Positions 1 to 64,000 of a stretch of 64,000 bases of DNA are shown here, in pieces. Below the pieces are notes generated by a model. The model saw nothing but the letters and a program-made list of their open reading frames with translations. It ran no database searches and had not been told where the DNA came from. The stretch is from an uncultured Clostridia bacterium (GTDB taxonomy: Bacteria; Bacillota; Clostridia; Oscillospirales; Oscillospiraceae). The position numbers were made by a program, and so were the translations under genes. Each line of letters starts with the position of its first letter. Positions within the stretch are counted from its first letter, which is position 1. The DNA is taken from positions 1-64,000 of the forward strand of contig CAMCRV010000004.1 in assembly GCA_945877365.1 (NCBI GenBank), in the 5' to 3' direction.

Positions 1-76
<76 letters not shown>

Positions 77-146
77 ATAGGCTGTAGAATGGCAAATAGC
101 AAGTTATTAAATTGAAGAAGTGGGGTGTGTAACTGGATTGCTTGGG

Positions 147-171
147 CTCCCAGCTGAGCTATACCCCCATA
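147..171 (-). repeat. Exact 25-bp duplicate of the tRNA-Ala 5' end
   Basis: Positions 147-171 repeat positions 55-79 exactly, which is the 5' acceptor strand and D-arm of the tRNA-Ala gene plus the bases just upstream of it. The copy lies 92 bp upstream of the real gene in the same orientation and has no anticodon arm or 3' half, so it cannot be a working tRNA. It may be a relic of a deleted tandem tRNA or of recombination at the tRNA. Confidence 0.85.
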
Positions 172-237
172 TTCTGCTGCGCTGTCAGACAGCTTTTGTA
201 TTATAGCACAGCTGATGGATTTGTCAAGAGGTTTGTG

Positions 238-1131
238 TTATTTTTCGGGAAAATTTTCGGAGGCGCCCGGTTCCGGGGTCTGGTAGAGCTTGCTGTAGCT
301 GAAGCCCCTTCCCCAGACTTCGCTGACCCGGCTGATGATCATAAAACACTCGGGATCGATCTCCCGAGCCAAGGTTTCAATCCGGGGCAGCTCGTGGTTG
401 GAGACGATGCTCATAATCACCTCCGTGGACTGCCGGAGGTAGCCGCCCTCGCCATGGAGAATGGTCAGTCCCCGATCCACCTGAGACAGAATGGCCTGCC
501 GGATCTGAGGGGCCTTCCGGCTGATGATTTTTACCTCGGTTCGGCTGGTGCCCAGCAACATGACCTTATTCAGGGCAATGGAGATGACGATAATCAGCAG
601 AATACCATGGAGCAGATCCTCCGCAGAGTGGAAGAACATCTGCGACAGAAGAATACAGAAGTCAAAGGCCCAGAGGCTGAAGGAAACGGGAATGTGGAAA
701 AATTTTTTCAGAATCAGGGGAGGGATGTCCATGCCTCCGGTAGATGCACCGGCGCGCAGGACAATGCCCAGGCTGATGCCCAGGCCGATTCCGGCGAAAA
801 TCACATTCAGCAGAATGTTGTCCGTAAGCCGAACTGCCCCCAGACTCCGGTTCAGGGCTTCCAGAGCAACGGGATAAAACAGAGAACTGAAAATGGTGGT
901 CATGGCGAATTGCCGGCCCAGAATCCACCAGCCCAGAATCAGCATCGCCACATTGAACACAAAAATAAATCCGGACAGGGGAATCCCGGTGAGATGGTTC
1001 ACCACAAGGGCGATGCCGGTGGTGCCGCAGCTCATGAGGTTGGCAGGCAGCACAAACAGCTTGATGGAAAGGGCGTACAGGACATTGCCCACCAGCACCA
1101 TCAGCAGGGAAAACAGCTTCTTCTGATTCAT
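238..1131 (-). CDS. YitT family membrane protein
   Basis: The 297-residue product is a polytopic membrane protein of the YitT family: about five hydrophobic helices in the first 200 residues (for example FVFNVAMLILGWWILG), the family's glycine-rich GAGASTGGMDIP segment, and a C-terminal soluble DUF2179-type domain with GEGGYL and MSIVSNHELPRI. The biochemical role of the family is unknown; some members are proposed transporters. I chose the ATG at 1131 rather than the one eight codons upstream because GGAGGA lies 8 nt before it. The gene sits downstream of the esterase on the same strand, separated by a terminator, so it is probably its own unit. Confidence 0.9.
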   Translation of the reverse strand: MNQKKLFSLLMVLVGNVLYALSIKLFVLPANLMSCGTTGIALVVNHLTGIPLSGFIFVFNVAMLILGWWILGRQFAMTTIFSSLFYPVALEALNRSLGAVRLTDNILLNVIFAGIGLGISLGIVLRAGASTGGMDIPPLILKKFFHIPVSFSLWAFDFCILLSQMFFHSAEDLLHGILLIIVISIALNKVMLLGTSRTEVKIISRKAPQIRQAILSQVDRGLTILHGEGGYLRQSTEVIMSIVSNHELPRIETLAREIDPECFMIISRVSEVWGRGFSYSKLYQTPEPGASENFPEK

Positions 1132-1145
1132 CAGCGGAATCCTCC

Positions 1146-1182
1146 ATAAAAACACGCCTGTTAAAGATCAAAAACAGGCGTG
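1146..1182 (-). terminator. Rho-independent terminator after the esterase gene
   Basis: On the minus strand the arms CACGCCTGTT and AACAGGCGTG form a 10-bp stem (1153-1182) followed by TTTTTA. It lies directly after the esterase stop codon and just before the YitT start. Confidence 0.85.
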
Positions 1183-1203
1183 GTGTTGTTTGTTTATTCG
1201 GCC

Positions 1204-1974
1204 TTACTGCATCCAGAGAAAATCCATGAAGTCCGGCACCAGCTTTTCCCAGTCGGCCTCCCGGTGGCCGCCATCGATCTGGCACACCTGCTTGCACACC
1301 ACATGGCGCTGTTCCAAAAGACGGATGACCTCCTGATGGTTCCAATAGGTCTGACTGGAACGATCCGGGGTGAGAAAATCGTTTTTCTTGGACTCCCGGG
1401 TGCCCCAGGAAAAGTACATCCGGGTGTCGGGACTGAGGCTGCACCGGTTCAGATCCTCCATAAGGGGTCCCATGCAGAAGCCCATGGCGGTGGAGATACA
1501 GGCGGCCTTGGAAAACCACCGGTTGAAATGAGCGCCGGCGTAGAGAGCCATGATGCCCCCCATGCTGGAGCCGCCGATGGCGGTGCACTCCCGGAAGGGA
1601 ATGGTGCGGTAGGTGATGTCGATATAGGGCTTTACATCCCGGAGAATCCACTCCATAGTCTCCCAGCCCCGGGGCTCAAACTGCCCGAACCAACCCTGAG
1701 CAGGATAGGGCAGATACTCGCTGAGCCGCTCCTGACCCTCGTGGCCGCATTCGATGCCCACCAGAATCATGGGCTTTTTCCACTGGGAGAGAAACTTTGC
1801 CATGCCCCAGGATTTGCCGTAGGTGGCATCCTCATCCCGGAACAGATTGTGGCCGTCAAAAAAGTACATCACGGGGTAGTATTCACCGCTGGTATGGTAA
1901 TCCTCCGGCAGCCAGATGTGCAGGGGGCGGTCGGCGTTTTTCGGAGGGAAGAGAAAGGACTGCTTGATCAGCAT
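1204..1974 (-). CDS. Alpha/beta-hydrolase, esterase family
   Basis: The 256-residue product looks like a cytoplasmic esterase of the enterochelin-esterase/esterase-D-like group. It has the early YYPVMYFFDGHNLF strand-turn, a nucleophile elbow GGSSMGG (second Ser of GSSMG) and a late DGGHREADW segment that supplies the likely catalytic His. No signal peptide is seen. The start at 1974 is supported by GGGAGG 7 nt upstream; the longer reading frame to 2061 has no ribosome site. The substrate cannot be read from sequence. Confidence 0.85.
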   Translation of the reverse strand: MLIKQSFLFPPKNADRPLHIWLPEDYHTSGEYYPVMYFFDGHNLFRDEDATYGKSWGMAKFLSQWKKPMILVGIECGHEGQERLSEYLPYPAQGWFGQFEPRGWETMEWILRDVKPYIDITYRTIPFRECTAIGGSSMGGIMALYAGAHFNRWFSKAACISTAMGFCMGPLMEDLNRCSLSPDTRMYFSWGTRESKKNDFLTPDRSSQTYWNHQEVIRLLEQRHVVCKQVCQIDGGHREADWEKLVPDFMDFLWMQ

Positions 1975-2089
1975 GGGACGGCCTCCCGGAAAAAGAATAA
2001 AACCGGACGGCACAAGGCCGCCCAACAAATCCAATATACCAAAATCGCAGGCAGATGTCAACAGGAAATTGGATAATCTGCTGAGTTTT

Positions 2090-2690
2090 TACGGATTGCA
2101 CCAAAAGAGATTGGCTAATTTATACAATATTGCGGCTTGAAACTGCAAATAATTTGTGATAGCATATAGTCACAAGGAAGAAGCCGATACAAAAGGCAAT
2201 TCCAGAGATCCTCAGAAAAAAGAACCTGTGCATCGTCGTAAAATAACGCGCAAACAGAAAAGTTTTCATTTCAGGGAATTCGAAGAAGAAAAAGAAGCCA
2301 TCCATGAAAGATTTCCCAAAAGCTCCCGAAAAATTCAGGGAAGCAAAAGGAACGGATTTCGGGAAACGGCAATTCCATCTGAGAAAACCAAAACAGGAAA
2401 CGAAAACGGAAAAACTGGGAAGCCCGTGATGCGAAAAGAGCACAAAAGGAACAATTTTCTGAAGGAATCTCACAGGACGAACCTCCAAAACGGAAGATGC
2501 AGAAGAAAATCTGCGGAAGATGATGTGTGAAGTACATAAAATCTAAGAAAGAATAAGTGGAATGAGGTTCGTTCAATTTGCAGAAAGCGAGGTCTAAAGA
2601 TGATGTTAGATAATAAGAATGAACAGAGATGACCCTTGGCTGAGAAGTTTTCAAAGAGAAAACATCAGTCAAGGGTCATTTCTTTTTTAG
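2090..2690 (+). other. Low-GC, purine-rich island, candidate non-coding transcript
   Basis: The roughly 600 bp before the terminator at 2630 are visibly lower in GC than their neighbours and strongly purine-biased on the plus strand. TTGAAA (2137-2142) and TAGCAT (2160-2165) are 17 bp apart and could be a weak promoter, and a very strong terminator closes the region. The only long plus-strand frame (2156-2530) is Lys/Arg/Glu-rich, begins with GTG without a ribosome site and resembles no family known to me. The decamer GGCAATTCCA occurs twice (2195 and 2368) and GCAGA/TCTGC can pair at 2498-2513. I read it as a possible structured RNA or a decayed insertion. Confidence 0.4.
2630..2688 (+). terminator. 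Long rho-independent terminator
   Basis: TGACCCTTGGCTGA and TCAGTCAAGGGTCA pair, extended inward by GTTTTC/GAAAAC around a five-base loop. The 49-nt hairpin is followed by TTTCTTTTTT. No convincing protein gene lies upstream on this strand, so it may end an RNA transcript. Confidence 0.85.
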
Positions 2691-2729
2691 GCTCTATGTC
2701 AATAGTTGGGGTAAGAATTATTTAGCGAC

Positions 2730-2885
2730 TTAAGCCTTCCCCTTTGGGGAAGGTGCCCCAGTGCGCACACTGGGGCGGAAGAGGGCGGTAAAGCGTAAAT
2801 CCTTCTTCTTCATTTCGGCGAAATGGTAGGAGCCTCTTCCGACCTCGCTCACGCTCGGCCACCTTCCCCAAAGGGGAAGGCATTA
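2730..2885. repeat. Palindromic intergenic repeat (family C-like)
   Basis: Outer arms CCTTCCCCTTTGGGGAAGG and CCTTCCCCAAAGGGGAAGG face each other around an inner palindrome GCCCCAGTGCGCACACTGGGGC. The architecture resembles other dispersed elements in this window (31738-31872, 57895-58090). No gene is visible in it. Confidence 0.7.
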
Positions 2886-2921
2886 CTCAGTTAAAGTCCC
2901 CTTATATGGAAGCAGAGCCTT

Positions 2922-3599
2922 TTATCCCCGAACCAGCCAGGCGATCAGCTGCAAAATCACCAGATGGGCAGGGTAGAAGATATAGAAGAAGGACTTCATG
3001 TTCCATCTGCCCCGTTTGCCGTTATAGCACAGCAGCAGGGGGATTGCCGCCAGAGCGAACATCTGCCGCCCCCCGAAGGCCAGCCCCAAAAAGACCAGCC
3101 CAAGGCCCAGAAGCAGGGTGCTGAAAACAGTTGTGTCCCATTTGGTGTTCTGGGGCAGGGCGGCAAATACCGGTACCATGCAGCCCCAGAAGCCGTAGTC
3201 GATGGAAAAGACCCGGTTCAGGACATAGACGGCGGCAATGGCGGAGAAAAACACCGCACCCCGGAGGGGGGTGGGTTCCCGGCGGAAGTCCTGCAGGGCG
3301 AAGATGGTGAGGATAGACAGGGAAAAGGTGAAAAGAATGGACAGGTACAGACTGCCGTCGGCCAGATAGTACACTATCTGGCACAGCACTGCCAGAGCAA
3401 AAATATTGCCGAAATACCGTCTGCGGCTGTGGGTGTACTTGCACCCTTCCGCGATCATAAAGGCAAAGATGGGGAAGGCCAGCCGCCCCAGAATCCGCAG
3501 GACGGGATACTGGGGAAACAGCAAAAGTCCCGCGTGGTCAATGGTCATGGACAGGGCGGCGATGAGCTTCAGGGCATTGCCCGTAAGAAATGGATGCAT
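2922..3599 (-). CDS. TraX family membrane protein
   Basis: The 225-residue product is a TraX-family polytopic membrane protein. The diagnostic start LKLIAALSMTIDHAGLLLF is followed by LRILGRLAFPIFAFMIAEG, then six or more further hydrophobic segments and a C-terminal SFFYIFYPAHLVIL helix. In F plasmids TraX acetylates pilin, and the family is related to membrane acyltransferases; the chromosomal copies in Firmicutes have no assigned substrate. AGGAGG lies 7 nt before the ATG at 3599, so the eight codons upstream are not translated. It stands alone between repeats. Confidence 0.9.
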   Translation of the reverse strand: MHPFLTGNALKLIAALSMTIDHAGLLLFPQYPVLRILGRLAFPIFAFMIAEGCKYTHSRRRYFGNIFALAVLCQIVYYLADGSLYLSILFTFSLSILTIFALQDFRREPTPLRGAVFFSAIAAVYVLNRVFSIDYGFWGCMVPVFAALPQNTKWDTTVFSTLLLGLGLVFLGLAFGGRQMFALAAIPLLLCYNGKRGRWNMKSFFYIFYPAHLVILQLIAWLVRG

Positions 3600-3657
3600 A
3601 AAGGAACCTCCTGCGCAGGTCATGGGACTTGCGCTTTTTTGTTGGCAGAGATATAAT

Positions 3658-3802
3658 TCAGTGGACAGTTGATAGTTGACAGTTGACAGTTGTAGTGTCC
3701 CTACGGGACAAATTAAAATGAGATTTGCGTGGCTTTTTATTTTCTATGCCCGAAGGGGATACCATAACTGTCAACTGTCCACTGTCAACTTTCAACTCAA
3801 CA
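3658..3802. repeat. Family A palindromic intergenic repeat
   Basis: Arms built from AGTTGACAGTTGACAGTT and the inverse AACTGTCAACTGTCC enclose the small hairpins GTCCCTACGGGAC and CCCGAAGGGG. The element ends about 20 bp before the next start codon. Confidence 0.75.
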
Positions 3803-3820
3803 CAAAGGGGAGAAAATGAA

Positions 3821-4354
3821 ATGAAACTTGTAAACGGCCGTCCGGCGGATTGCACCGGGCGTTTGGAGAAGGAAGTGCGTGTCTACGATTTTCTGGATGG
3901 GCTGGGGGTGGCCTATCAGAGAGTGGATCACGAGGCAGCCATGACCATGGAGGAATGCGGCGAGGTGGACAAGGTGCTGGATGCGGCCATCTGCAAGAAT
4001 CTGCTGCTGTGCAACCGCCAGTGTACCCATTTTTATCTGCTGATGGTCTGTGGGGACAAGCCCTTCAAGACCTCGGAGTTTTCCAAACAGATCGGCTCGT
4101 CCCGGCTGTCCTTTGCCAAGCCGGAATATATGGAGGAATTTCTGGACATCACCCCCGGCTCCCTCAGCGTGCTGGGGCTGATGAACGACCGGGAAAACCG
4201 TGTGGAGCTGATGATCGACCGGGAGCTGCGGGACAGCGAATTCTTCGGCTGCCATCCCTGCATCAACACCTCCTCCCTCCGCCTGCGGACAAAGGATCTG
4301 CTGGAGGTGATTATTCCGGCCATGGGGCATGAGCCTCACTTCGTTACCCTTTAA
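3821..4354 (+). CDS. YbaK/ProX-type aminoacyl-tRNA deacylase
   Basis: The 177-residue product matches the YbaK/prolyl-tRNA editing domain, in the stand-alone ProX (PrdX) form that hydrolyses Ala-tRNA(Pro) after mischarging by prolyl-tRNA synthetase. Visible family features are YQRVDHEAAMTMEE, the conserved lysine in AAICKNLLLCN, GSLSVLGLMND and the C-terminal GCHPCINTSSLRL. Full length for the family. The ATG at 3821 follows AGGGGAGAAAATGAA; the upstream extension would lie inside a repeat. It converges with the nitroreductase gene, the two stops overlapping by 4 bp. Confidence 0.88.
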   Translation: MKLVNGRPADCTGRLEKEVRVYDFLDGLGVAYQRVDHEAAMTMEECGEVDKVLDAAICKNLLLCNRQCTHFYLLMVCGDKPFKTSEFSKQIGSSRLSFAKPEYMEEFLDITPGSLSVLGLMNDRENRVELMIDRELRDSEFFGCHPCINTSSLRLRTKDLLEVIIPAMGHEPHFVTL

Positions 4355-5079
4355 CGGAAGTCTTCCAGATAGACTTCCACAGACCGGGTCATTTCCCGGG
4401 AAAAATCAGAGTTGTATTTCCGCCGGCAGAAGGCGTGAATCCAGTTTTCATAGGTGTTTTCGCCGGAGACATTCCGGCTCAGCATCCGCTCCAGTTCCTC
4501 CGCGCCCATCTCGTGGTATCCGTTCTGGTGAACGATGGTATCCATGGGAGCGCGCGGGGGCTTGGGGCGGTTTTTCTGCTGCTCCGTGGGGTAGCCGAAC
4601 ACCAGCATACAGGCAGGGTAGACATATTTGGGCAGATGCAGCAGAGCCCGCTGCTGCTCACAGTTTTCCGTGATGTCGCCAATATAGCAGGAGCCGATTC
4701 CCAGACTTTCCGCGGCCACCACCGCATTCTGTGCGGCAATCAGGGCATCCGCCATGGCAAGGGTCAGATCGCCGACGCCGGGCTTTCGGGGCTGACAGCC
4801 GGCAAGAGAAAAGGCATCGTACCACTTTTTGCAGTCAGCGCAGAAGATCAGCACCATGTCGGCTTTGGCGATAAAGGGCTGGTTGTCGCAGGTTTTCACC
4901 AGCTCCTCCCGAAGGCTCTGGTCGGTGATGTCCAGAATGGTGTAAAGCTGCTGATTTCCGGCGGTGGGAGCCATGGCGGCGGCCTGAAGGATCAGGGCTT
5001 TGTCCTCTGGGGTAATAGGCTGCCCGGTGAAGACCCGGACGGATTTTCGGTCGAAAAGGGCTTGGATGGTTGGATTCAT
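4351..5079 (-). CDS. Nitroreductase family flavoprotein
   Basis: The 242-residue product has the nitroreductase/FMN-reductase fold: an N-terminal DRKSVRVFTGQPI motif that binds FMN phosphate, AAMAPTAGNQQ, AAQNAVVAAESLGIGSCYIG, and ACMLVFGYPTEQQKNRPKPP near the end. The arrangement is closest to NfsA-like enzymes, which transfer electrons from NAD(P)H to nitro compounds or quinones through FMN. GCAGGAGG lies 9 nt before the ATG. The gene is monocistronic; the physiological substrate is unknown. Confidence 0.88.
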   Translation of the reverse strand: MNPTIQALFDRKSVRVFTGQPITPEDKALILQAAAMAPTAGNQQLYTILDITDQSLREELVKTCDNQPFIAKADMVLIFCADCKKWYDAFSLAGCQPRKPGVGDLTLAMADALIAAQNAVVAAESLGIGSCYIGDITENCEQQRALLHLPKYVYPACMLVFGYPTEQQKNRPKPPRAPMDTIVHQNGYHEMGAEELERMLSRNVSGENTYENWIHAFCRRKYNSDFSREMTRSVEVYLEDFR

Positions 5080-5230
5080 AAAGGTGCCTCCTGCTGTGTA
5101 TCATTTGGGTTTCATTATACCCTCCGGAGGAGAAAACTGCAAGGAAAAAGAGAATTTGGGTAATATAGCCAAAAACGGAAGCCTCCTCTTGTGAGAACCG
5201 CAGAACTTTCTTTTAACAGGCAGATTCTGG

Positions 5231-5290
5231 TTGAATTTTTTGGGAGCTTGCGCTATATTGATGTTGTTGGAGCGTTGGAATCGTTTCCAA
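5231..5290 (+). promoter_or_regulatory. Promoter with LacI-type operator for the ABC importer
   Basis: TTGAAT (5231-5236) and TATATT (5254-5259) are separated by 17 bp. Just after the expected start site lies TTGGAATCGTTTCCAA (5275-5290), perfect 6-bp arms about a CG-centred core as in LacI/CcpA-family operators. Binding here would block initiation. The likely repressor is the LacI-family gene at 8885; CcpA is the alternative. Confidence 0.7.
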
Positions 5291-5341
5291 AATCCAAACG
5301 CAACCGGGAATACCCCGGAAAATAATGAGGAGGATACACAA

Positions 5342-6655
5342 ATGAAAAAGCTGTTTGCTATGCTGCTGGTTCTGGCAATGGTTCTGTCCATGGCTGCCTG
5401 CGGCGCAAGCGCACCCGCTGCCACTGAAGCACCCGCTGCTGAAAAGCCTGCTGAAGCTCCCGCTGCAGAAGGCTCCGTCTACTACCTGAACTTCAAGCCC
5501 GAGCAGGATGAGGCCTGGCAGAACCTGGCCAAGGAGTACACCGAGAAGACCGGTGTTCCCGTCACTGTTCTGACCGCTGCCTCCGGCACCTACGAAGAGA
5601 CTCTGATGGCCGAGATGGGCAAGTCTGAGGCTCCCACTCTGTTCCAGGTCAATGGCCCCGTGGGTCTGGCCAACTGGATGGACTACTGCTACGATCTGTC
5701 CGGCTCTGAGCTGTACAGCCACCTGGTCGGCGATGACTTTGCTCTGAAGGATGGCAACGCTGTTCTGGGCATTGGTTATGCTCTCGAGACCTACGGCATC
5801 ATCGTCAACAAGACCCTGCTGGAGAAGGCAGGCTACACCGTTGACGACATCCAGTCCTTCGCCGATCTGAAGAAGGTCGCTGAGGACATCACCGCTCGCT
5901 CCGCTGAGCTGGGCTTCAGCGCATTCTCCTCCGCCGGTATGGAGAGCTCCTCCGACTGGAGATTCAAGACCCACCTGGCCAACCTGCCCATCTACTTTGA
6001 GTATCAGGCAGACGGCATCAGCACCACCACCGCCATCAAGGGCACCTATCTGGACAACTACCGCCAGATTTGGGACCTGTACATCAACAACTCCACCTGC
6101 GCTCCTGCTGAGCTCTCCGCCAAGACCGGCGACGACTCCCTCAACGAGTTCCGTAACGGCCAGGCTGCTTTCTATCAGAACGGCTCCTGGGCTTACGGTG
6201 ACCTGACCGGCACCTTCTCCGACGATGAGCTGGCTATGATCCCCATCTACATCGGCGCTGGCGACGAGGCCAAGCAGGGTCTGTGCACCGGCTGTGAAAA
6301 CTACTGGTGTGTCAACAAGGATGCCGATCAGGCTGACATCGACGCCACTCTGACCTTCCTGAACTGGTGCGTCACCGAGGGCGCCGAGGCTTTGGCCAAC
6401 GACATGGGCTTCGTCATCCCCTTCGACACCGCTGTTGAGTCCAACAACCTGTTTGCCAGGATGGCCAATGCCTACATCGCGGACGGCAAGACCCCCGTGT
6501 CCTGGAACTTCACCACCATGCCCTCCGAGGAGTGGAAGAACATGGTCGGCCAGGCTCTGACCGCTTACGCTGCTGACCAGACCGACGCCAACTGGGATGC
6601 CGTTGTCACCGCTTTCGTGGATGGCTGGGCTTCCGAGTACGCTCTGCTGGGTTAA
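5342..6655 (+). CDS. Sugar ABC transporter, substrate-binding lipoprotein
   Basis: The 437-residue product begins with a lipoprotein signal: MKK, a hydrophobic stretch and the lipobox SMAAC with the acylated Cys at residue 20, then a Pro/Ala/Glu linker. The mature part is a family-1 extracellular solute-binding protein (YYLNFKPEQDEAWQNLAKEY near the start, GQAAFYQNGSWAYGDL near the middle). It should capture a carbohydrate outside the membrane and deliver it to the two permeases downstream. Codons are strongly biased to preferred forms, suggesting high expression. GAGGAGG lies 8-9 nt upstream of the ATG. A terminator then separates it from the permeases, which would make the binding protein more abundant. 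Confidence 0.93.
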   Translation: MKKLFAMLLVLAMVLSMAACGASAPAATEAPAAEKPAEAPAAEGSVYYLNFKPEQDEAWQNLAKEYTEKTGVPVTVLTAASGTYEETLMAEMGKSEAPTLFQVNGPVGLANWMDYCYDLSGSELYSHLVGDDFALKDGNAVLGIGYALETYGIIVNKTLLEKAGYTVDDIQSFADLKKVAEDITARSAELGFSAFSSAGMESSSDWRFKTHLANLPIYFEYQADGISTTTAIKGTYLDNYRQIWDLYINNSTCAPAELSAKTGDDSLNEFRNGQAAFYQNGSWAYGDLTGTFSDDELAMIPIYIGAGDEAKQGLCTGCENYWCVNKDADQADIDATLTFLNWCVTEGAEALANDMGFVIPFDTAVESNNLFARMANAYIADGKTPVSWNFTTMPSEEWKNMVGQALTAYAADQTDANWDAVVTAFVDGWASEYALLG

Positions 6656-6666
6656 TTCGATTCTCC

Positions 6667-6704
6667 GGGGGTGGGCAGACTGCCCACCCCCCCATTTTCG
6701 TTTC
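6667..6704 (+). terminator. Terminator after the binding-protein gene
   Basis: GGGGGTGGGCA and TGCCCACCCCC pair around a three-base loop, followed by CCATTTTCGTTT. The tail is imperfect, so partial read-through into the permease genes is plausible. Confidence 0.75.
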
Positions 6705-6705
6705 T

Positions 6706-6832
6706 GCCGAATTGATAATTCATAATGGATAATTGAAAATGATTGTGTCCTATGGGGGAACAGCTTCTCAAAAATCCCGAAGGGATACCACAATTCTCAA
6801 TTATCAATTACTCATTATCCATTTATTAAATT
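6706..6832. repeat. Family A palindromic intergenic repeat
   Basis: Arms AATTGATAATTCATAATGGA and the inverse (CTCAATTATCAATTACTCAT) enclose a TCCCGAAGGGA hairpin. It lies between the binding protein and permease genes of one importer. Confidence 0.7.
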
Positions 6833-6914
6833 ATGGCAAAAGGGAGCGGATGAGCTTCATCCTCTGCCTTGTGCCATAACCGTGGTACGATTTAGAAAGA
6901 GGAGGCGTTTTCTT

Positions 6915-7766
6915 TTGGTCAAAGCAACGAAAAAGTGGTGGCCAATCTTTGTGCTGCCCACATTTTTAGCCTTTATCATCGGCTTCATTGTTCCCTTTTT
7001 GGAGGGCCTGTATCTGTCCTTCTGCAAGTTCACCACCATCAACAAGGCAGCCTGGGTGGGAATCGGCAACTATGTGAAGGTATTTGAGGATGCCCAGTTC
7101 TGGACTTCCCTGGGCTTCACGGCATCCTTCACGGTGGTGTCCACCATCCTCATCAATGTGCTGGCCTTTGCCGTGGCTCTGGCTCTGACCAAGGGCATCA
7201 AGGGCACCAATGTGTTCCGTACCGTCTACTTCATGCCCAACCTCATCGGCGGCATCGTGCTGGGCTACATCTGGAACATCCTCATCAACTGCGTGCTGAG
7301 CATTGCCGGACAGCCGCTGCTGGCTCTGAACAACAAGGCCGGCTACTGGGGCATGATTATTCTGATGTGCTGGCAGCAGATCGGTTACATGATGATCATT
7401 TACATTGCAGGTCTTCAGTCCATCCCCGGCTCCCTCATTGAGGCTGCCCGGATTGACGGCGCCACCGGCTGGCAGACCCTGATCAAGGTGAAGATCCCCA
7501 ATGTGATGCCCTCCATCACCATCTGTATGTTCCTGACCCTCACCAACTCCTTCAAGCTCTTTGACCAGAACCTGGCTCTTACCGGCGGCGACCCCAACCA
7601 CTCCACGGAAATGCTGGCTCTGAACATCTACAATAACTTCTACGCCCGTTCCGGCGCAGCCTGGAAGGGCATCGGTCAGGCTAAGGCCGTGGTCTTCTGC
7701 CTGATGGTCATTGCCATTTCCATGATCCAGCTGAAAGCTACCCGCTCCAAGGAGGTGCAGCAGTAA
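6915..7766 (+). CDS. Sugar ABC transporter permease, MalF/UgpA type
   Basis: The 283-residue product has six predicted membrane helices and the inner-membrane permease EAA loop, here IEAARIDGATGWQTLIKVKIPNV, which contacts the ATPase. Its N-terminal ILPTFL-like first helix and length match MalF/UgpA-type sugar permeases. The only good ribosome site, GGAGG at 6901-6905, lies 9 nt before a TTG at 6915, so I start there rather than at the GTG at 6882, which has no ribosome site. The stop overlaps the start of the next permease (TAATG). Confidence 0.9.
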   Translation: MVKATKKWWPIFVLPTFLAFIIGFIVPFLEGLYLSFCKFTTINKAAWVGIGNYVKVFEDAQFWTSLGFTASFTVVSTILINVLAFAVALALTKGIKGTNVFRTVYFMPNLIGGIVLGYIWNILINCVLSIAGQPLLALNNKAGYWGMIILMCWQQIGYMMIIYIAGLQSIPGSLIEAARIDGATGWQTLIKVKIPNVMPSITICMFLTLTNSFKLFDQNLALTGGDPNHSTEMLALNIYNNFYARSGAAWKGIGQAKAVVFCLMVIAISMIQLKATRSKEVQQ

Positions 7767-8608
7767 TGAAGAAGAAAAATTCTGCCCTGAGCACAGTGCT
7801 TACCGTCTTTTTGAGCATTCTGTGCGTGGCATGGGTCTACCCCATTGTAATGATCCTTCTGAACTCTTTTAAGGTAGAAACCGCCATCTCCACCAGCGGC
7901 GTATTCCAGCTGCCCAATGCCGCAACCTTCGCAGGCCTTGCCAACTATGTCAACGCTGTTGGCTCCAAGGGCTTTCTGTCTGCCTTCGGCACCAGCATGG
8001 TGATTACCATTACCTCCGTGGTCGCCATTCTGCTGTGCTGCTCCATGTGCGCATGGTATATCACCCGGGTGGAGAACTTCTTCACCAAGATGGTGTACTT
8101 CCTGTTTGTGTTCTCCATGGTGGTTCCCTTCCAGATGCTGATGTTCACTCTGGCCGCTACCTCCGACCAGCTGAAGCTGAACACCCCCTGGAATATCTGG
8201 GTGATCTATCTGGGCTTCGGCGCCGGTCTGGCTGTGTTCATGTTCACCGGATTTATGAAGTCCATCCCTCTGGAAATTGAGGAGGCCGCCATGATCGACG
8301 GCTGCAACCCCCTGCAGACCTTCTTTATGATTGTGCTGCCGGTGCTGAAGCCCACCATGATTTCCGTGGGCATTCTGGAGACCATGTGGGTTTGGAACGA
8401 CTACCTCCTGCCCTATCTGGTGCTGGACCGGAAGAAGTACACCACCGTGCCCATCCTGATTCAGTACTTCAAGGGCAGCTTCGGACGGGTGGAGATGGGC
8501 CCCATGATGGCCTGCATCATGCTCACCGTCCTGCCCATTATCATCGTCTATCTGGTGTGCCAGAAGTACATCATCGACGGCGTTGTGGCCGGTGCCGTTA
8601 AGGGCTAA
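7766..8608 (+). CDS. Sugar ABC transporter permease, MalG/UgpE type
   Basis: The 280-residue product has six membrane helices and an EAA loop IEEAAMIDGCNPLQTFFMIVLP, with the typical WVWNDYLLPYLVL segment of MalG/UgpE-type permeases. It pairs with the preceding permease to form the membrane channel. AAGGAGG precedes the ATG and the start overlaps the upstream stop, so the two are translationally coupled. No ATPase gene follows; the importer must borrow a shared MsmK/UgpC-like ATPase from elsewhere. Confidence 0.92.
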   Translation: MKKKNSALSTVLTVFLSILCVAWVYPIVMILLNSFKVETAISTSGVFQLPNAATFAGLANYVNAVGSKGFLSAFGTSMVITITSVVAILLCCSMCAWYITRVENFFTKMVYFLFVFSMVVPFQMLMFTLAATSDQLKLNTPWNIWVIYLGFGAGLAVFMFTGFMKSIPLEIEEAAMIDGCNPLQTFFMIVLPVLKPTMISVGILETMWVWNDYLLPYLVLDRKKYTTVPILIQYFKGSFGRVEMGPMMACIMLTVLPIIIVYLVCQKYIIDGVVAGAVKG

Positions 8609-8647
8609 ACCTTAAAATGCGGATCGGTGTTGGGCGGTAAATTGTTT

Positions 8648-8822
8648 TTGAATTGACAATTGACAATGGAAAATTGACAATTAAGGAATCCCTTTGGGAT
8701 GAATCAAAATGGAAATGCTGGCAGACAACTTCAGATTTTATTTTGAAATTGTCCCGAAGGGACACCACAATTGTCAACTGTCAATTCTCAATTGTCAATT
8801 TGTAAATTCCAATTTATTGGAA
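8648..8822. repeat. Family A palindromic intergenic repeat
   Basis: AATTGACAATTGACAATGGA on the left and the inverse ATTGTCAACTGTCAATTCTC on the right enclose TCCCTTTGGGA and GTCCCGAAGGGAC hairpins. TTCCAATTTATTGGAA (8807-8822) closes the right edge; the related AAATTCCAATTT motif flanks other repeats at 15986, 31876 and 57890. Confidence 0.75.
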
Positions 8823-8884
8823 AGCTGCGCATCGATAAGCATGCACCTTAATCTTCTGCAAGATTATACAGAAAGGGGATGGTT

Positions 8885-9892
8885 TTGTTGACCATTAAAG
8901 ACCTGGCAGCCAGAACCGGCTACGCGGTAGCCACGGTGTCCCGGGTGCTGAACAACCACCCCAATGTCAGCGAAAAAGCCAGAAAAACCATTATGGCGGC
9001 GGTGGAGGAGAGCGGCTTTGAACTCAATGCCAACGCCAAGCAGCTGAAGCAGCAGCACGCCACCTCCATTCTGGTGGTGGTGAAGGGCACCTCCAATGAG
9101 CTGTTCTCCGAGCTGGTGGAACGGATTCAGTCCCTGGTTGCCCAGACCCAGTACCCCCTGCTGGTGGACTACATGGATGAAGACGGCAATGAGGTGCGCC
9201 GGGCAGTGCAGCTGCTCCGGGAGAAAAAGCCTCTGGGAATCCTGTTCCTTGGGGGAAACAATCTGAATTTTCAGCAGGATTTTGACAAAATTCCGGTGCC
9301 CTGTGTGCTGGTGACCAACGATGCCTCGGGTCTGAACTTTCCCAACCTGTCCAGCGTGGCGCTGGATGACCGCAGAGCGGCCCGGTGTGCCGTGGAGAGT
9401 CTGATCCGTCTGGGACACAGGCAGTTTGCCGTGGTAGGCGGCTGTGCCACCTCGGATACAGGACGGCTGCGGTATCTGGGATGTCTCGATGCCTTTGGCG
9501 AGTGCGGTGTGGATTTTGACCCGGAAAAAGGCTACCGGGGTGTGCGGTTTTCCTATCAGGACGGCTACGATGCCACCCGGGATCTCATTCGCAGCGGACA
9601 GAAGTTTACGGCTCTGTTCGCCGCCGCAGATGTGATGGCCATTGGCGCCATTCGCGCCCTCTGGGACGAGGGACTGAAGGTGCCGGAGGATGTCTCCGTG
9701 GTGGGCTTTGACGGTCTGCCGCTGGGCTCGTTTCTGGTTCCCCAGCTCAGCACCATTGCCCAGCCGGTGAAAATCATGGCGCAGCGCAGTGTGGAGATTC
9801 TGATTCAGTGCATTGAACAGCAGGGTCAGGCTCGCCATGAGACGGTGCCCTTTGAGCTTTACCAGCGGGACAGCAGCCGCAAAATTGGATAG
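8885..9892 (+). CDS. LacI family transcriptional regulator
   Basis: The product of about 335 residues has a LacI helix-turn-helix (TIKDLAARTGYAVATVSRVL), the hinge region after NANAKQLKQQ, and a periplasmic-binding-protein-like effector domain ending in DVSVVGFDGLPLGSFLVPQLST. GAAAGGGG abuts the ATG at 8879 with no spacing, whereas the TTG at 8885 has 6 nt and gives the usual MLTIKDLA start; TTG 8888 is also possible. Position directly after the importer and the LacI-type operator at 5275 suggest it controls that importer in response to the sugar. Confidence 0.92.
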   Translation: MLTIKDLAARTGYAVATVSRVLNNHPNVSEKARKTIMAAVEESGFELNANAKQLKQQHATSILVVVKGTSNELFSELVERIQSLVAQTQYPLLVDYMDEDGNEVRRAVQLLREKKPLGILFLGGNNLNFQQDFDKIPVPCVLVTNDASGLNFPNLSSVALDDRRAARCAVESLIRLGHRQFAVVGGCATSDTGRLRYLGCLDAFGECGVDFDPEKGYRGVRFSYQDGYDATRDLIRSGQKFTALFAAADVMAIGAIRALWDEGLKVPEDVSVVGFDGLPLGSFLVPQLSTIAQPVKIMAQRSVEILIQCIEQQGQARHETVPFELYQRDSSRKIG

Positions 9893-9896
9893 TCAA

Positions 9897-9926
9897 ATCC
9901 CCCGGCGTAAGCCGGGGGATACTTTT
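9897..9926 (+). terminator. Terminator after the LacI regulator
   Basis: ATCCCCCGGC and GCCGGGGGAT form a perfect 10-bp stem with a GTAA loop, followed by ACTTTTCTC. It lies between two convergent genes. Confidence 0.85.
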
Positions 9927-9927
9927 C

Positions 9928-10425
9928 TCACTTATTGCGAATGGCAATCAGCACCGTGCCGAAATAGCCCCGTTGTCTGAGAAAGGCCTGAAGACTGGGG
10001 CCGTACCGATCCGGGCCGGTGGAGTTGCGGTAGGTGTTATAGCCCACAAAAATGCCGTCCTGCCTGTGGAGGGCTACAAAATGCGCCCCCAGCCGGAAGC
10101 CGTCGCGCCAGTGGTAAAAGAGAATGCACACATCGCTTTCCCCGGCTACCCGGTCATAGTCCCGGAAACGGTGGCACAGCGTGACGGGAAAGCCCCAGTT
10201 CCGGAAGCAGAGGTAGGGTCCCCAGTAGGAGGTGCCTGCGTTGCCGTGAATCAGGGGCAGCTGACGCTCAAAATATCGGATCAGTTCTTCGATATTCGTC
10301 CGGTAGCCCAGAAGCCGCAGGGCGTTGTAGGTGGCAATCCAGCCGCAGCCCACGGCGGCGCTGGAGCGCAGGCCGTAGCGCCACTGCTCGGCGGGAATCT
10401 GCCGCTGGTTGTAGATCAGATCCAT
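9928..10425 (-). CDS. Putative papain-like (C39-type) cysteine peptidase
   Basis: The 165-residue product resembles small C39/papain-like proteins. A conserved-looking Cys lies in AVGCGWIATYNALRLLG near residue 27, a His in GAHFVALHRQDG, and an Asn in VGYNTYRN, in the order expected for a Cys-His-Asn/Asp triad. There is no signal peptide or membrane segment. Its ATG overlaps the stop of the upstream C_GCAxxG_C_C gene (TGATG), so the two are coupled. The fold assignment rests on motif order only; substrate unknown. Confidence 0.6.
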   Translation of the reverse strand: MDLIYNQRQIPAEQWRYGLRSSAAVGCGWIATYNALRLLGYRTNIEELIRYFERQLPLIHGNAGTSYWGPYLCFRNWGFPVTLCHRFRDYDRVAGESDVCILFYHWRDGFRLGAHFVALHRQDGIFVGYNTYRNSTGPDRYGPSLQAFLRQRGYFGTVLIAIRNK

Positions 10426-10883
10426 CAGGCCAAGTCCTCCACGGGATGCTCTGCGATATACCTGTCCAGAATTTCCGCAGCCAGCATCACCATCCGGGCG
10501 CAGGGGCGGTTGGCATAATACTCCGCCGTCCGGGGGGAGGGGTTGGGGTCGGCAGGGGGATTTTTCAGAATCTCCCGGCAGATGATGCTGCCGGCCTGCT
10601 GCCGGAACTGCTCTGCCAGCTCCTGCACCAGATGGTAGTGAGCGGATTTGGCGGTACTGCCCTCAGAGGGCTCAAAGCCGTACAGCAGCCCCACCACCAT
10701 CATCATGCCGCTGACGGCACCGCAGACCTCCCGCATCCTGCCGATGCCGCCGCCGAAGGGTGCGCTCAAGCGCAGGGCAGTGGAGCGATCCATGCCGGTA
10801 AGGTCACAGAAGGCGGCCATCACCGCCTGAGAGCAGCTGCACCCATCCAGAAACAGCTGGGCAGCCAGAGTGGAATGATCCAT
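10425..10883 (-). CDS. C_GCAxxG_C_C family redox protein
   Basis: The 152-residue product has the signature of the C_GCAxxG_C_C family: CSCSQAVMAAF near the N-terminus, a Gly-rich APFGGGIGRMREVCGAVSG block and a later ICREIL cysteine plus RPCARMV. The spaced cysteines suggest a redox or metal-binding role, but the function is not established. GGAGG lies 8 nt before the ATG at 10883, which discards 50 codons that would lie inside a repeat. First gene of a two-gene unit with the peptidase-like gene. Confidence 0.88.
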   Translation of the reverse strand: MDHSTLAAQLFLDGCSCSQAVMAAFCDLTGMDRSTALRLSAPFGGGIGRMREVCGAVSGMMMVVGLLYGFEPSEGSTAKSAHYHLVQELAEQFRQQAGSIICREILKNPPADPNPSPRTAEYYANRPCARMVMLAAEILDRYIAEHPVEDLA

Positions 10884-10920
10884 AAGAATGCCTCCATTTT
10901 GCTTGTATCGTGTAGGAAAA

Positions 10921-11150
10921 TTGTTATTTAGTGAGGAGTTAGGAATTAGGAGTGAGGAGTTAGAAGTGATTAAAGTTCTTTCACTTCTTTCGTAGGGGCG
11001 GCCATTGGCCGCCAGAATCGGGTAGTTCCGCATCGAGGGTTGAGGGCGGCCGATGGCCGCCCCTACAAGAGTAGCAAAAGAATTCCATCAAGTTATTTTT
11101 TAATCTATCCCCGAAGGGGATACCATAACTCCTAACTCGTTAAATTCCAG
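10921..11150. repeat. Nested intergenic repeat: one palindrome inside another
   Basis: Outer arms GAGGAGTTAGGAATTAGG and CCTAACTC belong to a variant of family A with the usual CCCCGAAGGGG hairpin. Between them sits a second inverted pair, GTAGGGGCGGCCATTGGCCG (from 10993) and CGGCCGATGGCCGCCCCTAC (to about 11068). One element seems to have landed in the other. No gene is visible here. Confidence 0.7.
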
Positions 11151-11269
11151 TTTTTCTGTCAATTTCGTAAAGTCGGTGTTTTCAGTATTTTACCATACAA
11201 AGCCGGGGTTTACAAGGGCGGATCTTTCTGATAAGATAGGCGGCGAGAAATCGAGTAAGGAGAAAGAAT

Positions 11270-12100
11270 ATGGGATATCTTCTGTTGACCATTCTGTTCA
11301 GCTCTCTGGTGTCGGTGGTTCTGCGGTTCAGCGGGCAACGGGTGAAGAATGACTTTGCCATGCTGGCGGTGAACTACCTGATCTGCGGCGTGATTTCTGC
11401 CTTCTCCGCCGGAGAAATCTTCCCCCGGGTGCCTGGAATGGCAAGAGCAGGGGCGATGGGCGCGGTGAACGGGTTCATCTTCCTGACCTCCTTTGCGCTG
11501 CTGAAAAGCAGCATCCAGCGCAGCGGCGTGGTGTTATCCTCTGCCTTTATGAAGCTGGGACTGCTGGTTTCGGTGACGGTTTCCGTGGTGTTCTTCCACG
11601 AAACTCCCAGTTTCATGCAGGGACTGGGCTTTGTGCTGGCGCTGGCGGCCATTGTACTGATGAACTTCCCCACGGGGGACACCAAGTCCGGCTTCCGGCT
11701 GGGACTGATTCTCCTGCTTCTGCTGGGAGGCGGCGGAGATGCCATGTCCAAAATCTATGAGGAGCTGGGGGTGCCGGAGCTGACGGGACAGTTCCTGCTG
11801 GTGACCTTCCTGTCTGCCTTTACCCTGTGCATAATCTGGATGCAGGTGAAAAAGCAGCATCTGGGGAAGTGGGAACTGATCTACGGCATTGCCATTGCGG
11901 CTCCCAATTTCCTGTCATCCCGGTGCCTGCTGGGGGCATTGGGCAGTCTGCCTGCGGTGATTGTGTACCCGGTGTACAGCGTGGGCAGTATTCTGGTGGT
12001 GACGCTGGCGGGAGTTCTGCTGTTCCGGGAGCGGCTGGAAAAGCGACAGTGGATTGGCATTGCTGTGGTGCTGGCGGCTCTGGTGCTGCTGAATGTGTAA
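11270..12100 (+). CDS. DMT/EamA-type membrane transporter
   Basis: The 276-residue product has ten closely spaced hydrophobic segments, the layout of the drug/metabolite transporter superfamily, with the second half ending in LFRERLEKRQWIGIAVVLAA, a typical EamA terminal motif. It should export or exchange a small metabolite; the substrate is unknown. GTAAGGAGAAAGAAT precedes the ATG. It is monocistronic, with a strong terminator immediately after the stop. Confidence 0.88.
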   Translation: MGYLLLTILFSSLVSVVLRFSGQRVKNDFAMLAVNYLICGVISAFSAGEIFPRVPGMARAGAMGAVNGFIFLTSFALLKSSIQRSGVVLSSAFMKLGLLVSVTVSVVFFHETPSFMQGLGFVLALAAIVLMNFPTGDTKSGFRLGLILLLLLGGGGDAMSKIYEELGVPELTGQFLLVTFLSAFTLCIIWMQVKKQHLGKWELIYGIAIAAPNFLSSRCLLGALGSLPAVIVYPVYSVGSILVVTLAGVLLFRERLEKRQWIGIAVVLAALVLLNV

Positions 12101-12105
12101 GCCAG

Positions 12106-12149
12106 ATATGCAAAAAACCGACACGAAGCCGTGTCGGTTTTTTGCATAT
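12106..12149. terminator. Bidirectional terminator
   Basis: The arms at 12106-12125 and 12130-12149 are a perfect 20-bp inverted repeat with core ACCGACACG/CGTGTCGGT, a four-base loop, and A and T runs on the two sides, so it can end transcripts from both directions. Confidence 0.93.
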
Positions 12150-12177
12150 TGAAGAAGAAGGTAGGAGGGCAAAAGAA

Positions 12178-12510
12178 TCAATGGGTGTAGTCGATGATCC
12201 GGATAAAGGGACCCAGATCGTCTGCTACGATATCGCGAATCTGCTGGAAGTGGGGGCAGGGGTATCCGATGGGAGTCCCCTTTTTCATACAGCTGGCAAA
12301 TACAATGGTATCTGCGCCCCGTTTTACCAGTTCTCTCGCACGCAAAACGGCCTTTTTGCCGGGGCAGCCGCCGCAGCTGATAAAGCCGATGATGGTAATT
12401 TCCTCGTCAATGCCTTCAAAAGCACCCATGCGCTTGGCGATGGCCTTGAAATCTGTAGTGCCGGGGCAGAAGTCCTCTGTTTGGGCGCAGCGAATAATAC
12501 CGACCTTCAC
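12178..12510 (-). CDS. CGGC domain protein
   Basis: The 110-residue product contains the CGGC motif in FISCGGCPGKKAV, plus IIRCAQTEDFCPG near the start and FASCMKKGTPIGYPCPH near the end, matching the CGGC domain family. Such proteins are thought to bind metal through conserved cysteines and histidine; function unknown. The start is GTG at 12510, with GGGAGG 7 nt upstream. A nearby ATG is out of frame. It faces the DMT gene across a bidirectional terminator. Confidence 0.88.
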   Translation of the reverse strand: MKVGIIRCAQTEDFCPGTTDFKAIAKRMGAFEGIDEEITIIGFISCGGCPGKKAVLRARELVKRGADTIVFASCMKKGTPIGYPCPHFQQIRDIVADDLGPFIRIIDYTH

Positions 12511-12626
12511 ATGAACACCTCCCTGACAGCTATCCAGAGTATATCATCAGTTTGGGAGAAAGTCCAAAAGTTTTTGCGTATAAATGGGAGAATACTCCAG
12601 ACTGTTATCAATAAACCGCGCTTTTT

Positions 12627-13730
12627 TTAGATTTTCACCAGCTCGTAGCGATCCTCGCCCAGACCGATCTTTTTGCCATGCTCAATCTGGCTGCGCCAGC
12701 TGGTGTGGGGGAAGGCGGCGGTGAGGTTGTCCAGATCGGGTCGGTTGGCCCGAGCCAGCTTGGAGTTGGGCATCACAGGCTGGGCAATGACGGCCTCGGC
12801 ACAGGCCAGATCCAGAGCCACAGGGTCAAAGGAGGCGAACATACCCACATCCGGGACGATGGGCACATCGTTTTCAGCGTGGCAGTCGCAGTAGGGGCTG
12901 ACATCCCGTACGAGGCTGATATGGAAGTGGGGACGGCCGTCCACCACGGCCTTGGCGTACTCGGCAATTTTATAGTTGAGGTACAGGGCGGCGTTGTGAT
13001 CATCGGCCTCCAGAGCCTTCACAGGGCAGGCATCCAGACAGCGGCCGCAGCCGGCACATTTATTCCAGTCCACATGGCACAGGCCGTCTGTGACCACAGG
13101 CGCCCCGTGGGCGCAAATCCGGGAGCAGGCGCCGCAGCCGATGCACTTTTCGGCATCCACCACCGGGCGGCAGGCATCGTGCATATCCCGTTTGCCCCGT
13201 CCGGAGCCGGAGCCCATGCCCAGATTCTTCAGAGCGCCGCCGAAGCCGGCCTCCTCGTGCCCCTTGAAGTGGTTCAGGGAGATGACGATATCCGCGTCCA
13301 TAATGGCCCGGCCGATATAGGCCTCTTTCACATATTCGCCGCCGTGGACGGGCACGGCTACATCGTCGGTGCCCTTCAGACCGTCGGCAATCAGCACATG
13401 GGCGCCGGTGGAGTAGGGGGTGAAGCCGTTAAGATAGGCGGTTTCCAGATGATCCAGGGCATTCTTCCGGGAGCCGATGTACAATGTGTTGGCATCGGTG
13501 AGGAAGGGCTTGCCCCCCAGATCCTTGATGATGTCGATGAGAACCCGGGCGTAGCCGCTGCGCAGGTGAGCCATGTTGCCCAGCTCGCCGAAGTGGATTT
13601 TGATGGCCACAAACTTGTCCTGAAAATCAATCTGGTCGATTCCGGCGGAGAGAATCAGCCGGGACAGCTTCTGGGGCAGGGTTTCGGATGTACCGGTGCA
13701 GAAATCGATGAAATAAACCTTTGGTGTCAT
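12627..13730 (-). CDS. DUF362 protein with two [4Fe-4S] motifs
   Basis: The 367-residue product has an N-terminal DUF362 domain (VAIKIHFGELGN, SLNHFKGHEEAGFGGALKNLGMG) with a ferredoxin insertion carrying CIGCGACSRIC and CAGCGRCLDACP, two cluster-binding motifs around residues 195-240. The family is widespread in anaerobes and is presumed to act in electron transfer or cofactor handling; no reaction is established. GGAGG lies 7 nt before the ATG. It appears to be a single-gene unit downstream of rpsB-tsf, separated by their terminator. Confidence 0.9.
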   Translation of the reverse strand: MTPKVYFIDFCTGTSETLPQKLSRLILSAGIDQIDFQDKFVAIKIHFGELGNMAHLRSGYARVLIDIIKDLGGKPFLTDANTLYIGSRKNALDHLETAYLNGFTPYSTGAHVLIADGLKGTDDVAVPVHGGEYVKEAYIGRAIMDADIVISLNHFKGHEEAGFGGALKNLGMGSGSGRGKRDMHDACRPVVDAEKCIGCGACSRICAHGAPVVTDGLCHVDWNKCAGCGRCLDACPVKALEADDHNAALYLNYKIAEYAKAVVDGRPHFHISLVRDVSPYCDCHAENDVPIVPDVGMFASFDPVALDLACAEAVIAQPVMPNSKLARANRPDLDNLTAAFPHTSWRSQIEHGKKIGLGEDRYELVKI

Positions 13731-13790
13731 GGAAAAATCCTCCTGAGGTGTTTTCTTTTAGTTTACAGGAAATGCGGGGGGAAGTCAATG

Positions 13791-13823
13791 AAAAAGAAAA
13801 TGCCCGGTCCGAAGACCGGGCAT
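13791..13823 (-). terminator. Terminator of the rpsB-tsf operon
   Basis: On the minus strand ATGCCCGGTC and GACCGGGCAT pair around a UUCG-type loop, followed by TTTTCTTTTT. It lies 17 bp after the tsf stop. Confidence 0.93.
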
Positions 13824-13839
13824 CCATTTGTAAGAAAAG

Positions 13840-14769
13840 TTACTTGGCAGCGCCGGCGACCTGAGCAGCAACCTCGGCTGCGAAGTCGTCAACCTTCTTC
13901 TCAATGCCCTCACCCTTGGTGTAGTGAATGGCATCCACGAAGGTGATCTTGCCGCCCAGCTTCTTGGCAGCGTCGGCGATGTAGCCCTCCACACTGCCCT
14001 GGAACAGGTCGGAACGGACGAAGTCCTGCTGCAGCAGGCACAGCTCCTTGAAGAAGGCGTTCAGCTTACCGGCAGCGATCTTCTCCTTGACCTGAGCGGG
14101 CTTGCTGGCCATCTTGGGATCGTTGTCCATCAGAGCCACCTGAACGGCGGTCTCATGGTCGATGTCAGCCTGGGGAACCAGGGACTTGTCCCAGTACTTG
14201 GCGTTCATGGCAGCAATCTGCATGGCCACATTCTTGCCCACCTCGGTGGCGTCGATGCCGCCCTCAACAGCCAGATTCACCAGCACACCATGGGTGCCGC
14301 CGGCGTGAACATAGGCAACGGAGGTGTTGTCGGCAAAGCGGTTGAAGCGGCGGATCTGCATATTCTCGCCGATGGACATGACCTTCTCCTGCATGATCTC
14401 AGCAACGGTCAGGTCGGAGTTGGGGTACTTGCAGGCCTTCAGAGCCTCCACATCGGCGGGGTTCTGCTGAGCCACAACCACAGCCAGATTCTTCACCAGA
14501 TCCTGGAAGGAATCGGTCTTGGCGGCAAAGTCGGTCTCGGAGTTGACCTCGATGACCACGCCCACGCCGTCCACCACGGTAGCGTAAGCAACGCCCTCAG
14601 CGGCAACGCGGCTGGCCTTCTTGGCGGCCTTGGCCAGACCCTTTTCCCGGAGCCAGTCAACAGCCTTGTCCATATCGCCGTCGGTAGCGGTGAGGGCTGC
14701 CTTGCAGTCCATCATGCCGACATTGGTCATTTCACGGAGCTTCTTAACATCCTGAGCAGTAAATGCCAT
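13840..14769 (-). CDS. tsf: Translation elongation factor Ts
   Basis: The 309-residue product is EF-Ts, which recharges EF-Tu by exchanging GDP for GTP. The N-terminal UBA domain and the signature LREMTNVGMMDCKAALT (residues 11-27) are intact, as is the second signature EVNSETDFAAK. The length is normal for bacteria. It follows rpsB with a 35-bp gap, the conserved order, and shares its terminator. GGAGGAT precedes the ATG. Confidence 0.98.
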   Translation of the reverse strand: MAFTAQDVKKLREMTNVGMMDCKAALTATDGDMDKAVDWLREKGLAKAAKKASRVAAEGVAYATVVDGVGVVIEVNSETDFAAKTDSFQDLVKNLAVVVAQQNPADVEALKACKYPNSDLTVAEIMQEKVMSIGENMQIRRFNRFADNTSVAYVHAGGTHGVLVNLAVEGGIDATEVGKNVAMQIAAMNAKYWDKSLVPQADIDHETAVQVALMDNDPKMASKPAQVKEKIAAGKLNAFFKELCLLQQDFVRSDLFQGSVEGYIADAAKKLGGKITFVDAIHYTKGEGIEKKVDDFAAEVAAQVAGAAK

Positions 14770-14804
14770 TTTGGTATCCTCCTAAAATTCTGTATTTCGG
14801 TGAA

Positions 14805-15530
14805 TTATTCAGCAGCAGCCTCGGCGACAGGAGCCTCGGTGTTGTCCTCACCCTGACGGCCCTCGATGGCAGCGGAGGCCATGGCGGAGGCGATGAGGCG
14901 GATGGCGCGGATAGCGTCGTCGTTGCCGGGGATGACATAGTCGATCTCGTCGGGATCGCAGTTGGTGTCAACAATGGCCACGATGGGGATGTTCAGCTTC
15001 CGGGCCTCGGCGATGGCGTTGCGCTCCTTCCGGGGGTCAACGATGAACAGAGCGGCAGGCAGCTTCTTCATTTCCTTCACGCCGCCCAGGTACTTCTCCA
15101 GCTTCTCAATCTCGCCTTGATGCTTGATGACTTCCTTCTTGGGCAGCATGGCGAAGGTGCCGTCCTCTTCCATCTTTCTCAGCTGAGCCAGACGGTCGAT
15201 ACGGGTACGCATGGTGCGGAAGTTGGTCAGCATACCGCCCAGCCAACGGGCGTTGACGTAGTAACCGCCGCAGCGGGCAGCCTCTTCCTTGATAGCGTCC
15301 TGAGCCTGCTTCTTGGTGCCAACGAACAGAACATAGCCGCCCTCGGCGGAGATGTCACGGACGAAGTTGTAAGCCTCTTCCAGCTTCTTCACGGTCTTCT
15401 GCAGGTCGATGATGTAGATACCGTTACGCTCGGTGTAGATGTAGGGAGCCATTTTGGGGTTCCAGCGACGGGTCTGGTGACCGAAGTGGACACCGGCTTC
15501 CAGCAGTTGCTTCATAGATACGACAGCCAT
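14805..15530 (-). CDS. rpsB: 30S ribosomal protein S2
   Basis: The 241-residue product is ribosomal protein S2: [22 protein letters not shown] at the start, YIIDLQKTV, the [11 protein letters not shown] loop and the C-terminal [29 protein letters not shown] region. AAAGGAGA lies before the ATG at 15530; the 23 codons upstream are in a leader, not coding. First gene of rpsB-tsf. Confidence 0.98.
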
Positions 15531-15692
15531 TTTAAAAATCTCCTTTTGTTTTTCCTCCACCCCGATCATCTCGCAAGATCCGTCCATGGGTATGGACACA
15601 GGGCTCTGCGATCCCCGGGTGTGTGGTTTGTAATGTCATGGGTATTTTTGCCCATGCCGAAACATTATATGCTATCTGCCGCCGTTTTGCAA
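15531..15692 (-). promoter_or_regulatory. rpsB promoter and leader
   Basis: On the minus strand TTGCAA (15692-15687) and TATAAT (15669-15664) are 17 bp apart. Transcription should start near 15657 and give a leader of about 125 nt. It opens with the hairpin CATGGGCAAAAATACCCATG. A leader this long before rpsB fits autoregulation by S2, but I cannot confirm a known motif. Confidence 0.65.
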
Positions 15693-15784
15693 GGGGTTTT
15701 TGCGAAAAAATCCATGTTTTTTCCGCCCCGGGCAGGAGCGGATTCTGTGAAATCTGCTTATGGGTCTTCCGCAGCCGGTTGATA

Positions 15785-15905
15785 AATTGTTATTTGTGGG
15801 GATGCCCCCACGGGCAATGCGAGCCTTCGCCCGGGTGATAATCTTTCCATCCGCTGCGCGCCCGGTTCGTTTTTGCAGTGGTGGTCTGTTCTATATAACC
15901 TACGC
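15785..15905. repeat. Family D dispersed repeat
   Basis: About 115 bp beginning TTTGTGGGGATGCCCCCACG, then GGGCAATGCGAGCCTTCGCC and TTGCAGTGGTGGTCTGTTCT, recurs in inverted orientation at 58092-58215 with few differences. It contains no gene. Confidence 0.85.
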
Positions 15906-16065
15906 AGTTCCGGTCGAGGGGCCCAAAGGATGTGGATTGTCTACCCGTAGTCCGTAACGCATTGTCAGCGGCGACTCGCCGCCAAATTCCAATTTGTTGG
16001 TTTGCTGATGCAAGCTGGTATGCACATTCCCCAAATGAAATACGCTTTTTTCACATTCTCTTTGC

Positions 16066-16102
16066 GTCCCGGCTTGACAGCCGGGACACTTTTTTATACA
16101 AT
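16066..16102 (+). promoter_or_regulatory. Promoter of the cobalamin-controlled operon, embedded in a terminator-like hairpin
   Basis: TTGACA (16074-16079) and TACAAT (16097-16102) are exactly 17 bp apart, a near-consensus housekeeping promoter. The -35 box lies in the loop region of GTCCCGGCT/AGCCGGGAC, which is followed by ACTTTTTT and so also looks like an intrinsic terminator for incoming transcripts. Confidence 0.8.
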
Positions 16103-16120
16103 GGCTGGGACAAACCAGTC

Positions 16121-16314
16121 CTTTTCCGTGGCAGAGCATGCGTATGGCACCTCTGCTGAACAAGACAACCGGGTGCAAACCCCGGACGGTACCGCCGCTG
16201 TATATGCTTGTGGTTCGCTCCTTCGGTGAAAGCCGGTCACTGGGGATTTTCCCCGGGAAGGCGGAGTGAGCCGGGGTCATCCCCGGGGCATGAGTCAGAA
16301 GACCTACGGAAAAG
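16121..16314 (+). promoter_or_regulatory. Cobalamin riboswitch
   Basis: P1 is formed by CTTTTCCGT (16121-16129) and ACGGAAAAG (16306-16314). Between them are the conserved AAGCCGGTCACTGG core (the GCCACTG-like element), GGGAAGGC, and the B12 box GAGTCAGAAGACCTAC (about 16292-16306). The aptamer should bind adenosylcobalamin or a related corrinoid and shut off the downstream uptake genes, acting with the terminator at 16368. Confidence 0.92.
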
Positions 16315-16367
16315 TCACTTCCCCGGGCTGCGTGATTACGGCCCGGTGCTTTGTCGCAGAAACACGG

Positions 16368-16404
16368 CTGCGGCGTCTTTGTGGACGCCGCAGTAATTTT
16401 GTTT
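16368..16404 (+). terminator. Riboswitch expression-platform terminator
   Basis: CTGCGGCGTC and GACGCCGCAG form a perfect 10-bp stem followed by TAATTTTGTTT, placed between the aptamer and the first gene. Confidence 0.85.
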
Positions 16405-16417
16405 GGGAGGAAACCAC

Positions 16418-16819
16418 ATGAAAAACAAAAAGCAAATTCTCTGGGCCGGTATTCTGCTGGCGGCAATCCTTGTGCTGACAGGAATCTACGGCATTTACCG
16501 CGCCACCGCCGGCAAGGGTGACGCAGGCGGAAAGACCATCACCGTGCAGGTCATCCACAGCGACGGCACACAGAAGGACTTCACGGTGAACACCGAGGCT
16601 GAGTTCCTGGGTCAGGCGCTTCTGGAGGAAAACATCGCGGAAGGTACCGAAGGCCCCTACGGTCTGATGATCGAGGTAGTGGACGGTGAGGAGGCCATCT
16701 GGGAGAAGACCAAGAGCTATTGGGCATTGTACATCGGGCAGGATTACGCCTCCACCGGCGCGGATCAGACCCCCCTGCACGATGGGGACAGCTTTAAGCT
16801 GGAGTACACCCTTGGCTAA
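16418..16819 (+). CDS. DUF4430 protein, membrane-anchored, probable corrinoid-binding
   Basis: The 133-residue product has an N-terminal membrane anchor (residues 8-28, LWAGILLAAILVLTGIYGIY) and an external DUF4430 domain (TVQVIHSDGTQKDFTVNTEA, WALYIGQDYASTGADQTPL). DUF4430 is structurally related to the beta-domain of animal cobalamin-carrier proteins such as transcobalamin. Together with the upstream cobalamin riboswitch and downstream ECF component, this suggests an outer-face corrinoid capture protein. No lipobox is present. GGGAGG lies 7 nt before the ATG at 16418. The ligand itself is inferred from context. Confidence 0.88.
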   Translation: MKNKKQILWAGILLAAILVLTGIYGIYRATAGKGDAGGKTITVQVIHSDGTQKDFTVNTEAEFLGQALLEENIAEGTEGPYGLMIEVVDGEEAIWEKTKSYWALYIGQDYASTGADQTPLHDGDSFKLEYTLG

Positions 16820-17312
16820 AGGAAGAATTCGACAGCTGGCTCTGTTTGCCATTCTGGGTGCCCTGACCTTCGGGGCGAAATTTGCCATGAGCGGCCTGCC
16901 CAACATCGAGCCGGTTAGCCTGATGGTGATGCTCTTTGCGGTGGTGTTTGGCAAAAAGGCGGTGTATCCCATCGGGGTGTATATCGCCATGGAATTTCTG
17001 GTGTATGGCCCCGGACTGTGGAATCTGTGTTATCTGTACATCTGGTTCGTACTGGCGGCGGCGGCATATCTGCTGCGGAAAATGGAAAGTGCGCTGGGCT
17101 GGGCAGTGCTCTCCGGCGGCTTCGGGCTGGCCTTCGGGCTGCTGTGTGCCCCGGTGGATATGGTGGTAGGCGGCGCGGCCTATGCCCTGGGCAAGGTGAT
17201 CACCGGCATCCCCTTTGACATTGCCCACTGCGTGGGAAACTTTGTCATCGCCCTGACGCTGTTTTGCCCCCTGCGAAAGCGGATGGAGATGCTGGCGAGA
17301 AGGGGAATTTAA
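16812..17312 (+). CDS. ECF transporter S component, probable corrinoid-specific
   Basis: The 166-residue product has about five to six hydrophobic helices (LALFAILGALTFGAKFAMSG at the start, PIGVYIAMEFLVYGPGLWNL) and the length of an energy-coupling-factor substrate-specificity subunit. It would bind vitamin in the membrane and dock on a shared EcfA-EcfT module, not present here. I start at TTG 16812: GGAG lies 7 nt upstream and the start overlaps the DUF4430 stop by 8 bp; the longer ATG frame runs inside the upstream gene. Riboswitch control points to cobalamin or a precursor. Confidence 0.82.
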   Translation: MAKGRIRQLALFAILGALTFGAKFAMSGLPNIEPVSLMVMLFAVVFGKKAVYPIGVYIAMEFLVYGPGLWNLCYLYIWFVLAAAAYLLRKMESALGWAVLSGGFGLAFGLLCAPVDMVVGGAAYALGKVITGIPFDIAHCVGNFVIALTLFCPLRKRMEMLARRGI

Positions 17313-17464
17313 TTGACAATTGACAATGGAAAATTGACAATGAAGGAATCCCTACGGGATGAAATAAAAAAGAAATTCCATATGAAAACTCTAGGAATTA
17401 TTTTGAAATCGTCCCGAAGGGACACCACAATTGTCAATTGTCAATTCTCAATTGTCAATTCACG
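17309..17464. repeat. Family A palindromic intergenic repeat
   Basis: AATTGACAATTGACAATGGA on the left and TTGTCAATTGTCAATTCTCA on the right enclose TCCCTACGGGA and GTCCCGAAGGGAC hairpins. The left arm begins at the stop codon of the ECF gene. Confidence 0.8.
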
Positions 17465-17494
17465 AAAGATTGCTTTACTCCATCAACCTCAAAC

Positions 17495-17540
17495 AAAAAA
17501 ATCCGGTGCAGTTCATCACGAAACTGCACCGGATTTTTTT
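17495..17540. terminator. Bidirectional terminator
   Basis: ATCCGGTGCAGTT and AACTGCACCGGAT pair with A and T runs on both sides. It ends the rqcP-hup transcript on the minus strand, touching the rqcP stop, and any read-through from the ECF gene. Confidence 0.9.
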
Positions 17541-17778
17541 ACACTTCCCTGTACATGGCGGCGGCGTCGTCCTTGCGGACATTCTCTGCCACCAGAAGTA
17601 CCTCCACGGCCACGGTTCGGGCGCCCATGGAGATTTCGATTCTGTCTCCCACCTTCACATCATAGCTGGCCTTCACCACCCGGCCGTTGACGCTGATGCG
17701 GCCGTTGTCGCAGGCCTCGTTGGCCACGGTGCGCCGCTTGATGAGACGGGAAACCTTCAGAAACTTGTCCAGCCGCAT
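17539..17778 (-). CDS. rqcP: S4-domain RNA-binding protein RqcP
   Basis: The 79-residue product is a single S4 domain: MRLDKFLKVSRLIKRRTVA, ISVNGRVVKASYDVKVGD, and a short C-terminal tail. It matches RqcP (YabO), which binds obstructed 50S subunits and helps RqcH add alanine tails to stalled chains in ribosome quality control. The gene lies 4 bp after the hup stop, the usual HU-RqcP pairing in Clostridia, so it depends on the hup promoter. The assignment rests on length, domain and neighbour. Confidence 0.88.
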   Translation of the reverse strand: MRLDKFLKVSRLIKRRTVANEACDNGRISVNGRVVKASYDVKVGDRIEISMGARTVAVEVLLVAENVRKDDAAAMYREV

Positions 17779-17781
17779 GGC

Positions 17782-18057
17782 TTACTTTGCCACGGCGTCC
17801 TTCAGAGCCTTGCTGGCCTTGAAGCCGGGAACCCGGGTAGCGGGGATCTCGATGGCTTCCTTGGTGTGGGGATTGCGGCCCATGCGAGCCTCCCGATCCT
17901 TGGTCTCGAAGGAGCCGAAGCCGGAGATCTGAACCTTGTCACCATTGACCAGAGAGGCGGTGATGGCATCGATGGCGGCGTTGAGGACGCGCTCGGCATC
18001 CTTTTTGGACAGACCGGAATTCTCTGCGGCGATGGCGATAAGCTCGGTTTTATTCAT
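17782..18057 (-). CDS. hup: HU family DNA-binding protein
   Basis: The 91-residue product is an HU-type nucleoid protein: MNKTELIAIAAE, the dimer helices, the signature GFGSFETKDREARMGRNPHT (residues 46-65) and the beta-arm ending in VPGFKASKALKDAV. It binds and bends DNA without strict sequence preference. AGAGG precedes the ATG. A promoter lies at 18099-18127. Confidence 0.97.
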   Translation of the reverse strand: MNKTELIAIAAENSGLSKKDAERVLNAAIDAITASLVNGDKVQISGFGSFETKDREARMGRNPHTKEAIEIPATRVPGFKASKALKDAVAK

Positions 18058-18098
18058 AGTAGAAGAACCTCTTTTCTATAATTGCAAAATCGTTCATT

Positions 18099-18127
18099 AG
18101 ATTAACATAATCCGTGAAGAAATGCAA
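18099..18127 (-). promoter_or_regulatory. Promoter of hup-rqcP
   Basis: On the minus strand TTGCAT (18127-18122) and TAATCT (18104-18099) are 17 bp apart, 40 bp before the hup start codon. Confidence 0.6.
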
Positions 18128-18146
18128 GGATGTTTTTTGAAAAAAG

Positions 18147-19742
18147 TTATAATTTCAAAAAATTTGCGATTTTATCGCCCTTGGGCAGCAGCAGGCAGTC
18201 CTCCCGGCGCAGAACCTTCAAGGTGATGATGCACACCACATACACCACGGCGCCCACGGCAACAGGCAGGGCGCACAGCGCAAGCCGGCTGGTGATGCCA
18301 AGGCTCAGAAGCAGGCGGTAGCTGCCGTAGGCAAAGGCACCCATGAGAAGCCCCGACAGCAGAGGCCGCAGTACATTTTTGGCAATGGCAGGCGGCTCCG
18401 GGAACAGGGTGCGGATGGAGATCAGGTTCAGCAGGAAAATCACCACATAGCAGGTCAGGTTGCTGATGGGCGCCCCCACAATGCCGATGGCGGGATTGCC
18501 GGAGAGGACATAGACCGCCACCAGCCGCAGGCAGCCGGCCAGCAGCATATTCACCACAGGCCGGGTGGCGTGGCCATGAGCCTGCATAATGGCGGTGGTC
18601 ACCAGCACCACGGCGTTGAACAGCACACAGATGCCCAGAATGGTCATGAGCTTCGCTGCCAGATCCAGCCGCTGGCCGGTGTAGCCTCCCAGCAGGGCGG
18701 TGATGGGTCGCGCCAGCACCGCAAGGCCGATGGCGCAGGGGATAGCCAGCAGTCCCGTGAGCCGGGCAGCGGCCTCCTCCGTCTGTTTGGCGCTGCCGTT
18801 GTCCCCCAGGGTCAGCTGGGCGGTGATGGCGGGGATGATGCTGATGGTGATGGGGGTGATGAAGGCGCAGGGCATATTGAAGATGGTCTGGGTCATCACA
18901 TGGACGCCCCGCATGGTGTCGGCAGCCTGTTGGGTCACCCCGGAGGCCAGCAGCTGCCCCATGTAGATCTTACTGGCAAGGGCGGTGATGACCTGCAGGC
19001 AGGCGGAGCCCACGGTGATGGGAATGGCGATGACCAGCAGTCCCCGGGCGGTGGCTGCGAAGCTCCATGGTTCATCCTGAGAAACCGGCAGCTCCCGATA
19101 ATGCCTGCGGAAGCAGCCGAAGAGGTAGACCGCGCTGATGAGACAGCTGGCGGTGACGCCCAGAATGGCGCCGCCGGCGGCCAGGGGGATGCTGTTTGTC
19201 AGCTTCAGGAGGACAAGAGCGGCGCTCATGCCCACCACCAGCCGGATCACGGCCTCAATGACCTGAGACACGGAGGTGGGCAGCATATTGCCCTGCCCCT
19301 GAAAGAAGCCCCGGAAGGTGCTCATGATGCAGATCAGCAGCACACAGGGACCCAGAAAGCCGATGGCAGCCCAGGCGTCTGGCTGGTTCTGGAACCGTGC
19401 CAGCTGGCGGCAGAACACCGTCATCAGCAGGCTGCCCACGATGCCCAGCGCCAGAAAGATGCCGCGGGCAGTGGCGTAGACACGGCGCACCTGATTGTAG
19501 TTGCAAAGAGAGCTGGCCTGGGAGATCATCCGGCTCATGGCCACCGGCAGACCGGCGGTGGAGATCATCAGCAGCACATTGTAGATTTCGTACGCGGTGT
19601 TGAAGTAGCCGAAGCCCTTCTCGCCGATGATGGCGTTCAGGGGGATTTTGTACACGGCGCCGATGATCTTGACAATGGCGGTGGCCATGGCAAGCATTGC
19701 GGTGCCCTCTACGAAATTATGCTTCTTTTGGGTATCAGACAT
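18147..19742 (-). CDS. SpoVB/MurJ-like polysaccharide flippase (MOP superfamily)
   Basis: The 531-residue product has about 14 hydrophobic helices and the N-terminal signature of the SpoVB branch of the MOP exporters (TAMLAMATAIVKIIGAVYKI, PLNAIIGEKGFGYFNTAYEI). Relatives flip lipid-linked glycans across the membrane; SpoVB acts in spore cortex synthesis and others in capsule or murein export. GAGGAGC precedes the ATG. Which of these roles applies here is not decidable from sequence, though other sporulation-type genes occur in the window. Confidence 0.88.
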   Translation of the reverse strand: MSDTQKKHNFVEGTAMLAMATAIVKIIGAVYKIPLNAIIGEKGFGYFNTAYEIYNVLLMISTAGLPVAMSRMISQASSLCNYNQVRRVYATARGIFLALGIVGSLLMTVFCRQLARFQNQPDAWAAIGFLGPCVLLICIMSTFRGFFQGQGNMLPTSVSQVIEAVIRLVVGMSAALVLLKLTNSIPLAAGGAILGVTASCLISAVYLFGCFRRHYRELPVSQDEPWSFAATARGLLVIAIPITVGSACLQVITALASKIYMGQLLASGVTQQAADTMRGVHVMTQTIFNMPCAFITPITISIIPAITAQLTLGDNGSAKQTEEAAARLTGLLAIPCAIGLAVLARPITALLGGYTGQRLDLAAKLMTILGICVLFNAVVLVTTAIMQAHGHATRPVVNMLLAGCLRLVAVYVLSGNPAIGIVGAPISNLTCYVVIFLLNLISIRTLFPEPPAIAKNVLRPLLSGLLMGAFAYGSYRLLLSLGITSRLALCALPVAVGAVVYVVCIITLKVLRREDCLLLPKGDKIANFLKL

Positions 19743-19769
19743 AGGGTGCTCCTCTAATCAGACTGTAAA

Positions 19770-19890
19770 AATCATGTCATTGCGAGCCAGTGCGCACACT
19801 GGCGTGGCAATCCGTTCTCTGAAAAAATAGCGTTTTGGGGAGAACGGATTCCCACGGTCGCTTCGCTCCCTCGGAATGACACGAGTTTTT
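19770..19890. repeat. Family B dispersed repeat
   Basis: GTCATTGCGAGCCAGTGCGC on the left and CGCTCCCTCGGAATGACA on the right, with GTGGCAATCCGTTCT and AGAACGGATTCCCAC facing each other inside. Close relatives occur at 32772 and 53262. Confidence 0.85.
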
Positions 19891-19905
19891 CACTCGATCC
19901 ATAAA

Positions 19906-21219
19906 TTATTTATCCTGAAACAGGGTGGGGATGGCGTATTGGGTCAGCTCCTCCACGGCGGCGCGAAGGTCAAGGGTGGGGAAGCTGCCGTTCTGGTACA
20001 GGATTCTGCCCCGAACCATGGTCATGGCCACATCGCCGCCCTTGGCAGACCACACAAGTCCATTCAGGACATTGTGGCAGGGAATCAGATGGGGGGCGGA
20101 AAAATCCACCAGCACGATGTCCGCATCCATGCCCTCGCACAGCATACCGCACTCGCTGCTGCGGCCCTGGGCCTGGGCGCCGGTGACGGTGGCCATCATC
20201 AGGGCGGCGGAGGCAGGCAGGGAGGAAGCATCCCCGGTGCGGCTGCGCTCTGCCATGGCGGCATAGCGGATGACTTCAAACAGATCCAGATTGCCGCACT
20301 CCACCGCACCGCCGGTGCCCAGCGCCACATTCATCCCGGCCTTCACACAGTCGGCAATGGGGGTGGAGGGCAGGCCGTTCTTGGCGGCGCACAGGGGAGT
20401 GGCTACAGCAGTTACTTTTTTTCTGCCCAGAATCGCACGCTCCTGAGGCTCCAGGAAGGTGCAGCCTGCGGCGGTGGCGGGGACGGCGAAGAGGTTGTGA
20501 CAGTTGAGAAGCTCCCCGGGGCCCATACCGGTGCGATCCAGACAGGAATCCACCTCGCTTTGACTCTCCGCCAGATGGAGCTGAAGGCCGAGGCCCTTTT
20601 CGCAGGCGTAGCCTGCCAGAGCCTCCCACAGCCTGTAGTTGCTGGTGTACTCGGCGTAGATGCCGGCGTCGATTTTGATCCGGCCGTTGTCATAGCCGTG
20701 CCACTTGTCCACCACCCGGCACAGCTCCTGACACTGCTCATCGGTGTCAAAGTCGAATTCCTCGTTCTGATCGATGAAGCGGTAGGAAGACAGCGCCAGG
20801 TTGGCCTTGATGCCGGACTCCGCCACAGCCTCGGCAGTGGCATTGGGGTAGTAGTACAGGTCGGAGACGGAGGTGGTTCCAAAGCGCAGGCACTCGGCAA
20901 TGGCCAGGGTTGCGGCGGCCTTGGCGGTACGGGAGTCCATTTTGGCCTCCTTTTGCAGCAGGGCTTCCAGAGCCTCGCTGCCGGTGAGGTCGTCGGTGAA
21001 GCAGCGCAGCACAGAGGTTGCCAGATGGGTGTGGCAGTTGATGAGGCCGGGGATGGCCACCATGCCGGTGCCGTCCACGATGGTTTTCGGGGGCTGCTCT
21101 GGGGCGGACTTGGAGATGGAGACGATTTTGCCGTCGGCAATGCCGATATAGGCTCCGAAGAGCACCTCCATTTTGGGGTTCATGGTCACCGCAGTGACAT
21201 TGGAAATCAGGGTATCCAT
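19906..21219 (-). CDS. Amidohydrolase (MtaD/SsnA-like) with incomplete active site
   Basis: The 437-residue product aligns with the MTA/SAH deaminase group of amidohydrolases. The first metal motif is intact (NCHTH, H63 and H65) and so is the His in LQLHLAE (H215). Two later ligands are not: the family's AHC motif reads AGC (Gly252), and the catalytic Asp in VALGTDG reads VALGTGG (Gly303). The protein is therefore unlikely to catalyse the standard zinc-dependent deamination, though the fold is full length and the frame intact. Its start overlaps the end of hemZ by 13 bp, so it is co-transcribed with that gene. Confidence 0.85.
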   Translation of the reverse strand: MDTLISNVTAVTMNPKMEVLFGAYIGIADGKIVSISKSAPEQPPKTIVDGTGMVAIPGLINCHTHLATSVLRCFTDDLTGSEALEALLQKEAKMDSRTAKAAATLAIAECLRFGTTSVSDLYYYPNATAEAVAESGIKANLALSSYRFIDQNEEFDFDTDEQCQELCRVVDKWHGYDNGRIKIDAGIYAEYTSNYRLWEALAGYACEKGLGLQLHLAESQSEVDSCLDRTGMGPGELLNCHNLFAVPATAAGCTFLEPQERAILGRKKVTAVATPLCAAKNGLPSTPIADCVKAGMNVALGTGGAVECGNLDLFEVIRYAAMAERSRTGDASSLPASAALMMATVTGAQAQGRSSECGMLCEGMDADIVLVDFSAPHLIPCHNVLNGLVWSAKGGDVAMTMVRGRILYQNGSFPTLDLRAAVEELTQYAIPTLFQDK

Positions 21220-22661
21220 GGGAGACTTTCCTTTCCGGGGTTCTGCATCAGGCGGAACATGGCCTCTTTCTGGGCGAGAACCTCGTCGATTTTTTCAATA
21301 TACTGTTCCGGGAACTTGGGATTGTGGAACCGCTGAAGGCTTCCATCCGGCAGGTTCACCTTGTTCATGCCCCCGCCGCCCAGAGACAGGATGGTGTGCA
21401 GCTCCTCCATCATGTAGATGTTGTACAGGCAGTCGAGGTTATCCCGGCTCCAGCCCACATTTTCAAAGGAGCCGGACATATATTTCTGCCGGTAGAGGTA
21501 ATAGGGCTTGTAGCCGTGAGCGGAGAGGGTTTCGCCTGTGTAGGCCACCATCCGGGTCACCTCCTCGGCGGTGGGCAGGTGATTCCGCTTTTCAAAGAGG
21601 TCTGCTCCCTTCTTGAGAGCCAGTGTGTGGACGGTGATGTTGGCAGGATGCAGGGCGGCAACGGTATCCAGACTCCGGCAGAAGCCCTCCACGCTGTCTT
21701 CCGGCAGACCGGCAATGAGATCCATGTTGATGGCCTTGAAACCGGCATCCATGGCTTCCTGATAAGCCCGGAGCACATCCGCAGCCTTGTGGGGTCTGCC
21801 GCAGGCGCGAAGGACATTATCCTCCATGGTCTGGGGGTTGATGCTCATGCGGTCGGCACCATGGGCGCGGATGGCTTGCAGCTTTTCCGCATCCAGCGTG
21901 TCGGGTCGGCCGCCCTCCACGGTGAATTCCAGACACCGGGACAGGTCGAAGCAGTCCCGGATGGCATCCAGCAGACAGACCATCTGGGCTGTGGACAGGG
22001 TGGTGGGGGTGCCGCCGCCGATGTAGATGCTGCGCACCTTCCGTCCGGACTCCGCCAGCAGCCTGCCGGTGAGCTGCAATTCCTGATGCAGAGCCTTCAG
22101 ATAGGGCTCCAGCAGCTCTGTCTTTTTGCCGATGGTGCGGCTGACAAAGCTGCAATAGCTGCATCGGGTGGGGCAGAAGGGGATGCCCACATAGAGGGAA
22201 ATGTCCGTTTCTTCCAGCAGCCCGGCAGCCCGGACGGTGGCCTGAGAGCAGTCTATTGCCAGCTTCCGCCGGTCGAGGCAGACATAGTAGGTGTCCTTCA
22301 GCAGCTTATCGGCGGATTTGGGCGTACCCCCCTCCAGCAGATGCCGGGTGGTGATCTTGGTGGGGCGAACCCCGGCCAAAGCCCCCCAGGGGGGCGTGGT
22401 TTCCAGCAGCTGACACGCCGCCAGATAGTAGCTCTGCTGCAAAATCCGGCGACGCAGACGCACCGTCTCCCGGTCGGCCTTCAGCCGGCGGGAGGCGGTG
22501 GCGGTTTTTCCGTTCAGGGTGATTTTCGCAGAGGCTGTGAGCCAGGTGCTCCCCCGGTGGAGGGCAGACAAAGCCTGTCCCTGTGAGGAATCCCCAAACA
22601 GGGACATTTGCAGCTGCTCCACGGCGTAGCGGTCGTCGTGACCGATGAGCGTCAGTTCCAT
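21207..22661 (-). CDS. hemZ: Radical SAM coproporphyrinogen III dehydrogenase HemZ
   Basis: The 484-residue product is HemZ-like: a roughly 150-residue N-terminal extension with GVRPTKITTRHLLEGG, then a radical SAM core with IPFCPTRCSYCSF (the CxxxCxxC cluster motif), YIGGGTPTTL, and a C-terminal HemN-type domain with YYLYRQKYMSGSFENVGW. The family oxidatively decarboxylates coproporphyrinogen III or acts in related haem chemistry. Its ATG overlaps the stop of the upstream MBL gene (TAATG), and GAAGGAT lies 8 nt before. Confidence 0.92.
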   Translation of the reverse strand: MELTLIGHDDRYAVEQLQMSLFGDSSQGQALSALHRGSTWLTASAKITLNGKTATASRRLKADRETVRLRRRILQQSYYLAACQLLETTPPWGALAGVRPTKITTRHLLEGGTPKSADKLLKDTYYVCLDRRKLAIDCSQATVRAAGLLEETDISLYVGIPFCPTRCSYCSFVSRTIGKKTELLEPYLKALHQELQLTGRLLAESGRKVRSIYIGGGTPTTLSTAQMVCLLDAIRDCFDLSRCLEFTVEGGRPDTLDAEKLQAIRAHGADRMSINPQTMEDNVLRACGRPHKAADVLRAYQEAMDAGFKAINMDLIAGLPEDSVEGFCRSLDTVAALHPANITVHTLALKKGADLFEKRNHLPTAEEVTRMVAYTGETLSAHGYKPYYLYRQKYMSGSFENVGWSRDNLDCLYNIYMMEELHTILSLGGGGMNKVNLPDGSLQRFHNPKFPEQYIEKIDEVLAQKEAMFRLMQNPGKESLPWIP

Positions 22662-23260
22662 TATTTCTTATCCTTCAGATAAGGATTATACTCCTGTTCC
22701 AGAGCCAAAGTGGTCGATTTGCCGTGGCCGGGGAAAATCCGGTACTCCCCCTCCATGGTCTTGAACCGCTGCAGGGAGGCCTTGAGCTTTTCTCCGTCGC
22801 CGCCGGGCAGATCCCACCGGCCGCAGGAACGGGCGAACAGGGTGTCGCCGGAGATAATGGCGTCGTCCACAATCAGGCATACGGAGCCCTCGGTGTGGCC
22901 GGGGGTGTGAATCACCCGGATGGTCAGGCCTGCCAGCTCCAGCACATCCCCCTCGTCATAGAAGTTGGTGTAGTACAGGGGGCCTGCAGTGAACTTTTCC
23001 GGCAGGGTCAGATCGCCCTCATGGATGTAGACGGGGCAGCCGTAGGTTTCTGCCAGCTCCTTCACGGCGCCCACATGGTCAAAGTGGCCGTGGGTCAGCA
23101 GGATGGCCTCCACGGTGAGGTTCCGGGTCTGGCAGAACTTCTCCACCTGATGCGGCTCTCCGCCGGGATCCACCACGCAGCACTTGGGGGAGGATTCCTC
23201 ATAGAAAATATAGCAATTGGTCTGATAAATGCCCAGAGGCAGGGCAGTGATGTTCAGCAT
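22661..23260 (-). CDS. MBL-fold metallo-hydrolase (glyoxalase II-like)
   Basis: The 199-residue product has the metallo-beta-lactamase metal site: THGHFDHVGAV (HxHxDH), HTPGHTEGSVCL, ISGDTLFARSCGRWDLPGG and the final FPGHG. This is the YcbL/glyoxalase-II-like subgroup, which hydrolyses thioesters such as S-lactoylglutathione in other bacteria; the Firmicute substrate is unsettled. It heads an overlapping three-gene unit with hemZ and the amidohydrolase. Confidence 0.92.
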   Translation of the reverse strand: MLNITALPLGIYQTNCYIFYEESSPKCCVVDPGGEPHQVEKFCQTRNLTVEAILLTHGHFDHVGAVKELAETYGCPVYIHEGDLTLPEKFTAGPLYYTNFYDEGDVLELAGLTIRVIHTPGHTEGSVCLIVDDAIISGDTLFARSCGRWDLPGGDGEKLKASLQRFKTMEGEYRIFPGHGKSTTLALEQEYNPYLKDKK

Positions 23261-23315
23261 GGCTTTCTCTCCTTTACAGTGTTAATGCAAATCCATATTT
23301 GAAATACCTTCAAAC

Positions 23316-23450
23316 CTGAAAAAGTATGTCATTCCGACTGGAGCGAAGCGAAATGGAGGAATCTTCGTATTCAGTCGTTGTATGCAGTGCGTATAGAGGG
23401 TAAGTGCGAAGATCCTTCGACTCGCTTTCGCTCGCTCAGGATGACAAGAT
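23316..23450. repeat. Family B-related dispersed repeat
   Basis: GTCATTCCGACTGGAGCGAAG on the left and GAAGATCCTTCGACTCGCTT with CTCAGGATGACA on the right. A close match to the right half occurs at about 53285-53360. Confidence 0.8.
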
Positions 23451-23499
23451 GGATTGGGTTCCTGCCTTGTCCTTACTTTTCAACGATTGATTCGCATTG

Positions 23500-23964
23500 T
23501 TATCGTCTGGGGGCTTCCATCAGCTGATCCGTGTCCAGAATCAGGGTGATGGGGCCGTCGTTGATGGATTCCACCTTCATGTCCGCGCCGAAGCGGCCGT
23601 GCTGGGGGGGATACCCCAGCTCCTCGCAGACAGAAAGGAACTTTTCGTACATGGCGTTGCCCAGCTCGGGGCCGGCGGCATCGGTGAAGCTGGGGCGGCG
23701 ACCCTTGCGGCAGTTGCCGTAGAGGGTGAACTGGCTCACCACCATGACCTCCCCCTGCACCGCCTCCAGACCCAGATTCATCTTGCCGTTTTCATCCTCG
23801 AAAATCCGCAGACCCAGCGCCTTCTCCGCCAGATACCGGCACTCGCGCTCGGTGTCGTTGGGGCCAACGCCCAGCAGAATCAGAAAGCCCTTCCCGATGC
23901 TGCCCACGCACGCACCGTCAATGGTGACGGAGGCGGATTTTACTCTTGTCAATACAGCGCGCAT
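23500..23964 (-). CDS. dtd: D-aminoacyl-tRNA deacylase
   Basis: The 154-residue product is DTD, which hydrolyses D-amino acids (and glycine mischarged on tRNA-Ala) from tRNA. Both catalytic motifs are present: SQFTLYGNCRKGRRPSF (residues about 77-93) and the C-terminal NDGPITLILDT carrying the NxGPxT cross-subunit motif. Length and start (MRAVLTRVKSASVTI) are typical. Its ATG overlaps the stop of the small membrane-protein gene upstream by one base. Confidence 0.96.
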   Translation of the reverse strand: MRAVLTRVKSASVTIDGACVGSIGKGFLILLGVGPNDTERECRYLAEKALGLRIFEDENGKMNLGLEAVQGEVMVVSQFTLYGNCRKGRRPSFTDAAGPELGNAMYEKFLSVCEELGYPPQHGRFGADMKVESINDGPITLILDTDQLMEAPRR

Positions 23965-24206
23965 TACTCCTCAACCTCTTCTTCGTCCTCGGCGTTGACC
24001 TGAATGTCGGCAGGCAGGGTGGCGTTGTTGCCCTGATTGTTGCTGGCATTGTGGCTGCCGATGGTCACATTCTTTCTGGGGCTGAGGAAAAGACCCACGA
24101 CCACACCTGCCAGAGCGCAGGCGGCTACCCCCAGCACCAGCTCACGCTGGTTTACGATAATTCTTCTGTCCATATCCTTCCAGCACTTTACGATTTTTTC
24201 TGTCAT
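23964..24206 (-). CDS. Small membrane protein, function unknown
   Basis: The 80-residue product has a charged N-terminus, one hydrophobic helix (VLGVAACALAGVVVGLFLS, about residues 24-42) and a polar tail rich in Asn, then ending in acidic residues (EDEEEVEE). I recognise no family. AGGAGG precedes the ATG. It lies between rel and dtd in one closely packed transcript, where B. subtilis also has rel-dtd adjacency, so it may be an insertion specific to this lineage. Confidence 0.7.
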   Translation of the reverse strand: MTEKIVKCWKDMDRRIIVNQRELVLGVAACALAGVVVGLFLSPRKNVTIGSHNASNNQGNNATLPADIQVNAEDEEEVEE

Positions 24207-24224
24207 TATAAATTCCTCCTGAAA

Positions 24225-26405
24225 TCAATTCTGTCCGCGGCGGGAGCCGATGACATCCCGGATGTTCATCAGCTTGTTGCGGATGAAATCCAGCTCCGCC
24301 ACATCCTTTACTTCAAAACGAACGGTAAACATACTCTTGCCCCCGGGCAGATCCTTGCCCACCAGCTCCTTCACCCGGACATGGGCGGCGGTCATGGTGG
24401 TGGCCACATCCAGCAGCAGGCCGTCCCGGGTGATGCAGTCCAGCTCCAATGTGGTGTCGAAGGGATGGTCGTCCTGATTGGCCCAGCGAACCCGAACCCA
24501 CCGGGCAGCCTGCTTGGGGTCTGTACGGTTCTGGGCGTTGGGACAGTCCACCCGGTGGATGCTGACACCGAAGCCCTTGGTGATGAAGCCCACGATGGCA
24601 TCCCCGGGGACGGGGGTGCAGCACCGGGCAAACTTGATCATGCAGGAGTCGATATCCTCCACAATGACGCCGTTGACGGCGTGGCGGTTCTGCTTCACGG
24701 CTTCCCCGTCGGGATTCAGCTTCAAAGGCACCGGGGTCTTCTCCGCCTTGACGGATTTGGTGACATCGTCCCGGATTCGCCCTACGGCCTTCACGGCAGT
24801 CAGGCCGCCGTAGCCGATGGCGGCGTACATATCCTCCCAGTTGTCGAAGGACAGCTTCTTCAGCAGGTGCGGCTCCAGAGCGGGGTCGGTGATGGCGGAC
24901 ATGGGCAGACCCATCCGCTTCATCTCGGATTCAAAGGAGGCACGGCCGTGGACCACATTTTCCTCCCGCTTTTCCTTCTTGAACCACTGCTTGATCTTGG
25001 TGCGGGCCTGATTGGATTTGCAGATGGTGAGCCAGTCCCGGCTGGGACCCTTGGCGTTCTTGGAGGTGAGAATCTCCACGATGTCGCCGTTTGTCAGGGT
25101 GGTGTCGATATTGGCGATGCGGTTGTTCACCTTGGCACCCACCATGGCGTTGCCCACTCCGGAGTGGATGGCGTAGGCGAAGTCGATGGGGGTGGAGCCG
25201 GAGGGCAGGGAGACAATCCGGCCCTTGGGGGTGAAGACGAAAACCTCGTCGTCGAACATATCGATTTTCAGGGACTGGACATATTCCTCGGCGTCGGAAT
25301 CCTGCTGGCTTTCCAGCAGGCGGCGCACCCACTCAAAGTCCTTTTCGCTGCCGGCGCCGGTGCCCTGCTTGTATTTCCAGTGGGCGGCGATGCCGTATTC
25401 CGCGGTCTCGTGCATCTCCCAGGTGCGGATCTGCACCTCGAAGGGGATACCCTGAGAGCCGATGACGGTGGTGTGCAGGGACTGGTACATATTGGGCTTG
25501 GGGGTGGAGATATAGTCCTTGAACCGGCCGGGCACCAGATTGAACAGGTCGTGGATATGACCCAGCACATTATAGCAGTCGGGGATGGAATCCACAATCA
25601 CCCGGAAGGCATACAGGTCATACAGCTCGTCCAGGGTTTTGCCCTGACTCTGCATCTTCCGGTAGATGGAGTAGACATGCTTGATCCGCCCGTAGACCGT
25701 GGCCTGAATGCCCATGCGGGTGAGACGGTCGGTGATTTTGTTCTGGATGGTGCGCATGAAGGCTTCGTCCTGCTCCTCATGCTCCTTCAGATAGGACATG
25801 ATCTCATTGTGGCGCTCCGGAGCCAGATACCGCAGCGACAGATCCTCCAGCTCCCACTTGATGCGCTGCATACCGAGACGGTGAGCCAGAGGGGCGTAGA
25901 TGTCCATGGTCTCCCGGCATTTGCTGATCTGCTTTTCCGGGGACTGATACTGCATGGTGCGCATATTGTGGAGCCGGTCAGCAATTTTAATGAGCACCAC
26001 CCGGATGTCCTTGGACATGGCCATGAACATCTTGCGCAGGTTTTCCATCTGCGCCTGCTCCGAGGTGGAGAAGTTGGCCCGGGTCAGCTTGGTGACGCCC
26101 TCCACCAGCTCGGCTACCGTGTCTCCGAAGAGACGGGCGATTTCCTCATGGGAGGCATCGGTATCCTCGATGCAGTCGTGGAGCAGCGCGCCCAGCACGG
26201 CGTCGGAGTCCAGACCCATCTCCGTGACGATCTGGGCCACGGCAAGGGGGTGGATGATGTAGGGGGAGCCGTCCTTGCGCTTCTGATATTTGTGCTTGGC
26301 GTTGGCGTATTCCACCGCCTGGTCGATGATGGCCATATCGGTGCCGGGGGCATATTTCCGAAGGGCTTCCTGTAAGCCGGCATAATGTTCTTCAAATGTT
26401 TCCAT
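24225..26405 (-). CDS. rel: Bifunctional (p)ppGpp synthetase/hydrolase Rel
   Basis: The 726-residue product has the full long-RSH layout. The HD hydrolase domain carries ALLHDCIEDT; the synthetase domain carries GRFKDYISTPKPNMYQSLHT, where RFKD is the RxKD loop typical of bifunctional enzymes rather than the ExDD of RelA. A TGS domain (VFTPKGRIVSLPSGSTPIDF), the zinc-finger-like CCTPVPGD region and a C-terminal ACT domain follow. It makes and degrades the stringent-response alarmone. It lies 6 bp downstream of recJ. Confidence 0.97.
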   Translation of the reverse strand: METFEEHYAGLQEALRKYAPGTDMAIIDQAVEYANAKHKYQKRKDGSPYIIHPLAVAQIVTEMGLDSDAVLGALLHDCIEDTDASHEEIARLFGDTVAELVEGVTKLTRANFSTSEQAQMENLRKMFMAMSKDIRVVLIKIADRLHNMRTMQYQSPEKQISKCRETMDIYAPLAHRLGMQRIKWELEDLSLRYLAPERHNEIMSYLKEHEEQDEAFMRTIQNKITDRLTRMGIQATVYGRIKHVYSIYRKMQSQGKTLDELYDLYAFRVIVDSIPDCYNVLGHIHDLFNLVPGRFKDYISTPKPNMYQSLHTTVIGSQGIPFEVQIRTWEMHETAEYGIAAHWKYKQGTGAGSEKDFEWVRRLLESQQDSDAEEYVQSLKIDMFDDEVFVFTPKGRIVSLPSGSTPIDFAYAIHSGVGNAMVGAKVNNRIANIDTTLTNGDIVEILTSKNAKGPSRDWLTICKSNQARTKIKQWFKKEKREENVVHGRASFESEMKRMGLPMSAITDPALEPHLLKKLSFDNWEDMYAAIGYGGLTAVKAVGRIRDDVTKSVKAEKTPVPLKLNPDGEAVKQNRHAVNGVIVEDIDSCMIKFARCCTPVPGDAIVGFITKGFGVSIHRVDCPNAQNRTDPKQAARWVRVRWANQDDHPFDTTLELDCITRDGLLLDVATTMTAAHVRVKELVGKDLPGGKSMFTVRFEVKDVAELDFIRNKLMNIRDVIGSRRGQN

Positions 26406-26410
26406 ATCTA

Positions 26411-28468
26411 TCAGCTCTCTTTCGCCTGCAGCAGCTGCCGCAGGGTTTCACTTTCCTTGAGGTCGGCTTTTTCCGATCCGGGAGTCAGCCGGATGGTGAT
26501 GTACTTGTGGAGCTTGTGCATTTCCAGCAGCCCCACATCCCGGAAGATGTCCAGACAGGCAAGCATTTGCCCCAGGCTCATGGGCTTTCCCGACCAGCGA
26601 ACCAGCTTCCGGCACAGGCACAGGGGCGTTTCCTGCACCTCCCGTCCGGAGGCTGCCAGATACCGCCACACCAGCGCCAGCGTGTTCCGGTCGGGGCACA
26701 GGCTCTGGGCGGTCTGCCTTGTCAGGTGCCCGGAGCGCAGGGCGCGGTAGGCGGCTGTATCCGGGGAGCATTCGGCGGTGCAGCAGGGACGGATATCCAG
26801 CACATTCATCTGCACGGTGCGCTCCCCCCGGAATTCGTTGATCTGGGGGGTGAAGGCCACATCCACCACATCTCCCGTCTGGATGGAGACGGCTTCCGGG
26901 GTGGCGGAGAAATAGATGGCGTTGACGCCGACGCGGCCGCTGCGGAGCCTCAGCCGCATATGGCGGCCGCCCCCCACCTGCTGAATCCGGTCAATGGTGA
27001 GGCCGCTCATCATCAGCACCGGCTTGGGACAGCCGTTGCCGCAGGGCTCCAGCACGGACAGGGACTCAATGCCCCGGATGGTCAGCAGCTCGGCAGGGAT
27101 GGCGCAGTCAATGTCCAGCTGGGTTCGGGGGGTGTCCTCGTCATAAAAGCCGGCGGCAAGGGCGCAGATTTTTTTGCGGAATTCCGGGATATTGCTGCGG
27201 GAAATGGTGAAGCCGGCAGCCAGCTCGTGGCCGCCGTAGCTTTCCAGCAGGCCGGACAATGTGGTGAGGGAGGAGAATAGGTTGAAGCCCCCATGGCTCC
27301 GGGAGCTGGCCTTTCCGTGCTCTCCGTCCAGACAGATGAGGAAGGCGGGGCAGGCGTATTCCTCGGCAATCCGGCTGGCCACGATGCCCACCACGCCCTG
27401 ATGCCAGTGCTCGTCCGCCAGGACGATGGCCTCCGGGGGCTGACCGGGAGGCAGCATGGAGATGGCCTGCCGGTAGATCTCCGATTCGATGCTCTGCCGC
27501 TGCCGGTTCAGCTCGCACAGGGCCCTGGCAAGCTCCTCCGCCCGCCGGGGATCGTCGGTGAGAAACAGCTCCACCGCCAGATCAATCTGCCCCATCCGCC
27601 CGGCGGCGTTGATCCGGGGCGCCAGCATGAAGCCGATGGAGGAGGCGCTGACAGTTTCCGGGGTGCAGCTGCACTGCGCCATCAGGGCGGCGATGCCGGG
27701 ACGGCGGGTTGCCCGCAGGGATTCCAGCCCCCGGCAGACGAACACCCGGTTCTCGCCATGCAGCAGCATCACATCCGCCACGGTGCCCAGACACACCATA
27801 TCGGCGTATTCGGCCAATACGGCCTCCTGATCGCCGCAGAGGGCGGCAGCCAGCTTGAAGGCCACGCCCACCCCGGAGAGGTTCCGGTGGGGATACCGAT
27901 CATCGGGGCGGTGGGGGTCCACCACGGCTGCGGCATGGGGCAGAGTTTCCTTGCATTCGTGGTGGTCGGTGATCACCAGATCCATCCCCAACTGGCGGCA
28001 CAGCTCCGCCTCGGACAGGGCGGTGATACCGCAGTCCACGGTGATGATCAGACTGACCCCCTCGGCGTGAAGCTGGCGGATGGCGATGGGATTCAGGCCG
28101 TAGCCCTCCTCCAGACGGCCGGGGATATAGCTGATGCAATTGGCGCCGTTGCTCCGCAGAAAATCCGTCAGCAGGCAGGTGGCGGTGATGCCGTCCACAT
28201 CGTAATCGCCGAAAACGGCGATTTTTTCCCCCCGGGTCATGGCCAGACCCACCCGGCCGGCGGCCAGATCCATGTCCTTCATGCGGAAGGGATCCTCCAG
28301 GGGGGCGTTGCAGTCTAAGTAGGCAGCGGCTTCCTTCGCCGTGCTGATGCCCCGGGAAGCCAGCACCATGGCAGCCAGGGGCGCGTAGCCCGCGGCTACC
28401 AGAGCATTGACCGAGCCGGTCTCCGGCTGGGCAACATTCCAGATTCCATATTTCAAAGCATTCCACAT
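26411..28468 (-). CDS. recJ: Single-stranded-DNA exonuclease RecJ
   Basis: The 685-residue product is a DHH-family 5'-3' exonuclease. The metal motifs are present: VFGDYDVDGITA (motif I), VDCGITA, VITDHHECKETLP (DHH) and GGHELAAGFTI with the DHHA1 fold. A C-terminal OB-type region and an extra domain complete it. RecJ digests single-stranded DNA in recombination and mismatch repair. The recJ-rel-dtd order is common in Clostridia. The start codon at 28468 lies 88 bp upstream of the ytvI stop's far side, with no clear promoter seen. Confidence 0.96.
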   Translation of the reverse strand: MWNALKYGIWNVAQPETGSVNALVAAGYAPLAAMVLASRGISTAKEAAAYLDCNAPLEDPFRMKDMDLAAGRVGLAMTRGEKIAVFGDYDVDGITATCLLTDFLRSNGANCISYIPGRLEEGYGLNPIAIRQLHAEGVSLIITVDCGITALSEAELCRQLGMDLVITDHHECKETLPHAAAVVDPHRPDDRYPHRNLSGVGVAFKLAAALCGDQEAVLAEYADMVCLGTVADVMLLHGENRVFVCRGLESLRATRRPGIAALMAQCSCTPETVSASSIGFMLAPRINAAGRMGQIDLAVELFLTDDPRRAEELARALCELNRQRQSIESEIYRQAISMLPPGQPPEAIVLADEHWHQGVVGIVASRIAEEYACPAFLICLDGEHGKASSRSHGGFNLFSSLTTLSGLLESYGGHELAAGFTISRSNIPEFRKKICALAAGFYDEDTPRTQLDIDCAIPAELLTIRGIESLSVLEPCGNGCPKPVLMMSGLTIDRIQQVGGGRHMRLRLRSGRVGVNAIYFSATPEAVSIQTGDVVDVAFTPQINEFRGERTVQMNVLDIRPCCTAECSPDTAAYRALRSGHLTRQTAQSLCPDRNTLALVWRYLAASGREVQETPLCLCRKLVRWSGKPMSLGQMLACLDIFRDVGLLEMHKLHKYITIRLTPGSEKADLKESETLRQLLQAKES

Positions 28469-28555
28469 CCATTATGACTTTTTCCCTATATTATAGCAAA
28501 AGCGGGGGCAATGCACAATAGGCAGATGGGAAATTTATTGAAAACAGAGGAATTT

Positions 28556-29599
28556 TCACTGCTGCGCGGCCAGCAGCTGCTGGGCGGCCACCGCCAGCAC
28601 CGGAGCCAGAATCAGCCCGGGAAAGCCCCAGAGCCGATAGCCGGCGTACAGTGCCATCAGGGTCACCAGCGGATCCAGCCCCAGCTCCTTTCCTACCAGC
28701 CTTGGCTCCAGCAGGGAACGGGTCAGGGCAATGACGGCGTACAGCCCCAGAATCCCCACCCCACGGCCGATATCCGATTGCAGAAACAGAATCAGCGCCC
28801 AGGGCAGCAGCACCGTGCCGGTACCCAGCACCGGCAGCAGATCCACAAAGGCGATGGCCACAGACCATACGAAGGCGTAGGGAATCCGCAGCAGGGTCAG
28901 CCCCGCCAGCAGCAGGGCGAAGCTGATGGCCACCAGCTTGGCCTGCGCCACCAGCCAGCCCCACACCCCCCGGCGGATGCGCCGGAGGGCATCCAGCAGG
29001 GGCTTCAGACGCTCCCGGGGCAGGTTCCGCCGGAACCAAAGGCGGATTTTGGGCATCCGGGCGGAGATCATGTAGCCGGAGATGATGGCTGCGCCGAAGG
29101 TCAGGGCGCTGTCCGGCACCCGGGTGAGGACAACCCCGGCCAGACTCAGAATGTAGGAGACCGCCTGCTGCAGCAGGGCGGAGCTGCCGGAAAAGGCAGT
29201 CGCCACATTCCGCTGGGCGATGGGCTGCAGGGAGGAGGGCAGGTGCCGGGTGATGCCCAGCAGCCAGCTGCGCACCACGGCGATGCCGGACTGGATGGCA
29301 TTTACCAGCGGCGGCAGCACCCCGGACAGAGCGCCCAGCTCCCGCAGCAGGAAGGCCCCCAGAAACAGCGCCATCACGGCAATGCCGGCGAAGGTCAGGC
29401 TCACCCCGATGCCGGCACAGAGCCCCCGGGGCAGGCGGGTCTTTTTCCCCAGAAAGGCCACCCCCGGCTCCGAGGCCAGAGCCAGCGCAGCGCCAAGGAG
29501 GAAGGGAAAAACCAGGGGCAGCAGAAAGGCCATGGCCAGCCACGCGGCGGCTGCCATGAGAATCAGAGTAAACAGAGTCTTGAAGTACATGAAGCGCAA
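28556..29599 (-). CDS. YtvI/AI-2E-type membrane protein
   Basis: The 347-residue product has six to eight hydrophobic helices and belongs to the AI-2E/YtvI exporter-like family (LSLAGVVLTRVPDSALTFGA, VDLLPVLGTGTVLLPWAL, LVGKELGLDPLVTLMALYAGYRL in pieces). YtvI is a sporulation membrane protein in Bacillus; transport function is unproven. The start is TTG at 29599, because GGGAGG lies 7 nt upstream; the ATG at 29590 would be 16 nt away. Confidence 0.88.
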   Translation of the reverse strand: MRFMYFKTLFTLILMAAAAWLAMAFLLPLVFPFLLGAALALASEPGVAFLGKKTRLPRGLCAGIGVSLTFAGIAVMALFLGAFLLRELGALSGVLPPLVNAIQSGIAVVRSWLLGITRHLPSSLQPIAQRNVATAFSGSSALLQQAVSYILSLAGVVLTRVPDSALTFGAAIISGYMISARMPKIRLWFRRNLPRERLKPLLDALRRIRRGVWGWLVAQAKLVAISFALLLAGLTLLRIPYAFVWSVAIAFVDLLPVLGTGTVLLPWALILFLQSDIGRGVGILGLYAVIALTRSLLEPRLVGKELGLDPLVTLMALYAGYRLWGFPGLILAPVLAVAAQQLLAAQQ

Positions 29600-29678
29600 G
29601 GAAATACCTCCCGGGTGGATTCTGATCCGAGAACCTGAAGAAAGATTAAAAGCTTTTCATCGGGTTTTCGTATAAGGC

Positions 29679-29706
29679 TTGCTTTTTGGGGAAAATGTGA
29701 TACAAT
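29679..29706 (+). promoter_or_regulatory. Promoter of the ACT-domain gene
   Basis: TTGCTT (29679-29684) and TACAAT (29701-29706) with a 16-bp spacer, 63 bp before the start codon. Confidence 0.55.
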
Positions 29707-29769
29707 GCATAGCAGAGATACACCTGTTGCTTTCTGAAACACACAGGAAACAAAAAGGAGGACATCCAA

Positions 29770-30210
29770 ATGGCATCCAAGCCCAAGTATTACATCGTTG
29801 AGGCCTCTGCGCTGCCGGAGGTTTTTCTGAAGGTGGCGGAGGCCAAGCGCCTGCTGTCCACAGGTGAGGCAGCCACCGTCAATGAGGCGACCAAAATGAC
29901 GGATATCAGCCGCAGCGCGTTCTATAAATACCGGGATTCTGTCCTCCCCTTCCAGAATATGATGACGGGGCGGATCATTACCATCCAGCTGCTGCTGCAC
30001 GATCAGCCGGGTCTGCTGTCGGAGATTCTGGGGGTTCTGGCTGCCACCAAGGCCAATATCATCACCATCAACTCCATTATGCCCACCAACGGCACCGCCG
30101 TGGTGACCATCTCCGCGGAGACCAACGAGCTGACGGTTTCCATCGAGGAGCTGCTGAACACCCTGGGGGAGATGGACGGTGTGGTGAAGGCAGAGGTTCT
30201 GGCAGGTTAG
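29770..30210 (+). CDS. ACT-domain protein, UPF0735/PheB type
   Basis: The 146-residue product joins an N-terminal helical region with a helix-turn-helix-like segment (VNEATKMTDISRSAFYKYRD) to a C-terminal ACT domain (ITIQLLLHDQPGLLSEILGV). ACT domains bind small effectors, often amino acids. Bacillus PheB sits beside prephenate dehydratase, but no aromatic-pathway gene is near here. AAAGGAGG precedes the ATG. The gene is monocistronic, with its own promoter and terminator. Confidence 0.88.
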   Translation: MASKPKYYIVEASALPEVFLKVAEAKRLLSTGEAATVNEATKMTDISRSAFYKYRDSVLPFQNMMTGRIITIQLLLHDQPGLLSEILGVLAATKANIITINSIMPTNGTAVVTISAETNELTVSIEELLNTLGEMDGVVKAEVLAG

Positions 30211-30218
30211 TTCATTTT

Positions 30219-30249
30219 AAAGAGCTTCGCCTACGGCGGGGCTCTTTTT
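30219..30249 (+). terminator. Terminator after the ACT-domain gene
   Basis: AGAGCTTCGCC and GGCGGGGCTCT pair around a TAC loop, followed by TTTTTC. Confidence 0.85.
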
Positions 30250-30348
30250 CTAGTTTAGACGGAATTTTTTCTGATTATGCTGAGCGGCTGGGAATTTGTA
30301 CCGCTTTGTCATCAGGATGACATACCTGAATCTTACAGCAAAAAGCCC

Positions 30349-30377
30349 TTGACAAACTGATGACAGTGTGATAAAAT
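30349..30377 (+). promoter_or_regulatory. Promoter of infC-rpmI-rplT
   Basis: TTGACA (30349-30354) and TAAAAT (30372-30377) are 17 bp apart, nearly consensus. Transcription should begin near 30384. Confidence 0.88.
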
Positions 30378-30383
30378 GCCGGG

Positions 30384-30508
30384 GTAATAAAGAAGGCTGA
30401 ACATCCGCCTCACCGTAAGCAAAAGCGAAACGGTTGATATTCCATGTTTCCCCCATGGGGGAAGGCTGTGAATTGTGCGGATGCTCTGGCATCCGCTTTT
30501 TTGCTGTT
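30384..30508 (+). promoter_or_regulatory. infC operon leader with attenuator (L20-leader-like)
   Basis: A leader of about 145 nt precedes infC. It contains CCCCCATGGGGG and a terminator hairpin GCGGATGC/GCATCCGC (30477-30496) followed by TTTTTTGC. In Firmicutes this position carries the L20 leader, where ribosomal protein L20 binds and favours premature termination. The role is inferred from position and the terminator; I have not matched the L20-binding fold itself. Confidence 0.75.
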
Positions 30509-30528
30509 TATTTTTGGAGGTGCTTACC

Positions 30529-31047
30529 ATCGCAAAGTTAGATCATCAGCTCAACGAGGAAATCCGGGACAAGGAAGTCCGCCTGATCGGCGCCGACGGC
30601 GCCCAGCTGGGGATTGTCTCCTCCGCCGAGGCCAACGCCATGGCAGAGGAACAGGGCATGGATCTGGTGAAGATTTCTCCCAATGCAGTGCCCCCCGTGT
30701 GCAAGATCATGGACTACTCCAAGTTCTGCTACGACCAGAAGAAACGGGAGAAGGATGCCAAAAAGAATCAGCGCGTTGTGGAGATCAAGGAGATTCGCAT
30801 GAGCCCCAGCATCGACACCAACGACTTCAACACCAAGGTCAAGGCCGCCCAGAAGTTCCTGAGCGACGGAAACCGGGTGAAGGTCAGCGTCCGCTTCCGC
30901 GGCCGTGAGATGGCTCACACCAACCTGGGTGAGAAGCTGCTGATGGACTTTGCCGAGGCCACTGCCGATGTCGCCAACATGGAGAAGAATCCCAAGCTGG
31001 AGGGCCGCTTCATGGCGATGTTCCTGACCCCCAAGAACAGCAAATAA
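30529..31047 (+). CDS. infC: Translation initiation factor IF-3, apparent AUC start
   Basis: The 172-residue product is IF-3: the N-terminal LDHQLNEEIRDKEVRLIGAD, the linker region rich in Lys, and the C-terminal domain with SIDTNDFNTKVKAAQKFL and VKVSVRFRGREM. It prevents premature subunit joining and proofreads initiator tRNA and start codon. The start expected from the family (MAKLDHQ) falls on ATC at 30529-30531, 8 nt after GGAGG. The only in-frame alternatives, GTG at 30520 (inside the ribosome site) and ATG at 30475 (before the terminator hairpin), are unsuitable. Rare start codons on infC allow IF-3 to repress its own translation. Confidence 0.95.
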   Translation: MAKLDHQLNEEIRDKEVRLIGADGAQLGIVSSAEANAMAEEQGMDLVKISPNAVPPVCKIMDYSKFCYDQKKREKDAKKNQRVVEIKEIRMSPSIDTNDFNTKVKAAQKFLSDGNRVKVSVRFRGREMAHTNLGEKLLMDFAEATADVANMEKNPKLEGRFMAMFLTPKNSK

Positions 31048-31083
31048 ACCCAAAATACCAAAGATACGGAAGGAGAACCACCT

Positions 31084-31281
31084 ATGCCCAAGCTGAAGAC
31101 CCATAGTGGTGCAAAGAAGAGATTCAACCTGACCAAGTCCGGTAAGGTTAAGAGAGCTCACGCTTACAAGAGCCACATCCTGACCAAGAAGACCACCAAG
31201 CGTACCCGCCGCCTGCGTGCTACCGCTTACGCTGACCAGACCAATGTCAGCGCCATCAAGGAAATGATTCCCTACAAGTAA
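31084..31281 (+). CDS. rpmI: 50S ribosomal protein L35
   Basis: The 65-residue, highly basic product starts [20 protein letters not shown] and contains [20 protein letters not shown], the L35 pattern. It lies between infC and rplT in the conserved order. GGAGAACC precedes the ATG. Confidence 0.98.
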
Positions 31282-31302
31282 GGCAGAAGGAGGATACGAA
31301 AA

Positions 31303-31659
31303 ATGGCAAGAGTTAAAGGCGCAATGATGACGCGCAAGAGAAGAAACGCAACCCTGAAGCTGGCCAAGGGCTACTGGGGTTCCAAGTCCAAGCACTTCAA
31401 GATGGCCAAGCAGGCCGTTATGAAGTCCGGCAACTACGCATTTGAAGGCCGTAAGCAGAAGAAGCGTGCTTACCGCACCATGTGGATCGCTCGTCTGAGC
31501 GCTGCCGTAAAGCCCTACGGTCTCAACTACTCCACCTTCATGAACGGTGTGAAGAAGGCCGGTATCGAGATGAACCGCAAGAGCCTGTCCGAGATGGCTA
31601 TCAACGACGCCGCTGCCTTCGCAGTCGTCGTGGAGAAGGCCAAGGCTGCTCTGAACTAA
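31303..31659 (+). CDS. rplT: 50S ribosomal protein L20
   Basis: The 118-residue product is L20: [20 protein letters not shown] at the start, [20 protein letters not shown], and the C-terminal RNA-binding globular part ([20 protein letters not shown]). L20 assembles early into the 50S subunit and is the usual repressor of this operon through the leader. GGAGGAT precedes the ATG. Confidence 0.98.
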
Positions 31660-31672
31660 TTCGCAAAATGTT

Positions 31673-31704
31673 CGGCTCTGCCCATTCCGGCAGAGCCGTT
31701 TTTG
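31673..31704 (+). terminator. Terminator of infC-rpmI-rplT
   Basis: CGGCTCTGCC and GGCAGAGCCG form a perfect 10-bp stem followed by TTTTTG. Confidence 0.93.
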
Positions 31705-31737
31705 TACGATAACAGGTTGGAAAATTGGAACTTGCGG

Positions 31738-31872
31738 GGGTGTCCAAAGCCTCCCCTGTGTAAGGGGAGGTGGCAAAAATCTATTGATTTTTGCCGGAGG
31801 GGTTGTCCTGACAAATGTCAATCCCCCAGTCAGCTGCGCTGACAGCCCCCTTTACACAAGGGGGCCTTTAGA
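31738..31872. repeat. Family C dispersed repeat
   Basis: Contains CCTCCCCTGTGTAAGGGGAGG, AAATCTATTGATTTTTGCCG, CCCCCAGTCAGCTGCGCTGA and CCCCTTTACACAAGGGGGCC. The same blocks recur, inverted, at 57895-58090. It lies just upstream of the RluA-type gene and creates a spurious open frame there. Confidence 0.85.
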
Positions 31873-31903
31873 TCGCCAAATTCCAATTTACGGGGGTGAT
31901 GCA

Positions 31904-32755
31904 ATGGAACTGAAGCACATAGCCCAGAGGGACGGAAAGCTATCCTCCTTTCTGCTGGGGGAGCTGAGGCTGTCCGCTTCTCTGATGAACAAGCTGAAAT
32001 GGGGAGATTCCCTCCGGGTCAATGGGGTGCCCCAGCGGACCAACTATCCCGTAGCCGTGGGGGACGAGATCACCGTGGTGCTTTCGGAGGAGGAGCCGGA
32101 ATACCCGGCGGAGGATGGGGAACTTTCGGTGCTGTATGAGGACAGCTGGCTTCTGGCGGTGGACAAGCCTGCCGGGATGCTGATTCACCCCTCAAGGTCG
32201 AAAAATGACGGAACCCTTGCCAATCTGGTGGTGGGATACTACCGGAAACATGGGGAAAGCTGCGCCTTTCACCCCCAGACCCGGCTGGATCGGGACACCT
32301 TCGGCATTGTGCTGCTGGCAAAAAACGCCTACACCCACACCCTGCTGCAGCAGCAGAAAATCCGAAAGACCTACCACGCCCTGACCTTGGGGTGGAGCCT
32401 GTCGGAGGAGGGGATCATCGATGCCCCCATTGCCAGAAAGCCCCTGCCCAGCCTGCTCCGGGAGATCAGCCCCGAGGGGAAACCCTCGGTGACCGCCTAC
32501 CGCCTGCTGGAACGGCAGGGGGAGGTCTGCCGCATGGCCTTGCAGCCCATCACCGGGCGCACCCACCAGCTGCGGCTCCACTGCGCCCATGTGGGGCACC
32601 CCATTCTGGGAGACCCCCAGTACGGCAGCCCGGAAAGTCTGGCTCTTTCGGGAAAAATGGGCTTTCAGGGGCAGCAGCTGTGCGCAAAACGGCTGGAATT
32701 ACGCCATCCCATCACCGGGGAAGAATTGGTGCTGGAATCCGGGATGGATGTTTAG
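31904..32755 (+). CDS. RluA family pseudouridine synthase
   Basis: The 283-residue product has an N-terminal S4-like region (KLSSFLLGELRLSASLMNKL) and a catalytic RluA domain with FHPQTRLDRDTFG, whose Asp in RLD is the catalytic residue, plus ALQPITGRTHQLRLHCAHVG. RluA-type enzymes isomerise specific uridines in rRNA or tRNA; the exact target cannot be told. I start at the ATG at 31904 after GGGGG; the 40 codons upstream lie in a repeat. Confidence 0.92.
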   Translation: MELKHIAQRDGKLSSFLLGELRLSASLMNKLKWGDSLRVNGVPQRTNYPVAVGDEITVVLSEEEPEYPAEDGELSVLYEDSWLLAVDKPAGMLIHPSRSKNDGTLANLVVGYYRKHGESCAFHPQTRLDRDTFGIVLLAKNAYTHTLLQQQKIRKTYHALTLGWSLSEEGIIDAPIARKPLPSLLREISPEGKPSVTAYRLLERQGEVCRMALQPITGRTHQLRLHCAHVGHPILGDPQYGSPESLALSGKMGFQGQQLCAKRLELRHPITGEELVLESGMDV

Positions 32756-32771
32756 CCGGGAATAGAAAAAC

Positions 32772-32905
32772 ACTGTCATTGCGAACCAGCCCTCAGGCTG
32801 GTGTGGCAATCCGCATTCCCCATAAAATGTTCAGATTACTGGCATTTTTCGGGAGAACGGATTCCCACGCCAACCTTTGGTTGGCTCGGAATGACAGCTT
32901 TTTTA
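32772..32905. repeat. Family B dispersed repeat
   Basis: CTGTCATTGCGAACCAGCCC, GTGGCAATCCGCATTCC, then AGAACGGATTCCCACGCC and GGCTCGGAATGACAG. It ends at the stop codon of the HAD gene and is closely related to 19770-19890. Confidence 0.85.
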
Positions 32906-33601
32906 TGCCTGTGCCAGCTTGTCCAGCAATGGGATAATATCCTCCAGACGGTCGGCAAGGGCAAAGAGCAGGGGCAGGGTTTCGGCACCGGGCCTGTCCT
33001 GATCGGGAATCATCACCGGCAGACACCCTGCCCGGTGGGCGGCAAGCAGCCCCGCCGGGCTGTCCTCCAGTACCAGACATTCGGAAGGTAATTTCCCCAG
33101 TCTGGCGGCGGCGTGGAGGAAGATATCCGGCTCCGGCTTGCCTCTGGGGACATTGTAGCCGGTGCAGATGGCATCGAAGCGGTGAAACAATCCCAGAGGG
33201 GTGAGGTAGGCTTCGATTCTGTCCATGGGGGAGGAGCTGGCTACGGCGGTGGCAATGCCCTTCTCCTGAAGATAGTCCAGCAGAGGGTAGATGCCGGGGA
33301 AGGCCTCTACTCCTTCTTTTTCCACAAAGGCATCCATCAGGGTGATGCGGCGGTTTCGCACGGTGCCGTAATCCACACCCTCCCCGAAATATTCTATGAG
33401 TTTTGCCTGCCCGGCGGCGCGGTTCAGGGCGCGCATCCCCAGCGCCTGCTGCCGGGTCATGGGATAGCCCAGAGACTGGGCGGCCTCCTGCCAGAAGCGG
33501 CAGTAGAGCTTTTCCGTGTCCAGAATCAGCCCGTCCATGTCAAACAGAACGGCCCGGACGGGCCGGGTCTGAAGCCGGGGCTGTAAAATTTCAAAGGCCA
33601 T
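32903..33601 (-). CDS. HAD superfamily hydrolase, beta-phosphoglucomutase-like
   Basis: The 232-residue product has all four HAD motifs: FDMDGLILDTE (nucleophile Asp), ASSSPMD (Ser/Thr motif II), KPEPDIF (Lys) and VLEDSPAG (metal-binding acids). The helical cap between residues about 35 and 100 matches the beta-phosphoglucomutase/phosphatase subclass. It probably dephosphorylates or rearranges a sugar phosphate. AAGGAGG lies 7 nt before the ATG. It is a single-gene unit whose stop codon touches a repeat. Confidence 0.9.
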   Translation of the reverse strand: MAFEILQPRLQTRPVRAVLFDMDGLILDTEKLYCRFWQEAAQSLGYPMTRQQALGMRALNRAAGQAKLIEYFGEGVDYGTVRNRRITLMDAFVEKEGVEAFPGIYPLLDYLQEKGIATAVASSSPMDRIEAYLTPLGLFHRFDAICTGYNVPRGKPEPDIFLHAAARLGKLPSECLVLEDSPAGLLAAHRAGCLPVMIPDQDRPGAETLPLLFALADRLEDIIPLLDKLAQA

Positions 33602-33621
33602 GGTGGTTCCTCCTTTTGGCT

Positions 33622-33702
33622 GAGTGAGCAGTTAGGAGTTATGGTATCCCCTTTGGGAATGAAAAAATGTCAACTGCTAACTGCGCACTGCTAACTGCTA
33701 AC
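33622..33702. repeat. Partial family A repeat
   Basis: GAGCAGTTAGGAGTTATGG with a TCCCCTTTGGGA hairpin and an inverse arm CAACTGCTAACTGCGCACTG. Shorter than the full elements. Confidence 0.6.
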
Positions 33703-33749
33703 TTCAAGAAGCATTATGCCAGATTTTTCCCTCCCTGTCCAGTCCGGCA

Positions 33750-33808
33750 TTGTTAAACAATTCTTAAAGAAACCCCCTCTATCTTCTTAAGAATGGAAAT
33801 GCTATAAT
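33750..33808 (+). promoter_or_regulatory. Promoter region of the two-component system
   Basis: A perfect -10 box TATAAT (33803-33808) has no good -35 at 16-18 bp. TTCTTAA occurs twice (33761 and 33784), the second as the palindrome TTCTTAAGAA, and TTGTTAAACAA lies at 33750. A promoter with a weak -35 and repeats upstream suggests activation by a regulator, possibly the response regulator itself. Confidence 0.5.
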
Positions 33809-33834
33809 AAGGCCAACAGAAAGGGGAGGAACCC

Positions 33835-34527
33835 ATGTACAACATACTCATCTGCGACGACCAGAAGGACATCGTCAATGCCCTGAAAATCTATCTGACC
33901 CCGGAGGGGTATCAGCTCTTTACGGCCTACACCGGGGAAGAGGCCGTGGCCATTGTGAAAAAGGAGAACATCCACCTGATCCTGCTGGATGTGATGATGC
34001 CCCAGATGGACGGCATCACCGCCACCGCCGCTATCCGGGAATTTTCCAATGTGCCTATCATTCTGCTCACCGCCAAGTCTGAAACCGAGGACAAGGTGCT
34101 GGGGCTGAATGTGGGGGCGGACGACTACATCACCAAGCCCTTTGTGCCGGTGGAGGTGCTGGCACGGGTGCGCAGTCAGCTGCGCCGGTACGCCCGGCTG
34201 GGCAGCTGCCCGGAGGCCCCCGGGGCATTGGAAATCGGGGGCATCTGTCTGGACGACAGCACCAAGTCCGTCACCGTGGACGGGGAGCCGGTGTCCCTGA
34301 CCCCTACGGAGTACGCCATTTTACATCTGCTGATGAAAAACCCCGGCAGGGTGTTCTCCACCAGGAAGCTCTATGAGGAGGTCTGGCAGGAGGCGGCTCT
34401 GGGCAGCGAGGGAGCCGTGGCGGTGCACATCCGCCACCTCCGGGAGAAAATCGAAATCAACCCATCGGAGCCCCGGTATCTGAAGGTGGTCTGGGGTCAG
34501 GGCTACAAAATGGAGGGAGAAAAATGA
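33835..34527 (+). CDS. OmpR/PhoB-family response regulator
   Basis: The 230-residue product has a receiver domain with the acidic pair in ICDDQKD, the phosphorylated Asp in LILLDVMMPQMDGI (about residue 52), LTAKSE and the switch Lys in YITKPF, followed by a winged-helix DNA-binding domain (LTPTEYAILHLLMKNPGRVF, VHIRHLREKIEIN). It resembles VanR-type regulators. GGGGAGG lies before the ATG. Its stop overlaps the kinase start (ATGA), so regulator and kinase are coupled. Confidence 0.95.
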   Translation: MYNILICDDQKDIVNALKIYLTPEGYQLFTAYTGEEAVAIVKKENIHLILLDVMMPQMDGITATAAIREFSNVPIILLTAKSETEDKVLGLNVGADDYITKPFVPVEVLARVRSQLRRYARLGSCPEAPGALEIGGICLDDSTKSVTVDGEPVSLTPTEYAILHLLMKNPGRVFSTRKLYEEVWQEAALGSEGAVAVHIRHLREKIEINPSEPRYLKVVWGQGYKMEGEK

Positions 34528-37442
34528 AACACAGTGTATTTTTAAAAACCATCGCGCTGGCGCTTTGCGCCGCGGCACTGCTGGGCAGCGTCCTGGGCGG
34601 AACCGGACTGGTGATGCTGACGGTGCTGGACATGAACGACCGGAGCGTGGAGGACATTTTCGAGGAGCAGCGGCGGGATCAGGCGGAAAGCCTTGCCCAG
34701 ATTCTGGCGGAAAACTATGCCTCCCGGATTGTGGGGGGCTGCCCGGAGGATATGATCCAGTTCAGCTATTACCGGGGGGAGAACACCTACGGCTACACCC
34801 TGAAAGATGAAAACGGCGTTGAGCGGGAAAGCAAGCCCCTGCCCCAGAACGCCGGGGTCAGCTACAGCTACACATTCCAGCCCACGGGCCGCTACCGGGT
34901 GCTGGTTTCCACCCTGACCCAGCAGCAATGGAATCAGCAAAAGAACGCTTCTCAGAACGAGGCCATCGCATCGGCGCAGCCGGGCAGTCTGGGCGTGATT
35001 CGGGAGAGCGTCAACCTCCGCAGCGCGCCCCATACCAGCAGTGAGATTCTGGATCGCCTTCCCGCCGGAAGCACGGTGGAAATCAAGGGCGTGCAGGAGA
35101 TCAACGGAGAAATCTGGGTTCGCGTCCCGGAAGGCTGGATTTTCGGAGAGTATGTGATTCCCTTTGAGGATCCCTACGGCAGTGAAACAGCGCAGGAAGC
35201 AGCCCAAAACGAGACCGTTTCTTCGTTACTGGCCGGCGGTCTGGGGCTGATTACGGAGAATGTGAATGTCCGGAGCACCCCCCATGCCAACGGCGAGGTT
35301 CTGGGACACTGTGCTGCCGGAGATACCGTGGAAATCAAGAGCGTGCAGGAGATCAACGGGGAAGTCTGGGTTTCCACCCCGGAGGGGTGGATTCTGGGGG
35401 AGTATGTGACCCCCTTTGTGGATCCTGAAAGATCGAATAAAGCCGAGGAAACCACAGCGCCCCTGACCCCGACAGAGGAAAAGACCGAGCTGGAAAAGAA
35501 GCTGGAAGAAAACCCCGAGAAGACTCCCTGGGTCACCCTGATTCAGGATGCCCAGCTCTACGCCAGCCCGGACAGCACCTCGGCACCCCGGGGCACCATC
35601 CCCAAGGGCACCAGCGTGGCGGTGTTCGGCGCGGATACCGTGGACGGGAAGAAGTGGGCGCTGCTCACCGGCGGCTGGACGCCCATGGAAAATCTGGAGC
35701 TGTTTGACGGCGCTCAGCCGGAGGAAACGGAACCCACAACCGCTCCCACGGAGGAAACCCAGCCTGCCACAGAGGAAACCATGGCAGCCTACGACCCCCT
35801 CCGGGATGACACGCTGGAATGGGATGGCTACTTTGACGAGACCCGGCAGGAGAGCATGATGGCTGGCTACCGCTACGAGGCACTGCCGAAGTACACCGTG
35901 GAGGTGCAGCTGACAGCGGAGGCTACCGATGAAGTTACCTACCGGCCCATTCTGGAGCTGGTGGAAAGATTCCAAAATGACATGGTAAAGATTCTGGTGG
36001 CAAGCCTGCTGGTGCTGGCGGTGACGGTGGTCTACCTGTGCTGCGCCGCCGGACACAGCCCCGGAACCCGGCAGATTCAGGCCGGGGGTCTGAATCGGAT
36101 TCCTTTGGATCTTTACTTTGTGATTGCCTGCGGCGCTGGCACGGCGCTGACGGCCATGCTGATTTACGGCATTTACGGCACGGAGTATCTCCTCCGGGAA
36201 AGCCCCCAGTATGCCATCCCCTGCGGCGGCATCCTTGCCTATCTTCTGAGCCTGACGGTGGTGGGCTTCTGCTACGGCTTCGTGGCGCAGATCAAGACAC
36301 CGGGGGGATACTGGTGGCGCAACAGCCTGTGCGGACGGTGCATTCTGCTGGCGCTGCACAGCGGACAGTGGATCAAGACCAATGCAAAACGGCTGCTGGA
36401 CTGGTGCATTGCGACGGTACGGAAGCTCTGGGCGTGGCTGGCTGACCCGGTGAAACAGGTGGTAAACCGGCTGCCTCTCATGTGGCAGTGGCTGCTGGTG
36501 GGCGGTGTCATCGTGGTTCTGTTCCTGCTGAGCCTTGCCATGGGAAGCGTTTTCCTGCTCTGGGTCAGCATTCTGGCAGCGATTGCGGCCATTGTTTATG
36601 CGGCCTATGCCTTCGCCACCCTGCTGGGCACCACCAAGCAGATGCGCGCCGGAGATCTGGACGCAAAGGTGGACGACAAGCGGATGGCAGGGGCCTTCAA
36701 GGAGTTCGCCGGGGAGCTGAACGGCCTTGGGGATGTGGTGAAGGTGGCCGCCCAGAAGCAGGTGAAGTCCGAGCGGATGAAAACCGAGCTGATTACCAAT
36801 GTGTCCCACGACATCAAAACCCCTCTCACCTCCATCATCAACTATGTGGATCTGCTGGAAAAGCCCCACAGCCCGGAGGAGGAGTCGCAGTATCTTGAGG
36901 TGCTGTCCCGGCAGAGCCAGAGCCTGAAAAAGCTGATTGACGACCTGATGGAGATGAGCAAGGCCAACTCCGGCAATCTGAATGTGGAGCTGACCACCGT
37001 GGATCTGGTGGAGGCGGTGAAGCAGGCCCTGGGCGAATACGCCGACAAGCTGGAAAAGGCGGGCTTGCAGCCGGTGTTCCGGCACCATCAGGAGCAGACC
37101 TTCATCCACGCGGACGGCAGGCTGGTGTGGCGGGTGCTGAGTAACCTTTTGAGCAACGCGGTGAAGTACGCCATGCCCGGCACCCGGGTCTATGTGGATC
37201 TGGTGCGCAAGGGAAGCAAGGTAACCCTGTCCGTGAAGAATATGTCCCGGGAGGAGCTGAACATCAGCGCCGAGGAGCTGATGGAGCGGTTCGTCCGGGG
37301 GGATGCCTCCCGGAACACCGAGGGCAGCGGACTGGGGCTGAATATCGCCAGGAGCCTCATGGAGGTGCAGAACGGCACCATGGAGCTGACGGTGGACGGC
37401 GACCTGTTCAAGGTGATGCTGGTGTTTGCCGCAGAGAGTTGA
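34524..37442 (+). CDS. Sensor histidine kinase with external SH3-type domains
   Basis: The 972-residue product is a very large membrane sensor. Helix 1 lies at about residues 10-36. The outside part holds two near-identical bacterial SH3 domains (about 157-212 and 241-297, each with VNxRSxPH, VQEINGE and PEGWI.GEYV), a more divergent third (about 336-392) and a Thr/Glu/Pro linker. Further helices lie around 486-508, 529-550, 565-588 and 655-703. The cytoplasmic part has a HAMP-like stretch, the phospho-acceptor His762 in VSHDIKTPLTS, an N-box (LSNLLSNAVKYA) and GSGLGLNIARS. SH3b domains usually bind cell-wall peptides, so I infer a wall or muropeptide sensor for the regulator encoded just upstream. 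Confidence 0.92.
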   Translation: MKHSVFLKTIALALCAAALLGSVLGGTGLVMLTVLDMNDRSVEDIFEEQRRDQAESLAQILAENYASRIVGGCPEDMIQFSYYRGENTYGYTLKDENGVERESKPLPQNAGVSYSYTFQPTGRYRVLVSTLTQQQWNQQKNASQNEAIASAQPGSLGVIRESVNLRSAPHTSSEILDRLPAGSTVEIKGVQEINGEIWVRVPEGWIFGEYVIPFEDPYGSETAQEAAQNETVSSLLAGGLGLITENVNVRSTPHANGEVLGHCAAGDTVEIKSVQEINGEVWVSTPEGWILGEYVTPFVDPERSNKAEETTAPLTPTEEKTELEKKLEENPEKTPWVTLIQDAQLYASPDSTSAPRGTIPKGTSVAVFGADTVDGKKWALLTGGWTPMENLELFDGAQPEETEPTTAPTEETQPATEETMAAYDPLRDDTLEWDGYFDETRQESMMAGYRYEALPKYTVEVQLTAEATDEVTYRPILELVERFQNDMVKILVASLLVLAVTVVYLCCAAGHSPGTRQIQAGGLNRIPLDLYFVIACGAGTALTAMLIYGIYGTEYLLRESPQYAIPCGGILAYLLSLTVVGFCYGFVAQIKTPGGYWWRNSLCGRCILLALHSGQWIKTNAKRLLDWCIATVRKLWAWLADPVKQVVNRLPLMWQWLLVGGVIVVLFLLSLAMGSVFLLWVSILAAIAAIVYAAYAFATLLGTTKQMRAGDLDAKVDDKRMAGAFKEFAGELNGLGDVVKVAAQKQVKSERMKTELITNVSHDIKTPLTSIINYVDLLEKPHSPEEESQYLEVLSRQSQSLKKLIDDLMEMSKANSGNLNVELTTVDLVEAVKQALGEYADKLEKAGLQPVFRHHQEQTFIHADGRLVWRVLSNLLSNAVKYAMPGTRVYVDLVRKGSKVTLSVKNMSREELNISAEELMERFVRGDASRNTEGSGLGLNIARSLMEVQNGTMELTVDGDLFKVMLVFAAES

Positions 37443-37601
37443 TTTTGTTCATAATTTTGTCGAATTTTGTTTCCAATTCCGTTATTGGATGTTCAAAACC
37501 GTCGAATATCTTAATAACAGAAAGGTTGCGGAAGCCGTGAGCCGCTCCCTTTCACCCCCGTAGATCCTCTTTTCTACCTCTCTTCTTTCCAAAACCAAAT
37601 G

Positions 37602-37638
37602 GAAGCCCCCTCTGCCGGAAACGGTGGAGGGGGCTTTC
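37602..37638 (+). terminator. Terminator of the two-component operon
   Basis: GAAGCCCCCTC and GAGGGGGCTTTC pair, with an inner CCG/CGG and GAAA loop, followed by a short T-rich tail. The 160 bp between the kinase stop and this hairpin hold no gene I can see. Confidence 0.8.
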
Positions 37639-37646
37639 ATGTTTTG

Positions 37647-37745
37647 AGTTAGGAGCTAGGAGTTAGCGGTTAGCAGTTAGCAGTGAGAAGTTTCTGTCAT
37701 TGCGAGCCATTGCGCACAATGGCGTGGCAATCCGTTCCCCTCACG
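37647..37745. repeat. Fragments of family A and family B repeats
   Basis: GAGTTAGGAGCTAGGAGTTA is the left arm of a family A element; CTGTCATTGCGAGCCATTGC with GTGGCAATCCGTTCCC is the left half of a family B element. Their right halves are missing. Confidence 0.7.
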
Positions 37746-37768
37746 GCGAAGCGCGCCGGGAGAGGGTT

Positions 37769-38566
37769 TCAGGGCTGAAAGCCCTCGAAGATGGAAAGCC
37801 AGCCTTCTTTTTGGGCTTGTGCGTGATCCTCCGGGGTGCGGAGGGTCCAGCTGACGCCCTGAATGTGCCACAGCTTGCGGCACAGGAAGCAGCCCAGCCG
37901 GTTCCGGTCGGCATATTTGTAGGCGATGAAGTCAGGCCGGGACAGGAAGTTCAGCAGGTGGCAGGTGAGCGCCGCCTGAATGGGCAGGGGCTGACCCTCG
38001 GGATTTCGGAAAAAGTTCATGGACAGCTGCCCCCGGACGATCTGGGGGCGGTGCTTTTTCAGCCAGAACAGGCACCGGGGGTCGAAGGATTCGATGCAGA
38101 AAGCCCCGGCGTAATTGTCCAGCTGGCGGCAGGCCTCCTGCGCCAGAGCGGCGTGGTTGCCTCCTACGGGCTTCAGCTCCACGATCATGGGAGCCTTGCC
38201 GCCGAACAGCTCCAGAACCTCCCGGAAGGTGGGGATGGTTTCCCCCGTGCCCTCCAGATGGTAATTTTTCAGATCGGCGGTGGTGAGGTCTTCAATGCGC
38301 CCCTCCGCCCCGGTGGTGCGCTGTAACAGGGAGTCGTGGATGACGGCCAGATTGCCGTCCCTGAGAAGATGCAGATCCAGCTCAATGCCGTAGCCCCCAT
38401 CCAGAGCCGCCCGGAAGGCTGCCATGGAGTTTTCCGGAAGACCCTTTCCATGCAGACCCCGGTGGGCATAGTTCCAGCGGCGAAGCTCCTCCATGCCGGG
38501 ATTGTCTGTTCTGCCCCGAAGAGCCAGCAGGTACAGCACAAGCAGAATCAGGAGAATCCAGATCAT
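37769..38566 (-). CDS. Glycerophosphodiester phosphodiesterase
   Basis: The 265-residue product has an N-terminal membrane anchor (IWILLILLVLYLLAL) and a GDPD barrel: AHRGLHGKGLPENS (catalytic His and Asn), IELDLHLLRDGNLAVIHD (metal Glu-Asp and His), and VELKPVG. It cleaves glycerophosphodiesters to glycerol-3-phosphate and an alcohol, near the membrane. GGAGGACTGAAC precedes the ATG, inside the gap after the MFS gene, whose stop is 2 bp away, so the two are one transcript. Confidence 0.92.
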   Translation of the reverse strand: MIWILLILLVLYLLALRGRTDNPGMEELRRWNYAHRGLHGKGLPENSMAAFRAALDGGYGIELDLHLLRDGNLAVIHDSLLQRTTGAEGRIEDLTTADLKNYHLEGTGETIPTFREVLELFGGKAPMIVELKPVGGNHAALAQEACRQLDNYAGAFCIESFDPRCLFWLKKHRPQIVRGQLSMNFFRNPEGQPLPIQAALTCHLLNFLSRPDFIAYKYADRNRLGCFLCRKLWHIQGVSWTLRTPEDHAQAQKEGWLSIFEGFQP

Positions 38567-38568
38567 GT

Positions 38569-39882
38569 TCAGTCCTCCACATCAAAGGCTTCCAGCCCCT
38601 TTTTCACAGGGGCGGCACTGTCGCCGTGGCGGACAAAGCCCATGGTAAAGCAGGAGGCCAGGGCGAAAATGGCGGCGTAGGGGAACAGAGCCTTGTAATC
38701 CACATTCCGCATCAGCCATCCGGCCACAATGGGGGTGACGATCTGGGCGGACATGGAGAAGGTATAGTACAGGCCGGTGAATTTGCCTACATCGGCTCCG
38801 CTGCACATCTCCACCACCATGGGCAGACTGTTGACACCGATGGCAGCCCAGGCAAGTCCCACCAGCATGAACAGCAGGTACAGCACAGGGTGGAACTCGT
38901 CCCGAAGGAGAGTATAGACAAAGGCGGCGGCGAAGGAGCCTCCCAGCAGGGCGGTGCCCAGCCGGATGGTTTTCCGACGGCCGATTTTTCCTGCCAGATT
39001 GCCGGTGGGAATGTAGCTGAGGATGGCACCGGCGGTGGCGATGGTGAGGCAGGTGTTGGCCTGACCCAGAGACATATTCCAGGTGTTCTGGGCATAGACG
39101 GAAAACCAGGTGGTGACGCCGTTGTAGCCGATGAACCACAGGCAGATGGAAATCAGTAGGAAGGTCAGGCTCCGGCGGACATCCGGGGGCAGTGCCTTCC
39201 CGGCCTCCGTGACGGGATTTTCCTCGGGGTGGGCATCCTCGTAGCGTTTCTGCTGGGCTGCCAGCTTCGGCTCGTTGACGAACAGCATGAGAATCACCAC
39301 GGCAGCGGCCATGATGCCCCCTACAATGAGAAACAGGGGGAAATAGGAGATGTAGTGGTCGCTCTTGGTGGAATACAGGAACCGGGTGATCAGCAGGTAC
39401 AAAATACCGCCCACGGCGCCCATGAGATTGATGATGGCGTTGGCCTTGGAGCGCAGGGGCTTGGGGGTGATGTCCGGCATCAGAGCCACTGCAGGGCTGC
39501 GGTAGGTGCCCATGGCCACCAGCAGCATTCCCAGCACCACCACGAACAGCGCGAGCTTACTTCCGGCGGGGGCGGCGTGGTAGCTGTCCGCCAGCAGGGG
39601 CAGACCCATCATCAGCACGATGGCGGCGAGGGTGCCGAAGAGGACATAGGGACGGCGGCGACCCAGAGGGCTTTTGCATCGATCCGACAGTCCGCCGAAC
39701 AGAGGCAGCAGGAACAGAGCCAGCACATTGTCTGAGGCCATGATGGCGCCGGAGAGGGTTTCGTTCATGTGGAAGGTGTTGGTGAGGATCAGGGGCACCA
39801 GATTGTCATACATCTGCCAGAAGGCGCAGATGGACAGAAAGGCAAAGCCCACCAGCACGGTGTTTTTGGTGTTCAGCTTCAT
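38569..39882 (-). CDS. MFS transporter, SLC45/GPH-like
   Basis: The 437-residue product has twelve hydrophobic helices and the inter-helix motif GGLSDRCKSPLGRRRPYVL, characteristic of the sugar-cation symporter group (SLC45/GPH-like). A second half motif GKIGRRKTIRLG follows. It likely imports a sugar or glycoside with a cation. The ATG at 39882 follows GGAGG by 7 nt; the 18 codons upstream lie in a repeat and were discarded. Confidence 0.9.
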   Translation of the reverse strand: MKLNTKNTVLVGFAFLSICAFWQMYDNLVPLILTNTFHMNETLSGAIMASDNVLALFLLPLFGGLSDRCKSPLGRRRPYVLFGTLAAIVLMMGLPLLADSYHAAPAGSKLALFVVVLGMLLVAMGTYRSPAVALMPDITPKPLRSKANAIINLMGAVGGILYLLITRFLYSTKSDHYISYFPLFLIVGGIMAAAVVILMLFVNEPKLAAQQKRYEDAHPEENPVTEAGKALPPDVRRSLTFLLISICLWFIGYNGVTTWFSVYAQNTWNMSLGQANTCLTIATAGAILSYIPTGNLAGKIGRRKTIRLGTALLGGSFAAAFVYTLLRDEFHPVLYLLFMLVGLAWAAIGVNSLPMVVEMCSGADVGKFTGLYYTFSMSAQIVTPIVAGWLMRNVDYKALFPYAAIFALASCFTMGFVRHGDSAAPVKKGLEAFDVED

Positions 39883-39899
39883 GGCACAGCCTCCGCTTG

Positions 39900-39944
39900 T
39901 AAAAATAATTGACAATTGACAATGGATAATTGACAATTTTGATT
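39900..39944. repeat. Partial family A repeat
   Basis: AATTGACAATTGACAATGGA and ATTGACAATTTT form one arm only. It lies between the MFS start and the radical SAM stop. Confidence 0.65.
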
Positions 39945-40836
39945 ATACAGTCTTGTGATTGGCTTGTCCAGTGCCGGGGAGGATTCGGTGCAGATAATTC
40001 AGCACCCGTTTTTTGTCTGCCGACCAAAGGGGTGCGATGAGATCCTTCTTTGCCCCGTCCCCGGTGATCCGGTGGACTACGGTTTCCGGGGGCAGCACCG
40101 CAATACAGGCGGACAGGATTTTGCCGTATTCTTCCATGGTCAGGCAGGAGAATGCGCCCCGGGCGTAGAGGGCTTCCAGATCGGTGCCCTTCAGCACATG
40201 GAGCAGGTGGAATTTTACCCCGTCTGTTCCGGCAGCCACGGCGGCTTTTGTGGTTTGCACCGCCATTTCCGCAGTCTCACCGGGCAGACCCAGGATGATG
40301 TGGGTCACCACCTCCAGCCCGGCTAATTTCAGACGGCGCACGGCATCAAAGTAGACTTCGTTTTCATAGCCCCGGCGGATAAACCGGATGGAATCCGGAT
40401 GGATGGTTTGCAGCCCCAGCTCCACGCTGACGGGCTTTTCCGCATTTAACCGACCCAGAAGCTCCACCACCTCCGGTTCCAGACAGTCCGGGCGGGTGCC
40501 GATGGCAAGACCCACAATGTCCTCCGAACCCATGGCCTCCCGGTAGAGGGCTTCCAGCTGGGAGACCGGGGCGTAGGTGTTGGTAAAGGCCTGAAAATAG
40601 GCGATGTATTTGCCGCCCCTGTTTTTGGCTGCCACCCGGGCTTTGGCCTGCTCCAGCTGGGCGGTGACGCCGCCGCAGTCCGGGCAGAAGTCGCCGCTGC
40701 CCCGGCCGGAGCAGAAGATGCAGCCCCGGGTGTCCAGGGTGCCGTCCCGGTTGGGACAGGTGAAGCCCGCGTCAATGGAAAGCCGGTAGACCTTGCAGCC
40801 GAACCGGGCGCGGTAGGATTCATTGGCAGTTCTCAT
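39943..40836 (-). CDS. Radical SAM protein, TIGR01212/YhcC type
   Basis: The 297-residue product matches the YhcC (TIGR01212) family. The cluster motif is an unusual long-spaced CPNRDGTLDTRGCIFC, followed by a cysteine-rich CPDCGG, then THIILGLPGET and VKFHLLHVLKGTDL. The family contains an iron-sulfur cluster and cleaves SAM; its substrate is not known to me. The ATG at 40836 has only a weak ribosome site (GGTGAT). Confidence 0.9.
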   Translation of the reverse strand: MRTANESYRARFGCKVYRLSIDAGFTCPNRDGTLDTRGCIFCSGRGSGDFCPDCGGVTAQLEQAKARVAAKNRGGKYIAYFQAFTNTYAPVSQLEALYREAMGSEDIVGLAIGTRPDCLEPEVVELLGRLNAEKPVSVELGLQTIHPDSIRFIRRGYENEVYFDAVRRLKLAGLEVVTHIILGLPGETAEMAVQTTKAAVAAGTDGVKFHLLHVLKGTDLEALYARGAFSCLTMEEYGKILSACIAVLPPETVVHRITGDGAKKDLIAPLWSADKKRVLNYLHRILPGTGQANHKTV

Positions 40837-40948
40837 GGAAATATCACCGCTGCTACCATACCAGCTTTCCGGCAGAAAAGCAAGAGGGAGCGTTTGTGAA
40901 TGAACGGTAAATTTTTTGGTACTTTTCCGGAAAAAGAGCCCCTTCGAC

Positions 40949-40976
40949 TTGCCAATTTCTTAAGAAGTGCTATAAT
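40949..40976 (+). promoter_or_regulatory. Promoter of the lipid kinase-nudix-cutC operon
   Basis: TTGCCA (40949-40954) and TATAAT (40971-40976) are 16 bp apart. The spacer contains the palindrome TTCTTAAGAA (40957-40966), also present before the two-component system at 33784. Confidence 0.7.
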
Positions 40977-41015
40977 AAATCCCATCATACGATACCAGCT
41001 GTGAGGGAGCTTTCC

Positions 41016-41912
41016 ATGAAAAAAATGCTGTTTATTCTCAACCCCATCTCCGGACAGAAACGGGCTGCCAGACATCTGGCGGATATTGTGGCTCTGTACA
41101 ACCGGGCAGGGTTCGAGGTGATCACCTATGTCACCGGGGAGCAGGGGGATGCCACCCGGATGGCAGAGGAAAAGTGCAACGAGGTGGACCTCATCGTCTG
41201 CTGTGGCGGCGACGGCACCTATAACGAAACCATCTCCGGCCTGCAAAGAGCAGGCAGCAAGGTACCGGTGGGCTATATCCCGGCAGGCTCCACCAACGAT
41301 CTTGCCACCAGTCTGGCTCTGTCGGGGAATGTGATGCAGGCTGCCCGGGATGTGCTGGAAGGGGAGCCAGTGGCCTACGACATCGGAAAATTTCAGGATC
41401 GATATTTTTCCTATGTGGCCTCCTTCGGCGCCTTTACCGCAGTGAGTTACAACACCCCCCAGTACATCAAAAATGCCCTGGGTCACACCGCCTATCTGCT
41501 GAGCGGGATTCAGGAGCTGTCCCAGATCCGCACGGAGCACATCCGCATGGTGCTGGATGAGGAGCGGATTGTGGAGGACGACTTCCTCTTTGGTGCCATC
41601 TGCAACGCCACCTCCGTAGGCGGCGTGCTGACCCTGGACCCCAATCAGGTGGATATGTCCGACGGCCTGCTGGAGGTGCTGCTGGTGCGCTCACCCAAGA
41701 ACCTGACGGAGCTGGGAGAGTGCATTCAGGCGGTGCAGAGCCAGAACTACGGCAACTGTGCTATGATTACCTTCCTGTCCGCCCGGAAAATGGAAATCTA
41801 TACCAACCCGGATATGGTCTGGACCTTGGACGGAGAACGGGAGGACGGGCACTCCCATATCCATGTGGAAAACCAGCATCTGGCGGTGAACCTGATGCGG
41901 AGGGTGCGGTGA
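41016..41912 (+). CDS. Diacylglycerol kinase family lipid kinase
   Basis: The 298-residue product belongs to the DagK/YegS/BmrU lipid kinase family: FILNPISGQKRA at the start, the nucleotide loop CCGGDGTYNETISG and the GYIPAGSTNDLATSL motif. These enzymes phosphorylate diacylglycerol or related lipids at the membrane face. The ATG at 41016 follows GGGAG by 6 nt; the one at 41001 has no ribosome site. The nudix gene starts 1 bp after its stop. Confidence 0.9.
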   Translation: MKKMLFILNPISGQKRAARHLADIVALYNRAGFEVITYVTGEQGDATRMAEEKCNEVDLIVCCGGDGTYNETISGLQRAGSKVPVGYIPAGSTNDLATSLALSGNVMQAARDVLEGEPVAYDIGKFQDRYFSYVASFGAFTAVSYNTPQYIKNALGHTAYLLSGIQELSQIRTEHIRMVLDEERIVEDDFLFGAICNATSVGGVLTLDPNQVDMSDGLLEVLLVRSPKNLTELGECIQAVQSQNYGNCAMITFLSARKMEIYTNPDMVWTLDGEREDGHSHIHVENQHLAVNLMRRVR

Positions 41913-41913
41913 T

Positions 41914-42381
41914 ATGATTCTTTCCACCCTGTGCTACATCACCCGGGGGGACGAGGTGCTGATGCTCCACCGGGTGAAGAAGAAAAACGATATCAACAAG
42001 GACAAGTGGATCGGAATCGGCGGCAAATTCCTGCCGGAGGAAAGCCCGGAGGAATGCCTGCTCCGGGAGGCGCAGGAGGAAACCGGCCTGACCCTGACGG
42101 GCTGGAAATGCCGGGGGGTGGTGACCTTCCTCAACGATTGCTGCGAAGGGGAATATATGTTCCTGTTCACCGCGGATGCCTTTGAAGGCGACTTGAAGGA
42201 GTGCGACGAAGGGGACTTGCAGTGGGTCAAACGGGACTTTCTGGACAGCCTGCCCAAGTGGGAGGGAGATCAGATCTTCCTGAATCTGCTGTGGCAGGAT
42301 GCCCCCTTCTTCCTGCTGACCCTGCGCTACAGCGGCGACAGGCTGCTGGAAGCGGTGCTGGACGGCAAAAAGATTCGATAG
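41914..42381 (+). CDS. Nudix hydrolase, MutT/8-oxo-dGTPase-like
   Basis: The 155-residue product has a complete Nudix box (GGKFLPEESPEECLLREAQE with ETGL following), the Gx5Ex7REUxEExGU pattern. Sequence start MILSTLCYITRGDEVLMLHR resembles the 8-oxo-dGTP diphosphatase group that cleans oxidised nucleotides. It is coupled to the lipid kinase and to cutC; the grouping has no obvious pathway logic. Confidence 0.9.
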   Translation: MILSTLCYITRGDEVLMLHRVKKKNDINKDKWIGIGGKFLPEESPEECLLREAQEETGLTLTGWKCRGVVTFLNDCCEGEYMFLFTADAFEGDLKECDEGDLQWVKRDFLDSLPKWEGDQIFLNLLWQDAPFFLLTLRYSGDRLLEAVLDGKKIR

Positions 42382-42391
42382 GAGGGAAGCC

Positions 42392-43141
42392 ATGAAAACG
42401 GTTCTGGAAGTGTGCGTGGATTCCCTGGCCTCCGCCCGGGCGGCCATTGCCGGGGGTGCAGACCGGCTGGAGCTTTGCAGCGCCCTGCTGGCCGGGGGAC
42501 TGACCCCCTATGAAATGCTGCTGCGGCAGATCAAGGCGGAATCGGACATTCCCGTCCGCTGCCTGATGCGCCCCCGCCCCGGGGATTTTCTCTACAGCAA
42601 AGAGGAGCTGGAGCTGCTGCGGCGGCAGATTGTGCAGCTGAAAAACGCCGGAGCCGACGGCTTTGTCATCGGCTGCCTGACCCCGGAGGGGGAGCTGGAT
42701 CGTGAGGCCATGTTGCCCCTCGTGGACGCCTGCGGCGGCAGGGGTATCACCCTTCACCGGGCAATCGATGTGTCCCGTGACTTGGAGCAGACCTATTTGC
42801 AGGCCGCGCAACTGGGCATTGACACGGTGCTGACCTCGGGAGGAGCCTCCTCCTGCTTAAAGGGGAAGGACACCATTGCCAGACTGATTGAGCTCCGGGA
42901 TTCTTTCGGGGGGCCGGAGGTGCTGATCGGTGCCGGGGTGAAGGCGGAGGTAATCCGCAGTTTCCGGACAGAGGTGCCGGGTAGCCGGGCCTTCCACATG
43001 AGCGGCAAAACAGAGCTGGAAAGCGCCATGGTCTTCCGCCGGGAGGGGGTTCCCATGGGACTGCCGGGACTGGACGAGTGGCACATTCAGCAGACCGACT
43101 CGGAGGCAATCCGCAGGGCGAGGAAGGAAATTGACAATTGA
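42392..43141 (+). CDS. cutC: CutC family protein
   Basis: The 249-residue product is CutC: VLEVCVDSLASARAAIAGGADRLELC split over the N-terminal strand, MRPRPGDFLYS and LTSGGASSCLKGKD. CutC is a TIM-barrel protein linked to copper tolerance in some bacteria, with no firmly established enzyme activity. AGGAGG precedes the ATG. The last codons and the TGA stop fall inside the left arm of a family A repeat, so the C-terminus (EIDN) was probably rewritten by repeat insertion. Confidence 0.92.
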   Translation: MKTVLEVCVDSLASARAAIAGGADRLELCSALLAGGLTPYEMLLRQIKAESDIPVRCLMRPRPGDFLYSKEELELLRRQIVQLKNAGADGFVIGCLTPEGELDREAMLPLVDACGGRGITLHRAIDVSRDLEQTYLQAAQLGIDTVLTSGGASSCLKGKDTIARLIELRDSFGGPEVLIGAGVKAEVIRSFRTEVPGSRAFHMSGKTELESAMVFRREGVPMGLPGLDEWHIQQTDSEAIRRARKEIDN

Positions 43142-43240
43142 CAATGGACAATTGACAATTAAGAAATCCCCTCAGGTGGATTTTGAATCGTCCCGGAGGG
43201 ACACAATCATTGTCAATTATCAATTTTCAATTGTCAATTC
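43132..43240. repeat. Family A repeat overlapping the end of cutC
   Basis: TTGACAATTGACAATGGACA on the left and ATTGTCAATTATCAATTTTC on the right, with GTCCCGGAGGGAC inside. The left arm supplies the cutC stop codon. Confidence 0.8.
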
Positions 43241-43289
43241 AACAAGAAAGCTGCCATGGAGAACCAACTCCATGGCAGCTTTTCTTGTT
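43241..43289. terminator. Bidirectional terminator between cutC and glk
   Basis: GCTGCCATGGAG and CTCCATGGCAGC pair, extended by AACAAGAAA/TTTCTTGTT, giving A- and T-rich flanks on both sides. It serves the convergent cutC and glucokinase genes. Confidence 0.92.
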
Positions 43290-43290
43290 G

Positions 43291-44235
43291 TTACAGGAAC
43301 TTGTCCAAAGCCAGCTTGAAGGCGCCGTAGGCACCGGCATCATTGCCAAGGGTGGCAATGGTGAAGCGGACATTGGAGGCGGCATGGAACACATACTTGT
43401 GGAAGTAGGGCTCGACACCGTCCAGCAGAATCTGACCTGCCTTGCACACGCCGCCGCCAAGAACCACCACCTCCGGGTTGATGACGGAGCACAGGCTGCC
43501 CAGAAACTGGCCTAAGTAATTGTAGTACCGATCCAGCACCTGCAGGGCCAGCTTATCCCCGGCCTTGCCGGCGTCGAAAATGGCCTTGGCATCCAGCTTC
43601 TCCACGGTGCGCAGGGTGCTGCCTTCATCAGAAGCAGCCAGAGCCTCCCGTCCCAGCCGGGCGATGCCGGTGGCGGAGCAGTACTGCTCCACACAGCCGC
43701 ACTTGCCGCAGTTGCAGGGGATGGTCTCCTGGGGGTTCAGAACCATGTGGCCGATCTCCGCGCCGGAGCCGTGGGCACCGAAGAGCAGGTTGTTCTCAAT
43801 GACAATGCCGCCGCCGACGCCGGTGCCCAGCGTTGCCATCACCATATTCCGGCAGCCCTTGCCGCCGCCCTTCCAGAATTCACCCATGGCGGCGACATTG
43901 GCATCATTGCCGGCCACCACAGGGAAGCCGGTGAGCCCGGACAGCTCCTGGGCGATGTTGAACACCCCCCAGCCCAGATTGATGCACTTGTTCACCACGC
44001 CCTGACGATCCACGGGGCCGGGAACGCCGATGCCCAGACCCAGAATGTCGCTGTCGGGGATGGCGTGGGCGGTGAGGTAGCCCCGGATGGCGGCGGCGAT
44101 GTCGGGAAGAATCTGCTTGCCGCTGTTTTCCGTCACGGTGGGAATCTCCCACTTGTCCAGCATGGTGCCGGTTTCGTCAAAGTATGCCAGCTTGACGGTG
44201 GTGCCGCCAAGGTCAATGCCAAAGCCGTATTTCAT
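43291..44235 (-). CDS. glk: ROK family glucokinase
   Basis: The 314-residue product is a ROK-family sugar kinase. The ATP loop GIDLGGTTVKLA, the substrate region VAGNDANVAAMGE, the ROK signature GTGVGGGIVIEN and the zinc motif CNCGKCGCVEQYC are all present. It phosphorylates glucose with ATP at the start of glycolysis. I start at MKYGFG (44235), with AGGAGG upstream, rather than 12 codons earlier. It lies head to head with pgi, the next enzyme of glycolysis. Confidence 0.93.
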   Translation of the reverse strand: MKYGFGIDLGGTTVKLAYFDETGTMLDKWEIPTVTENSGKQILPDIAAAIRGYLTAHAIPDSDILGLGIGVPGPVDRQGVVNKCINLGWGVFNIAQELSGLTGFPVVAGNDANVAAMGEFWKGGGKGCRNMVMATLGTGVGGGIVIENNLLFGAHGSGAEIGHMVLNPQETIPCNCGKCGCVEQYCSATGIARLGREALAASDEGSTLRTVEKLDAKAIFDAGKAGDKLALQVLDRYYNYLGQFLGSLCSVINPEVVVLGGGVCKAGQILLDGVEPYFHKYVFHAASNVRFTIATLGNDAGAYGAFKLALDKFL

Positions 44236-44346
44236 TTTGAATCGCCCTCCTGTTATGTTTCTGCATCCCATTATACAGCCTTCGTAAAAAAATGCCAGAG
44301 GGAAGCGAAAAAAAGTTGGTTGAAAAAGAGAAGTTTTTTACAGGGC

Positions 44347-44375
44347 TTGCGTTTGCTGGGATTTTGCGGTAATAT
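44347..44375 (+). promoter_or_regulatory. Promoter of pgi
   Basis: TTGCGT (44347-44352) and TAATAT (44370-44375) are 17 bp apart, 37 bp before the pgi start. Confidence 0.65.
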
Positions 44376-44411
44376 AGAAGACACAAATAAACAGGAAAGG
44401 CGTGTTTTCCC

Positions 44412-45716
44412 ATGATTAAAGTCGATATCTCCCATGTATGGGGTCAGATCTCCCTGCCGGATATGCTGGCAATGGAGAAGGAAGTCTTTGATGCCCATGA
44501 GACGCTTACCGAGGGCACCGGCGCCGGCAGCGATTTTCTGGGCTGGCTGAACCTGCCTGTCCGGGAGGCCACCGAGGAAATCACCCGGATTCAGCGTGCC
44601 GCTGAGCGAATCCGCAGAGAGAGCGATGTCTTCGTGGTCATCGGCATCGGCGGCAGCTACCTGGGCCCCCGTGCCGCCATCGAGCTGCTGCAGGGTCCCA
44701 ACCACAACATCGGCAAGGGCAAGGGCAATCCCCAGATCTTCTTCGCCGGCAACGGCCTGAGCACCCGGCACTGGAACGAGCTGACCCGGCTGCTGGAGGA
44801 CAAGGACTTCTCCATCGCCATCATCTCCAAGTCCGGCACCACCACCGAGCCTGCCATCGCCACCCGTGCCCTGCGCTGGATGCTGGAGCGGAAGTACGGC
44901 ACCGACGGCGCCAACCGCCGGATCTATGCCATCACCGATCCCTGCAAGGGCGCACTGCGGCAGATGGCCACCGAGGAGGGCTGGGAGAACTTCATCATCC
45001 CCCCCAATGTGGGCGGCCGCTTCTCCGTGCTGACGGCTGTGGGTCTGCTGCCTCTGGCAGTGGCCGGCATTGACATCATGGAGCTGATGAACGGTGCCAT
45101 GGATGCCAAGGAGGCTTACGACCTGCGCTCCTTTGAGAACCCCGTGTGGCAGTATGCCGCCGTGCGGAATCTGCTGTACCGCAACGGCAAGGCCATGGAA
45201 ATTTTTGAAAGCTACGAGCCGGGCTTCAAGATGTTCGGCGGCTGGTGGCAGCAGCTCTTCGGTGAGTCCGAGGGCAAGGACGGCAAGGGCATCTTCCCCG
45301 TCACTGCCGAGTTTACCGCCGACCTGCACTCTCTGGGTCAGATGATTCAGGAGGGTCAGCGGAATATCTTCGAGACCATGGTTCGCTTCGACGCTCCCGA
45401 GAACAAGTTCGTCATCGGCTCCGACTGGAAGAATCTGGACGGCCTGAATTATCTGGAGGGCAAAACCCTGGACTTTGTGGACGAGCAGGCCTTCCAGGGC
45501 ACCGTGGCTGCCCATGTGGACGGCGGCCTGCCCGTCATCACCATGGACTGCGGAGAACTCAACGACCGGAAGGTGGGCGAGATGTTCTACTTCCTGGAGC
45601 TGGCCTGCGGCATTTCCGCCTACATTCTGGGGGTCAATCCCTTCAACCAGCCCGGTGTGGAATACTACAAGCGCAATATGTTCCAGCTGCTGGGCAAGCC
45701 TGGGTATAACAAGTAA
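44412..45716 (+). CDS. pgi: Glucose-6-phosphate isomerase
   Basis: The 434-residue product is phosphoglucose isomerase of the short Firmicute type: VIGIGGSYLGPRAAIE, ISKSGTTTEPAI (sugar phosphate loop), NVGGRFSVLTAVGLLP, and the C-terminal NPFNQPGVEYYKRNMF with the catalytic region. It interconverts glucose-6-phosphate and fructose-6-phosphate. Codon choice is that of a highly expressed gene. AGGAAAGGCG precedes the ATG. Confidence 0.97.
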   Translation: MIKVDISHVWGQISLPDMLAMEKEVFDAHETLTEGTGAGSDFLGWLNLPVREATEEITRIQRAAERIRRESDVFVVIGIGGSYLGPRAAIELLQGPNHNIGKGKGNPQIFFAGNGLSTRHWNELTRLLEDKDFSIAIISKSGTTTEPAIATRALRWMLERKYGTDGANRRIYAITDPCKGALRQMATEEGWENFIIPPNVGGRFSVLTAVGLLPLAVAGIDIMELMNGAMDAKEAYDLRSFENPVWQYAAVRNLLYRNGKAMEIFESYEPGFKMFGGWWQQLFGESEGKDGKGIFPVTAEFTADLHSLGQMIQEGQRNIFETMVRFDAPENKFVIGSDWKNLDGLNYLEGKTLDFVDEQAFQGTVAAHVDGGLPVITMDCGELNDRKVGEMFYFLELACGISAYILGVNPFNQPGVEYYKRNMFQLLGKPGYNK

Positions 45717-45749
45717 GGCGGAGCCAGACAGCGGAGAGGCCAATTGTTA

Positions 45750-45890
45750 TTGAATTGACAATTGACAATGGAAAATTGACAATTAAGGAATCCCTTCGGG
45801 ATAAAATAAATAATTCTGGGTGAAAGCTTCAGCTATTATTTTGAAATCGTCCCGAAGGGACACCACAATTGTCAATTGTCAATTTATAAC
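45750..45890. repeat. Family A palindromic intergenic repeat
   Basis: GAATTGACAATTGACAATGG and the inverse ATTGTCAATTGTCAATTT enclose TCCCTTCGGGA and GTCCCGAAGGGAC hairpins; one of the most regular copies. Confidence 0.85.
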
Positions 45891-45939
45891 ATCTCCGCTC
45901 CCCCTTTGCATTTTGTATGAGGTTTTCCCAAAATAGTAG

Positions 45940-45968
45940 TTGCAAAAAAAGGGAAATGCTGATAGAAT
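45940..45968 (+). promoter_or_regulatory. Promoter of the P-loop mini-protein gene
   Basis: TTGCAA (45940-45945) and TAGAAT (45963-45968) are 17 bp apart, 43 bp before the start codon. Confidence 0.65.
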
Positions 45969-46011
45969 TACCATACAGCAAAATAAGCTGCAAGCAAAGG
46001 AGGATAATCCG

Positions 46012-46419
46012 ATGATTCATGTAATTATGGGCCTGAAGGGCTCCGGTAAGACCAAGAAGCTGATTGATGCCATCAACGCAGCGGCTGAAAATGCCAGCGG
46101 CGATGTTGTCTGCATTGAGTACGGCAGAAAGCTGACCTATGATGTGACCTATAAGGTTCGTCTGGTGGACTCTCAGGAGTATTCTGTTGACTCTGCTGAA
46201 AAGCTGAAGGGCTTCCTGAGCGGCCTGCACGCCGGCAATTTTGATATCACCCATGTGTTTATCGACAACCTCTACAAGACCATCGGCAAGGATGTTGCCG
46301 TTATGGAGGAGTTTGTTGCCTGGTGCGCCCGGTTCGCTGCCGACAACAGCATGGAAATTACCATGACCATCTCCGAGGATCCTGCAAATGTTTCCGACGA
46401 GGTCAAGAAGTACATCTAA
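46012..46419 (+). CDS. Small P-loop ATP-binding protein, function unknown
   Basis: The 135-residue product opens with a Walker A motif, MGLKGSGKTKKLID (residues 6-19), and has a Walker B-like THVFIDNLY (about residues 81-89) followed by an acidic C-terminal half. It is about half the size of a typical P-loop NTPase and lacks any other recognisable domain. AAGGAGG lies 8 nt before the ATG; promoter and terminator are strong, and codons are of preferred type, so it is probably well expressed. A regulatory or assembly NTPase is possible; I do not recognise the family. Confidence 0.8.
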   Translation: MIHVIMGLKGSGKTKKLIDAINAAAENASGDVVCIEYGRKLTYDVTYKVRLVDSQEYSVDSAEKLKGFLSGLHAGNFDITHVFIDNLYKTIGKDVAVMEEFVAWCARFAADNSMEITMTISEDPANVSDEVKKYI

Positions 46420-46432
46420 CTCCAATGCAAAC

Positions 46433-46465
46433 ACCCCCTGCGGAATCCGCAGGGGGTATCTTTCT
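46433..46465 (+). terminator. Terminator of the P-loop gene
   Basis: ACCCCCTGCGG and CCGCAGGGGGT pair around AAT, followed by ATCTTTC. Confidence 0.8.
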
Positions 46466-46478
46466 GCCCGGAATGTAC

Positions 46479-46509
46479 AAAAAAACCGGGAAAGCGATTG
46501 CTTTCCCGG
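46479..46509 (-). terminator. Terminator of the zinc-ribbon gene
   Basis: On the minus strand CCGGGAAAGC and GCTTTCCCGG pair around a four-base loop, followed by a run of seven T. Confidence 0.9.
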
Positions 46510-46521
46510 ATCTTTTTGCAA

Positions 46522-46800
46522 TTAGCCGTTGGCACGCATCTGAGCGAAGCACTCGCTGCAGAACACGGGACGGTCGGACTTGGGCTGGAAGGGAACCTTT
46601 GCCTCGCCGCCGCAGCGAGCGCAGGTAGCAGTGAAGAACTCACGGGGACCACGGGTAGCGTTCTTGCGGGCGTCGCGGCAAGCCTTGCAGCGCTGGGGCT
46701 CGTTCTGGAAGCCGCGCTCTGCGTAGAACTCCTGCTCACCGGCGGTGAACACGAACTCGTTGCCACACTCTTTGCAAACTAAAGTCTTGTCTTCGTACAT
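46522..46800 (-). CDS. Zinc-ribbon protein
   Basis: The 92-residue product carries two zinc-ribbon pairs: LVCKECGNEF with CKACRDARKN, and CARCGGEAKVPF with FCSECFAQM. Both ribbons are four-cysteine. It matches the probable zinc-ribbon family seen in many Clostridia, with no assigned role; nucleic-acid or protein binding is likely. I start at MYEDKTL (46800), preceded by GAGAGG; the upstream extension lies in the leader. It has its own near-consensus promoter and strong terminator. Confidence 0.85.
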   Translation of the reverse strand: MYEDKTLVCKECGNEFVFTAGEQEFYAERGFQNEPQRCKACRDARKNATRGPREFFTATCARCGGEAKVPFQPKSDRPVFCSECFAQMRANG

Positions 46801-46901
46801 TGGAATTACCTCTCTTCGGTTAGTTGTTGCCCCGTGAATGCCCAAGGAATTTGGTTATACCGCAGGGTCAGGTTAATTGTGGAAATTTCACCACAAGCCG
46901 A

Positions 46902-46930
46902 ATTATACACAAATGTGAATAATTTGTCAA
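46902..46930 (-). promoter_or_regulatory. Near-consensus promoter of the zinc-ribbon gene
   Basis: On the minus strand TTGACA (46930-46925) and TATAAT (46907-46902) are exactly 17 bp apart, both perfect. A leader of about 95 nt with a TTGTGG/CCACAA hairpin follows before the start codon. Confidence 0.9.
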
Positions 46931-46988
46931 TGGCTTATAAAGTCTTTTTTTCCTTATTTTCAGGATATTATACTGGTTTTCGGAAGTT

Positions 46989-48023
46989 TCAGATAGAAAA
47001 CTGCCCCTGACAGGGGATGTGCAGGTGATCATAGGCCAGTGGTGTGACGCAGCGGCCCCGGGGAGTGCGGGTGAGAAAGCCCAGCTGCATCAGGTACGGC
47101 TCGTAGACATCCTCCAATGTCACCGCCTCCTCGCCGATGGTGGCGGCCAGGGTTTCCAGACCCACAGGGCCGCCGCCGTAGTTCTGGATGATGGCGGTGA
47201 GCATCCGGTGGTCGATGGTGTCCAGCCCCAGCTTGTCCACCTCCAGCCGTTTCAGTGCCAGATCGGCGGTTTCCCGGGTAATGGTGCCGTCCCCCATAAC
47301 CTCCGCAAAGTCTCGAACCCGGCGGAGAAACCGGTTGGCGATACGGGGAGTGCCCCGGCTCCGGGAGGCGATTTCCATGGCTCCCTCCGGGGCGATGGGC
47401 ATTCCCAAAATCGTGGCAGACCGGGTGACAATCCTTGCCAGCTCCTCCGGGGTGTACAGCTCCAGCCGCAGATTCACACCAAACCGATCCCGAAGGGGGG
47501 CGGACAGCTGTCCGGCTCTTGTGGTGGCGCCCACAAGGGTGAATTTGGGCAGGTCAAGGCGGATGGAGTTGGCGCTGGGGCCCTTGCCCACGATGATATC
47601 GATGGCAAAATCCTCCATGGCGGGGTAGAGAATTTCCTCCACCACCCGGTTCAGCCGGTGAATTTCGTCGATAAAGAGGATGTCCCCGGGGTTCAGGTTA
47701 GTGAGCAGCGCCGCCAGATCCCCGGGCTTTTCAATGGCCGGGCCGGAGGTGATGCGGATGTTCACCCCCATCTCGTTGGCGATGACACCGGCAAGGGTGG
47801 TTTTGCCCAGACCGGGAGGGCCGTAGAGCAGGGTATGATCCAGTGGCTCGTTCCGGCGGCGGGCGGCTTCAATATAGACGGACAGGTTTCCCTTGGCCTT
47901 CTCCTGCCCGGTGTAGTCCGACAGCAGCTTGGGGCGCAGGCCGATCTCCCCGGCGTCCTGGGGGGCGAAGGTGGGGGAGATGATGGGGGAAGTATCCAGA
48001 TCCGGGGAAAATTCTAAGCTCAT
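46989..48023 (-). CDS. ruvB: Holliday junction branch-migration motor RuvB
   Basis: The 344-residue product is Ruv[21 protein letters not shown], Walker [12 protein letters not shown], Walker [11 protein letters not shown], the sensor [18 protein letters not shown] and the C-terminal winged-helix region ending [15 protein letters not shown]. It is the AAA+ ring motor that, with RuvA, drives branch migration. GGAGGCAACT precedes the ATG. It lies 16 bp after ruvA. Confidence 0.98.
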
Positions 48024-48039
48024 AGTTGCCTCCTAACTG

Positions 48040-48642
48040 TTAATTTTTCATCACCATGGCGCGCAGGGCGTGGCGCACCATTTCCTCGGTGGTGGCGTTG
48101 GGATCCACGCCCTTCAGGGCGGCGGAAATCTCGGCAGGGGTATAGCCCAGCTCCTGCAATGCGGCGTGTGCCAGGGCGGCGGCGTTGGTCTGGGCGGGGG
48201 CGGAAGGCGCAATGCCGGAGGAGAAATCCAACTCCGTGGTGCTGCCCCCCAGCTTGTCCTTCAGCTCCAGAATGATCCGCTGAGCGATCTTCTTGCCCAC
48301 TCCCTGCGCGGCGGTGAGCATTTTTTCATCCCCGGTCATCACCGCCAGGGTGAAATTCTGGGGGCCGCCGGAGGAGAGAATGGCCATGGCGGCCTTGGGG
48401 CCGACGCCGTTGACACTGGTGAGCAGGTCGAAGCAGCGCTGCTCCTCCCGGCTGGAAAAGCCGTACAGATCATAGGCATCCTCCCGGATGGATTCGGTGA
48501 TGTAGAGCCGGGCACTCTGGTTCAGCTTCAGCTGCCCGGCGGTATAGGCGGTGATGCGGCAGCCGTAGCCCACGCCGCCGCAGTCGATGACGGCAAGGCC
48601 CGGCTCCAGCACCGTGACAGAGCCGGATACATAGTAGAGCAT
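48040..48642 (-). CDS. ruvA: Holliday junction-binding protein RuvA
   Basis: The 200-residue product is RuvA: an N-terminal OB fold (MLYYVSGSVTVLEPGLAVID), two helix-hairpin-helix motifs (LTSVNGVGPKAAMAIL and LTAAQGVGKKIAQRIILELK), a flexible linker and the C-terminal three-helix domain that touches RuvB. GGAGGGAAACC precedes the ATG at 48642; the longer frame overlaps ruvC and was discarded. Confidence 0.97.
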   Translation of the reverse strand: MLYYVSGSVTVLEPGLAVIDCGGVGYGCRITAYTAGQLKLNQSARLYITESIREDAYDLYGFSSREEQRCFDLLTSVNGVGPKAAMAILSSGGPQNFTLAVMTGDEKMLTAAQGVGKKIAQRIILELKDKLGGSTTELDFSSGIAPSAPAQTNAAALAHAALQELGYTPAEISAALKGVDPNATTEEMVRHALRAMVMKN

Positions 48643-48659
48643 GGTTTCCCTCCAAAGAG

Positions 48660-49157
48660 TTACTTCGCCTGGGCTTTTGCCAGCAGGCTGGTGGATGACC
48701 GGGCGTGACACAGGGCGATGGCCACGGCATCGGCGGCATCATCGGGCTTGGGCATGGCGGAAAGATGCAGAAGGCGTTTGGTCATGTCCTGCATCTGGTG
48801 CTTGGTGGCGTTTCCATAGCCCACCAGGGATTGCTTCACCTGCATGGGCTTATACTCAAACAGGGGAATCCCGGCCTGTGCCACAGCCAGCAGAATCACC
48901 CCTCTGGCCTCGGCGACATGGATGCCGGTGGTGACATTCTGCCCGAAGAACAGCTCTTCAATGGCCACGGCATCGGGCTGGGACACCTGAAGCAGCTGGG
49001 TCATGTCGTTGTAGATCACGGTGAGCCGCCAGGAAAAATCCGTGTTGGGAGGCGTGGTGATGGCGCCGCAGTTTACAAGACGGAACTGCCCGGCCTGAGC
49101 CTCCACCACCCCGAAGCCGGTGATGCCGTAGCCGGGGTCAATGCCAAGAATCCGCAT
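48660..49157 (-). CDS. ruvC: Holliday junction resolvase RuvC
   Basis: The 165-residue product is RuvC, which cuts Holliday junctions symmetrically. The catalytic acids are visible in RILGIDPGYG, AIEELFFGQN and KPDDAADAVA. Its ATG (49157) overlaps the stop of a small membrane-protein gene (TAATG), and it precedes ruvA by 17 bp, so ruvC-ruvA-ruvB are one operon. Confidence 0.97.
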   Translation of the reverse strand: MRILGIDPGYGITGFGVVEAQAGQFRLVNCGAITTPPNTDFSWRLTVIYNDMTQLLQVSQPDAVAIEELFFGQNVTTGIHVAEARGVILLAVAQAGIPLFEYKPMQVKQSLVGYGNATKHQMQDMTKRLLHLSAMPKPDDAADAVAIALCHARSSTSLLAKAQAK

Positions 49158-49309
49158 TACAGGCCACCTCCGGCGATTTGCAGCACCTGCGCCGCCACAA
49201 AGGCAATGGCCAGCACCAGCCCCAGCCGGGCAGCCCACACCTGCCAGGCAGGACGGGGGACATAGCCCTCCTGAGGCTGCTCCTCAGGGATTTTGTTTTC
49301 GGTTTCCAT
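49157..49309 (-). CDS. Small single-helix membrane protein heading the ruv operon
   Basis: The 50-residue product has a charged N-terminal half (METENKIPEEQPQEGYV) and one C-terminal membrane helix (WAARLGLVLAIAFVAAQVLQ). I recognise no family. GCGAGGTG precedes the ATG at 49309, and the stop overlaps the ruvC start, so it is translated with ruvC. It could be lineage-specific. Confidence 0.65.
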   Translation of the reverse strand: METENKIPEEQPQEGYVPRPAWQVWAARLGLVLAIAFVAAQVLQIAGGGL

Positions 49310-49371
49310 GGTTTTTTCACCTCGCTCTTTATAATAGCACATTTGTTTTTGTTTTCCTAGAGGAAAAGGAA

Positions 49372-49545
49372 AATTAATTGATAGTTGACAGTGGACAGTT
49401 GACAGTTAAGGTGTCCCTTCGGGACAATTTTTCATTCTATCCCCGAAGGGGATACCACAACTGTCAACTTTCAACTGTAAACTGTCAACTAAATAACAAT
49501 TTGTACTGTTCCGGATGACAACCTATTTCACTCCTAACTCCTAAT
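49372..49545. repeat. Family A palindromic repeat upstream of the dehydrogenase-like gene
   Basis: TTGATAGTTGACAGTGGACA and the inverse CTGTCAACTTTCAACTGTAA enclose GTCCCTTCGGGAC and CCCCGAAGGGG. A second short motif, CTCCTAACTCCTAATTCCCA, runs up to the start codon of the next gene. Confidence 0.8.
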
Positions 49546-49555
49546 TCCCAACTGC

Positions 49556-50674
49556 ATGAAATCCCCCCTTGTGGAGATACTACTGCCGAGAGGGGGCGGC
49601 GGCGTGGAGCGGTTCGGGATGGGCACGGAAGTGATCTCCGGGGAAGGGAGCCTTTCGGTACTGTCCCGGTGGGAAGGGGAGGGGCTGCTGCTGGTGAGCA
49701 CACAGGGGGACGGGAAGGTGCAGAAGGCAGTGCAGGCGGCGCGCTGGGGCAAAATCTGCCGGCTTGAGGTTTTCGGCGAGCCCGCCCTGTCCCGTGTTAT
49801 GGAGGGGGTGCAGCTGCTGAAACAGGAGGACTGCACCGTGGTGGTGGGGCTGGGAGACGGGAGAATTCTGGACTGCGCCAAGGCCATCCGGGGATTTTCC
49901 CAGAAGGCTGCTGCCCTCATCACCATCCCCACGGCGCCGGGCTGCGGCAGGGAGGTTACGGCGGAGGCAAGGCTCCTGCATCGGGGGCAGTATCACCGGT
50001 TTGCCCACGAGAGCCTTCAGCCCACGGCTACGGTGCTGGACAGCACCCTGCTGGGGGATTTGCCCAGAGGAAGCCGGGGTGAGGGCGGCTTCTGCCTGCT
50101 GGCGCAGGCGTTGGAGAGCTTCTCCCACCGGGAGGCAGGGGAGCTTTGCAGACTCTTCGCCCGGGAGGGGTTTTCCGCCTGCTGGGGGGCGCTGCCCGGC
50201 TTCTGGGGCGGCAGAGCGGGGATGGAGGGAAGGGTGCAGATGGCCTCGGTTCTCGCGGGCTTTGCCAGAAGCTGCACCGGAGGCGGACTGTGTCAGGCGT
50301 TGGCAGAGGCGGTGGGAGCCGCCGTGCACCGGGACCCGGAGCCCCTGACGGGGATATTTCTGCCGGGGGTAATCCGCTGCAACCTCCACGCTGCCCAGCG
50401 GCAGTATGCCCAGCTGGCCAGAGCCGCCGGGATGGGAGGCAGCAGCGACAGCATCTCCGGGGAGAATCTGCTGAAGGGGGTCATCCGGCTGCGCCGGGAG
50501 CTGGGGCTGCCTCAGTCTCTGGCTCAGGCCGGGATCTCCCCGGGGACGGTGTGGAGCAGCAGCCGGGAGATTCTGGGGCAGGTGCTGTCCGCCCCGGGAT
50601 GCCGGACAAATCCGGTGGCGGTGGATGACTATCTGCTGCGGCGGCTGCTGGAGGAGGTAACAGGAAGGAAGTAG
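49556..50674 (+). CDS. EutG-like iron-alcohol-dehydrogenase homologue lacking its metal ligands
   Basis: The 372-residue product aligns along its length with the EutG branch of iron-dependent alcohol dehydrogenases. The nucleotide-binding GLGDGRILDCAKAI and the HESLQPTATVLD segment are recognisable. The four iron ligands are not: the Asp-His of the GMDVLTHALE motif become Cys180 and Gln184, the His of the following SHSMAH motif is Gln247 and the His of PHG is Pro261. The frame is open and intact, so it is best read as a pseudoenzyme. The start has no ribosome site and abuts a repeat. The EutN/CcmL-like gene follows after 10 bp. Confidence 0.8.
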   Translation: MKSPLVEILLPRGGGGVERFGMGTEVISGEGSLSVLSRWEGEGLLLVSTQGDGKVQKAVQAARWGKICRLEVFGEPALSRVMEGVQLLKQEDCTVVVGLGDGRILDCAKAIRGFSQKAAALITIPTAPGCGREVTAEARLLHRGQYHRFAHESLQPTATVLDSTLLGDLPRGSRGEGGFCLLAQALESFSHREAGELCRLFAREGFSACWGALPGFWGGRAGMEGRVQMASVLAGFARSCTGGGLCQALAEAVGAAVHRDPEPLTGIFLPGVIRCNLHAAQRQYAQLARAAGMGGSSDSISGENLLKGVIRLRRELGLPQSLAQAGISPGTVWSSSREILGQVLSAPGCRTNPVAVDDYLLRRLLEEVTGRK

Positions 50675-50684
50675 GAGGAAAGCT

Positions 50685-50930
50685 ATGAAGCTGGCAATGG
50701 TTGCAAAGACGCTGGTACCCTGCCGGGCTGCGGCGGCGCTGGGGGAAAAGCCCCTGCTGCTGCTGCGCTCCGGGCAGGAGGAGCTGGCGGCGGTGGATCT
50801 GGTGGGAGCGGCTCAGGGGGACTGGGTGCTGGCGGTCACCGGCTGCGCCGGGGCGAAATTCGCCATGGATACCGCCGCGGATGCGGTGGTGGTGGCGGTG
50901 ATTCCGGAAGACAGTGGGATTGGGTGTTGA
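50685..50930 (+). CDS. EutN/CcmL-type microcompartment vertex protein
   Basis: The 81-residue product matches the EutN/CcmL (BMC-P) fold: KLAMVAKTLVPCRAA at the start, a strand with LLLLRSGQEELAAVDLVGAAQGDWVLAV, then AVVVAVIPED. Pentamers of this protein cap the vertices of bacterial microcompartments. No hexameric shell protein or other microcompartment enzyme is present nearby. GGAGGAAAGCT precedes the ATG. The promoter of the metG leader overlaps its stop codon. Confidence 0.85.
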   Translation: MKLAMVAKTLVPCRAAAALGEKPLLLLRSGQEELAAVDLVGAAQGDWVLAVTGCAGAKFAMDTAADAVVVAVIPEDSGIGC

Positions 50931-51220
50931 CAAAGTGCGCTGTTTCACGCTATAATAACCGGGATACAGGAAAAAGCTGTGAAAAGAAGAGTAGGCTTGG
51001 TTCCGCCGGTCAGAGAGCCCCGGGCGCTGGGAAGGGGTACGGCAGGGAAAGCCGAACATGGTCTTGGAGCTGGGAGTTCCGATACAGTAGGCTCTCCCCG
51101 GGCTGCCCCGTTACAGGCGTTTGAGGCGCGGATTTCGTCCCTGCGAAGCTCCGCGTGAAGCAAGGTGGTACCGCGTCAATTTTTGTCGCCCTTGGGAGTT
51201 TCCCGGGGCGTCTTTTTATT
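50927..51220 (+). promoter_or_regulatory. Methionine T-box leader of metG, with promoter
   Basis: TTGACA (50927-50932) and TATAAT (50951-50956) are 18 bp apart; the -35 box overlaps the stop of the preceding gene. The leader has AAGAGTA, AGAGAG and the pattern GAAC-ATG followed by TTGGAGCT, giving a specifier codon ATG (51058-51060) for methionine. The T-box AAGGTGGTACCGCG lies at 51162-51175, with UGGU pairing with the tRNA end, and a terminator hairpin at about 51187-51216 precedes TCTTTTTATTTT. Uncharged tRNA-Met should stabilise the antiterminator and turn on metG. Confidence 0.93.
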
Positions 51221-51245
51221 TTCCGGTCTATAGGAGGATTATTTT

Positions 51246-53201
51246 ATGTGCGAAAAGTGCAAGGGTAATTATTATATTACCACCCCCATCTATTATCCCT
51301 CGGCAAAGCTCCATATCGGTCACGCCTACTGCACCGTGGCCACCGATGCCATGGCCCGGTTCAAGCGGCTGCAGGGCTACCATGTAAAGTTCCTCACCGG
51401 CACCGACGAGCACGGTCAGAAAATCGAGGACAAGGCTAAGGCCGCCGGAGTCACTCCCCAGCAGTTTGTGGATGACATCGTTCTGGGCGAGCGTGGTGTG
51501 CTGGATCTGTGGAAGCTGATGAACATCTCCTATGACCGGTTCATCCGCACCACCGACGACTACCATGTGGAGGCCATCCAGAAGATCTTCAAGAGGATGT
51601 ACGACAACGGCGACATCTACAAGGGCAAGTATGTGGGCAAATACTGCAAGCCCTGCGAGTCCTTCTGGACGGATGCTCAGCTGGTGGACGGCAAGTGCCC
51701 CGACTGCGGCGGCGAGGTTCAGGAGGCCGAGGAGGAGGCCTACTTCTTCCGGCTCAGCAAGTACGCTGACCGGGTGCAGGATCTGCTGGAGAACACCGAT
51801 TTTCTGGAGCCCCGGAGCCGGGTCTCCGAGATGGTGAACAACTTCATCAAGCCCGGCCTGGAGGATCTTTGCGTCTCCCGTACCAGCTTCACCTGGGGCG
51901 TGCCGGTGGACTTCGACCCCGGCCATGTGGTGTATGTGTGGATTGACGCTCTGTTCAACTACATGACGGCTCTGGGCTTTGAAAACGACAAATACCACGA
52001 TCTGGAGGACTTCTGGCCTGCGGATGTCCACTTCATCGGCAAGGAAATTGTCCGGTTCCACTCCATCATCTGGCCTGCCATGCTGATGAGCCTGAACCTG
52101 CCCCTGCCCAAGAAGGTATTTGGTCACGGCTGGCTGCTGCTGGACGGCGGCAAGATGAGCAAGTCCAAGGGCAATGTGGTGGATCCCTACATTCTGGCGG
52201 AGCGGTTCGGCGTGGATGCCCTGCGGTTCTTCCTGCTGCGCTCCTTCCCCTTCGGCTCCGACGGCAACTTCTCCAATGAGCTGCTGATCAACACCATCAA
52301 TGTGGATCTGGCCAACGATCTGGGCAATCTGGTGTCCCGTACCGTTGCCATGGCGCTGAAATACTTCGGCGAGGCTCTGCCTGCCCAGCAGCAGGAGAAT
52401 CCCGAACTGGATGCCGAGCTGCTGGCCATGGCCTCCGGCCTTCGGGATAGATATGAGGAGCAGATGGAGAAGTTTGCCTTCCAGAATGCGCTGGCGGAAA
52501 TCTTCAAGGTCATCTCCCGAGCCAACAAGTATATCGATGAGAACGCCCCCTGGGTGCTGGCCAAGGAGGAGGAAAACAAGCCCCGGCTGGCACGGGTGCT
52601 GTACAACCTGCTGGAGACGGTGCGGATCTGCGCAGGCCTGCTGACCCCCTTCATGCCTGACACCGCGGCAGAGATTTCCCGGCGGCTGGGCGGTGCACCC
52701 ATGGACTGGGACAGCCTGAACAAATTCGGCGTGCTGCCTGCGGATGTGGCTGCGGTTTCCGGCCCGGCTCTGTTCCCCAGAATCGACATGGAGAAGGAGC
52801 TGGCGGCTCTGGAGGAGCTGTCCAAGCCCAAGTCCACCATCGAAATCGAGCCTTACACCGAAGAAAGCGTGGATTTCGACACCTTCTGCAAGAATGAACT
52901 CCGGGCGGTAAAGGTGAAATCCTGCGAGAATGTGAAAAAGAGCGACAAGCTGCTGTGCTTCACTCTGGACGACGGCACCGGCACCGACCGGCAGATTCTC
53001 TCCGGCATTGCCAAGTTCTACAAGCCGGAGGAGCTGGTGGGCAAGACTCTGGTGGCCATCACCAACCTGCCCCCCAGAAAGATGATGGGCAAGCCCTCCT
53101 GCGGTATGCTCCTCAGCGCCGTCCACAAGGACAAGGGGGAGGAAAAGCTCCAGCTGATTATGCTGGATGACAGCATCCCTGCAGGCGCAAAGCTGTGTTA
53201 A
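51246..53201 (+). CDS. metG: Methionyl-tRNA synthetase
   Basis: The 651-residue product is MetRS. It has the class I HIGH motif (LHIGHAYCTV), the zinc-binding cysteines in CKPCES and CPDCGG, LDGGKMSKSKGNVV (KMSKS), an anticodon-binding helical domain and a C-terminal tRNA-binding OB domain (VKVKSCENVKKSDKLLCF) of about 100 residues. It charges tRNA-Met. AGGAGGATTATTTT precedes the ATG. Controlled by the T-box leader upstream. Confidence 0.98.
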   Translation: MCEKCKGNYYITTPIYYPSAKLHIGHAYCTVATDAMARFKRLQGYHVKFLTGTDEHGQKIEDKAKAAGVTPQQFVDDIVLGERGVLDLWKLMNISYDRFIRTTDDYHVEAIQKIFKRMYDNGDIYKGKYVGKYCKPCESFWTDAQLVDGKCPDCGGEVQEAEEEAYFFRLSKYADRVQDLLENTDFLEPRSRVSEMVNNFIKPGLEDLCVSRTSFTWGVPVDFDPGHVVYVWIDALFNYMTALGFENDKYHDLEDFWPADVHFIGKEIVRFHSIIWPAMLMSLNLPLPKKVFGHGWLLLDGGKMSKSKGNVVDPYILAERFGVDALRFFLLRSFPFGSDGNFSNELLINTINVDLANDLGNLVSRTVAMALKYFGEALPAQQQENPELDAELLAMASGLRDRYEEQMEKFAFQNALAEIFKVISRANKYIDENAPWVLAKEEENKPRLARVLYNLLETVRICAGLLTPFMPDTAAEISRRLGGAPMDWDSLNKFGVLPADVAAVSGPALFPRIDMEKELAALEELSKPKSTIEIEPYTEESVDFDTFCKNELRAVKVKSCENVKKSDKLLCFTLDDGTGTDRQILSGIAKFYKPEELVGKTLVAITNLPPRKMMGKPSCGMLLSAVHKDKGEEKLQLIMLDDSIPAGAKLC

Positions 53202-53204
53202 GAT

Positions 53205-53250
53205 TGCAAAAAAATCTCCCATGACGAAAAGTCATGGGAGATTTTTTGCA
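53205..53250. terminator. Terminator of metG
   Basis: ATCTCCCATGAC and GTCATGGGAGAT pair with flanking TGCAAAAAA/TTTTTTGCA, giving long A and T runs on both sides. Confidence 0.93.
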
Positions 53251-53261
53251 GTTAGCAGTGA

Positions 53262-53420
53262 AAACAGGGAGCGAAGCCGAAGGATCTTCGCACTAACCCA
53301 CTGCACAGCAAATACCAAATGCGTAGATCCTTCGACTCGCTTTTGCTCGCTCAGGATGACGGGGAGGGGGAACGGATTGCCACGCCAGTCTGAGGACTGG
53401 CTCGCAATGACAGACTGGAC
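53262..53420. repeat. Composite of family B-type repeats
   Basis: GGAGCGAAGCCGAAGGATCT and GTAGATCCTTCGACTCGCTT with CTCAGGATGACG match the element at 23316, and GGATTGCCACGCCAGTCTGA with GGCTCGCAATGACAG match family B. About 90 bp more to the ABC gene hold no gene. Confidence 0.8.
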
Positions 53421-53510
53421 TGCTGGGGCAGTAACGAACCGGGAGGGCCCAGAGGATGTAACGATTCCTTCCAGTCTTACCTCTCGTAAGAGCCCGGCCG
53501 GGCATCCGGC

Positions 53511-55409
53511 CTAGTCGGGTTCAAAGTCGCCGGTGTAGAGCCGGTAGTAGGTGCCGCGCTGGGCTACCAGATCGTCGTGGGTGCCGCGCTCAATGATGCG
53601 ACCCTGATCCAGCACCATGATGCAGTCGGCGTTGCGCACCGTGGACAGCCGGTGGGCGATGATGAACACCGTCCGGCCGTGCATCAGGGCATCCATGCCG
53701 TCCTGCACCAGCTTCTCCGTCCGGGTGTCGATGGAGGAGGTGGCCTCGTCCAGAATCATCACCGGAGGATCGGCCACCGCCGCCCGGGCAATGGCAATCA
53801 GCTGCCGCTGACCCTGAGACAGATTGGCTCCATTGCCCGTCAGCTCCGTCTGATAGCCCTGGGGCAGACGGGTGATGAAATCGTGGGCGTTGGCCAGCTT
53901 GGCGGCCCGGATGCAGTCCTCGTCAGAAGCCTCCAGATTGCCGTAGCGGATGTTGTCCATGACGGTGCCGGTGAAGAGGTTGGTATCCTGCAGGACGATG
54001 CCAAGGCTGCGCCGCAGATCGGCCTTGCGGATTTTGTTGATGTTGATGCCGTCGTAGCGGATTTTGCCGTCGGCAATGTCGTAGAACCGGTTGATGAGGT
54101 TGGTGATGGTGGTCTTGCCTGCGCCGGTGGCGCCAACAAAGGCGATCTTCTGACCTGGGGTGGCGTACAGAGAGATGTCGTGGAGCACCGTCTTTTCCGG
54201 CACATAGCCGAAGTCCACATCGTGCATGGTGATGTCGCCCTTCAGCTCATGATAGGTAATTGTGCCGTCGGCCTTGTGGGGGTGCTTCCATGCCCAGTGA
54301 CCGGTGCGGTGGGGTACCTCGGTGATATTGCCGTTTTCGTCAATTTCCGCATTCACCAGAGTGACATAGCCGTTGTCCACCTCAGGCTCCTGATCCATCA
54401 GCTCAAAGATCCGCTCCGCGCCGGCCAGAGCCATGACGATGGCGTTGATCTGGTTGGAGATCTGGGAGATGGGCATATTGAAGGTGCGAGACAGCAGCAT
54501 GAAGCTCATCAGCTGACCCAGAGTCAGCATTTTGCCCCCGGAGAACACCACGATGATGCCGCCTACAATGGCCAGAACCGCATACTGGACATAGCCCAGA
54601 TTGTTGTTCACCGGACCCATCATATTGGTCATCCGTCCGGCGGTGTAGGCGTTGCGGCACAGCTCCTCGTTGAGCTTGTCGAAGGCCTCCTTGCTGGCCT
54701 CCTCATGGGTGAAGACCTTCACCACCTTCTGGCCGTGGATCATCTCCTCCACAAAGCCGTTGAGAGCACCCAGAGAGCGCTGCTGGCCGATGAAATACTT
54801 GGCAGACCGCTTCACAATGAACATGGTCACGGACAAAATGCCCATGACGGTGAAGATCACCACAATGGTCAGCATCCAGGAGGTTTGCAGCATGGCGATG
54901 AAGGCCACTGCGAGAGTGATGACAGAGCTGACGGTCTGGGGGATGGACTGGGAGATCATCTGCCGCAGGGTGTCGATGTCGCTGGTGTAGCGGGACATGA
55001 TGTTGCCGGCGGTGTTGGTGTCGAAGTAGCGCAGGGGCAGACGCTGCATTTTGGCGAACATCTCATCCCGGATGGTCTTCTGGGTGCCCTGACTGACCCC
55101 CACCATGAGAAATTGCTGCAAAAAGGCGCACACCATGCCCATGGCAAAGATACAGCCGATTTTCACAAGGAAGGACAGCAGGGGGGCAAAGTCGGTGCTT
55201 CCGGTTTCCACCATGGGCAGAATGTAATCATCCACCAGAGCGCCCAGGGATTTGCTGCCGGTGGTCTGGGCGATGGCGGAGCCCAGAATACACAGCAGCA
55301 CCACAATCAGAATGGGGATGTACTGCTTCATGTAGCTCAGCAGCCGCAGCAGCACCTTTTTGGGGTCCTTGGCCTTGCGGCCGTCACCGCGCATTCTTAC
55401 AGGGGGCAT
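53511..55409 (-). CDS. ABC exporter half-transporter, canonical ATPase site
   Basis: The 632-residue product is an exporter-type ABC half-transporter: about six helices in residues 30-330 and an ATPase domain with Walker A GATGAGKTTITN, signature NLSQGQRQLIA and Walker B VMILDEATSSIDTR with the catalytic Glu. The first 20 residues are polar and precede YMKQYIPILIVVLL. It overlaps its partner gene upstream by 13 bp, so the two form a heterodimeric exporter. It could carry drugs, peptides or lipids. Confidence 0.93.
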   Translation of the reverse strand: MPPVRMRGDGRKAKDPKKVLLRLLSYMKQYIPILIVVLLCILGSAIAQTTGSKSLGALVDDYILPMVETGSTDFAPLLSFLVKIGCIFAMGMVCAFLQQFLMVGVSQGTQKTIRDEMFAKMQRLPLRYFDTNTAGNIMSRYTSDIDTLRQMISQSIPQTVSSVITLAVAFIAMLQTSWMLTIVVIFTVMGILSVTMFIVKRSAKYFIGQQRSLGALNGFVEEMIHGQKVVKVFTHEEASKEAFDKLNEELCRNAYTAGRMTNMMGPVNNNLGYVQYAVLAIVGGIIVVFSGGKMLTLGQLMSFMLLSRTFNMPISQISNQINAIVMALAGAERIFELMDQEPEVDNGYVTLVNAEIDENGNITEVPHRTGHWAWKHPHKADGTITYHELKGDITMHDVDFGYVPEKTVLHDISLYATPGQKIAFVGATGAGKTTITNLINRFYDIADGKIRYDGININKIRKADLRRSLGIVLQDTNLFTGTVMDNIRYGNLEASDEDCIRAAKLANAHDFITRLPQGYQTELTGNGANLSQGQRQLIAIARAAVADPPVMILDEATSSIDTRTEKLVQDGMDALMHGRTVFIIAHRLSTVRNADCIMVLDQGRIIERGTHDDLVAQRGTYYRLYTGDFEPD

Positions 55410-57157
55410 GCCTCATCCCCTCCTTTCTGCTGGGAATAGTAGACTTCCTGATAGATGGCACACCGGCTCAGAAGCTCTGCGTGGGTGCCGAAGTCCACCA
55501 CGGTGCCGTTGTCCAGCACCAGAATTTTGTCCGCATCCTGCACCGAGGCGATGCGCTGGGCGATGATCAGCTTGGTGGTGCCGGGGATGGCTTCCCGGAA
55601 GGCCTGCCGGATTTTCGCATCGGTGGCGGTGTCCACCGCAGAGGTGGAGTCGTCCAGAATGAGAATCTTGGGCTTTTTCAGCAATGCCCGGGCGATGCAC
55701 AGCCGCTGCTTCTGACCGCCGGAGACATTGGTGCCGCCCTGCTCAATATAGGTATCGTAGCCCTTGGGGAAGCCCTGAATGAACTCGTCGGCGCAGGCCT
55801 GACGGCAGGCCTCCACCAGCTCCTCGTCGGTGGCGTTGGGGTTGCCCCAGCGCAGGTTCTCTTTAATGGTGCCGGAGAACAGGGTGTTCTTTTGCAGCAC
55901 CATGGCCACCTGATCCCGGAGGACATTCAGGTCATACTGCCGCACATCCACGCCGCCCACCTTCAGGCTGCCCTCGGACACATCGTACAGCCGGGGAATC
56001 AGCTGCACCAGAGTGGTCTTGGAGGAGCCGGTGCCGCCCAAAATGCCGATGGTGGAGCCGGAGGGAATATGCAGATTGACCTCCTTCAGCGCACGGTGCT
56101 GAGCCTTTTCCGAATAGCGGAAGGAGACATTTTCAAAGTCGATGGAGCCGTCGGCCACCTCGGTGACGGCGTTTTCTGCCGGGGAGGTGAGGGTGGATTC
56201 CTCGCTGAGCAGCTCACAGCACCGCTTCATGGGGGCGCGGCTCATGGTGAGCATCACAAACACCATGGACAGCATCATCAGGCTGGAGAGAATCTGGGTG
56301 GTGTAGGTGAACATGGAGCTGAGCTGACCGGTGGTCAGACCCATGGACAGGTCGTTTCCGGAGGCCACCACCAGATGGGCGCCGATCCAGGAGATGGCGA
56401 TCATACAGCCGTAGACACAAAACTGCATGATGGGGGTATTCAGGGACATAATCCGCTCGGCCTTGCAGAAGTCTGCGTAGATGCTGCCGGAGATGGAGGT
56501 GAACTTTTCGATCTCCTTGTCCTCCCGGACGAAGCTCTTCACCACCCGGATGCCGTGGACATTTTCCTGCACCACATTGTTGAGCTTGTCGTAGGTGCGG
56601 AACACCCGGTCAAAAATCCGGAACACCCTGGGCACCAGAAGCACAAGGCCGCAGATCAGCACCGGCAGCGCCACGCAGTACACCAGGCTCAGCCGGACGG
56701 AGATGCCCATGGCGGAGACCATGGCCAGAATCAGCATCATGGGGCAGCGGATGGCCATGCGGATCAGCATCTGGAAGGTCATCTGCAAATTGGCCACATC
56801 CGAGGTCAGACGGGTGACGATGGAGGCGGTGGAGAATTTGTCGATGTTGGCGAAGCTGAAATCCTGCACACGATAGAACATATCGTGGCGCAGATTTTTG
56901 GCAAAGCCCGTGGCGGCCTTGGAGGCCAGATCGGCAGAGAGTACGCCGAAGGCAAGGCTCAGCAGGGCATAGAGCACCAGCTGACCGGATTTGGCCAGAA
57001 TGACGCTCATGTTCTGGGCTTTGATGCCGAAGTCATAGAGGTCGGCCATCACCAGCGGGATGAGAACCTCCATAGTCACCTCGCCTACCATGGTCAGGGG
57101 TGCGCCGATGGCAGCCCATTTGTATTCCCGGATGCTCCGGGACAGTTTTTTTATCAT
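55397..57157 (-). CDS. ABC exporter half-transporter, degenerate ATPase site
   Basis: The 586-residue product has six helices and an ATPase domain with Walker A GGTGSSKTTLVQ, signature NVSGGQKQRLCIA and Walker B LILDDSTSAVDT. The Walker B catalytic Glu is replaced by Asp, as in the non-canonical half of heterodimeric exporters such as BmrCD or TM287/288. It would form one dimer with the downstream product. Its ATG overlaps the MarR gene stop by 4 bp. Confidence 0.93.
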   Translation of the reverse strand: MIKKLSRSIREYKWAAIGAPLTMVGEVTMEVLIPLVMADLYDFGIKAQNMSVILAKSGQLVLYALLSLAFGVLSADLASKAATGFAKNLRHDMFYRVQDFSFANIDKFSTASIVTRLTSDVANLQMTFQMLIRMAIRCPMMLILAMVSAMGISVRLSLVYCVALPVLICGLVLLVPRVFRIFDRVFRTYDKLNNVVQENVHGIRVVKSFVREDKEIEKFTSISGSIYADFCKAERIMSLNTPIMQFCVYGCMIAISWIGAHLVVASGNDLSMGLTTGQLSSMFTYTTQILSSLMMLSMVFVMLTMSRAPMKRCCELLSEESTLTSPAENAVTEVADGSIDFENVSFRYSEKAQHRALKEVNLHIPSGSTIGILGGTGSSKTTLVQLIPRLYDVSEGSLKVGGVDVRQYDLNVLRDQVAMVLQKNTLFSGTIKENLRWGNPNATDEELVEACRQACADEFIQGFPKGYDTYIEQGGTNVSGGQKQRLCIARALLKKPKILILDDSTSAVDTATDAKIRQAFREAIPGTTKLIIAQRIASVQDADKILVLDNGTVVDFGTHAELLSRCAIYQEVYYSQQKGGDEACPL

Positions 57158-57585
57158 GGATTGGATTCCTCCTGTTCTGTTTGCGCACAGGCGCTGCGCA
57201 TATTTGCAATGGCGCGCTGCAGCATGGAGCGGAACATTGCCTGCTCCTCCTGACTGAAGCCCTGCACAAATTGGTTTTCGTTACTGAGAATAGTCTGATA
57301 CAGGGTGTGCTGGCAGTCCCTGCCCTTGGGCAGGACATAGATCCGCTTGCACCGCCGGTCATCAGAATCCCGACGCAGCTCCACAAAGCCCTTCTGTTCC
57401 AGCCGGGAAAGCAGCCCCGACACCGTGGGGTGGCTTAGATGAAAGGCCTCCTCCAGATCCCGGGGGCAGGGGGGCTGGGGATGGGTGGCAAGATAGCCCA
57501 TGATCTGCCCCTGAGCGGCGGTAAGCTCCATAGTCTCCAGAGTTCGGGTCATATTCTGATCGGCGCACCAGTAGAGAATCCGCAC
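57154..57585 (-). CDS. MarR family transcriptional regulator
   Basis: The product, at least 143 residues, has a MarR winged helix: LTAAQGQIMGYLATHP, LEEAFHLSHPTVSGLLSRLE and the wing VELRRDSDDRRCKRIYVLPKG. It probably represses itself and the two exporter genes that follow and is released by a drug-like ligand. The listed start is GTG 57585, which has no ribosome site; the frame is open further up and GGAGG lies 9 nt before a CTG at 57609, which would add LDAYIGHL, typical MarR sequence. I suspect the CTG is the true start. Confidence 0.9.
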   Translation of the reverse strand: MRILYWCADQNMTRTLETMELTAAQGQIMGYLATHPQPPCPRDLEEAFHLSHPTVSGLLSRLEQKGFVELRRDSDDRRCKRIYVLPKGRDCQHTLYQTILSNENQFVQGFSQEEQAMFRSMLQRAIANMRSACAQTEQEESNP

Positions 57586-57631
57586 CAGATGCCCGATATA
57601 TGCGTCCAGCGAAAATCACCTCCGTAAATAG

Positions 57632-57677
57632 GTAGCGTGCTACGGGTTAATATAGCACAGAGGGGTGTGGAAAACAA
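57632..57677 (-). promoter_or_regulatory. Promoter and MarR operator of the exporter operon
   Basis: On the minus strand TTGTTT (57677-57672) and TATATT (57654-57649) are 17 bp apart. Just downstream is GTAGCACGCTAC (57643-57632), a 12-bp near-perfect palindrome where MarR-type dimers usually bind. Confidence 0.75.
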
Positions 57678-57714
57678 GGGGAACGAAAAAAGTTTACAAT
57701 TCGATTCAGAAAGT

Positions 57715-57835
57715 GGGGAGTTAGGAGTGAGGAGTGAGGAGCGAGGAGTGAGGGTATCCCCTTTGGGGATGAAATAAATTATTATTTAATTGACAATTGA
57801 CAATTATTGTGTCCCTTCGGGACGATTTAAAAAAT
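57715..57835. repeat. Family A-type repeat fragments
   Basis: GGAGTTAGGAGTGAGGAGTG with a TCCCCTTTGGGGA hairpin, then AATTGACAATTGACAATTAT with GTCCCTTCGGGAC. Two incomplete elements side by side. Confidence 0.75.
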
Positions 57836-57894
57836 ATCTGTGGAGTTAAGCACATTTTCTTTTGTGCTTATCGGTTTTACTCAGCCGCGTGATA

Positions 57895-58090
57895 AATTGG
57901 AATTTGGCGCACCCAAAGGCCCCCTTGTGTAAAGGGGGCTGTCAGCGAAGCTGACTGGGGGATTGACAACCCCTCCGGCAAAAATCAATAGATTTTTGCC
58001 ACCTGATACATTTTGGTATGATTGCCACTGGCAATCATGGAGATTTTGATTCGCTGCGCGGAGCACAACCCCTTACACAGGGGAGGCTTT
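57895..58090. repeat. Family C dispersed repeat
   Basis: GGCCCCCTTGTGTAAAGGGG, CTGTCAGCGAAGCTGACTGG, AAAAATCAATAGATTTTTGC and CCCTTACACAGGGGAGGC are the inverse of the element at 31738-31872. It follows a short AAGCACA/TGTGCTT hairpin at about 57850-57870. No gene is visible. Confidence 0.85.
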
Positions 58091-58091
58091 G

Positions 58092-58215
58092 GGCATCCCC
58101 ACAAATATAGAACAGACCACCACCGCAAAAACGAATCGGGCGTGCCCAAAGGATGGAAAGATTATCACCCGGGCGAAGGCTCGCATTGCCCGTGGGGGCA
58201 TCCCCACAATTTGTC
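58092..58215. repeat. Family D dispersed repeat
   Basis: The inverse copy of 15785-15905, with AGAACAGACCACCACCGCAA, TTATCACCCGGGCGAAGGCT and CGTGGGGGCATCCCCACAA. It sits about 115 bp before the phage module. Confidence 0.85.
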
Positions 58216-58330
58216 GCTTTGCTGACTGAAACCGATATGCACAAAAAATTTTTTAAAAATTTTTCCAAAAGTTGCCCATTTATGGGCAACTTTTTCTGCG
58301 TTCTGGCTGTATGGGTGAAAGGAGGTTGTT

Positions 58331-58651
58331 ATGAGAGGAAACACAGAGGAAAAGACTCTCCGGCAGCGGCTCTCCGCGGGAAAGCTCACCCGGGCGGATG
58401 TGGTGCGGCGGCTGGGGGAGCTGGCCTTCGGTCGAGCCAACGACTGCGTGCGGCTGGTGCTGGAGGAGGGGGCGGATCTTGGCAAGCTGGACTTGAGCCT
58501 GCTGGCGGAGGTTCGCCGCAGCGAGAAGGGGGCGGTGGAGGTGAAGCTGGCGGATCGGCTGCAGGCGCTGGAGCAGCTGACCACGCTGGTGCAGGAGAGC
58601 ACCGGCGAGCTGGACGCGTTTCTGGATGCCCTGCGGGGTGAGGAGCAATGA
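58331..58651 (+). CDS. Probable phage terminase small subunit
   Basis: The 106-residue product is mostly helical and charged, with RLSAGKLTRADVVRRLGELAF near the start and a heptad-like LADRLQALEQLTTLVQESTG in the second half, suggesting a coiled coil. Sequence alone does not prove TerS; the call rests on its place directly before the large subunit, overlapping it by 4 bp (ATGA), and its size. AAAGGAGG precedes the ATG. It is the first gene of the head module. Confidence 0.65.
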   Translation: MRGNTEEKTLRQRLSAGKLTRADVVRRLGELAFGRANDCVRLVLEEGADLGKLDLSLLAEVRRSEKGAVEVKLADRLQALEQLTTLVQESTGELDAFLDALRGEEQ

Positions 58652-59901
58652 ACTATCGGAGCTTTTCGGCCAAGCAGCGGCAGGTGCTGCGGTGGTGGAT
58701 GCCGGGAGACATAAACGCCGGAAAGGAGGCGATTGTCTGCGACGGGGCGGTGCGTTCCGGAAAAACCCTGGTGATGGGGCTGTCCTTCTTCCTCTGGGCA
58801 CAGACCTGCTTTCAGGGTCAGCGCTTCGGCGTCTGCGGGAAAACCATTTCCTCCCTGCGGCGCAATGTGCTGTCGGAAATCCTGCCCCGGCTGGAAGGAC
58901 TGGGCGCCCGGTGGAAGGAGCGGCGGACGGAGAATCTGGTGACGGTGCAATTTCTGGGTCACGAGAATCAGTACTACATCTTCGGCGGACGGGACGAAAG
59001 CTCAGCCGCCCTGATTCAGGGCATCACCTTTGCCGGAGTGCTGCTGGATGAGGTGGCGCTGATGCCCCGCAGCTTCGTGGAGCAGGCCTGCGCCCGGTGC
59101 TCCGTAGCCGGCAGCCGGCTGTGGTTCAACTGCAACCCGGAAGGCCCCAACCACTGGTTCTACAAAACCTGGGTGCAGCAGGCCGAAAGCCGGAACTGCC
59201 TGCGGCTGCACTTCACCATGGAGGACAACCCCTCCCTGACCCCGGAGATTCGCCGGCGGTATCACAACCTGTACACCGGAGTGTTCTACCAGAGGTTTGT
59301 GCTGGGGCAGTGGGTGCAGGCGGAGGGACGGGTCTACGATTTCTTCACCTCCGAGATGGTGGGGAAAGCCCCGGATAACTGCGACAGATGGCATATCTCC
59401 TGCGACTACGGCACCGTGAATCCCACCTCCATGGGGCTTTGGGGTCGATGCGGCGGGGTGTGGTACCGGGTGAAGGAGTTCTACTTCGACTCCCGGGTGC
59501 AGCAGCGGCAGATGACCGATGCAGAGTATGCCGATGCCCTGCAAGAGCTGGCAGGGGAACGGAAAATTGCCTCCGTCATTGTGGACCCATCTGCCGCCAG
59601 CTTTATGGAGGTGCTCCGCCGCCGGGGCTGGCAGGTGCGCAAGGCAGACAACGATGTACTCCGGGGCATCCGCCTCACCTCCGACTGCCTGAAGTCGGGG
59701 AAAATCGTCCTGTGTGAGGGCTGCACCGACTGTTTAAGGGAGATGGAGGAATACACATGGGATCTGTCCTCCGGGCAGAAGGATCGGGTGAGGAAGGAGC
59801 ACGACCACGCCATGGACGATATGCGCTACTTTGTGTCCACGGTGCTGGGAAACCGGGAGGCCGCGGTGGCGGCTTTTTCCGTGGAGCGCAGAAGAAATTG
59901 A
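58648..59901 (+). CDS. Phage terminase large subunit
   Basis: The 417-residue product is a PBSX/Xtm-type terminase large subunit. The ATPase has Walker A GAVRSGKTLVMG and Walker B GVLLDEVALMP, and the nuclease half has ISCDYGTVNPTSMGL, VIVDPSAASF and HDHAMDDMRYFV, whose acids should bind the metal. It packages DNA into the head through the portal. All expected motifs are present, so it is not obviously decayed. Confidence 0.94.
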   Translation: MNYRSFSAKQRQVLRWWMPGDINAGKEAIVCDGAVRSGKTLVMGLSFFLWAQTCFQGQRFGVCGKTISSLRRNVLSEILPRLEGLGARWKERRTENLVTVQFLGHENQYYIFGGRDESSAALIQGITFAGVLLDEVALMPRSFVEQACARCSVAGSRLWFNCNPEGPNHWFYKTWVQQAESRNCLRLHFTMEDNPSLTPEIRRRYHNLYTGVFYQRFVLGQWVQAEGRVYDFFTSEMVGKAPDNCDRWHISCDYGTVNPTSMGLWGRCGGVWYRVKEFYFDSRVQQRQMTDAEYADALQELAGERKIASVIVDPSAASFMEVLRRRGWQVRKADNDVLRGIRLTSDCLKSGKIVLCEGCTDCLREMEEYTWDLSSGQKDRVRKEHDHAMDDMRYFVSTVLGNREAAVAAFSVERRRN

Positions 59902-59911
59902 AAGGAGAAGT

Positions 59912-61060
59912 ATGTTGAAGCGGAAGAAAACGGAAACCGGGACGGTGGCGGCGGTGTGCCAGCTGCGCAGCGGCAATGCCCACCCCTTCGGCGCCATGCG
60001 TTCCTTCCAGCCCTTAGGCGGCGAGGAGCGGATCTACCGGGAGCTGCGGGAGGCACTGCCGGTGCTGGATGCGGCGGTGGGGAAAATGGTGCGGCTGTGC
60101 GGCGGCTTTCAGCCCAAGTGCCGGAACCCCGAAGCCCAGGAAAGATTGGAAACATTCCTGAAAACCGTGCCCTGCGGCAGAGGTCAGGTGGGAATGGACA
60201 GCTTCCTTTCCGGGTACCTGGACAGCCTGCTGACCTACGGCCGGGCGGTGGGGGAGATGGTGGTGGCCGGGGGCAGGCTCCGGGCGGTATGCTGGGGGGA
60301 TGTGACGGCTCTGGAGGCGCAGGAGGGGGAGAATCCCCTGGAAACGGTGCTCTGGGGTCGGGATGAGCACGGCCTGCTGCGGCCTCTGCCCTACCAGCAT
60401 CTGCTGCTGTTCACCACCATGAACCCCGAGCCTGCCCACCCCTACGGGGTGAGCCTGTTTCGCGGAATGCCCTTCCTTGCCGAGATTCTGGTGAAGATCT
60501 ACAACACCATCGGCATCAACTGGGAGCACGCCGGAAACATCCGCTACAGCGTGGTGTGCAAGGGCGGCGAAAACCTCGACCCGACGGTGGCCCAGGAGCG
60601 GGGCAGGCAGGTGGCGCAGCAGTGGGCCAGAGCCATGGAGGACAGCAAAAACGGCACCGTCCGGGACTTCGTGGCGGTGGGAGATGTGGAGATTAAGGTC
60701 ATCGGCGGCGAGGCGCCCATTCTGGATTCCCAGATTCCGGTGCGGCAGATTCTGGAGCAGCTGGTGGCCAAAACCGGCCTGCCTCCCTTCCTGCTGGGGC
60801 TGAGCTGGAGCACCACCGAACGGATGAGCGTGCAGCAGGCGGATCTGCTGACCTCGGAGCTGTGGGCTCTGCGGCGGATGGTGGAGCCTGCCATGGAAAA
60901 GGTGTGCAGAACCTTCCTTGCTCTGGAGGGACTGGACGACCGGTTCCAGATTATCTGGGATGACATCAGCTTGCAGGACATCACCCAGCAGGCACAGGCA
61001 CAGCTGTATCAGGCGCAGGCGGAAAACTATCGGGCGGAGGCCGCCCGGAAGGAGGAATAA
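59912..61060 (+). CDS. Phage portal protein
   Basis: The 382-residue product is a portal protein by order and content: a variable N-terminus, SFLSGYLDSLLTYGRAVGEM, the conserved ILVKIYNTIGINWEHAGNI, and WSTTERMSVQQADLLTSELW followed by a helical C-terminus rich in Ala and Gln. Twelve copies should form the DNA channel at the head vertex. The start is ATG 59912 after GAAAGGAGAAGT; the upstream frame overlaps the terminase gene. Confidence 0.88.
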   Translation: MLKRKKTETGTVAAVCQLRSGNAHPFGAMRSFQPLGGEERIYRELREALPVLDAAVGKMVRLCGGFQPKCRNPEAQERLETFLKTVPCGRGQVGMDSFLSGYLDSLLTYGRAVGEMVVAGGRLRAVCWGDVTALEAQEGENPLETVLWGRDEHGLLRPLPYQHLLLFTTMNPEPAHPYGVSLFRGMPFLAEILVKIYNTIGINWEHAGNIRYSVVCKGGENLDPTVAQERGRQVAQQWARAMEDSKNGTVRDFVAVGDVEIKVIGGEAPILDSQIPVRQILEQLVAKTGLPPFLLGLSWSTTERMSVQQADLLTSELWALRRMVEPAMEKVCRTFLALEGLDDRFQIIWDDISLQDITQQAQAQLYQAQAENYRAEAARKEE

Positions 61061-61062
61061 CT

Positions 61063-61956
61063 GTGAAAATCCAAAAAGAAGCGGCAGCAGAAGGCCGGGG
61101 TCAGCCCAGCGCGGTGCAGCTGGACAGAATCAACGCTCTGGCAAAAACCCGGCTGAATCCGGAGCAGGTGTATGTCTTTTCCCTGCGCCTGTGTGACGAC
61201 GGGGTGGATCGGGATTTCGAGCGGTTCGACACCGAAGCCCTTCCCGGCCTTGCCAAGCTGTTCATCGGCAAAACCGGCATCGTGGATCATCGGTGGAGCG
61301 CGGAAAATCAGATCGCCCGGATTTTTGACACACAGGTGGTTCGGGAGAAGGGCGTGTCCTACATCAAGGCATGGGCCTACACCCGCCGGGGCGGCGGCAA
61401 CGAGGAATTCATTGCCGATATCGAGGCCGGCATCAAGAAGGAGGTCAGCGTGGGCTGCGCCATGGGCAGTTGTCTCTGCTCCATCTGCGGCGCGGAATAC
61501 GGCACCTGTGGCCACTGCAAGGGAGAATCCTACGACGGGCAGCTCTGCTGCGGCATTCTCCGGGATCCGGTGGATGCCTATGAGTTTTCCTTCGTGGCAG
61601 TGCCTGCCCAGCGGGAGGCCGGGGTCATCAAGGCAGCCGGGGGCGGCAAAAGCCTGAAAGAGCTGGCAGACCAGTTCGGTGCCCAGGCGGAATACCGGGC
61701 GCTTTACAAGGATGCCCAGCTGGGGAAACAGTACCGGAAGGAGCTGGAGCAGGCCGTGGTGCGGCTGGGTCTGGCACTGGAACTGGGGGCGGATGCAGAT
61801 GTATTGCAGAGCCTGTGCAAAACCGCCTCTGCCGAGGATCTCATGGCTCTGAGAACCGCCTGGCAGGAAAAGCTGGATCAGCAGCTGCCCCTTACCTGTC
61901 AGCTTCTCCGGGGCGGCGATGCAGCGGCGCAGGTGGAGGCAGGGTTTTTAATTTAA
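61063..61956 (+). CDS. Probable phage prohead protease with zinc-ribbon-like insert
   Basis: The 297-residue product fits the HK97/S78 prohead protease pattern: VDRDFERFDTEALPGLAKLF, a catalytic-type His in GIVDHRWSAENQIARI, and the Ser in GIKKEVSVG. A cysteine-rich insert, CSICGAEYGTCGHCKGESYD with a later CCGIL, probably binds zinc. The C-terminal 100 residues look like a scaffold-like helical tail. The start is GTG 61063 with GGAGG 7 nt upstream. A family A repeat separates it from the capsid gene. Confidence 0.75.
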   Translation: MKIQKEAAAEGRGQPSAVQLDRINALAKTRLNPEQVYVFSLRLCDDGVDRDFERFDTEALPGLAKLFIGKTGIVDHRWSAENQIARIFDTQVVREKGVSYIKAWAYTRRGGGNEEFIADIEAGIKKEVSVGCAMGSCLCSICGAEYGTCGHCKGESYDGQLCCGILRDPVDAYEFSFVAVPAQREAGVIKAAGGGKSLKELADQFGAQAEYRALYKDAQLGKQYRKELEQAVVRLGLALELGADADVLQSLCKTASAEDLMALRTAWQEKLDQQLPLTCQLLRGGDAAAQVEAGFLI

Positions 61957-62095
61957 TTGACAATGGAAAATTGACAATTCAGGAATCCCGTTGGGATAGA
62001 TCTGGCAGAAACAAGATAAATACTGAGGAAACTATTTAAAATCGTCCCGAAGGGAAACCGCAATTGTCAACTGTAAATTGTCAATTGTCAATTTT
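61952..62095. repeat. Family A repeat inside the phage head operon
   Basis: TTTAATTGACAATGGAAAATT and the inverse ATTGTCAATTGTCAATTTT enclose TCCCGTTGGGA and GTCCCGAAGGGA. It lies between protease and capsid genes and resembles the chromosomal copies. Confidence 0.85.
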
Positions 62096-62127
62096 TGAAA
62101 TTATTTTTTTACAGGAGGATATTAACT

Positions 62128-63153
62128 ATGGCTTACGACAATCTGAGACTGGAAAAGGGTATGTACCGTCAGGAGGGCAAGAGCTTCACCCAGGTGCTGG
62201 AGTCTCTTGATCCCAGCGAGAACTACCGGGGTACTGCGCTGGAGGGCACCGACGCCTTCCAGCGGCAGCTGAAGCGCTTCGGCATCCGGGCCAAGGGCGA
62301 GGGCTCCTCCGCCGTGGAGAGCTTCTTCCGCACCATGGATTCTGCGGTGCTGTTCCCCGAGTACATCGCCAGAACCGTCCGGCAGGGCATGGAGGAGAAT
62401 GACATTCTGCCTGCCATCACCGCCACCACCACCGTCATCGACTCCATGGACTACCGCTCCATCTACTCCGTCCCCACCGCAGCGGAGCTGGAGCTGAAGG
62501 CCGTGGAGGAGGGCGGCCTGATTCCCGAAACCGAGATCAAGACCAAGGAGCATCTGGTGAGCCTGAGCAAGCGGGGCAGAATGCTGGTGGCCTCCTATGA
62601 GGCCATCCGCTTCCAGAAGCTGGATCTGTTCAGCGTGATGCTGCGGCAGATCGGCAGCTACATCCAGAAGCAGCAGCTGGCAGATGCCGTGCAGGTGCTG
62701 ATGAACGGCGACGGCAACGAAAATGCCGCCGCGGTGTACACCGTGGGCACCAGCCCCATCTCCGGCACCCGGGGCACCCTGACCTACGACCAGCTGGTGG
62801 AATTCTGGGGTCAGTTCGACCCCTACACCATGAACACCATGCTCTGCTCCACCGCCACCATGACCCAGCTTCTGAAAATTGCAGAGCTGCAGAATCCCCT
62901 CACCGGCCTGAACTTCCAGGGCACCGGCAAGCCCGGCTCCCCTCTGGGCGCCCAGCTTCACAGAACCTCTGCTGTGGCAGACGGCGTCATCATCGGTCTG
63001 GACAACCGCTATGCTCTGGAAATGGTGAGAGCCGGGGATGTGCTGGTGGAGTATGACAAGCTCATCGACCGGCAGCTGGAGCGTGCCGCCATCACCTCCA
63101 TCTCCGGCTTCGGCAAGATCTGCACCGGCGCGGCCTGCGTCCTGAATGTATGA
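62128..63153 (+). CDS. Phage major capsid protein
   Basis: The 341-residue product is the likely major capsid protein: a short N-terminal arm (MAYDNLRLEKGMYRQEGKSF), a central DSMDYRSIYSVPTAAELELKAV region and a long beta-rich body with RAGDVLVEYDKLIDRQLERA near the end, the expected order for an HK97-fold capsid. Its preferred-codon use is strong. ATG 62128 follows GGAGG by 9 nt; the earlier ATG lies in the repeat. The HK97 fold is inferred from order rather than matched residues. Confidence 0.85.
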   Translation: MAYDNLRLEKGMYRQEGKSFTQVLESLDPSENYRGTALEGTDAFQRQLKRFGIRAKGEGSSAVESFFRTMDSAVLFPEYIARTVRQGMEENDILPAITATTTVIDSMDYRSIYSVPTAAELELKAVEEGGLIPETEIKTKEHLVSLSKRGRMLVASYEAIRFQKLDLFSVMLRQIGSYIQKQQLADAVQVLMNGDGNENAAAVYTVGTSPISGTRGTLTYDQLVEFWGQFDPYTMNTMLCSTATMTQLLKIAELQNPLTGLNFQGTGKPGSPLGAQLHRTSAVADGVIIGLDNRYALEMVRAGDVLVEYDKLIDRQLERAAITSISGFGKICTGAACVLNV

Positions 63154-63506
63154 TGCTGACGGAGCAGATTTATGCCCAGGCGTCGCTGCTGGCGTCGCCC
63201 CTGGAGGAGAAGCAGCAACAGCTGCTGAGAATTCTGTGTGAGGGGGCGGCTTACGCCCTCCGCGCCCGACTCCGGGAGGGCATGACGGAGGAGGACTGCC
63301 GGGCAGAATTTGTGGCCTCCGCAAGCCTGCTGGCACTGGCGGATCTGCAGGAGGCAGAGCAGCTGGGAACCATGGCGGAGTTCCGGGCAGGGGATCTGAC
63401 GGTGAAAAACCGAGAGGCAGGCTCTGCCACCCGGTGCCTGCGGAATCAGGCGGAGCTGATTATGGCTCCCTTCCTGAAGGACACCTTCGCCTTTCAGGTG
63501 GTGTGA
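63150..63506 (+). CDS. Probable phage head-tail connector protein
   Basis: The 118-residue, all-helical product (LTEQIYAQASLLASPLEEKQ, EEDCRAEFVASASLLALADL) sits directly after the capsid gene, with its start overlapping the capsid stop by 4 bp. Size and position fit an HK97 gp6-type connector. No family motif is recognised beyond that. Confidence 0.6.
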   Translation: MMLTEQIYAQASLLASPLEEKQQQLLRILCEGAAYALRARLREGMTEEDCRAEFVASASLLALADLQEAEQLGTMAEFRAGDLTVKNREAGSATRCLRNQAELIMAPFLKDTFAFQVV

Positions 63507-63507
63507 T

Positions 63508-63852
63508 ATGCGGGCGGCGGCTGAACAGGTGATGGAGCGCTTCGGTACGGAGCTGACCATCCATCACGGAAGCGAAACCAAAACCCTCCGGGGCTTTTTC
63601 CGGGCGGTGAATTCCCAGAGCTGGCAAAGTCTGGAAAGCGTGGTCTCCCCTCTGGGGGAGACTTCCCGGGGGCAGTACGCCTATATTGGCCCTGTCTCCG
63701 GGGCGGTGCAGGAGGGGGATACCCTGACACTGGGGGAAAAGACCTATCTGTTCCGCCGGACGGAGCTGTACTTCTTCCGGCAGGAGGCAATTTACCAATG
63801 GGGCTTATGCGTTGAGAAGGGTGTGAACGATACATGGGGATGTCAATCCTAG
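63508..63852 (+). CDS. Probable phage head-closure or neck protein
   Basis: The 114-residue product is beta-rich (TIHHGSETKTLRGFFRAVN, YAYIGPVSGAVQEGDTLTLG, TYLFRRTELYFF) and follows the connector at once. The size, strand pattern and order suggest a head-closure (gp7-type) protein. The overlap with the next frame indicates coupled translation. Confidence 0.55.
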   Translation: MRAAAEQVMERFGTELTIHHGSETKTLRGFFRAVNSQSWQSLESVVSPLGETSRGQYAYIGPVSGAVQEGDTLTLGEKTYLFRRTELYFFRQEAIYQWGLCVEKGVNDTWGCQS

Positions 63853-64000
63853 ATCTGGTGCTGATGAAGCTGAAGCAGTACGGCTTCACGGCGGATGTGG
63901 CCTTTCCCGGCCAGAAATATCCTGCCATTTCCGATACCGTGGCGGCGGTGCATCTGGAAAGCGTGGACAGAACCGGCAGAACGGTGACGGTGGAGGTGAA
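63834..64000 (+). CDS. Phage neck/tail protein, truncated by the window end
   Basis: An open frame from ATG 63834 (or ATG 63840) overlaps the preceding stop and runs to the window edge without a stop: MGMSILDLVLMKLKQYGFTA and further strands. GAAGGG lies upstream. Only about 55 residues are visible, so no family can be given; the position suggests a tail-completion or neck protein. Confidence 0.6.
   Translation, partial: MGMSILDLVLMKLKQYGFTADVAFPGQKYPAISDTVAAVHLESVDRTGRTVTVEV

Follow-up and report, generated by a model that had tools for sequence, protein, structure and literature searches.

The window, a stretch of 64,000 nucleotides from an uncultured Clostridia bacterium (GCA_945877365.1, contig CAMCRV010000004.1, positions 1 to 64,000), carries only two genes between ruvC and the T-box leader of metG, one for a protein resembling Fe-ADHs (ADH-like) and one for a vertex protein of the EutN/CcmL type (Table 1). 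Both frames are open and separated by 10 bp, in agreement with the preliminary description of this DNA, which had reported an intact dehydrogenase-like frame and a vertex gene ten bases 3′ of it. In Pfam searches, the ADH-like protein scored 61.1 bits with PF00465 (cut-off 31.3) and 47.4 bits with PF25137 (cut-off 27), as expected for the Fe-ADH family, and EutN scored 38.4 bits with PF03319 (cut-off 25), as expected for the EutN/CcmL family. The sequence-nearest solved relatives are AdhE/MDH/FucO-type ADHs for the former and CsoS4A-type proteins for the latter. The EutG fold signature claimed earlier stands as far as the Fe-ADH family is concerned, but it is not specific to EutG by profile, as NCBIfam profiles gave 85 bits for ErcA, 81 for AdhE and 78 for EutG, all well short of their cut-offs (556 for the EutG equivalog NF011998). 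Synteny, on the other hand, identifies the ADH-like protein as the ADH that belongs to the eut operon of the genus itself.

Table 1. Coordinates of the ADH-like/EutN pair and of other features of the window.
Feature	Position	Strand	Remarks
Cobalamin riboswitch	16109..16326		RF00174
Frame downstream of the riboswitch	16686..17312		208 aa
ruvB	46989..48023	-	left flank
ruvA	48040..48642	-	left flank
ruvC	48660..49157	-	left flank
Imperfect palindrome	49371..49502		about 130 bp
ADH-like gene	49556..50674	+	putative Fe-ADH pseudoenzyme, 372 codons; C180, Q184, Q247 and P261 in ligand columns, plus E251; GDGR for GGGS
EutN/CcmL-type (BMC-P) vertex protein gene	50685..50930	+	81 aa; sole PF03319 gene found in the genome
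Promoter-like site TTGACA-18-TATAAT	50927..50956	+	12/12 match; overlaps the EutN stop codon
T-box leader of metG	50970..51196	+	Rfam RF00230, 95.5 bits; right border of the ancestral eut operon
metG	51246..53201	+	syntenic right flank

The ADH-like gene probably starts at GTG 49604 (356 aa) rather than at ATG 49556, since many relatives begin with MERF, which aligns with V17, and since residues 1-15 nearly all have a pLDDT under 50 in the structural model. The promoter-like site at the end of EutN presumably serves metG. Just 5′ of the ADH-like gene lies the imperfect palindrome, with 44-nt arms that are 82% complementary, which resembles a small mobile element or an attenuator. Searches of the whole assembly (a 97% complete genome) found no PF00936 hexamer gene and no PF06751 (EutB) gene, and EutN of the window was the one PF03319 gene, so that the absence of hexamer and core enzyme genes, described before for the neighbourhood, holds across the assembly. 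The same genome, devoid of EutB, carries the cobalamin riboswitch listed in Table 1, followed by a frame that appears by eye to encode a membrane-like protein.

Origin and distribution of the pair

Gene order in relatives was compared in 33 fetched congener loci chosen by us, each with a eut core, for which three or more of EutB, C, L, E and M were required. The operon is flanked by metG in 25 of them, by ruv genes beyond the ADH in 10, by both in 8 and by neither in six, and where both flanks are present the ADH sits at the ruv end. Three loci, L152 (G302), L155 (G316) and L172 (G390), read ruvBAC on the reverse strand, ADH, eutA, then eutB/C/L/M/T/E in variable order, followed by a PduL-like gene, a gene for a 152-aa protein, EutN, EutH and metG. 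These gene names are our own assignments from gene order and family features; the PF00936 and PF06751 searches confirmed hexamers and EutB in controls. The ruv flank is not universal, since 13 metG-bearing full-operon loci have no ruv gene within the 3.3-5.2 kb fetched beyond the ADH. The operon and metG are apart in G279, G308, G195, G354 and G333.

In the window, all genes between the ADH and EutN are missing, and so is EutH, with the ruv and metG flanks both present, and the loci of G412 (L229) and G349 (L143) are arranged in the same way. Because the intervening genes and EutH are gone and both flanks are kept, the ADH-EutN pair is what remained when a eut operon for an ethanolamine microcompartment collapsed at its original site between ruvC and metG. 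The alternative offered in the preliminary description, a remnant of a lost eut-type cluster, is thus correct with regard to origin, as relatives have the full operon at the same place, but the pair is not plainly decaying. Some relatives do have a complete operon whose ADH retains its ligands, a finding that had been named as evidence against a non-catalytic role; they support this ancestry but do not refute a present function. One internal deletion would favour the survival of exactly these two genes, since the ADH is first and EutN often late in the operon, and what needs explaining is their retention under selection.

Other stages and outcomes are visible at related loci. In G310 (L156, 5110-11000) the eut operon is in the midst of decay, with fragments of eutC, eutT, eutB and eutH and an ADH with all ligands. 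In G135 (L033, 3403-5697) the former operon site between ruvC and metG holds a gene whose 657-aa product shows, by eye, two zinc-ribbon-like starts, and EutN stands alone beside metG; the pairwise omega between the EutN of G341 and that of G135 is 0.17.

A search of 136 species genomes of the genus with the window ADH, the window EutN and PF00936 found hexamers in 101 of them and the bare pair, defined by coordinates that leave no space for another gene, in at least 11. These are the species of the window (G000), G345, G381, G412, G349 and the six of clade B (G331, G319, G334, G358, G427 and G428). A conserved pair without other shell genes, which had been proposed as a check, is therefore present in at least 11 species, whose genomes all lack hexamer genes. 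EutB (PF06751) is likewise absent from all 11 and from the four EutN-only genomes tested, and was found in 4/4 controls, in G310 as a fragment only. The flanks differ somewhat: in G345 and G381 metG, but not ruv, lies beside the pair, and the clade B loci have kept ruv. In five loci (G135, G341, G340, G338 and G324) EutN occurs near metG without an adjoining ADH, the best ADH matches in these genomes being weak (1e-20 or worse), so the two genes are not strictly coupled; G340 has hexamer genes elsewhere in its genome. Outside the genus, no such pair was seen among 37 loci of the family (L036-L072), which are part of the places listed.

In regard to the number of origins, a supermatrix ML tree of 31 species (quick search, 12 of the 31 rows under half filled) rejected (p-AU 3e-5) a topology that unites the eight sampled pair species in a single clade. 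One group (SH-aLRT 100) comprised clade B, G349 and G322; neither ADH nor EutN was found in G322. The clade A species (G000, G345, G381 and G412) stood together on a branch with a support of only 76, and were dispersed among full-operon species in an earlier FastTree species tree. In the ADH gene tree (mixture model, fewer rows, without G349), clade A and its metagenomic relatives grouped at 100/96 and clade B joined them weakly (77/81), while a FastTree ADH gene tree placed all altered copies in one clade (0.983), in which long branches may attract. With a single pair-species clade rejected by the species tree, the pair state would have arisen either twice or once with subsequent transfer across the locus, and both fit. 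The species-tree neighbours G345 (C52, L133) and G381 (C20, L134) have MetG proteins that are 95% identical and pseudo-ADHs that are only 57% identical and belong to separate sublineages in the ADH tree, suggesting that species have exchanged the pair.

Metal ligands, NAD motif and fold

The ADH-like protein was aligned with its homologs, 120 of 572 of which were listed. Among these 120, the four ligand columns read D/H/H/H in 100, and the same 100 share a further conserved His column, where the window has E251; the ligand roles follow PMC5125639, and D196 and H200 are named as ligands in PMC12926040, both as excerpted. The Cys, Gln, Gln and Pro that had been noticed at the four iron-ligand sites from the sequence are borne out by this alignment. 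At least three of the four ligands were lost in 20 of the 120 listed homologs, in 17 distinct five-column patterns, and the metagenomic near-copies P0001-P0003 (98, 89 and 89% identity) have the same five residues as the window, CQQEP. P0001 represents a cluster of 176 member sequences.

Within the genus, D/H/H/H, the ligand set of an active Fe-ADH or EutG, was found in all 100 non-pair eut-type ADHs examined, and the window protein lacks it. No ligand is left in G000, G412 and G349, one His (column 247) is left in G345 and G381, and one His (column 184) in clade B, the altered columns varying among lineages with no shared new residue. The GGGS motif, which binds the NAD pyrophosphate (PMC5125639, excerpt), is present in 99 of the 100 catalytic copies, the remaining one being gapped there, and in 0/11 pair copies.

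The state of the ligands goes together with the presence of a shell. Copies that keep no more than one ligand out of four were counted as altered, and the classification covered 111 of the 112 eut-type ADHs found, all but that of G418. Intact ligands occurred with a hexamer in the genome in 98 copies and without one in two (G314 and G348, from genomes 84% and 73% complete), and altered ligands without a hexamer in 11, exactly the pair species, and with a hexamer in none. In other words, every altered ADH examined in the genus is in a hexamer-less genome and 98 of the 100 intact ones are in a hexamer-bearing genome; the association is given without a p-value because species are not independent.

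The 100 catalytic copies have 105 columns with 95% conservation. Each of the five lineages compared (G000, G345, G381, G412 and G331) has lost the same 18 of these, including S103 of GGGS, D180, H251, H261, R263 and N265. All five retain 39, among them K109 and E133, and 23 of the 39 are Gly, Pro or Leu. The ADH of G349 is short, retains only 46 of the 105 and is possibly in decay. EutN has changed as well: 32 EutN proteins from operons share 52 conserved columns, and 15 of these are lost in all five pair lineages. The AlphaFold2 single-chain model of the ADH-like protein has a pLDDT of 89.7 and a pTM of 0.89, and Foldseek aligned it with Fe-ADHs (AdhE/MDH/FucO) at TMq values up to 0.87, including 3bfj (DhaT) and 8zwd (MDH). 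The protein thus has a dismantled active site and, in the predicted structure, a retained fold.

Selection on the two genes

Selection was estimated with a purpose-written codon model of the GY94 type (F3x4). In the six species of clade B, the altered ADH has an omega of 0.023 (95% range about 0.014-0.036; 2dlnL 423 relative to omega = 1) and EutN one of 0.18 (about 0.11-0.30; 41), compared to 0.033 for RuvA and 0.026 for RuvC (6 species), 0.008 for RuvB (4 species) and 0.11 for a neighbouring lipoprotein-like gene (5 species). NG86 counts are 0.01-0.11 for the ADH and 0.24-0.70 for EutN, the latter above the ML fit. Variable sites of the clade B ADH fall on codon positions 1/2/3 as 18/9/95, and the antisense reading has an omega of 3.1, so it is the sense protein that selection preserves. 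An antisense frame of 438 codons does extend across the whole ADH-EutN pair in two clade B loci (L135, 6106-7422; L138, 6947-8263); as a constrained gene it is ruled out by the same antisense value, obtained for its ADH part. These results show purifying selection on the altered ADH in clade B and rule out simple decay there; dN/dS near 1, put forward in the preliminary description as the mark of decay, was not seen for this gene in the clade. As EutN in clade B is about eight times less constrained and occurs alone in five loci, the more important of the two may be the ADH-like protein. Retention of EutN merely for the sake of the metG promoter that overlaps its stop codon is unlikely, since the clade B loci L135-L138 have no metG beyond EutN in the fetched stretch, yet their EutN is under the constraint given above.

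In the lineage of the window, distances are saturated, and the values from the branch model (11 species) have to be read accordingly. On the G000 branch omega of the ADH is 0.15, with omega = 1 rejected (2dlnL 46.6, at saturated sites), and that of EutN is 0.21, with omega = 1 not rejected (2dlnL 3.0); for the ADH, the remaining pseudo branches of clade A have an omega of 0.28 and catalytic branches one of 0.115. Pairwise ML estimates within clade A were degenerate at saturation, several lying at the bounds, and were set aside, and the NG86 pairwise values for the ADH (0.28-0.67) are likewise saturated. Neutral simulation to 46% identity gave about 7.8 expected stops in frame and no stop-free run among 60, whereas at 89% identity 23% of 200 runs were stop-free, so the near-copies alone prove little about selection. 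However, where the window protein and its near-copies differ from each other, conserved columns are spared (11/116 versus 46/240, p 0.02, taken together; by pair, p 0.0004 for G000-P0003, 0.08 for G000-P0002 and 0.12 for P0002-P0003). The GC3 of the ADH-like gene is 0.81, the same as that of metG. Purifying selection on the ADH-like protein is therefore probable in the species of the window. The earlier suggestion of selection for something other than catalysis holds up in clade B, and on the branch of the window it does so within the limits set by saturation.

These data also bear on the alternative that survives best, namely that the pair is a slowly decaying remnant of a large internal deletion, with constraint relaxed in the lineage of the window and no selected function there. 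The gene order predicts just these survivors, the G310 operon has been caught decaying, omega in clade A is raised as relaxed constraint would have it, the pseudo-ADHs of clade A evolve fast, as G345 and G381 illustrate, and the ADH of G349 is degraded. Nevertheless, the strong constraint in clade B, the rejection of omega = 1 on the branch of the window, the frame that is free of stops at 46% identity, the sparing of conserved columns and a GC3 matching metG all speak against it, and we regard such a remnant as unlikely.

Proposed role and comparison with known systems

The reading that we prefer, with a probability of roughly 0.55, is that a non-catalytic Fe-ADH scaffold or regulator was retained after the in-place loss of the eut organelle, with EutN as its likely partner. 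According to this model, once the eut operon between ruvC and metG had lost the shell hexamers, EutB/C and its other enzymes, the ADH dropped the metal site and the NAD pyrophosphate loop and kept its fold. Selection would since have preserved the ADH-fold protein for a scaffolding or regulatory task that needs no catalysis, and the EutN-type protein, unable to form a shell alone, would most likely partner the ADH-fold oligomer, e.g., as a five-fold cap. The loss of catalysis, the partnership with EutN and the scaffold role are what we infer in this model. A bolder version, in which at least two gut lineages independently built a shell-less assembly with a structural or regulatory role, where EutN pentamers cap a catalytically inactive oligomer of the Fe-ADH (perhaps a D5 decamer) by virtue of their common five-fold symmetry, is speculative and would have to be called improbable at present.

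The pair offers a tractable natural case of organelle loss that left two parts, with strong selection acting on one of them or on both, and it raises the question whether a BMC vertex protein can have a partner other than hexamers. Binding between the two would point to a contact between a cargo ADH and the vertex protein; EutG has been proposed to enter by piggybacking on other cargo (PMC12487888, in excerpt). No description of such a pair was found in listings of the open-licence literature on orphan EutN, on microcompartment or Fe-ADH pseudoenzymes, or on eut gene loss, and in PMC4207490 the word "pseudoenzyme" appears solely in a reference title.

Two further alternatives keep the Fe-ADH fold at work in another way. 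The ADH-like protein could be regulatory, perhaps through binding AdhE, with EutN as an unrelated bystander; its counterpart would be the Pseudomonas protein ErcA, which is related to Fe-ADHs and takes part in the control of alcohol metabolism. ErcA is the best NCBIfam match of the ADH-like protein, the genome contains a frame of AdhE size (915 aa) that matches the window ADH, and the top structural matches of the model are AdhE ADH domains; yet its score of 85.4 bits is far short of the NF041833 cut-off of 550, and ErcA, to which the regulatory role belongs, adjoins a hybrid histidine kinase (PMC12997753, excerpt), whereas no kinase gene adjoins the ADH-like gene and only the pair lies between ruvC and the T-box, which makes this quite doubtful. 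Least probable is a metal-independent enzyme with another NAD(P)H-dependent reaction, comparable to the maleylacetate reductases (MARs), which have the Fe-ADH fold and are active without a metal site (excerpt of PMC5125639), since, despite K109 and E133 being retained in all five lineages, the MAR signature, LHHKLCHTLGG (PMC5741723, excerpt; the Lys is essential), is replaced in the window by LCQALAEAVGA (245-255, lined up by eye), in which the three His have become C, Q and E, none of the five lineages has the Lys, A248 standing at that place in all five, GGGS is gone from every pair copy, and the ligand columns changed differently in each lineage.

As for the scaffold or regulator that we favour, one close counterpart is the Fe-ADH of eut operons (EutG, PF00465), which it resembles in fold, in family and in descent as the first gene of the relatives' eut operon, and from which it differs in the absence of the four ligands and of GGGS and in a genome without EutB or hexamer. 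The EutN of the window is a member of the vertex proteins EutN/CcmL/CsoS4A (BMC-P, PF03319), scoring above the cut-off, but these proteins sit in shells of PF00936 hexamers, which the genome of the window does not encode. The locus also resembles the satellite BMC loci of Axen et al. 2014 (PMC4207490), which have a PF03319 gene without a PF00936 gene at the locus. However, a satellite locus is defined there (excerpt) by another BMC locus in the genome, and with no PF00936 gene in the genome of the window this category does not apply. Finally, DhaT and the MDH of Bacillus methanolicus share the homologous fold and form pentamers of dimers (PMC5125639, excerpt), decamers whose five-fold symmetry would suit a EutN pentamer, although they are active metal enzymes and the window protein is known from a single-chain model. 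As EutN is pentameric in solution, and hexameric in crystals (PMC12487888, excerpt), a symmetry-matched ADH-EutN complex without a shell is possible by analogy. The ADH-like protein would best be described as an enzyme turned pseudoenzyme, unusual in keeping an orphan vertex protein alongside.
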